DNA from: a virus
IMG/VR virus record: IMGVR_UViG_3300035701_000284
Location: 1-24,373 of that record
Direction: 5' to 3' (one strand)
Length of the DNA: 24,373 bases
The position numbers and the translations under genes were made by a program. Of the stretch, positions 1 through 24,373 are shown piece by piece; position 1 is the stretch's first letter; each line of letters starts with the position of its first letter. The notes beneath the pieces are model-generated. The model made no database searches. It saw only the letters and a program-made list of their open reading frames with translations, and was not told the origin of the DNA.

Positions 1-31
1 ACGATCTCCCTAGCCCCTGCACCCTGATACC

Positions 32-70
32 AGAAATGCCCCGAAACCTTACGGAAATCAGGGCATTCCT
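32..70 (-). other. Stem-loop in the terminal gap
   Basis: AGAAATGCCC (32-41) and GGGCATTCCT (61-70) pair with one mismatch around a 19-base loop. No T-run follows on the minus strand. GGGAG at 8-12 may be the ribosome binding site of a gene starting beyond the window. Confidence 0.4.
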
Positions 71-72
71 AG

Positions 73-88
73 TGTTCATTTTTGAACA
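73..88 (-). repeat. 16-base palindrome, copy 1 of 2
   Basis: TGTTCAAAAATGAACA on the minus strand, seven bases after the stop at 95, is identical to the copy at 5644-5659. The 6-bp stem with an AAAA loop could form in the mRNA 3' region. The flanks differ, so the match is limited to the palindrome itself. Confidence 0.7.
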
Positions 89-94
89 AACAGG

Positions 95-493
95 CTACTT
101 TCGCTCAATCAAGGCTTGCACGATCACGAGCAAATCGAACACATGCCCCAATTCTACCTTAGTCTTGCCTGACATGCTGCCTTCAAGTCTTGCGACCATT
201 TGCAACAGGCGTGCGCGTTCGCGTTCGCGTGTCACGATTCTCTCTTCCAATTCTGACAATAATGCCATATGTTTCTTCTCCTCTTGTTCAATTTGAACCG
301 CTTCAAAATCCCACTGTTTCAACTTGGTGAGCCATGTGGGGAATGGACTCTCAACCACAGTAATAGGATTGCAATACTGCACCGGCACGTATGGGCATAG
401 GATAAACCCAGGTCGGTAATTGCCCATGTAGGGTGGTTGCACGTCACTAATATCATAGCGGTCAAACCATGCAGCAATTTCCCGTGGGGTCAT
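95..493 (-). CDS. Unknown protein with coiled coil, after the clamp
   Basis: This 132-residue protein is not recognised. Residues 1-60 contain aromatic and proline-rich stretches (PPYMGNYRPGFILCPYVPVQ). Residues 65-132 form a probable coiled coil (EAVQIEQEEKKHMALLSELEER onward) with a C-terminal hydrophobic helix. Translation is coupled to the clamp through TAATG, so the products are made together. A hairpin follows its stop. A clamp-associated or structural role is possible but only from position. Confidence 0.7.
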   Translation of the reverse strand: MTPREIAAWFDRYDISDVQPPYMGNYRPGFILCPYVPVQYCNPITVVESPFPTWLTKLKQWDFEAVQIEQEEKKHMALLSELEERIVTRERERARLLQMVARLEGSMSGKTKVELGHVFDLLVIVQALIERK

Positions 494-1161
494 TACTTCG
501 CCTTCTGCTCTAAAGCGATCCAGTAGGCTAACTTGCGAGCGGTGTTCTCAAAGTGCGAGACCCCCTTGGAAGAGATCGTAACCTTGTAGGTGCCTGGGAG
601 CATCTTCCAGTTCTCGGTTTTGAACATGAAAAAGCAATCTGGTCCGGTGTGGGTTTCCACTCTGAGGGTATCGGTATGCGCGGCATCGTTTGCGCCATCG
701 AGGAGTTGGAGAGACAGGAATCCCCCTTGACCCACCACGGCAATGTTCGGGCATCCTAGGACACTGGCACACTTCATTGCCCATTCCATATCAGCTTCCG
801 TCAACAGGAAGGTGGCATCTTGTGTGGGCACCACGATGTTTTTATCGGGTGCTGGCTTCACAGCGGAAGCGTCACAACAACGGTAAGTGATCTTGCTGCG
901 TCCATCCAGCCCACTAATCACTAAGTTGTTTCCATCAATATCAAGGTCTGGTGTTTGTTTGTGGAGGGAGAGAATGGCGAGGAGTTGAGTCAGTTCCCCG
1001 ATACCAAAGTCCACTGGCATCGTTTCATCAATGGTGGCTTCTGCGAGGATCGTCTTTTCTTTGCTGACGGTGCGGAGCAGGTTGCCTTTCTTGATAAAGA
1101 TACCGTCTTGGATTGCGGCATAATTCTTGAGTAACTCTAAGGTGGCTTCTGACAACTTCAT
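493..1161 (-). CDS. gp45: DNA polymerase sliding clamp (T4 gp45-like)
   Basis: The 222 residues match T4 gp45 (228). Shared features are the start MKLSEATLELLKNYAAIQDG (MKLSKDTTALLKNFATINSG in T4), the LAILSL segment, DGRSKITYRCCDAS and a C-terminal KMLPGTYKVTISSKG (KMQPGNYKLLLWAKG). It forms a ring that tethers the polymerase to DNA and in T4 activates late transcription through gp55. It has a dedicated strong promoter. The next gene starts on its stop codon (TAATG). Clamp loader genes are not seen in the window. Confidence 0.95.
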   Translation of the reverse strand: MKLSEATLELLKNYAAIQDGIFIKKGNLLRTVSKEKTILAEATIDETMPVDFGIGELTQLLAILSLHKQTPDLDIDGNNLVISGLDGRSKITYRCCDASAVKPAPDKNIVVPTQDATFLLTEADMEWAMKCASVLGCPNIAVVGQGGFLSLQLLDGANDAAHTDTLRVETHTGPDCFFMFKTENWKMLPGTYKVTISSKGVSHFENTARKLAYWIALEQKAK

Positions 1162-1208
1162 GGGAACCTCACAAATGAATAATAATGTAGTGATACACGA
1201 CAGATAAG

Positions 1209-1237
1209 ATTATAGCACAACGGAGTGGGAAAGTCAA
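1209..1237 (-). promoter_or_regulatory. Strong sigma70 promoter for the sliding clamp
   Basis: The -35 is TTGACT (1232-1237), the spacer is 17, and the -10 is a perfect TATAAT (1209-1214) preceded by TGC (extended -10). TATCTGTCGTG follows, as at 4236-4264. A start near 1202 gives a leader of about 40 bases with GAGG before the ATG at 1161. Confidence 0.9.
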
Positions 1238-1900
1238 TCACATTCGTATCCGATCATCGGCATGGGTCTGTGTGGGCATGACTCGTTCAAACATTTCATG
1301 ATTTTGGGCAATGTGGCGCACGGCGTCCCGCAAGTTGGATAAGGTGCCATCGTTATAGATGATGTGATTGATTGGAGACCCGACCCAATCCCACTCGGAT
1401 TGATGGACCCCAATCATTTCTGTTGGGGAAAGTCCTTCGGTATTCACCTTCCATGCGGTGTCATACCAAGACGGTTCATCCCCACGGCGGACCCGCACAA
1501 TCACCCCACCTTCCTTTTGTATTACTGCGATTTCGTTCTTGAAACGAACATCAGTCACCACGGTATTCCCCCGTTTGTTGCAGCGATTGAGCAAACTGAT
1601 AACCCAAATATCCTGATGGAATACGTTGCGTCCCGCTTCGGTGCCTAGGAGTTGCAAGGCTAACCGTGGGGAGAATGGTTTTCCGAATTTCTCTGACCAG
1701 AATTCATCGGGTTGTTCCCGCCAATCCCTTGAGGCTTTTGTGCTCCCCTCAAGCATGGTGCGATTCCACCCAAAGATATTAGCCACGGCATCTTTGAGCG
1801 GTGCTGCAAAGGAGTCTTGGACAAAGCCGTGATCCTGTACGAGCAAATCTCCTACAGTTCCCTTTCCGCACCCGATGAATCCGACAAGACCGATAATCAT
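1238..1900 (-). CDS. gp1: Deoxynucleoside monophosphate kinase (T4 gp1-like)
   Basis: This 220-residue protein has a P-loop GFIGCGKGT (7-15), then FAAPLKDAVANIFGW, and a central LLGTEAGRNVFHQDIWV with VVTDVRFKNE. These are characteristic of the T4 gp1 dNMP kinase family (241 residues in T4), which phosphorylates dGMP, dTMP and modified dCMP. The start has AGGAG eight bases upstream. Its TGA stop directly abuts the -35 box of the clamp promoter. Confidence 0.9.
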   Translation of the reverse strand: MIIGLVGFIGCGKGTVGDLLVQDHGFVQDSFAAPLKDAVANIFGWNRTMLEGSTKASRDWREQPDEFWSEKFGKPFSPRLALQLLGTEAGRNVFHQDIWVISLLNRCNKRGNTVVTDVRFKNEIAVIQKEGGVIVRVRRGDEPSWYDTAWKVNTEGLSPTEMIGVHQSEWDWVGSPINHIIYNDGTLSNLRDAVRHIAQNHEMFERVMPTQTHADDRIRM

Positions 1901-1914
1901 AATAAAGACTCCTG

Positions 1915-2709
1915 TTAGAGTTTCCCAGTCAATTCAGCGATCTTTGCCATGTTCCCAGTAAAGGCGAACGTGCCAACATGTTGCGTCTGAATCCAGGGGC
2001 ACAACCAAATCTGCCCACCAGTCCGACGAAACCATTGGCAAAACGCATAATCTTCTGAGAGGTATCGCTCTGAGACCGGATCAATTTCTGTGTCAAAAAA
2101 CGCATGAATGTAGCGGGTGCCATCAAAATTCTTTTGCCCAACGTGATCGGGGCGATATTTCTTCTCAGGATACGCAGCAGCCCATACCGCAAACACTTCT
2201 CGTTTAATGAGCATGTAGCCTGTGCCAATCTCCATGACTTCCAAGGGTTCAGAGACTTGGAATCGCTCAGTGCCTTTGACGACATTGAACACGTAGTCAC
2301 CCACGACATTTTCAAGTTCCTTGGGGTCCAGGGTGGGATGGTTGCGTGCGGCGGTAGCGACATTGCCCCAGTTGATTGCCTTCTTGGGGTAGGGTGCACC
2401 GATTACATCTTTGTCCAGTGCCATCATTGCGATGATATCTTGAGGATTGAAATGGATATCCGCGTCAATGAAGAGAAGGTGGGTGAAGTCTGTTCGCAGG
2501 AATTCATCAACGAGGTAATTACGGGCCCTGGTAATTAAACTCTCATTGAAAATAAATGAGAAGCGGGATGTGATGCCGTATTGCTGGAAGATGGTCTGAA
2601 GGTCTAGACAACTCTTCATATACATGCCTAGACACTGACCCCCATACATAGGTGTCGCAATAAAAATCTTCTGCTTCCGAAGTTGCTCAATATCAATCTT
2701 TATTTCCAT
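1915..2709 (-). CDS. Glycosyltransferase-like protein (GT-A fold)
   Basis: This 264-residue protein has IFIATPMYGGQC near residue 15-26, then RARNYLVDEFLRTDFTHLLF leading to IDADIHF, with a D-x-D motif at Asp82 and Asp84 that would bind metal and a nucleotide sugar. It ends with a conserved-looking ERYLSEDYAFCQWFRRTGG, the ED acceptor-side motif of GT-A enzymes. Targets could be modified phage DNA bases, virion proteins or host glycans; none is shown. The start has GGAGG six bases before ATG. It lies 14 bases before the dNMP kinase. Confidence 0.82.
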   Translation of the reverse strand: MEIKIDIEQLRKQKIFIATPMYGGQCLGMYMKSCLDLQTIFQQYGITSRFSFIFNESLITRARNYLVDEFLRTDFTHLLFIDADIHFNPQDIIAMMALDKDVIGAPYPKKAINWGNVATAARNHPTLDPKELENVVGDYVFNVVKGTERFQVSEPLEVMEIGTGYMLIKREVFAVWAAAYPEKKYRPDHVGQKNFDGTRYIHAFFDTEIDPVSERYLSEDYAFCQWFRRTGGQIWLCPWIQTQHVGTFAFTGNMAKIAELTGKL

Positions 2710-2773
2710 GCCAAACCTCCATGTGTGTAGTGAGTGTCAGTAGTATATATGCGTCATTTTTTGGAACTGAGTC

Positions 2774-2857
2774 CTAGCATGGTGTGTAGCAAATGGCAAA
2801 CACAAGGAGGGCTATCAACAAAAACCATAGCAGTTCTTCTACTACTACGGCGTTCAT
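2774..2857 (-). CDS. 27-residue predicted membrane peptide
   Basis: This very short frame begins at the ATG that overlaps the deaminase stop (ATGA), the common coupling junction in this genome. It encodes a short acidic N-terminus (MNAVVVEELL) followed by a single hydrophobic segment of about 15 residues (WFLLIALLVFAICY) and ends T-P-C. No separate ribosome binding site is obvious, so translation would be coupled. Single-pass peptides of this size occur in phages as holin-like or inhibitor peptides, but no specific role can be assigned. Chance is possible for a frame this short. Confidence 0.5.
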   Translation of the reverse strand: MNAVVVEELLWFLLIALLVFAICYTPC

Positions 2858-3312
2858 GCTGTGCCTACCTTTTCCACAAGATCAGGAATTAGCACTACTT
2901 GAACCCCTGCTTCATGATACAGCGTTTGGCTCAACTCAATAGACTTCTCCCATCGGGGATTGAAGGACAGCGGGGCAACCACTCGTTTGATACCTGCGTT
3001 GATTATGATTGCGGTGCATTTAGAACAGGAGAGGAACGGCCAGAGGAATAGAGTAGTGCCCTCAAGAGGCTGAGTCGCAAATAACAGAGCATTGATCTCT
3101 CCATGTATGACCATGCTGTATTTCACTTCACGATCATTCAATCGTTCGGGGGTGTCTTTCACACCACGCGGAAATCCATTATAGCCTGTCGAAATAATCC
3201 GATTGCGCTTATCCACAATCACAGCACCTACGCATGTGGAAGGGTCTTTTGACCATGTGCTGATATACCGAGCGAGTTCAATGAACCTCAAATCCCATTT
3301 ATTTCGGAACAT
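2854..3312 (-). CDS. Deoxycytidylate (dCMP) deaminase
   Basis: The 152 residues contain HGEINALLFA with the zinc-binding His and catalytic Glu, and LSCSKCTAIIINAGIKRVV with the two zinc Cys. This is the cytidine/deoxycytidylate deaminase signature; Ser replaces the usual Pro before the first Cys. An N-terminal FIELARYISTWSKDPSTCVGAVI is also typical. The enzyme converts dCMP to dUMP for dTMP synthesis. The start chosen is ATG at 3312, nine bases after GGAG; ATGs at 3321 and 3327 have no binding site. It fits the nearby dNMP kinase in nucleotide supply. Confidence 0.92.
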   Translation of the reverse strand: MFRNKWDLRFIELARYISTWSKDPSTCVGAVIVDKRNRIISTGYNGFPRGVKDTPERLNDREVKYSMVIHGEINALLFATQPLEGTTLFLWPFLSCSKCTAIIINAGIKRVVAPLSFNPRWEKSIELSQTLYHEAGVQVVLIPDLVEKVGTA

Positions 3313-3724
3313 TAGCTTCATCTCCATAATATAAAAATCTAATATGTTTGGCATGGGGCCACTGATCGGCGCCATGCGGACAAAGAGGGTAGGCTTGTCT
3401 GAGAAGTTTGTTGTATTTTACCGGCCAGCGGTCAAGTGCCCAACGGGGAAATTTTTCAGTTTTGAAATGATCCCACCACGTTGCAGGGACATAGTGATAG
3501 GTTTCAGCAGCCTTGACACCTTGGAGCATGTAATTCCGCATGGCAATACGAAAGGAGTGTGAGGCATAATCAAGCATGTAGGCGAAGGTGGCATTTTCAG
3601 CAATCCCATGATCGAGAGGAAACTCAAGCTGGCAATTGAATTTGTGCCGTTCAAGAAGGACTACCATAGCCTCTTTCATCATGAGATCGTTGCCGTATGG
3701 GGATATGGTCGTTTTGAGTGCCAT
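3299..3724 (-). CDS. Unknown aromatic-rich protein
   Basis: This 141-residue protein starts at ATG 3724 with AGGAG five bases before it; upstream ATGs lie in the terminator. The C-terminal half is rich in Trp, Tyr, His and Pro (ETYHYVPATWWDHFKTEKFP, then CPHGADQWPHAKH). The latter could bind metal but matches no motif I know. There is no signal or membrane segment. It overlaps the dCMP deaminase start by 14 bases, with the deaminase ribosome binding site inside its last codons. Function is not recognised. Confidence 0.75.
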   Translation of the reverse strand: MALKTTISPYGNDLMMKEAMVVLLERHKFNCQLEFPLDHGIAENATFAYMLDYASHSFRIAMRNYMLQGVKAAETYHYVPATWWDHFKTEKFPRWALDRWPVKYNKLLRQAYPLCPHGADQWPHAKHIRFLYYGDEANVPK

Positions 3725-3733
3725 GAGTTCTCC

Positions 3734-3776
3734 TGACAAAGAAGAGGGTGGGAGCCTCATTGCAAGACTCCCACCC
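3734..3776 (-). terminator. Intrinsic terminator after the winged-helix gene
   Basis: On the minus strand GGGTGGGAG (3754-3746 and its partner 3776-3768) forms a perfect 9-bp GC-rich stem with a 13-base loop that can close two further pairs. TCTTCTTTGTC follows, moderately T-rich. The start region of the next gene follows within 15 bases, so readthrough or restart is possible. Confidence 0.75.
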
Positions 3777-3788
3777 CTCAACGCAGAT

Positions 3789-3809
3789 ACGAACTAGGGT
3801 TTAGTTCGT
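3789..3809 (-). other. Hairpin over the winged-helix gene stop codon
   Basis: On the minus strand ACGAACTA, a 5-base loop and TAGTTCGT form a perfect 8-bp stem; the TAA stop spans the end of the first arm and the loop. It precedes the terminator at 3734-3776. It is the longest of the six stop-codon hairpins. Confidence 0.65.
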
Positions 3810-4079
3810 TGCGCCCTTTGCGGTCACGCCACGATAGGCGCATTCCGAAGCAAACGTAGCCGAAGGCTTGCCCAATCGGTAGACGTTGACTGGCGAACCA
3901 TCTCCACGCTTCTTGGCGTTGAGATAAATCGCATAGCCTTCGCTACGGAGTGCGGAGATCACGGCATTGACATTACGAATGCCAAAACGTGCGCGAGCCT
4001 GTGCAACGCTAAGGGTGTTGTAACCCGAAGTCTTGCTCAAGAATGAAAGGATGCGGGACTTTGCTGAAACATTAGACAT
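3801..4079 (-). CDS. Small winged-helix/HTH protein, possible regulator
   Basis: This 92-residue protein reads SRILSFLSKTSGYNTLSVAQARARFGIRNVNAVISALRSEGYAIYL, a helix-turn-helix arrangement in which NVNAVISALRSEGY would be the recognition helix. A short wing with NAKKRGDGSPVNVYRLG follows. It probably binds DNA. The start is ATG at 4079 with GAGG five bases upstream; an ATG at 4145 would add 22 unconserved-looking residues. It is a single-gene unit with the strongest promoter in the window, a long leader, a stop-codon hairpin and its own terminator, which fits an abundant early regulator. Targets are unknown. Confidence 0.82.
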   Translation of the reverse strand: MSNVSAKSRILSFLSKTSGYNTLSVAQARARFGIRNVNAVISALRSEGYAIYLNAKKRGDGSPVNVYRLGKPSATFASECAYRGVTAKGATN

Positions 4080-4229
4080 AAAAACCTCACTATTGAAATA
4101 CCGCAGAATGGGAGCGCGGCGAACCTCCATAACAAACGAACACATTAGACAACTAACCGGTGTATCACATAAATCCCCCTAGATGCAAAAAAGATTGAAC
4201 TGTTACTGTAGAGAACAATTCGCACGACA
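4080..4229 (-). other. Long 5' leader with a start-stop element
   Basis: This leader precedes the winged-helix gene. It contains AGGGGG (4180-4175), four bases later ATG, directly followed by TGA (4170-4165): a ribosome binding site with a start-stop pair. An in-frame N-terminal extension of the downstream gene (ATG at 4145) has no binding site. No larger gene or riboswitch pattern is recognised. Confidence 0.4.
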
Positions 4230-4235
4230 GATATG

Positions 4236-4264
4236 ATTATATCACATAACACACCCCTTGTCAA
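4236..4264 (-). promoter_or_regulatory. Consensus sigma70 promoter with long leader
   Basis: The -35 is TTGACA (4259-4264), the spacer is 17, and the -10 is TATAAT (4236-4241) preceded by TGA: both hexamers are perfect and the -10 is extended. The bases downstream, TATCTGTCGTG, match those of the promoter at 1209-1237. The start near 4229 gives a leader of about 150 bases to the ATG at 4079. Confidence 0.92.
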
Positions 4265-4284
4265 CAACTATTTCATCTGCCGGT

Positions 4285-5547
4285 TTAGTCATTGATTCCA
4301 GCAGCAGCAAACTTCGCAGAGGCTTCGTCCGCTTGTTCTTCAATGGTTTTGCTGTTATCAACCACCACCGAAGCATCCAGCTTGGTATACAAATCAATCA
4401 ACGCAGTCTTGGTGACTTCATCAAACCGATTCAGACAGAAGGTGATCGCTTTCAGTTTGCTGCCATTGAAAATTGAATATGCTCTGGCAATGTGCACCAA
4501 CCGACGAGTAGAGATCACTTCAGGTAAGGTGCCATCTTCATGCACCTTCCGCACCACGGTTGCCCAGGTAACGAGCAGTTCCGCAAAGGCATCATCAGTA
4601 TGCCCCGCAAGAGTCAACTCCCCCTTGATAATCTTTTTCTCAATGCTCCCCGGCGCCCACGTCTGTTCAAAGGTGATCGGGAATCGCTCAAGGAAGGATT
4701 CGTTGAGGACATTCGTAAACATGTAGCGACCATCTTCGGAGCCTTTGCCCTTGGTGTTCGCAGTCACGATGATCTGAAACCCTTCTTTGGGAAGGACAAT
4801 CTCACCCTTCTTCTTGAGAATGAATGACTTGCCTTCTAACACTCGCTGCAAGCACGACAAATTCTGTGCACCATAGTCCACTTCGTCAATGCACACAACC
4901 GCACCACGACGAGCCGCAACCGTGACCCCACCATCGCGCCATGCCATTTCGTTATTGACCAGCACATAGTTACCAAGCAAGTCGCCTTCATCTGTTTCCG
5001 CAGTCATGGGAATGTTGATGAATTCTCGACCGAGCGAAGCGCAGGCTTGCTCAACAGACATGGATTTGCCATTGCCTGATGGACCTGTGATGAATACCGG
5101 ATAAAATTTCTTGGACGCGATGATTGACTTGAGATCGTCAAAGGTCCCGAAGGGTTGGTAGTTGCCATAGACTTCAGGCACAATTCCCTGATCTTCAATG
5201 TCTGTAGTCATTGAAGTGATACGGGGTTTTGCTGTGGCTTTAGGCGTAGTTAATTCCTTGAGGGTAGGATTCAAATGCGGCATAACTGAATCTGAAGAGT
5301 TGACGATTTTCTTTTCAGCAGGTGCAGACGCACCCTTCACGGCTTTGGTGCCATTTACTGAGACAGGCACGTAATACAAACCGCGTCCTGCACGCATCGC
5401 GTGATCGCGTGTAAACCATTGCGGGTGTTTCAAACCGAGTTTGTCCGCAAGAGTATGGATTTCAGTCCTAGGGATGATCGTGCGACCATCTGCTAATTTC
5501 TGAATTAACTCAATCCACATGTTATAGTGCTTGATATCGGCTTTCAT
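4285..5547 (-). CDS. MoxR/CobS-type AAA+ ATPase
   Basis: This 420-residue protein has an N-terminal region (1-60) with a small helical, possibly DNA- or partner-binding part, a Lys/Thr/Pro-rich linker, and an AAA+ core. Walker A is GPSGNGKS (155-162), Walker B is VVCIDE (217-222), VTANTKG is the sensor-1 region and NESFLERFP the arginine-finger region. It belongs to the family annotated cobS in marine T4-like phages. Next to a VWA-metallopeptidase gene it more likely forms a MoxR-VWA remodelling system than a cobaltochelatase. The start is ATG at 5547 with GGAG nine bases upstream; the TTG at 5562 lies before that binding site. Confidence 0.9.
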   Translation of the reverse strand: MKADIKHYNMWIELIQKLADGRTIIPRTEIHTLADKLGLKHPQWFTRDHAMRAGRGLYYVPVSVNGTKAVKGASAPAEKKIVNSSDSVMPHLNPTLKELTTPKATAKPRITSMTTDIEDQGIVPEVYGNYQPFGTFDDLKSIIASKKFYPVFITGPSGNGKSMSVEQACASLGREFINIPMTAETDEGDLLGNYVLVNNEMAWRDGGVTVAARRGAVVCIDEVDYGAQNLSCLQRVLEGKSFILKKKGEIVLPKEGFQIIVTANTKGKGSEDGRYMFTNVLNESFLERFPITFEQTWAPGSIEKKIIKGELTLAGHTDDAFAELLVTWATVVRKVHEDGTLPEVISTRRLVHIARAYSIFNGSKLKAITFCLNRFDEVTKTALIDLYTKLDASVVVDNSKTIEEQADEASAKFAAAGIND

Positions 5548-5583
5548 AACGCAATGCTCCAAATAAAATAAACTGACTCTATA

Positions 5584-5611
5584 ATTCTACCATATCCACA
5601 GAAATTGTCAA
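5584..5611 (-). promoter_or_regulatory. Sigma70 promoter for the AAA+ ATPase gene
   Basis: The -35 is a perfect TTGACA (5606-5611), the spacer is 16, and the -10 is TAGAAT (5584-5589) preceded by TGG (extended -10). A start near 5577 gives a leader of about 30 bases with GGAG before the ATG at 5547. Confidence 0.78.
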
Positions 5612-5637
5612 CCCCAAAACTGGGGTATTTTGCCCCA
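5611..5637 (-). promoter_or_regulatory. Two mutually exclusive G/C hairpins next to the -35 box
   Basis: On the minus strand TGGGG (5637-5633) can pair with CCCCA (5625-5621). The same bases in ACCCCA can instead pair with TGGGGT (5616-5611), which runs into the -35 TTGACA. The shared strand makes the structures alternatives. They could act on readthrough RNA or as a protein site; neither has a T-run. Confidence 0.45.
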
Positions 5638-5643
5638 TTTTGA

Positions 5644-5659
5644 TGTTCATTTTTGAACA
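5644..5659 (-). repeat. 16-base palindrome, copy 2 of 2, after the VWA gene stop
   Basis: On the minus strand TGTTCAAAAATGAACA is a 6-bp inverted repeat with a 4-base loop, five bases after the stop at 5665. The identical 16-mer occurs at 73-88, seven bases after another stop. It may be an RNA hairpin at an mRNA 3' region or a dimeric operator site; there is no T-run. Confidence 0.7.
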
Positions 5660-5664
5660 CTCTA

Positions 5665-8082
5665 TCAATGGGCAGCAATAAGGTTCATGAAACGCGAGAC
5701 TAGCACGCGAGACACAAACTGCTTTCTTGACACCTTGCGAAACGCATCCTCTAACCGTTCAGCATTCCACTTCTTTGCGCGTCCCTCAAGTTCCATCTTC
5801 CTAGAGTGGGTAGACAGATTATCGTTTCCGCCGGGAATAAAATAGAATCGCGTAAACCCCTTGCTATACGACTCAAGGAATTTCTCCTCTTCAAGTTTCT
5901 GTTTCAGCCCTTCTACCATGATAAGTGCGTCTCCCTGCAACGAATACTTCGTATACCTCCCCAACTCCACACCGTCCTTGTTCGTATACATCTTCGCTAA
6001 GGCATGGTCAACATCGCTCCCGACTACAAAGAATCCAAAGATTCCGCATCCTGTTGTGGCGTGTAGCCAGTTCAGGAGTCCCACGGTCAACCCATGCTGC
6101 GTTTGGGGGCAATCAAAAGACATCCTGGCTTTGACATCATGAATGGTGACCCGGTCTGTGGTCTGGTCAAACCGCGCATGATCGGGCATCGTATTTTTCG
6201 CGTCACTGCGGTTCGGGTCAATGGGCACTCCCTCTGTGTAGATTGCGTAGTTCGGGTCCGCATCGCCATCGTGCATGATGATCGTGTTCACCAAATCCAG
6301 GTTGAACTTCTTTCTGAAATTTCGCACCACGTCACGCAACACGATAATGGCTTCGTTGAGTGGGGTGGTCCCCATGCTCTCATAGTTCGGGATGGGACTC
6401 GATAGCCTGTCCTGGTGAGTGACCTTGTATCCAGACCGTTCGCAACGCATGCCTTTTGACAATTGCAATTGCTTGGTCACGGCATTATTAAATTCTGCCC
6501 CCTGCATGTTGGAATTCAATATCTCTCGGAAAGCGAGTTTGGACATAACCATTTCACCTTCATTCATACTGAACGGGATAAGAGCGTTACTTCTCGTTCG
6601 GTATCCAAAATCATGCTCAAGCGTCTCATACCCAGGAGTGGTGAAACTATAAGCCACAAACGGGATATTGACTTTGCGGCAAAACATAGCAAGAACCATC
6701 AATTGCTCCGTTGCCCCTTCAATCATTGAACGCATCGACGATGAACGATCTAACAACAAGACCAAGCCGTGTGACTTGCCCTTGTAGGCAACCGTCAACT
6801 TCTTGAACATGTTATCGTCAAGGCGATAGCTGGCTAGTTTGTTGATATTGATATCACCCGAATTTGCAATCTTGGACTTGTTATAAGTTTTTGCGGCTTT
6901 CTTACGTTCAAACTCCTGTGCGAGCAGCCCAATGTAATCGGCATTCTTTTCCTTGAATAACCGATAAATTTCTGCACCCCTCTCCCGATCAAATGACCCG
7001 TTATAGTGGAAATTCAACCCCTTCATCACTGTCGTAATGGGAGCGACAACATCTTTGAGATTCGGAGTAGGAATGTTCACATAGACTGACTTCACTGAAG
7101 CGTCCAATACCAAGGTCTGTTGTTTCTCACGAAAAGTTTCATCAGTGCTGGCAGTAGGCAAAAACTCCTCAGCATCTACATCAGCCTCAGTGGTATCATC
7201 ATTACTGTCACCAGCGTCATTGTCACCAGCCTCAGCATCATCTACATCGTCCGCATCAGCATCAGATTCTTTCCCACCAGACTCTTCACCTTCATCCTCG
7301 GACTCTTCGCCTTCAGACCCTTCATCCTCGGACTCTTCACCTTCATCCTCGGACTCTTCGCCTTCAGACCCTTCATCCTCGGACTCTTCACCTTCATCCT
7401 CAGAATCTTGTCTCTGCTTCTCGCGCTTTTCTTGTTTCTTTTTGGCGATTTCATCCTTCTGCTTTTCCTTGTCCTCTTCGCCCTTCTTCTGTTCATCCTT
7501 GCTGAATTCAAACAACTTGTTGGTCAACGCAAGAGTCTCGTCCCAGGTCTCTATCTTCATCAATTCATCGTAGAAGGGCTGTTGTTCGGGGGTAAAGGTA
7601 ATACCCAATTGCGAACCGCACTTAGCGACCAAGTTCAGTTTGTTGATAAGGTAGAGTGTATTGTAGTCAAGAACCTTGCTCAGACCGAAAAAGTCTCGCG
7701 CAAGCAAATCCTTATATCCGCGAATCATCGGCGCACGCAGACCGGGATATTGTCTCTTGACGTGTTTTTCAATTCGGGCATCCTCAACGGTATTGAGAAA
7801 CCCATGATAGGCTTTCTGTTTCTTTTGGGAAACTTTCGTGGTTCCCCCTGCACACTCAACCGCCCGCATCCATCCCTTCGCAGGAGTGCGGAGGGCATGG
7901 GAAATTTCATGCCCCATAATCAGGTCATACAAGTCTCCCGACATGTCTTTCCAGATTGGGCATATCAACACCCGCTTTTCCAAGTCAAACTGCGCAGTCT
8001 TGGCATTGCTGTGGTGTTCCACGCGAATGTTTTCTGTTGCCATCAACTTCGCCAACAGACTTTTTGTTTCAGCAGTAAACAA
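5665..8082 (-). CDS. Metallopeptidase-like plus VWA domain protein (CobT-like), partner of AAA+ ATPase
   Basis: This 805-residue protein has three parts. Residues 1-190 form a putative zinc metallopeptidase domain with H58-E-I-S-H62 and the family segment NTVEDARIEK (97-106). A highly charged linker (195-300) contains an acidic tandem repeat. The C-terminal VWA domain has the MIDAS motif LLDRSSSM (D445, S447, S449), a later TTPLNEA and MHDGDAD. Such proteins pair with MoxR/CobS-type AAA+ ATPases and remodel or load metal into targets; similar pairs occur in T4-like phages. The start is TTG at 8082, eight bases after GGAG; no in-frame ATG lies closer and Met14 lacks a binding site. Confidence 0.85.
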   Translation of the reverse strand: MFTAETKSLLAKLMATENIRVEHHSNAKTAQFDLEKRVLICPIWKDMSGDLYDLIMGHEISHALRTPAKGWMRAVECAGGTTKVSQKKQKAYHGFLNTVEDARIEKHVKRQYPGLRAPMIRGYKDLLARDFFGLSKVLDYNTLYLINKLNLVAKCGSQLGITFTPEQQPFYDELMKIETWDETLALTNKLFEFSKDEQKKGEEDKEKQKDEIAKKKQEKREKQRQDSEDEGEESEDEGSEGEESEDEGEESEDEGSEGEESEDEGEESGGKESDADADDVDDAEAGDNDAGDSNDDTTEADVDAEEFLPTASTDETFREKQQTLVLDASVKSVYVNIPTPNLKDVVAPITTVMKGLNFHYNGSFDRERGAEIYRLFKEKNADYIGLLAQEFERKKAAKTYNKSKIANSGDININKLASYRLDDNMFKKLTVAYKGKSHGLVLLLDRSSSMRSMIEGATEQLMVLAMFCRKVNIPFVAYSFTTPGYETLEHDFGYRTRSNALIPFSMNEGEMVMSKLAFREILNSNMQGAEFNNAVTKQLQLSKGMRCERSGYKVTHQDRLSSPIPNYESMGTTPLNEAIIVLRDVVRNFRKKFNLDLVNTIIMHDGDADPNYAIYTEGVPIDPNRSDAKNTMPDHARFDQTTDRVTIHDVKARMSFDCPQTQHGLTVGLLNWLHATTGCGIFGFFVVGSDVDHALAKMYTNKDGVELGRYTKYSLQGDALIMVEGLKQKLEEEKFLESYSKGFTRFYFIPGGNDNLSTHSRKMELEGRAKKWNAERLEDAFRKVSRKQFVSRVLVSRFMNLIAAH
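7281..7401. repeat. 51-bp tandem repeat in the VWA gene
   Basis: Two identical 51-bp units (7281-7331 and 7332-7382) and a 19-base partial third (7383-7401) encode a 17-residue acidic unit of Glu, Asp, Ser and Gly. Each unit also contains internal Glu/Asp/Gly subrepeats. Base-perfect copies imply recent expansion or ongoing slippage, so length may vary between isolates. Confidence 0.92.
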
Positions 8083-8086
8083 GATG

Positions 8087-8344
8087 TTATCTCCACATGT
8101 CGTAAGAGGTTGATTCGGTAGTAGGCGGAAGGACTACGCTATGCGCGTTTGTCGCACGCAAAACTTCGTCCCAAAACGCGGAGTTGAAAGTCTTACCCTT
8201 GGTCGTGTAGTTTACCCACAAATATCGGCGACCATAGCGCATTCCCGCCTCAGCGATAACGCGACCTGTTGCCTTGCCCATGCCATATTGTGAGGTATGA
8301 CCGACGAACATTCCAACGACGATGCTGTGTTGTGTCTTTTTCAT
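8087..8344 (-). CDS. Small unknown protein, predicted leaderless
   Basis: This 85-residue protein starts MKKTQHSIVVGMFVGHTS and contains aromatic and basic segments (GMRYGRRYLWVNYTTKGK). I do not recognise a family. An alternative start is Met12, but neither start has a ribosome binding site. The promoter places transcription initiation exactly at the first ATG. It is four bases ahead of the metallopeptidase-VWA gene, and GGAG inside its last codons serves that gene, so the two are cotranscribed. Confidence 0.72.
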   Translation of the reverse strand: MKKTQHSIVVGMFVGHTSQYGMGKATGRVIAEAGMRYGRRYLWVNYTTKGKTFNSAFWDEVLRATNAHSVVLPPTTESTSYDMWR

Positions 8345-8350
8345 ACTATA

Positions 8351-8378
8351 ATTATAGCATATTGGCAGGAAATGTCAA
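8351..8378 (-). promoter_or_regulatory. Sigma70 promoter giving a leaderless mRNA
   Basis: The -35 is a perfect TTGACA (8373-8378), the spacer is 16, and the -10 is a perfect TATAAT (8351-8356) preceded by TGC (extended -10). Six bases (TATAGT) separate it from the ATG at 8344, so the expected first transcribed base is the A of the start codon. Confidence 0.88.
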
Positions 8379-8477
8379 GTTTTGTAACCTGTTGATATTA
8401 CAGGGATTGCAGAGTGGGGTCGTTTTGAGGGGTGTAGTCTGACCTACCTTTAGGGGAGATCGTTGATCCTGGGGCAA

Positions 8478-8494
8478 TCTAGAGGGCTTCTAGA
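8478..8494 (-). other. Hairpin over the methyltransferase stop codon
   Basis: The minus strand reads TCTAGA, AGCCC, TCTAGA, a 6-bp stem with a 5-base loop; the TAG stop lies inside the first arm. It is also a near-tandem duplication (GAAGCCCCTCTA then GAAGCCCTCTA). No T-run follows. Confidence 0.5.
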
Positions 8495-10079
8495 GGGGCT
8501 TCTGATAGACGATGATGGGTTCATATTTCAAATAATGTTTTCCGTCACGACAATAATTTCTAGTCTTTGGTAGACCAGTTTCTTCACAAATTCTATGGGA
8601 CCCTGGCATTTGACTGAGTGCCATTTTTACGGTTTCCACATATTGCATGCCAGCACTTTCAAGATACTTACGAGAATCCTCTTCCAGGGGCAACACTTCG
8701 CTCCCAAATTCTACGTCTGCCACATTCCACGCCAAGTAGCCACCCGGTCGTAACCATTCCACAGCCGTTTTGAGAGTGGGAATGAGAAAGCCATCGCGCC
8801 ATGCGTCATAACCTGAAAACTTGTTACATGATTGGGTCGCATCGTCGGAGTATCGTTCTTTGGCGAAGTAGGGAGGACTGGTGAACACCAGACTCAACTT
8901 GCCTCTAAACCGTTTGAACAAACGGTCATGCTGCATGTCCTCGGAGCCTAGTTGCCAGAATTGAAAATGGTTGTGGTCCAATCCCCACATCCCACCCTTC
9001 CTAACATGCTCACAATAAAAATCATACACTTCATGATATTTTGTTCTACCAGGGGTTGTGTTGTGGTCGGTGTTCGGGTCATTGCCCAAGTAGGTCAGAT
9101 GCCTACTATCTTCAACGGCTAATGCGCCAAGCAAGCGACCACCCCAACCCGCTGATGGGTCCCACACATAGATGTTCTTTTCATACTTCCACGGTTCGGT
9201 ATACTTTTCGTAGATATACTTGGCGACTAATGGAGGAAACTGGACAGCATATTGACTGAAACTTACACGAAAGGCTTTCAGCCCGATTGGAAATAACTTC
9301 TGCCCTTTTTGAAAGGTGCGAATAGCATAGGACTCGGATTTTTCAAAATCCACATTGGTCATGCACGGTGCGGGAATCATCTTATCCGCTACCAAGGTTT
9401 CAATATCCTTGCGGGTGAGGCGAATGCTTTGGGTGGTTTTGAGTTCTTCTTTGAAACCGGTGTATTCATCATCCTTCATGGGTGCGAGCCAGTAGTCATA
9501 GTTTCCGCGATCCCGCCAATGCTCATATTCAAAGGCTACGATCCATTCAACCGCTGTGCGCTCAACAGGTAAGACCCCTTGATGTTCTTGTTGCATCGCT
9601 TTGACTGAGAGGGAATAGTTGTAGAAACCGTCGCGCTTGAAGTGCCGGGTGGCGTAGGTGATGAATGGTTCAAGCAATTGGGGTTGCTGAAACCAGTCAT
9701 AGATTGATCTGCCTATGGCGAGATTGTGGCTGTAGTTGATTTTGGTCTTGAACATGGTGGGGAAGAATTGATTGACCGCATTCCCCAGGTTGGTTGTGCA
9801 CCGAATGATATCATGCTTGCCGGTGACTTCATCCACCTTCTCATATTGCTGGACGTTGACCGCTTCCATCTTCTGAAACTGCTCAATGATTTCTTGCTTG
9901 TCAAACCCCATGCGCGGCGGCAGACCCTTTTCATCCCAGAGGTAGACCACGACTTTGCGAAGTTCAATGCACCAGGCGCGAAACTCGTCGGTAGTCATCC
10001 ACAGGATTTCCTCAAAGGTCTTGTTGACCGGGGATTCCATGAGTTCCCGATTGCGTTCATAATAAAATTGTTCAGCCAT
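8490..10079 (-). CDS. DNA methyltransferase-like protein with long N-terminal domain
   Basis: This 529-residue protein has a C-terminal SAM-dependent methyltransferase domain: WDPSAGWGGRLLGAL (306-320) as motif I and FTSPPYFAKERYSDD (from 399) as motif IV, the S-P-P-Y catalytic tetrad of amino-methyltransferases (N6-adenine or N4-cytosine). WLRPGGYLAWNVADV follows as a late Rossmann strand. The first 300 residues are unrecognised, rich in Trp and Tyr, and could recognise DNA or be a separate activity. The start is ATG at 10079, twelve bases after a G-run; the TTG at 10139 is unlikely. No restriction partner is visible, so an orphan protective or regulatory methylase is likely. Confidence 0.82.
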   Translation of the reverse strand: MAEQFYYERNRELMESPVNKTFEEILWMTTDEFRAWCIELRKVVVYLWDEKGLPPRMGFDKQEIIEQFQKMEAVNVQQYEKVDEVTGKHDIIRCTTNLGNAVNQFFPTMFKTKINYSHNLAIGRSIYDWFQQPQLLEPFITYATRHFKRDGFYNYSLSVKAMQQEHQGVLPVERTAVEWIVAFEYEHWRDRGNYDYWLAPMKDDEYTGFKEELKTTQSIRLTRKDIETLVADKMIPAPCMTNVDFEKSESYAIRTFQKGQKLFPIGLKAFRVSFSQYAVQFPPLVAKYIYEKYTEPWKYEKNIYVWDPSAGWGGRLLGALAVEDSRHLTYLGNDPNTDHNTTPGRTKYHEVYDFYCEHVRKGGMWGLDHNHFQFWQLGSEDMQHDRLFKRFRGKLSLVFTSPPYFAKERYSDDATQSCNKFSGYDAWRDGFLIPTLKTAVEWLRPGGYLAWNVADVEFGSEVLPLEEDSRKYLESAGMQYVETVKMALSQMPGSHRICEETGLPKTRNYCRDGKHYLKYEPIIVYQKPL

Positions 10080-10154
10080 GTTATAACCGATCCCCCCACC
10101 ATTCCCTAACGAAGATAAGCAACACAACCAATAATTCAACCGAGACTACACGAT

Positions 10155-10174
10155 GATTGAATAGAATATCAATC
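10155..10174 (-). other. Hairpin over the SLOG gene stop codon
   Basis: The minus strand has GATTGA, an 8-base loop and TCAATC, a 6-bp stem whose 5' arm contains the TGA stop. No T-run follows. It is one of the six stop-codon hairpins of this window. Confidence 0.5.
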
Positions 10175-10564
10175 AACATATAAACACATACTGGGTTGAT
10201 AGATCGTCTGAATTCCTTGTTCAGTATACACGAACACTTTGATGTTTTGTTTTCGTGCCTGCTTCACCATATTCAGGGTGCCTTTAGAATTCTGAATATC
10301 ATTGTGGAAAGCCACCACCATGTCAGGCTTGCCTTCATCCAACATTTGTTTGTTGCGAATGGGTCCCGCAGCCCGTCCATATTGCCCCCAATCGGCGTGA
10401 AATGGAAGCACCGGAATTCCAAAATACTCCGCTGCATCTCTGGCGAGTGAATCCGCACCTGGGGCTTCCCCCTCTATGACTGCATCAGGATTGAGGTCTG
10501 CCATCACGTCACAGATGGATTTGTAGTTGGTCCAATGTCTGTCACCGCAAAATAAAATTCTCAT
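10169..10564 (-). CDS. SLOG / YspA-like (DUF2493) nucleotide-binding protein
   Basis: This 131-residue protein has the features of the YspA branch of the SLOG superfamily: an N-terminal strand with CGDRHWTN (6-13), then VIEGEAPGADSLARDAAEYF and RAAGPIRNKQML. These motifs form a Rossmann-like pocket thought to bind a nucleotide or nucleotide-derived ligand. The biochemical role is unknown, although SLOG domains recur in bacterial defence and signalling. The start chosen is ATG at 10564; a GTG five codons upstream overlaps the -10 box. No ribosome binding site is visible, consistent with a leaderless mRNA. Confidence 0.82.
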   Translation of the reverse strand: MRILFCGDRHWTNYKSICDVMADLNPDAVIEGEAPGADSLARDAAEYFGIPVLPFHADWGQYGRAAGPIRNKQMLDEGKPDMVVAFHNDIQNSKGTLNMVKQARKQNIKVFVYTEQGIQTIYQPSMCLYVD

Positions 10565-10569
10565 GATGT

Positions 10570-10598
10570 ATTGTATCACAGTTAGGAAAGTTTGTCAA
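10570..10598 (-). promoter_or_regulatory. Sigma70 promoter giving a leaderless SLOG mRNA
   Basis: The -35 is a perfect TTGACA (10593-10598), the spacer is 17, and the -10 is TACAAT (10570-10575) with TGA before it (extended -10). Only five bases separate the -10 from the ATG at 10564, so the predicted start is at or one base within the start codon. Confidence 0.82.
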
Positions 10599-10788
10599 GC
10601 GGAACCGCACAAATTCCGCTCCGTCTATAGAGTTGTGCATCCTTCTTTTCTACCTCTTCAATCAACGCCTTCACATACAAGTCGGAGAGAACAACGTCAG
10701 GATATGCAGCCAACTGTTTTTCTAATGACACAGGGTAAGTCACACTACAACCACTATGGTCACTTTTCACTTCAATTTTCACCCACAT
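10582..10788 (-). CDS. Small unknown protein
   Basis: This 68-residue protein starts MWVKIEVKSDHSGC after GGGAGAACTAAC, one base after the deformylase stop. The longer frame to 10896 runs inside the deformylase gene and lacks a binding site. It begins with an amphipathic beta strand and has a helical middle (LYVKALIEEVEKKDAQLY). No motif or family is recognised. Its last codons overlap the -35 of the promoter for the next gene. Confidence 0.7.
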   Translation of the reverse strand: MWVKIEVKSDHSGCSVTYPVSLEKQLAAYPDVVLSDLYVKALIEEVEKKDAQLYRRSGICAVPLDKLS

Positions 10789-10789
10789 G

Positions 10790-11515
10790 TTAGTTCTCCC
10801 TATTGGAATGCACCGCTGTTGAGGGGGCTTGGGAGTTGAAGTGGTGCGTGATGCTCGTTGGGGTCTCGCGTCCATAGGTCTTGTCTTTCCCCTCAATCTT
10901 CAATTGTCGTTCCTTGTGTTCTACGATTTGCTGAATTTTCTTGAACAACTTCTTACGCTTCTTCTTCGCCATCTGCAAGGTGAGGTTGCCCACATGCTTC
11001 GTGTAGACAATCCCGTTCAGATGGTCTAGTTCATGCTGTGCGATCTTGGCAGTCGCGCCATTCCAAGTGGCTTCCACTGGTTTACCGAATTCATTGAGAT
11101 ACTTGATACGGATGGTCTCAGGTCGCGTGACCGATAGATAGAGACCTGGGAAACTGAGGCATCCCTCTTTCGTTTGAACCGTCTCCTTGGAGGATTCAAG
11201 AATGACGGGGTTGATGCAGACAATTCCACCCACCATAACGAACAGACGATAGGGGAATCCACACTGAGGCGAGGCGAGACCTGCCCCGCCATAGTGGTTC
11301 ATGGTGTGGAGCATCGCATTGGCGAAGTCAATGATGTTGACGGGGGAATCCCCAACATTGAATTCAGGTTGCACCATTGCCAGCATCGGGTTCTTCTCGT
11401 TATACAACGGAAGCAACTGTGGAGTCGGCTTGGTGATCGCCGGTGGGGTATCCGTGCGGTAGACGAATTCTTTCGGTGGGGTTTGGACTACAGGCTTGAG
11501 ATCATCGATATTCAT
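10790..11515 (-). CDS. def: Peptide deformylase
   Basis: This 241-residue protein carries all three deformylase motifs: GAGLASPQCG (77-86), EGCLSFP (117-123) and HELDHLNG (161-168). The metal ligands are Cys119, His161 and His165, and Glu162 is catalytic. It removes the formyl group from nascent proteins. Bacterial enzymes have about 170 residues; here a Pro-rich N-terminal extension of about 45 residues and a Lys/Arg-rich C-terminal tail are added. The middle of motif 1 reads LASPQ instead of the usual LAAxQ. The start has GAGAGGAAA before ATG. It follows gp46 after 11 bases and the next start is one base after its stop. Confidence 0.94.
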   Translation of the reverse strand: MNIDDLKPVVQTPPKEFVYRTDTPPAITKPTPQLLPLYNEKNPMLAMVQPEFNVGDSPVNIIDFANAMLHTMNHYGGAGLASPQCGFPYRLFVMVGGIVCINPVILESSKETVQTKEGCLSFPGLYLSVTRPETIRIKYLNEFGKPVEATWNGATAKIAQHELDHLNGIVYTKHVGNLTLQMAKKKRKKLFKKIQQIVEHKERQLKIEGKDKTYGRETPTSITHHFNSQAPSTAVHSNREN

Positions 11516-11526
11516 AGTATTTCCTC

Positions 11527-13236
11527 TCAGGTGACGATGCGTGAAAAACTCTGTTGTTTACTGAACTTGATGACTGACGCAAACTTGTCTTGTAAAATGT
11601 CTCCTCGGTGGCTAATCACAAACACATTGGTCGCGTCTAAGTTATGGAGTATCTTCATCAGTTCTTCGGTGCCATTATTGTCAAGGCTGGAATCAAAAAT
11701 TTCATCCAAGAGTAAGAGGTTGGTGTCTGCGGAGTTTTTCAACTTCGCTACCGCACGCCAGGTCAACACCAATGCCATATCGATTCGCATTTTCTCACCC
11801 TCGGAGAATGAGTGATAGGTGAATTCGTCCCTATGCCGCGACTTGATAGTTTCCTTGAAAGTTTCATCAAGATTGAAGTTCACAAAGAAGTCCATCCCCG
11901 CCAGATATTTATTCACCAGTGTATTGATGATCGGGAGATACTGACGAATGATCTTCGTTTTGATCCCTGTGTCCTTCAGGAGCATCCCGGCGGCTTCCAG
12001 GTAGGACCCCTCGCTAATCAATTGCTTCTTCTCTTCTTCTAGTGTTCCTTGCAACACATCCAGTTCGGCTAACCGCTCACGTTCGCGCCCCGTAGACTTA
12101 TGCTTCGTTTTGTAATCCTGCATCTTGGCTCTGAGTTTCTCCATGTAGCGTTCGATCTGACTGATCGTATTGCGATGGGTCGCAATGACTAATTCATGGT
12201 TGGAAATCTCCTGTTCCACCGCTTCAATTTCCTGCATGCGCTTTTGAGCATCGAGAAACTTCTGCTCCAATTGCTTTAGCCCCGTCTCGCAGTCCCCGAT
12301 CTTGGAACCCAACATCATGATCTGTTGCGTCTTGAAGGCTTCAGCAATCTCCTGAATACAGGTAGGGCAGGTTTTCTCTGTGTCATAGAACTTAGAGGTT
12401 TTCTTATGTTTGGTCAAGACACTTTCAATCTGTGCTTCCAATTGCGTGATCTTCTTGATTGCCACGGTCATCTTGGCTTTGTCTAAAATCTTGAAGTTGA
12501 GCGCAACAATAGCGGTAGACCGATCATTGATATCAGCCAGCACGCGAGTAATATCCGCTTGGTTTTGTGCCAATTCCTTTTCAAGTTCAGTGATACGTGT
12601 CTCGGCATCCTGCATGGCTTCTGCAATGAAGCGTTCCTGCATGGTAATCTTTTCGGAAGCACTATCAAGTTTGAGGCTATTGGAGTTGCGATCTAACGCG
12701 AGTGTGGATTGGCGATTTTTCACCAGTTTGTTCATGCGCGAAAAGATTTGAATGTCCAGCAAGTCCTCAATGACTTCGCGCCTCTCAGCGGCTTTCAATT
12801 GCATGAAGGGAGTGAAACTAGCCGACCCTAGAATGACGATCTGTGTAAAACTCTTGTGGTTCAGTTTGAGAATAAACTTTTCCAGTTGTTCCTGATAGTC
12901 CCCCGACGCGGTTTGGTCAATCATGACTCCGTTACGGTAGATTTCAAACATATCAGGCTTGATGCCCCGCACAATCTTATACTCGTTACGGTCAGCAGAG
13001 AATTCTACTTCCACCACGGTATCGCGGTTGTTGATTGAGTTGACAAGCGAAGGCTTGTTGATGTTCCTGAATGGCTTGTTATACAGGGCATACGACAAGG
13101 CATCTAAGACTGTAGACTTTCCTGACCCGTTCTCTCCCACGATCAAGGTATTCTGTGATCCGTTGAGCGGAATCTCAGTGAAATAGTTACCGGTGGATAA
13201 GAAGTTTTTATAACGAATGGTCTTGAAGTTTAACAT
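11527..13236 (-). CDS. gp46: Recombination nuclease ATPase subunit gp46 (SbcC/Rad50-like)
   Basis: The 569 residues match T4 gp46 (560). The Walker A is GENGSGKS at 34-41. Long coiled-coil arms flank a zinc hook CPTC at 290-293. The ABC signature lies in SFSEGEKMR and Walker B in NLLLLDEIFD, followed by a switch His in VISHRGD. It partners gp47: ATP-driven conformational change controls the nuclease, and the zinc hook tethers two complexes. No separate ribosome binding site is evident at the TAATG junction, so translation is probably coupled to gp47. Confidence 0.95.
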   Translation of the reverse strand: MLNFKTIRYKNFLSTGNYFTEIPLNGSQNTLIVGENGSGKSTVLDALSYALYNKPFRNINKPSLVNSINNRDTVVEVEFSADRNEYKIVRGIKPDMFEIYRNGVMIDQTASGDYQEQLEKFILKLNHKSFTQIVILGSASFTPFMQLKAAERREVIEDLLDIQIFSRMNKLVKNRQSTLALDRNSNSLKLDSASEKITMQERFIAEAMQDAETRITELEKELAQNQADITRVLADINDRSTAIVALNFKILDKAKMTVAIKKITQLEAQIESVLTKHKKTSKFYDTEKTCPTCIQEIAEAFKTQQIMMLGSKIGDCETGLKQLEQKFLDAQKRMQEIEAVEQEISNHELVIATHRNTISQIERYMEKLRAKMQDYKTKHKSTGRERERLAELDVLQGTLEEEKKQLISEGSYLEAAGMLLKDTGIKTKIIRQYLPIINTLVNKYLAGMDFFVNFNLDETFKETIKSRHRDEFTYHSFSEGEKMRIDMALVLTWRAVAKLKNSADTNLLLLDEIFDSSLDNNGTEELMKILHNLDATNVFVISHRGDILQDKFASVIKFSKQQSFSRIVT

Positions 13237-14315
13237 TAGATCATTGCCGTTTCAGAATTCACAGCTTCCACATATAACTCTTGTAGCATACCCTTGAGTT
13301 TATCAGGTTCGACACCCCCTGGCATCGTCATCCCATCCACACACTTACGAATAATGGTCACGGTATCCTCTGCTTGGTCCACCACGCCTTGTGTGGGGTC
13401 CAAGACCGATTCGGAGTAATCCTCAACCACCGTCACATCTAACGGGCTGACCTTATACAGGGAGTCCAACATCTGATCGAACAGGTAGGGATTCTGTTTG
13501 CGGGTGACCACGACCTTGACAAATGCACTGGCATAGGCTTGGAAGTCATGGCGTTTCCAGAATTCAAAGTTTTGAATTGAATCATCATAAAGAATCTTGT
13601 GGAACAACCGATAGGGATTTTCAATGAAGGTCAGTTCTCGCGTTTCGGTATCCAGAATATGGAACCCTCGCGGGTCCTTGTAGTCTGCCCAGGTAATTTC
13701 AACCTGATTTCCCAAGTAGTGAATGCACCCATCACTTGACTTGTGGTGAAAGTGTCCAGACAAGACCATATCAAATCGCTCAAAGGTCGCTTTGCTCATA
13801 CCAGAGAGGCAGACATTGCCCTGGTCCATTTCAAACCCAGTGATTTCCAAGTGCCCCAAGATGATCGGGGACTTGGTGGTGGCGAGGAAGTTCATGGATT
13901 CTTCGTAGTTGCCTGAATTGATCCACGGCACCATCGCAACACTCAAACTACCAAATTGTTTATCTTTTACTCCCGTATAGATCGTGACATTCTTGTAGCC
14001 CCCGCATAATTCAGACAATGCGTTGATCTCGTTGGTGTTGCGGTAGTAGCAATCATGGTTGCCTGTCAGCATGTGCACGTCAACACCCATGTCAAGGAGT
14101 CTATCAAAGAAGTTCGTGCGCCAGGAATTCCATATCGCATAATTGATGAACTTCCGACGATCTACCACATCACCCAAATGGACCAGGGTGGTGATATTGT
14201 GCTTCTCAATATATGGAAAGAAGATGTTGTTGTAGAACTTGAGGAAAAAGTCATTGACCTGTGTGTTGTCGCCTCTAGCCCCGAAGTGAGTATCGTTCAA
14301 TAAGGCTACGAGCAT
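13236..14315 (-). CDS. gp47: Recombination nuclease subunit gp47 (SbcD/Mre11-like)
   Basis: This 359-residue calcineurin-like phosphoesterase has the motifs in order: NDTHFGARGD (7-16), HLGDVVDRR, TGNHDC, a conserved HLEITG and LSGHFHHK. These ligate two metal ions. With gp46 it forms a DNA end-processing exonuclease that starts recombination and degrades host DNA. T4 gp47 is 339 residues. The start is the ATG preceded by GGGAG, one base after the gp55 stop; the longer frame to 14474 runs inside gp55 and is rejected. Its stop and the gp46 start share one base (TAATG). Confidence 0.94.
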   Translation of the reverse strand: MLVALLNDTHFGARGDNTQVNDFFLKFYNNIFFPYIEKHNITTLVHLGDVVDRRKFINYAIWNSWRTNFFDRLLDMGVDVHMLTGNHDCYYRNTNEINALSELCGGYKNVTIYTGVKDKQFGSLSVAMVPWINSGNYEESMNFLATTKSPIILGHLEITGFEMDQGNVCLSGMSKATFERFDMVLSGHFHHKSSDGCIHYLGNQVEITWADYKDPRGFHILDTETRELTFIENPYRLFHKILYDDSIQNFEFWKRHDFQAYASAFVKVVVTRKQNPYLFDQMLDSLYKVSPLDVTVVEDYSESVLDPTQGVVDQAEDTVTIIRKCVDGMTMPGGVEPDKLKGMLQELYVEAVNSETAMI

Positions 14316-14316
14316 A

Positions 14317-14868
14317 TTAGTCTCCCACAAACTTGAGTGTGCCACCACAGGCTTTGACTTTTGGAATCTTCCGCCTGCTCTTATTCTTCCGACCCTGCTC
14401 ATAGGTGGCGATGAAGTCAGAAATGTTTTCATACACCTGGAAGGACCGGCCCCTATCCTGTCCAATGCTATCAAGATCGTGCATGTTTGATTGTTGGAGA
14501 AGCCCTAGTTGCTCCGTGGCTTTATACTTGACGTAGAGTTGCTTTTTCTCTTTACTGATTCGTCGTAAGAATGCCCAGTAGATAATCTGTGTAAAATAGG
14601 CAAAGGGATTCTTGCCAATCTCAGGGTCAAAGTTGTGGACATACTGAATGCAGTTCTCCACCGCATCGGAAATCATATCCTCTCTGAAGGTGTAGGACAT
14701 GAAGTTCGGCTTGCGAGACAACCGCTCCGCAATCTTGAGAAAACACATACCGATATAATGACTCAGTTCAGGCACGGGTTTGTTGCGTGCCTTGGCTTTC
14801 TCCACTAACTTGCGATGAGCGAGCAGTGCTGCGAGCAGTTCCTCGTTCTTGATGTAATGTGTTGCCAT
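14317..14868 (-). CDS. gp55: Late sigma factor (T4 gp55-like)
   Basis: The 183 residues match T4 gp55 (185) in length and in the core: HYIGMCFLKIAERLSRKPNF, then FREDMISDAVENCIQYVHNF, then PEIGKNPFAYFTQIIYWAF and RRISKEKKQ. gp55 replaces the host sigma factor and recognises TATAAATA, which occurs exactly before gp22 here. In T4 its C-terminal hydrophobic/acidic tail binds clamp gp45. Here the tail is basic (RKNKSRRKIPKVK) and ends in GGTLKFVGD, so clamp contact may differ. GGGGG lies just before the ATG. gp47 starts one base after its stop. Confidence 0.92.
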   Translation of the reverse strand: MATHYIKNEELLAALLAHRKLVEKAKARNKPVPELSHYIGMCFLKIAERLSRKPNFMSYTFREDMISDAVENCIQYVHNFDPEIGKNPFAYFTQIIYWAFLRRISKEKKQLYVKYKATEQLGLLQQSNMHDLDSIGQDRGRSFQVYENISDFIATYEQGRKNKSRRKIPKVKACGGTLKFVGD

Positions 14869-14877
14869 AGACCCCCT

Positions 14878-15399
14878 TCAGTGGGAAATTTTTGAATTGC
14901 CCCAAGTTAAATCCTCTTCAAAAAATGCGAGTAGTGCTTCGTTGTTCTGTGCATCCGTGCCTGCGTTTCCCACAGTCCAACGCCTCTTGGCATCGGCATA
15001 TTGGGTTGTAACCATTTTTTCAAGTTTCGTGACTTGCAAGGAATACAGGCTTCCCATCGTTTTCAGTTTGTCCTCTTCAATTTTGACCCAGGCTGAATAG
15101 AAACTGAGTAGTTCGGGAGAGGGATTCATCCATCCCACAACGCTCTTGACTCGCACACGGACTACAGGGCTGACCAGGAGTTCATTCGGGGTCCACGGTT
15201 CAAGCATGAATCCCAGGATTCCCCCAAAGGGGCGTTCAGTCATGACCTGTGCGGGGTGATGGAGGAGATATAGCCCCTGCGCCGATGAATACTGGGAGCC
15301 TTCATGCACCCGCGCAATCACCGTGACCCCACTCTCCAACATGACCATTTCTGTTGTAAATGGCAGTTCGTATGATTCCATTCCCATGAGCACGTTCAT
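14878..15399 (-). CDS. Unknown protein upstream of gp55, possibly Sm/Lsm-like N-terminus
   Basis: This 173-residue protein has an N-terminal half with short beta strands (YELPFTTEMVMLESGVTVIA, later GLYLLHHPAQVM and GGILGFMLEPW). This recalls a compact Sm-like barrel seen in uncharacterised T4-like phage proteins located next to gene 55. The C-terminal half is helical. I have no firm family assignment. The start is the ATG after AGGA; a GTG two codons earlier is possible. It is the first gene behind a strong promoter and sits nine bases ahead of gp55, so it is cotranscribed with the late sigma factor. Confidence 0.78.
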   Translation of the reverse strand: MNVLMGMESYELPFTTEMVMLESGVTVIARVHEGSQYSSAQGLYLLHHPAQVMTERPFGGILGFMLEPWTPNELLVSPVVRVRVKSVVGWMNPSPELLSFYSAWVKIEEDKLKTMGSLYSLQVTKLEKMVTTQYADAKRRWTVGNAGTDAQNNEALLAFFEEDLTWGNSKISH

Positions 15400-15432
15400 A
15401 GGCACAGTCCTTTCGCTTCTTTATCGTAAGCC

Positions 15433-15461
15433 ATTATACCACATTTTTTATTTCAAGTCAA
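15433..15461 (-). promoter_or_regulatory. Strong sigma70 promoter before the gp55 group
   Basis: The -35 is TTGACT (15456-15461), the spacer is 17, and the -10 is TATAAT (15433-15438) with TGG before it (extended -10). A start near 15426 gives a leader of about 27 bases with AGGA before the ATG at 15399. It would drive the unknown gene, gp55, gp47 and gp46. Confidence 0.88.
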
Positions 15462-16908
15462 TCAAATACTGTAGGAAAGTGAATTTTTCACTGTGGTAGA
15501 GTTCCGCACGGTGTTTGAAATGATGTAAGAGAAAATTTGTGTGCTTCTTAATGCGTAAATCATCCACGATATCAAAGAGGGTGACGTGGGTTTTGCCTTC
15601 CGCCTTTCTCAATCCTCTTCCGATGGACTGTAGGTTCCGAATGCGAGACTTGGAGGGCGCGGCGAACACGACATTATGGAGATTCTTGATATTGATACCA
15701 GTGCTGAAGGTCCCATAGGAGGCAACGATAATCGCGTTGCTGCTTTCCTCAGTAATTCGGCGGACTTCCTCGCGGTCCATTGTCTCAACCCCACCATGCA
15801 CAAAGAATACAGGTCTGCCCTTCGTGGCTCCATCCCGAATCCCTTCATACATGGGTTGCCCATGCTTCATGACCAATTGGAATAACACTAACGTATTGCC
15901 CGTCAATGACAGCGCAAGGTTTCGCACAAACTTTGCTCGCGGAAGATAACTTACCACGGCATTATACTCTTCTTGGTAGGTGGATTTTCTCAACGATTGG
16001 CAGACTGTCGTAGGATACTTGAGAATCAGACACTTGATTTGGAGTTGCGCTAACCGCCCAGAATCCATGAGTTCTTTGGTGGTGACGGGGGCAAACACAG
16101 GTCCGAAGTGCCCCTCTAACACCAACCGATTCGTTTTGGTGCCATCTAAGGTCCCTGTGGTGCCGACGCGCACATCAGCATTGGACAGATTCGCTAAGAT
16201 GGTGCTGAGTTCTTTGGCTTTATGTTGATGGGCTTCATCCCCGATCACGAAATCAAATTGTTTCAGGTAGGTAGGGTCAAAGTTCTTGAGTGATTGCCAG
16301 GTGGAAACGGTGAGGAAGTGGTCAGCCTTTTTCTCCTTGCCTGCATACATGCGATGCACGAATTTGTCAACATTCCACCCATAGTCTCTAAAGTCGCCAA
16401 AGAGTTGTTCAACAAGTGACGTGGTGCCAACGATGATAATACCTTTGATGTGATTCATGTGCAAGTAGCGCACGATCAGATACATGATAAGGGATTTTCC
16501 ACTGGCTGTAGGGGATACGATCAGAATACGACGATTGCGGATCGCCTTGGCGAAGGCTTCAATCTGATAATCGTGGGGTTCCACTGGCAACTTCAGCGAG
16601 TCGGCAAAGACTTGAGCCTCTGCGATGGAGAAGTTGCTGGTTAGGAGAACGGCATCATCAAATTGAAGAGAGTATTGACGATCAGCAGCAAATTTTTGGA
16701 GATGTGCAACAAGCCCAAAAGGGAGAGAATAGTAACGGCGATCAAATAATCTGACCTTTCCATCCCACCGTCCCGCCTTGAAAAGAGGCTGGAACTCATG
16801 TCCTGGCACAAAAAACGCAAAATAATCGGAGAGTTCCTGTGCCACAGACTCATCACAGGTAACTTGGATAAACGATTCATTTTTCTTGCTCACAAAAAGA
16901 TTTGACAT
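15448..16908 (-). CDS. uvsW: UvsW-like recombination helicase
   Basis: This 486-residue superfamily 2 helicase carries Walker A SPTASGKS (132-139), the DEAH box in VIGDEAHQ (222-228), a motif III TGT segment and QSIGRGLRK (motif VI). The N-terminal domain contains LFKAGRWDGKVRLFD, characteristic of UvsW. T4 UvsW unwinds branched DNA and R-loops and shifts the phage from origin- to recombination-dependent replication. The start ATG is 14 bases downstream of an AAGGGG that overlaps the nuclease stop, a rather long distance. The -35 of the next promoter lies within its last codons. Confidence 0.93.
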   Translation of the reverse strand: MSNLFVSKKNESFIQVTCDESVAQELSDYFAFFVPGHEFQPLFKAGRWDGKVRLFDRRYYSLPFGLVAHLQKFAADRQYSLQFDDAVLLTSNFSIAEAQVFADSLKLPVEPHDYQIEAFAKAIRNRRILIVSPTASGKSLIMYLIVRYLHMNHIKGIIIVGTTSLVEQLFGDFRDYGWNVDKFVHRMYAGKEKKADHFLTVSTWQSLKNFDPTYLKQFDFVIGDEAHQHKAKELSTILANLSNADVRVGTTGTLDGTKTNRLVLEGHFGPVFAPVTTKELMDSGRLAQLQIKCLILKYPTTVCQSLRKSTYQEEYNAVVSYLPRAKFVRNLALSLTGNTLVLFQLVMKHGQPMYEGIRDGATKGRPVFFVHGGVETMDREEVRRITEESSNAIIVASYGTFSTGINIKNLHNVVFAAPSKSRIRNLQSIGRGLRKAEGKTHVTLFDIVDDLRIKKHTNFLLHHFKHRAELYHSEKFTFLQYLIDLK

Positions 16909-16921
16909 AATATAGTAGAAA

Positions 16922-17242
16922 CTACCCCTTCATGACAACCGCAAACCCCTCCGCAATCATCTGTTGATTGATGCTCACCCCGTTGATGGTGATTTCACCC
17001 AATACCCGCCCATATTTCTCAAACTCCTTATTGATCTTTGTGGTCACCACAAAGTCCTGGTTGGTGAGTAGATTGGCTAGGTGTTCCTTGGCAGGTTGCC
17101 CCTGCGGGGTTTTCATTTCTGGTGCATTGATGCCGCTCAAGCGAATCTTGGCAACGTAGTGAATATCAAAGCCCAAGTCGATGTTGGCTTCAACGGTATC
17201 ACCATCAAGAACGCGAACAAGTTTTGCAGCATAGGTATACAT
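16922..17242 (-). CDS. Thermonuclease (SNase)-like protein
   Basis: This 106-residue protein begins with AAKLVRVLDGDTVEANIDLG, the N-terminal beta-barrel signature of the staphylococcal nuclease family, with the D-G-D-T calcium-site residues. RLSGINAPE and EKYGRVLGEI follow and supply the usual catalytic Arg and Glu region. These enzymes hydrolyse DNA and RNA phosphodiester bonds. The start is ATG after AAGGAGATACC; the longer frame to 17317 overlaps uvsY and lacks a binding site. There is no signal peptide, so it should act in the cytoplasm, perhaps on host nucleic acid or recombination intermediates. The uvsW start follows 13 bases after its stop. Confidence 0.88.
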   Translation of the reverse strand: MYTYAAKLVRVLDGDTVEANIDLGFDIHYVAKIRLSGINAPEMKTPQGQPAKEHLANLLTNQDFVVTTKINKEFEKYGRVLGEITINGVSINQQMIAEGFAVVMKG

Positions 17243-17261
17243 GGTATCTCCTTGTAGTAGA

Positions 17262-17729
17262 TTAGTGACCACCACCAGCAATAAACATTTCCCACTTGAC
17301 AATATCTTTGAGTGCAAAGGTGCGGGAATTCAGTTCTTTGAGAATGCGTTCGCAGATATCTAAAATTTCTTCATGCACCGCTAGCACGGCTTTTCCATTG
17401 AGCAAATCTTTGTCGGACTCCATGTAGGTGACCAGATCACCCTTCAGGGTATAGGGAAAGGGTTGCCATTGGCATTTCTCAAGGGTGTCTTGATCGAGTC
17501 TACCAGTATAGTATTCATGCTTGAGCCTCTTGAGTTTGGCAATCTTCCGTTCGGCCGCTCTCAAGGCTCTGCGGTGGGATGATAAGATGTTCATATACTT
17601 GGCTTGTAGCACAGGGACCTTACGCAACTCTTCTGCGGGTTCAAGCTTATCCATCTTGGCATCACCCGCCCACTCTTCTAAGAGGGCATCCACTTGTTCC
17701 TCTGAGACCTTGGAGGTATCAATTTTCAT
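17262..17729 (-). CDS. uvsY: UvsY-like recombination mediator
   Basis: The 155 residues align by eye with T4 UvsY (137) in several places: a basic helix RRALRAAERKIAKLKRLKHE, then YYTGR (YYSGR in T4), SDKDLL (ADKDVL), ILDICERIL (ILLDFCSGAL) and SRTFALKDI ending in FIAGG. UvsY loads the UvsX recombinase onto gp32-coated single-stranded DNA. The start is the ATG inside the upstream stop overlap (ATGA), 21 bases after a TTG alternative; AAAGG lies about 10 bases before it. A short N-terminal extension is rich in Glu. It is adjacent to nuclease and uvsW genes. Confidence 0.88.
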   Translation of the reverse strand: MKIDTSKVSEEQVDALLEEWAGDAKMDKLEPAEELRKVPVLQAKYMNILSSHRRALRAAERKIAKLKRLKHEYYTGRLDQDTLEKCQWQPFPYTLKGDLVTYMESDKDLLNGKAVLAVHEEILDICERILKELNSRTFALKDIVKWEMFIAGGGH

Positions 17730-18112
17730 GGTAAGGCAACCTTTAGCCAATGTTCGCGGTTTTCAACAATCGAGCGTTTTGCGTGCATGAGAGTGTAGGC
17801 TTCTGCAAACGTCATACTATGATATTTGCGGAGATACCACGCAATCGTCAATGGGGAGCGTTCCATGCCAACCGCACAGTAAACCAACAGGGGATTGTCC
17901 ACTGAAAGGTGTTCATGGATATAGTCTGCTGCTTCGTCCATTGCGTTTGGGCGAACCCCAATACCCTTATCGTGATACCATGTGGTGACGATGTGTTTGC
18001 TTTCGGGGTTGATGCCAGGTTCGCCATACCACATGACACAAAGCGAATCAATGGTCGCATCACGCCCATCGACCATGCTGCCCAAGTATAAATGTTCAAT
18101 AATCTCTTCCAT
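17726..18112 (-). CDS. Dual-specificity / tyrosine phosphatase-like protein
   Basis: This 128-residue protein has the DSP architecture: an N-terminal LYLGSMVDG strand-turn (8-16) and the catalytic loop VYCAVGMERSPLT, a C-x5-R signature with Cys79 and Arg85. Tyr replaces the usual His before the Cys. A candidate general acid is Asp48 in WYHDKG. Length fits a minimal DSP. It would remove phosphate from Tyr/Ser/Thr residues or from nucleotides or RNA 5' ends; the substrate is not evident. The start is the ATG, since a TTG two codons earlier would precede the predicted transcription start. Its stop overlaps the uvsY start by four bases (ATGA). Confidence 0.85.
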   Translation of the reverse strand: MEEIIEHLYLGSMVDGRDATIDSLCVMWYGEPGINPESKHIVTTWYHDKGIGVRPNAMDEAADYIHEHLSVDNPLLVYCAVGMERSPLTIAWYLRKYHSMTFAEAYTLMHAKRSIVENREHWLKVALP

Positions 18113-18120
18113 ATCCAACT

Positions 18121-18149
18121 ATTATACCATAGTGAAAGGTAAAAGTCAA
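18121..18149 (-). promoter_or_regulatory. Strong sigma70 promoter for the phosphatase gene
   Basis: The -35 is TTGACT (18144-18149), the spacer is 17, and the -10 is a perfect TATAAT (18121-18126) preceded by TGG (extended -10). Only eight bases separate the -10 from the phosphatase ATG, so the predicted mRNA has a 1-2 base leader. The -35 contains the stop codon of the upstream zinc-ribbon gene. Confidence 0.85.
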
Positions 18150-18349
18150 CAGGTAACTTTGAATTCTGGACCTGGGAGGTTCGTGTCAACCGGACTATCA
18201 AATACAGGTGGATACACCGGGGGATAGTTGAACACATATTGGTGACAGGGGCATGACAATACATCGGGTGAATTCCCCCTGTTGCACTTTGGGCACACCC
18301 ATCCCATACGATCTCTAAATGTGAATACTATCGGGTCGCCTTGTGCCAT
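18146..18349 (-). CDS. Small zinc-ribbon protein
   Basis: This 67-residue protein carries CPKC near residue 19 and CPCH about 13 residues later, spaced like a RanBP2-type or rubredoxin-type zinc ribbon (WVCPKCNRGNSPDVLSCPC). A Pro-rich C-terminal part with a YPPVYPPV repeat follows. The start chosen is the ATG that overlaps the upstream stop as TGATG; a TTG one codon earlier is less likely. Its TGA stop is embedded in the -35 box (TTGACT) of the next promoter. Function is unknown; small zinc ribbons often mediate protein or nucleic-acid contacts. Confidence 0.75.
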   Translation of the reverse strand: MAQGDPIVFTFRDRMGWVCPKCNRGNSPDVLSCPCHQYVFNYPPVYPPVFDSPVDTNLPGPEFKVTC

Positions 18350-18882
18350 CAAAGAATCTCCACGTCATAGAAGTCAAACCGAAAGACTGCATCAGCCGTA
18401 ACGGGTTCCTCAGCCGACGATGCTGCGGAGAACATAATGTCGGTGAGACTGGTTGGGAAGCAATTGCGATACTTGACGCGAATGTGTGGGTTCTGCTTGG
18501 AGTCCAAGACGATCAAGGTCGCGTCAGAAAATTGTGGCTGCGGTTTGTGCAGCATACCAGGGCGCAATGATAAGGCTTTGTATTCATCAAAACTAAACGG
18601 GAAAGTCAACGCACGCATCCAATTATAGACTTCCATCCATCCGGTCAAATCTTCGTCAACCTGGAAGGTGATTGCCAGTGGATTGATGTTGAGTTTTTCT
18701 CCTGGTGAAAACAAGTCAATCAAGGGGGTCTGTCGTATGGCTTCTCCTGATGAAATGCCTGCGATATTCACGGCTTGACACCAATACTCCACGGTAGGAA
18801 TTGTGGAGAAACTCAACACGAATTTATTTGGGTGCAGCACATTCGGATTCATCGGGGTGTGGGGAATACCAGGAATAGCCAT
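18349..18882 (-). CDS. Virion structural protein, probable tail-tube (gp19-fold) family
   Basis: This 177-residue protein contains NIAGISSGEAIRQTPLIDLF, then SPGEKLNINPLAITFQVDED and YNWMRALTFP. It resembles short virion proteins of T4-like cyanophages and pelagiphages that share the gp19 tail-tube fold, in which a P-G-x-K-L strand leads to a V-D-E-D turn. It carries no catalytic motif. It lies close to the head genes but downstream of a sigma70-type promoter rather than a late one. It could be the tail tube itself or a tube-like baseplate or neck protein; the sequence does not separate these. Confidence 0.65.
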   Translation of the reverse strand: MAIPGIPHTPMNPNVLHPNKFVLSFSTIPTVEYWCQAVNIAGISSGEAIRQTPLIDLFSPGEKLNINPLAITFQVDEDLTGWMEVYNWMRALTFPFSFDEYKALSLRPGMLHKPQPQFSDATLIVLDSKQNPHIRVKYRNCFPTSLTDIMFSAASSAEEPVTADAVFRFDFYDVEIL

Positions 18883-18883
18883 C

Positions 18884-19399
18884 TTATTGTTCCTTTATCC
18901 AATTGAGGACATGTTCGGGTGCGAGCACCCCGCCATCAGTTTCAAAAATCATATTCGGTGGCACCTGGGAATAGACCAGTGTATTTATCTGCCCATCTAA
19001 CGCTCTCGCTTCGTCCTCGGTTTGCGTGCGTCCAAATAGAACGTAGGGCTTTGTGCGCTTGAGGATGACCGCGTAGTTCTCGTATTCATGAAAGAGGTCT
19101 TTGACAAAGGGAAAGAAACTCTGCGGCATCATGCGACAATAAACAAGAGAGAGGAGCAATGGGCTATCCGTCACGCAATAGTCTACTTTATCCTTGAGAA
19201 GAAAAATCCTATGATGTTGTTTGGCAGTAATATAGAGTTGATCGTCCAGTTCCTTATGCCGACCTGCCCATACAATGTCCTTTGCATACTCCGTCACCAA
19301 CTCCACCTTATACCCATCCAACTTCATCAGATGAAATAGCCCGGCTGCGACGGTGGATTTCCCTGCACCGGGACCCGCAAAAAGATTGATAACCTTCAT
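18884..19399 (-). CDS. P-loop NTPase, AAA_28/NadR-like kinase family
   Basis: The 171 residues start with a hydrophobic strand and a Walker A motif, FAGPGAGKST at 8-17. VTEYAKDIVWAGRH and a later CVTDSPLLLSL follow. This layout (P-loop, then TEYA, then TDSP as the Walker-B-like strand) resembles the AAA_28 or thymidylate-kinase-like domain found in nucleotide or NMN kinases. Substrate cannot be read from the sequence. The start overlaps the upstream stop (ATGA) and has AAGGACGAGG before it. The next gene begins one base after its stop, so the two are cotranscribed. Similar orphan P-loop proteins are common in large phages. Confidence 0.82.
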   Translation of the reverse strand: MKVINLFAGPGAGKSTVAAGLFHLMKLDGYKVELVTEYAKDIVWAGRHKELDDQLYITAKQHHRIFLLKDKVDYCVTDSPLLLSLVYCRMMPQSFFPFVKDLFHEYENYAVILKRTKPYVLFGRTQTEDEARALDGQINTLVYSQVPPNMIFETDGGVLAPEHVLNWIKEQ

Positions 19400-19887
19400 G
19401 CCTCGTCCTTGTGGGAAAATACTTCTGCTGCGTCCTCTGTCTCTTCGTCAACCTCACCCTCATCAATCCACGCCATTACCGCATCGTCCTTTATCAGCAC
19501 GATAAAGGCTTGCCCACCACTCTTACGGAATATGTTGAGTTGAATGGCAACGATAGGCAAAGAGCCTGCATCATTCTGAAGGATTTGCACGCTGCTTGCT
19601 TTTATGGTTAGGGGTTCCTTTGGATAGCGTGCTTGCGCGAATGTTTTGATAATGACTTCAAATTTGTTCTTCTCGTCGGTAGAGGAGATGGGGGTTGGTT
19701 TTTCTCTGCACTCAATGCGAAAACTGGCATCACCAGGGTAGGCTTTTTCCATATCTCTTGCGATCCGATCCCGCTCCATGCTGCAATCGGTGCTGGCAGT
19801 CGGAGAGTTGAAACTGTTCAATTGGTAGGAGGTTTCAAACCCTGTTACTGGGGTAAGAAGAACCATGAGTAAAATCCATATAGCCAT
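19396..19887 (-). CDS. Unknown protein with predicted Sec signal peptide
   Basis: This 163-residue protein is not recognised. The N-terminus MAIWILLMVLLTPVTGF is hydrophobic and resembles a signal peptide or membrane anchor ending near residue 16-18, though no basic residue precedes the hydrophobic core. Two cysteines in the remainder (about 34 and 60) could form a disulfide, which fits export. The C-terminus is acidic (EGEVDEETEDAAEV). The start is set by GAGGGG six bases before ATG. The gene is first after the TTGACA/TATACT promoter and overlaps the next start by four bases (ATGA). An envelope role is possible but inferred only from the leader sequence. Confidence 0.78.
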   Translation of the reverse strand: MAIWILLMVLLTPVTGFETSYQLNSFNSPTASTDCSMERDRIARDMEKAYPGDASFRIECREKPTPISSTDEKNKFEVIIKTFAQARYPKEPLTIKASSVQILQNDAGSLPIVAIQLNIFRKSGGQAFIVLIKDDAVMAWIDEGEVDEETEDAAEVFSHKDEA

Positions 19888-19913
19888 AGGAGACCCCTCT
19901 ATTGTGAGCCTGT

Positions 19914-19942
19914 AGTATACACTATTTAGGAGGCATTGTCAA
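19914..19942 (-). promoter_or_regulatory. Sigma70 promoter for the 19887-18146 gene group
   Basis: The -35 is a perfect TTGACA (19937-19942), the spacer is 17, and the -10 is TATACT (19914-19919). The start near 19907 gives a leader of about 20 bases with GAGGGG before the ATG at 19887. It is the only one of the eight sigma70-type sites without an extended -10. It restarts transcription directly after the gp23 terminator. Confidence 0.8.
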
Positions 19943-19978
19943 GACAAAAAGAATGGGGACCCCTTTCGGAATCCCCAG
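19941..19978 (-). terminator. Intrinsic terminator after gp23
   Basis: On the minus strand GGGGATTCC (19976-19968), loop GAAA and GGGGTCCCC (19963-19955) form a 9-bp stem with two G-U pairs and a stable GNRA tetraloop. ATTCTTTTTGTCTT follows as a T-rich tail. This is a textbook rho-independent terminator for the head-gene transcript. Its tail touches the -35 box of the next promoter. Confidence 0.88.
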
Positions 19979-19984
19979 TCTCTT

Positions 19985-20013
19985 ATGATATCACACTTCG
20001 GTCAGAAAGTCAA
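19985..20013 (-). promoter_or_regulatory. Sigma70-type promoter immediately before a terminator
   Basis: The -35 is TTGACT (20008-20013), the spacer is 17, and the -10 is TATCAT (19985-19990) preceded by TGA (extended -10). The predicted start, about 19978, falls at the foot of the terminator hairpin at 19955-19976. Transcripts would therefore be only about 35-40 bases long unless the terminator is bypassed. The -10 is weaker than in the other promoters here. Confidence 0.55.
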
Positions 20014-20021
20014 CGATTATC

Positions 20022-20040
20022 TAATAAGTAGTTCTTATTA
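20022..20040 (-). other. Hairpin over the gp23 stop codon
   Basis: On the minus strand TAATAAG, a 5-base loop and CTTATTA form a perfect 7-bp stem. Its 5' arm begins with the double stop TAATAA of gp23. It lacks a following T-run, so it is not an intrinsic terminator. It is one of six small hairpins found at stop codons before non-coding gaps in this window. Confidence 0.6.
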
Positions 20041-21384
20041 GGCAATGTTGGCTATCTTGAAGGCGCGATAATACATGTTGGCTTGGCGAGTCAGTGCGCC
20101 CAAACCTTGAACTGCGCCTTCTGCGAATGGGTTCGCAACCATGCCATAACGAGTCTTGAACCCGATCTTTGGCTGGAAGGTTGCGGTATCAATCGCACGG
20201 ACCATCTGGAGAGGCACGTATGGGCAGTAGAAGATTCCTGCGTCAAACGCATTGGAACCCTTATAGCCGACTACGGCAAATTCCTGGGTCTGAGCGGCTG
20301 GGAAGTACGGGTCAATGTAGACCTTGTAACGACCAAGCAATGTTCCTGCGAACGTGTTGCCTGTGTCATCGACGTTGAGGCTGATGTTATCCTTCAGTGC
20401 GCCTGCATAGTCCAAGACTCCTGCGAGTGCCAAGGCTGAGGCTACGTCTGAAGAACAAATAACCACGTTACCCTTGCCACGACGAGTCTGCTTGGAGATC
20501 ACGTTCGCTTCGCGCTCGATCTGGAACACAAGTCCCTTGATCTTTTCTACCATCCAACGACCGTTTGAATCGGTGTCAAGGTCGAAAGTACCAACCTTAG
20601 TCGTTCCCACTTGGCAACCGACCTTGGAGACAATGTAGATCGTGCGGATAACTTCACGGTTGATTTCTGAGAGCACTTCGGCGGAGAGGATGTTGGAGAG
20701 TTCAGTCTCGGCATCGAGTCCATGAACTGCCTTCAAATCCTGTGCCAATTCCAGAGTGTATTCTGCCTTCAAAGCGCGTGTCTTTGCAGTCACGGTCACC
20801 TTTTCAATGCTGAATCCCATTTCTGCGAATGGAACTGCACCACCACCCAAACCTTCTGCAACTGACGTGGACATGGCACCAAGAACCAAACCAGCAACCG
20901 ATTCATCGAAGATTGCGGCGGTGTTGGTGGAAGCAGTCAAACCGATTGCGGTTTGTGCTGCGGAAACGCCGGTGAATCCGGTATTCGCTTCCTGGTAGAA
21001 TGCTTCATCGGAACGTGTTCCTGCGCCGTTTGCGTTTGCATACAAGGAACGCATGGCGAAAATCAATCCCGTAGGACCTGTCATCGGCTGAACGCCGCAC
21101 ACGTCATACGCAATCAAGTTAGGCAAAGAACGACGAACGAGGGAGATGAGGATTGGGTCATAACCTGCCATAGGACCAGAGGCTCCTGCGGCACCCGTCA
21201 AACCACCACCTGTGGCGTTGACTGCGGTTTCCGACAACATCTGCGCTTCGCCCTTGAGAGCAATGGCTTGGTTTTCCAAAACGATTGCGGTCACGGCGCG
21301 CTTGTGCTTATCGGTAATTGGCGAAAGCCCAGGCACATCGAGGACGGCCGCCCACTTCTTTTCTAAACCTTCTGACATGAACAT
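20038..21384 (-). CDS. gp23: Major capsid protein (T4 gp23-like)
   Basis: This 448-residue HK97-fold capsid protein is recognised by the conserved N-terminal region: GYDPILISLVRRSLPNLIAY, then GVQPMTGPTGLIFAMRSLYA. That is typical of gp23 (521 residues in T4). An LSE sequence at residues 50-52 before TAVNATGGG fits the (I/L)-x-E site where gp21 removes the N-terminal peptide, so mature protein would start near Thr53. The start is ATG with AAGGAG eight bases upstream; a second ATG two codons on is possible. The gene ends in TAATAA, followed by a strong intrinsic terminator, which makes it the last gene of the head unit. Confidence 0.96.
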   Translation of the reverse strand: MFMSEGLEKKWAAVLDVPGLSPITDKHKRAVTAIVLENQAIALKGEAQMLSETAVNATGGGLTGAAGASGPMAGYDPILISLVRRSLPNLIAYDVCGVQPMTGPTGLIFAMRSLYANANGAGTRSDEAFYQEANTGFTGVSAAQTAIGLTASTNTAAIFDESVAGLVLGAMSTSVAEGLGGGAVPFAEMGFSIEKVTVTAKTRALKAEYTLELAQDLKAVHGLDAETELSNILSAEVLSEINREVIRTIYIVSKVGCQVGTTKVGTFDLDTDSNGRWMVEKIKGLVFQIEREANVISKQTRRGKGNVVICSSDVASALALAGVLDYAGALKDNISLNVDDTGNTFAGTLLGRYKVYIDPYFPAAQTQEFAVVGYKGSNAFDAGIFYCPYVPLQMVRAIDTATFQPKIGFKTRYGMVANPFAEGAVQGLGALTRQANMYYRAFKIANIA

Positions 21385-21415
21385 AGTAGATACTCCTTGT
21401 GAATGGTATTGGTGA

Positions 21416-22615
21416 TTACTTCAAACTTCTTGTCAACGAGGCAACAACAGACGCGACTCCTGCATCAATGATGACTGACTTCTCTTCAGCAACTTCGCTG
21501 GCTTCTGTCAACATCTTCGCATTGCTGTCTGATGCTGGCTTCCCAGTGGTAATCGGGAAGTAGTTCTCACGGATTGTGGACACCTTCTTGGTGTAATCAC
21601 CTTCTGCGGTGAATTCGACACTCTCTGCGAGTGTGCGAACTTTTTCAACTTGGGTCTGTGTCAATCCTTCACAGACACCGTTGAGAATTTCTGACTTCTT
21701 GGATTCGCCGAGTTGCTTCTTGAGTTCAACACCCTTGGCGACTTCTTCGTTCAATTCGCTGGTCAACTCTTCAACCTTGGTGGCGAGTTCGTCAACGAGG
21801 TCAACTTTTTCGGCTGGAATATCGATATAGTGCTCAAGGAACACGGTGCGGAGTGAACCAATGAACTGTTCGGTCAATTCGGAACGGAGTCCCTTTTCAA
21901 TGGCAAGTTCGTTCTGCTCCATCCACTGACCCACGACATAATCAAGGTAGTCATTGACTTGTTCGGTGAGGTTGTCACGCACTTCCAATACAGCGGCTTC
22001 AAACTTCTCTGCGTATTCTGCTTCAATGGATTCTTGAATGCTCATGACCTTATCGGACACGCGAGCCTCATAAATGGTTCCGATCTTTTCGGCAAATTCT
22101 TTTGGAAGGGAGGTTTCAGACGCGAGGATCGCTGCGACATCTCCTTGGAGTTCAGCTTGCCATTGTGCAGCGGCTTCTTTCAGGTCCTTTTCGTCCTTAT
22201 CCTTCTTGTCGTCATCGTCGTCGTCGTCGTCATCATCCTTGTCATCGTCATCATCCTTGTCATCGTCCTCGTCCTTGTCCTCTTCCTTCAAATGACCCGC
22301 ACGGAGTCCTGCTTCAATACGTGCCTTGCGTGCATTGGCTTCTGCATCTTCGGCATCGCCTTCTTCTTCTGGTGTAATTGCAACGGCTTGACCTGCGGCT
22401 TTCACCAATGGGGCTTTAGTGTCTGACGAAGGCTGTTTCCCTGGAGGGGTCGCTTCCTTGGCACCAACATTGATTGCGGAGTGGGTCGCTTGTGTTGGGG
22501 TCGGTCCACCAAGGTCTTGAAAGCCCTGTGGTGACTTTTCCATTGGCATGCCCGGTGCGCTGGACTTGCTACCACTGAGAATCTCTGCTGCGGCTTCCAT
22601 TAGTGTCTTGCTCAT
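21416..22615 (-). CDS. gp22: Prohead scaffold core protein (T4 gp22-like)
   Basis: This 399-residue protein forms the internal scaffold around which gp23 assembles and is degraded by gp21. An N-terminal Pro/Ser/Ala-rich part (1-80) leads to a strikingly Asp/Lys-rich stretch (about 110-142, including ten consecutive Asp). A long helical, coiled-coil-like region (145-320) follows. The segment around VGQWMEQNELAIEKGLRSEL and the following FLEHYIDIPAEK resembles gp22 of marine T4-like phages. It starts at an ATG after AAGGAG, behind a TATAAATA late promoter, and lies directly upstream of the capsid gene. T4 gp22 is about 269 residues, so the acidic N-terminal part is an extension. Confidence 0.88.
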   Translation of the reverse strand: MSKTLMEAAAEILSGSKSSAPGMPMEKSPQGFQDLGGPTPTQATHSAINVGAKEATPPGKQPSSDTKAPLVKAAGQAVAITPEEEGDAEDAEANARKARIEAGLRAGHLKEEDKDEDDDKDDDDDKDDDDDDDDDDKKDKDEKDLKEAAAQWQAELQGDVAAILASETSLPKEFAEKIGTIYEARVSDKVMSIQESIEAEYAEKFEAAVLEVRDNLTEQVNDYLDYVVGQWMEQNELAIEKGLRSELTEQFIGSLRTVFLEHYIDIPAEKVDLVDELATKVEELTSELNEEVAKGVELKKQLGESKKSEILNGVCEGLTQTQVEKVRTLAESVEFTAEGDYTKKVSTIRENYFPITTGKPASDSNAKMLTEASEVAEEKSVIIDAGVASVVASLTRSLK

Positions 22616-22646
22616 GTAAAAATCTCCTTGTTAGGTCGCGTGATGT

Positions 22647-22654
22647 TATTTATA
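22647..22654 (-). promoter_or_regulatory. T4-type late promoter TATAAATA before gp22
   Basis: The minus strand carries the exact T4 late promoter box TATAAATA in the short gap between gp21 and gp22. Initiation just downstream would give a leader of roughly 25 bases carrying AAGGAG before the gp22 ATG. T4 late promoters are recognised by gp55-containing RNA polymerase, and a gp55 homologue is encoded at 14317-14868. No other exact copy was found by eye in the window. Confidence 0.8.
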
Positions 22655-22670
22655 AAAATACAGTTTTTGC

Positions 22671-23333
22671 TTACAACCTTCTCATGAAATCAGCAAACAG
22701 TCGCACGCAGGTTTCGTTGAGTCTACGGCTCGGTGCAGCCACTATAGCCTTCCTTGCCACTTCTATGTCCTCTGACATGTAGCGTCCGTCAACAAATACC
22801 CATTCCCTGCTCTCCATGATACCGCGAACAAACGCATCGGGAGCCGAGGGGTCTGCAACAATATCGGCGGCTGTCGCCAATTGAAAGTCATCTTGAACCA
22901 GGGAGATACCATCTGAACCCTGTATCACGGTGCCTAACCCGCGAGTGCTCACGCCCAATTTGGCTCCTTCGGACAGCAAGCATTCCACAATCTTACCGTT
23001 TGGGGTGCCCGTTGGACCCCCTAAGATTTTGGCTTTACCGTAGAAATCCCTGCCTTCAGCCCGAAGAACCTTTATCATGTGGCTGACAAGCGGATAGTTG
23101 ATAGTTGGGGTGTCAGGATGCCCCAGTTCACCAAAGGCTCGGTTCTCATCAATATACTCGCGTCGGTATCGGTCTACTTCACGATTCAGGGATTCAAAGA
23201 CATACTTGCGACGGTTCTTATTAGGTTTATCCGCCTGCATGAAAATCCCTTCAATGAAGTAGGACTTTCTTCCGCCTTCCTCGGCTTCCGTTATGACTTC
23301 AACCTGTTGGGCTTGTTCTTTTATTAGTTTCAT
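22671..23333 (-). CDS. gp21: Prohead core protease (T4 gp21-like serine protease)
   Basis: The 220 residues match the usual length of T4 gp21 (about 212). In T4 this protease sits in the prohead core and cleaves scaffold and capsid proteins after (I/L)-x-E. Visible family features are GELGHP with the likely catalytic His72 and GVSTRG with the likely catalytic Ser129. An L-N-E site near the C-terminus (RRLNET) fits self-cleavage. The start has AAGGAG five bases before ATG. The order gp21-gp22-gp23 downstream is the T4 order, which supports the assignment independently of motifs. Confidence 0.93.
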   Translation of the reverse strand: MKLIKEQAQQVEVITEAEEGGRKSYFIEGIFMQADKPNKNRRKYVFESLNREVDRYRREYIDENRAFGELGHPDTPTINYPLVSHMIKVLRAEGRDFYGKAKILGGPTGTPNGKIVECLLSEGAKLGVSTRGLGTVIQGSDGISLVQDDFQLATAADIVADPSAPDAFVRGIMESREWVFVDGRYMSEDIEVARKAIVAAPSRRLNETCVRLFADFMRRL

Positions 23334-23342
23334 GGAAACTCC

Positions 23343-23741
23343 TTAGATATCTTGCGTCTGGACGTTATACACGGCTTCTTTCTTAATCGTCATGTATATG
23401 GTTCCGCCACCGGTGATGGTGACTTGGATATTGCCTGTTGGGGTATTCGCAAACGGCACTTCGTTGTGAATCCACTGCCCCTGCCCTGTAAGGTTCGCTA
23501 CTACGTTCGCCCCAGTCCCAAGACCCCCGGCATCGCGTGCAATTTTGATCTGCCCAGTTGGAGAAGCGGTAGACCACTTGCATGACGTGATAATGGCAGT
23601 GGTGACGTTTTCGCAGTTTGCATTGGCAATACCGCCGCGCGTCACTGCCACTGAAAGCTGGCTCAAGTTGAGCGTCAGGTTTTGATCGATCACCATGAGT
23701 GTTGAGGGACCCTTGAAACGGTTGACGAGATCGTATGACAT
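23343..23741 (-). CDS. Unknown protein in head module, beta-rich
   Basis: This 132-residue protein is not recognised. It is rich in Thr, Asn, Gly and Val, with alternating polar and hydrophobic stretches (for example GNIQVTITGGGTIYMTIK near residue 110), which suggests a beta-sandwich. There is no signal peptide or membrane segment. The start is well set by AAGGAG followed by ATATT and ATG. It lies between the gp68-like gene and the gp21 protease gene, ten bases before the latter, so it is expressed with the head genes. A small virion or head-decoration protein is a reasonable guess from context only. Confidence 0.75.
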   Translation of the reverse strand: MSYDLVNRFKGPSTLMVIDQNLTLNLSQLSVAVTRGGIANANCENVTTAIITSCKWSTASPTGQIKIARDAGGLGTGANVVANLTGQGQWIHNEVPFANTPTGNIQVTITGGGTIYMTIKKEAVYNVQTQDI

Positions 23742-23750
23742 AATATCTCC

Positions 23751-24146
23751 TTAGTGAATTCCGTAAGACTTTCGTTTTCTCATTGAGAGTTTCCTCTTTC
23801 TCAATGTTTGCTGCATATGCGCTCGACGCTTTCGGGCTGCACGCCTCTGAGTGATCCTCATGTGAATACGCTTGGCGGCCGGGATTCGGGTGATCTTTCC
23901 GTGCCTCAGCGTGAATCCCTTTACGGCTGACTTGCGAACCATGCGCTGCACTTTGCCTTTTCTGATGCGCCGACGAATCAGGACTGTGCGACCTTGGCGC
24001 ATGCGATTGGCTTCCGCAAACATCGTGGCTCCGATCACTCGGCGCAACACGGTAAGTTTCTGTTCAACCAACCGGCTGAGGATCGCAGTAATGAAATTCC
24101 CGGCGTCTACGAATCGTCCTTCAGCGACAAGCGCAACGGGGTTCAT
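23751..24146 (-). CDS. Very basic head-region protein, possible gp68-like prohead core component
   Basis: This 131-residue protein has a short helical N-terminal part (about 1-50), followed by a strongly Arg/Lys-rich half containing RRRIRKGKVQ, AARKRRAHM and RKRKLSMRKRK. The start is the ATG coupled to the upstream stop (TAATG) with GGGAG eight bases before it. It is two genes upstream of the prohead protease gene, where T4 has gene 68, a prohead core protein. Such a basic tail could bind DNA or the very acidic scaffold encoded downstream. The gp68 assignment rests on position and general composition, so function is uncertain, although the gene itself is well supported. Confidence 0.75.
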   Translation of the reverse strand: MNPVALVAEGRFVDAGNFITAILSRLVEQKLTVLRRVIGATMFAEANRMRQGRTVLIRRRIRKGKVQRMVRKSAVKGFTLRHGKITRIPAAKRIHMRITQRRAARKRRAHMQQTLRKRKLSMRKRKSYGIH

Positions 24147-24373
24147 TACTCCCTGACCTGCTTCCAGGCGAAGTCCAACATTTTATGGAACTTAGGCTGT
24201 GAATGCTCCAAGGCATCAGCAAACTTCTTACGGTTATCAGGATGCAAGGCACCATGCACCGTCAGTAAGGCATTCGCGGTTGTAGGGTCTATTCTCGTCT
24301 GAGACCCGTCTTTATGATACAAAGGCTTGTCGGTCTGAAAGGCTTTGACTTTCTGCAAATGACTGATCGCATC
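24146..24373 (-). CDS. Small head-region protein, 5' end outside window (gp67 position)
   Basis: The reading frame is open to the window edge, so the N-terminus is missing; 75 residues are visible and the only internal start candidate is a TTG at 24358. The visible part is charged, with a C-terminal segment ending in DFAWKQVRE. Its stop overlaps the next start in a TAATG junction, and GGGAG just inside its end is the ribosome binding site for that gene. In T4 the genes before protease gp21 are 20, 67 and 68, so position suggests a gp67-like prohead core protein. That is an inference from order and from a vague resemblance to short proteins at this place in marine T4-like phages; no diagnostic motif is visible. 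Confidence 0.6.
   Translation of the reverse strand, partial: DAISHLQKVKAFQTDKPLYHKDGSQTRIDPTTANALLTVHGALHPDNRKKFADALEHSQPKFHKMLDFAWKQVRE

Follow-up and report, generated by a model that had tools for sequence, protein, structure and literature searches.

The window analysed here is the whole stretch of 24,373 nt, positions 1-24,373 of IMG/VR record IMGVR_UViG_3300035701_000284. Judged by its gene content, the phage is T4-like (Kyanoviridae-like), with a gp23-type capsid protein ~60% identical to those of Synechococcus and Methylophilales phages (Kyanoviridae) and a gp55-type late sigma factor (PHROG 234, E = 1e-56). Our subject is a small minus-strand gene, the promoter that adjoins its start codon, and the longer gene that follows it (Table 1).

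Table 1. Features of the 85-aa gene, its neighbor, and two further candidates in the window
Feature	Position	Strand	Basis
-35 hexamer TTGACA	8373..8378	-	6/6; TTGACn at the same position in 9/9 lineages
Extended -10: TG 8359-8358, C, TATAAT 8356-8351	8351..8359	-	promoter scan and sequence reading
TATAGT, the 6-nt gap, plus predicted +1 (A of start codon 8344)	8344..8350	-	spacing rule
Putatively leaderless gene for 85 aa, without PHROG/Pfam match; small all-beta domain predicted	8087..8344	-	homologues, dN/dS, AlphaFold2
GGAG Shine-Dalgarno (SD) of the peptidase cistron	8091..8094	-	sequence reading
VWA/metallopeptidase-like "peptidase", TTG start with SD	5665..8082	-	PHROG 459, E = 1e-145
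TTGACA-17-TACAAT promoter with TG, 5 nt upstream of ATG 10564	10570..10598	-	promoter scan
Second leaderless candidate, SLOG-family (YspA/YAcAr, PF10686) gene	10169..10564	-	Pfam
TTGACT-17-TATAAT promoter with TG, 8 nt upstream of ATG 18112	18121..18149	-	promoter scan
Third, less exact leaderless candidate, dual-specificity phosphatase-like gene (PF00782)	17726..18112	-	Pfam

A consensus promoter beside the start codon of an 85-aa gene

Is the short gene real? Its product had no match in PHROG or Pfam, among isolated phages, or in GTDB genomes. Homologues came from IMG/VR contigs alone: two contigs encode an identical protein, and the others form eight further distinct lineages, so that there are nine with the window, at identities to the window copy from 75 down to 34%. 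Where synonymous sites are not saturated, dN/dS is ~0.06-0.14; the gene is therefore real, and this ratio indicates that purifying selection acts on the protein. The AlphaFold2 model (pLDDT 78) is a small all-beta domain whose fold resembles small SH3/KOW-type barrels such as Ssl0352/NdhS and the NusG C-terminal domain, in weak matches that all have E > 0.05. The next gene is the one that the sequence-only reading had described as a metallopeptidase-VWA gene; its database match is to PHROG 459, a "peptidase". Its TTG comes 4 nt past the stop codon of the 85-aa gene, and its homologues agree on this starting residue. A Glu/Ser/Asp-rich repeat tract (EESEDEGSEG, window 7242-7420) separates the N-terminal part of the peptidase from the VWA-like part.

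Read 5' to 3' on the minus strand from 8378 to 8342, the start region of the 85-aa gene is TTGACA-TTTCCTGCCAATATGC-TATAAT-TATAGT-ATG, with a 16-nt spacer whose last bases, TGC, make an extended -10. Scored by match to the sigma70 consensus, the promoter reaches 12/12, a value shared by only one other site in the window's first 20 kb. The perfect hexamers noted in the sequence-only reading, ending six bases before the ATG, are confirmed. Counting the usual 7 nt on from the last base of the -10 puts the predicted +1 at the A of ATG 8344, as had been proposed. Even if up to two mismatches are tolerated, the layout of promoter, 6 nt, and ATG has a single match in the window and none in 100 dinucleotide shuffles. 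The earlier statement that neither candidate start has a ribosome binding site also stands, an SD being absent both before ATG 8344 (tataattatagt) and before ATG 8311, which is Met12 (catcgtcgttgga). A late promoter for gp55 read in TATAATTA was rejected, because homologues do not keep it.

Five other strong promoters in the window give leaders of 20-90 nt, generally with an SD. The phosphatase-like gene at 18112 has a predicted leader of 0-2 nt, and no conserved example of its placement was found in relatives. Elsewhere in the window (4264-4145), a 12/12 extended -10 promoter lies upstream of an HTH-like gene (3801-4145) with a ~90-nt leader, which contains an SD-like agggggat before an ATG TGA start-stop pair.

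Start codon and promoter spacing in nine lineages

At which codon does the protein begin? In 9/9 lineages it starts at Met1; residue 12 is Met in the window lineage only and Ser or Ala in the others. Met12, the other start that had been considered, was rejected, being neither conserved nor preceded by an SD. The first alternative start codon in lineage L003 is Met22, and the frame upstream of Met1 is nearly devoid of other starts, the exceptions being L086, with an in-frame ATG at 2986, and L083, with an adjacent GTG. A leaderless gene is expected to have its -10 box ~6-7 bp (~10-12 bp counted from the first T) before the start codon, a start codon without an SD, and a start codon that marks the actual N-terminus of a genuine protein. 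At 8344 the distance is 6 nt, the SD is absent, and the N-terminus, as judged purely by comparison, is Met1.

The promoter is conserved together with the start. All nine lineages have a TTGACn-16/17-TGn-hexamer promoter, and the distance from the end of the -10 to the ATG is 5 nt in L086 and 6 nt in the others. TGn precedes the -10 in every homologue, and the hexamers themselves vary (TATAAT, TAGACT, TAGACT, TAGAAT, TATACT, TAGACT, TAGACT, GAGAAT, and TATGAT). Constant spacing with varying hexamers is the pattern expected from selection on the position of +1. Could a good promoter simply happen to end beside an ATG? Single cases of this kind occur at background level in T4 and other controls (see below). 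However, since the distance of 5-6 nt is kept in every lineage, chance juxtaposition is no adequate explanation; with the clade-wide enrichment and the empty shuffles also against it, we regard chance as the least probable of the explanations considered.

A second possibility is that the 85-aa gene is translated, independently of an SD, mostly from a longer transcript made by read-through or from a distant promoter, and that the nearby promoter merely adds RNA. In favor of this, the genes of the window all share one strand and are separated by short gaps, and we saw no strong terminator immediately before the 85-aa gene there. However, this account leaves the 5-6 nt distance unexplained in nine lineages whose sequences diverge upstream of the promoter. 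In L081 and L082, moreover, a strong hairpin separates the upstream gene from the promoter, and the promoters of SD-led genes in the same phages lie 20-90 nt upstream. We therefore consider a longer transcript unlikely as the main source of the protein. Homologue comparison instead supports the leaderless reading of the gene, with the RNA 5' end placed by the spacing rule.

ATG placement after strong promoters in related phages and controls

How widespread is this arrangement? T4 genes normally have SD leaders, and T4-like phages are standard textbook examples of SD-led translation. The early promoters of T4 match the sigma70 consensus strongly and are used by the host polymerase. We joined related phage contigs from 20-kb pieces and scored the position of ATG after strong promoters independently of gene calling; an alternative anchor, the 5'-most ATG of long ORFs with no promoter criterion, proved too noisy for use. 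Of the strong promoters in the related contigs, a quarter to a third are followed by an ATG exactly 5-6 nt past the -10 box. The counts at this offset are 7/27 in G001 (P = 8e-5), 9/39 in G002 (P = 3e-5), 7/20 in G011 (P = 2e-5), 3/11 in G003 (P = 0.011), and 3/6 in G012 (P = 0.002), with 2/5 in G004, 2/2 in both L003 and L009, and 1/3 in L010; the per-genome P values are not mutually independent, because orthologues are counted in several contigs. The window itself (2/9, P = 0.095) is too small to show enrichment alone.

Controls gave lower values: 2/47 in T4, 5/71 in Synechococcus phage S-CREM1, 2/43 in Melnitz, 1/27 in G007, and 0/26 in G008, with a mild excess in G009 (4/27, P = 0.014). 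The promoter at 8344 shares a strong sigma70 consensus with the early promoters of T4, but the strong promoters of T4 show no excess of ATG at 5-6 nt. The sequence-only reading had called leaderless mRNAs uncommon in T4-like phages. This holds for T4 and for two isolated Kyanoviridae controls, where the placement is rare, but not for the present clade, where it recurs.

Among random IMG/VR pieces the count at offsets 5-6 was 24/377, six of them from a single contig, L333 (an IMG/VR contig of 10,247 nt). Its minus strand carries, at ~375-3200, a row of eight small ORFs of 39-110 aa, every one of which has a TTGACA-16/17-TATAAT of its own and an ATG 6-7 nt after the -10 (typically acacacATGAAG). 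A T4-type terminase is present on L333, and no relative of the window capsid was found there. The array is an independent, very regular layout of the leaderless type.

Which genes share the placement? The SLOG gene has its ATG at 5 nt in the window, L003, L009, G001, and G012, and at 8 nt in G002. A DNA polymerase-like gene is placed at 5 nt in both G001 (26749) and G002 (near 137,015), and an HD-domain gene at 6 nt in the same two contigs; both names were read from the sequence and have no database match behind them. A 155-aa gene (5 nt in G001, 6 nt in G002) and a methyltransferase-like gene (7 nt in G003, 6 nt in G004) follow the same layout. Because relatives keep the arrangement at the 85-aa gene and several others, a non-standard start of translation seems to be routine in the group.

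Not every AUG at a predicted +1 begins the main protein: in G002, G003, G011, and G012 some of them either start a very short ORF or precede an SD-led start by 9-10 codons in the same frame. Predicted 5'-terminal AUGs of this upstream (uAUG) type, 6 nt after the -10 and with short or in-frame uORFs, include G002 14838 and 20233 and G003 10347 and 12734; further ones are G011 56432 and 45809 and G012 3380. These loci fit the class of 5'-uAUG (standby) mRNAs, in which the AUG is distinct from the main SD-led start. In E. coli, 70S ribosomes bind to such 5' AUGs, which can influence the gene downstream (PMC4965119). Might the promoter at 8344 likewise serve the peptidase, its +1 AUG being a regulatory or standby uAUG and the short ORF incidental? 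That 70S binding, and the uAUGs that relatives place before SD-led genes, including the peptidase in G003 and G012, speak for this. Yet in those two contigs the peptidase also has a separate promoter of its own after the 85-aa gene, and the 85-aa ORF encodes a protein that is conserved and subject to purifying selection. Unlike the E. coli cases, AUG 8344 begins the conserved gene itself, which puts it outside the 5'-uAUG class; we judge this alternative very improbable, ahead of chance only.

Probable leaderless expression in an uncultured T4-like clade

We consider it very likely that host sigma70 polymerase makes a leaderless mRNA of the gene at 8344-8087, with +1 at the gene's own AUG, and that this is one instance of an expression mode of the clade. 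The host enzyme would recognize the extended -10 promoter and begin RNA at the A of the AUG, give or take ~1 nt, so that the mRNA would lack a 5' untranslated region. Ribosomes would load directly on the 5'-terminal AUG, presumably, as on other leaderless mRNAs, in the form of intact 70S particles with fMet-tRNA. The peptidase cistron is probably on the same RNA and initiated separately at its own SD.

Leaderless genes are known in Actinobacteria (PMC3160421) and in Deinococcus-Thermus, where the -10 motif stands 6-7 bp before the ORF, a spacing matched here (PMC12340547). The phage gene resembles these in having the -10 directly before the start codon, no SD, and a start codon at the predicted +1. 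Surveys of those bacteria report mainly TANNNT, whereas this gene, in a T4-like phage, has a full TTGACA -35 and an extended -10. Among phages, one comparison is lambda cI, one repressor gene of a temperate phage. Its mRNA is named as leaderless in a paper that also gives binding of 70S particles to the 5'-terminal AUG of leaderless mRNAs as established (PMC9031893), and it is likewise a phage gene with its +1 at the AUG; unlike that one gene, the candidates here are many genes of a T4-like clade, DNA polymerase among them. According to one paper, phage transcripts often lack a leader (PMC5312081). Leaderless mRNAs as such are a known kind; a T4-like clade that uses them systematically appears not to have been reported, in that we found no such report in the part of the literature that is searchable.

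Is the layout tied to a phase of infection? A late-type promoter, TATAAATA, lies at 22654-22647 of the window ahead of an SD-led structural gene; therefore the leaderless layout seems to be tied to non-late genes, a timing that we infer. The leaderless mode would serve the 85-aa, SLOG, HD-domain, DNA polymerase, and other genes, all probably non-late, and at least one structural gene retains the T4 style of that late promoter plus an SD. We lean slightly toward a wider reading, in which this uncultured clade has made a set of early or middle genes leaderless, including DNA polymerase, and has added 5'-terminal AUGs before SD-led genes, so that infection-phase genes would be translated apart from an SD-dependent late program.

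The layout may also hint at a host that makes common use of leaderless translation. A search for host markers in the phage found neither psbA nor whiB. The closest capsid in a genome bin, 67% identical, is in a Lake Baikal Nitrospirae MAG (L362, NSIK01000020.1); it may be a weak host lead, or possibly a mis-binned phage contig. In 483 kb of this MAG we counted 19 strong promoters, a number too small for judging its use of leaderless genes.

For genome annotation, starts of this kind would be misplaced by those start-site predictors that look for an SD, and gene calling is affected accordingly. For the biology of the group, a clade that repeatedly places +1 on the AUG of conserved genes, with fixed spacing, would be a natural set in which to study competition between leaderless and SD-led initiation during infection.
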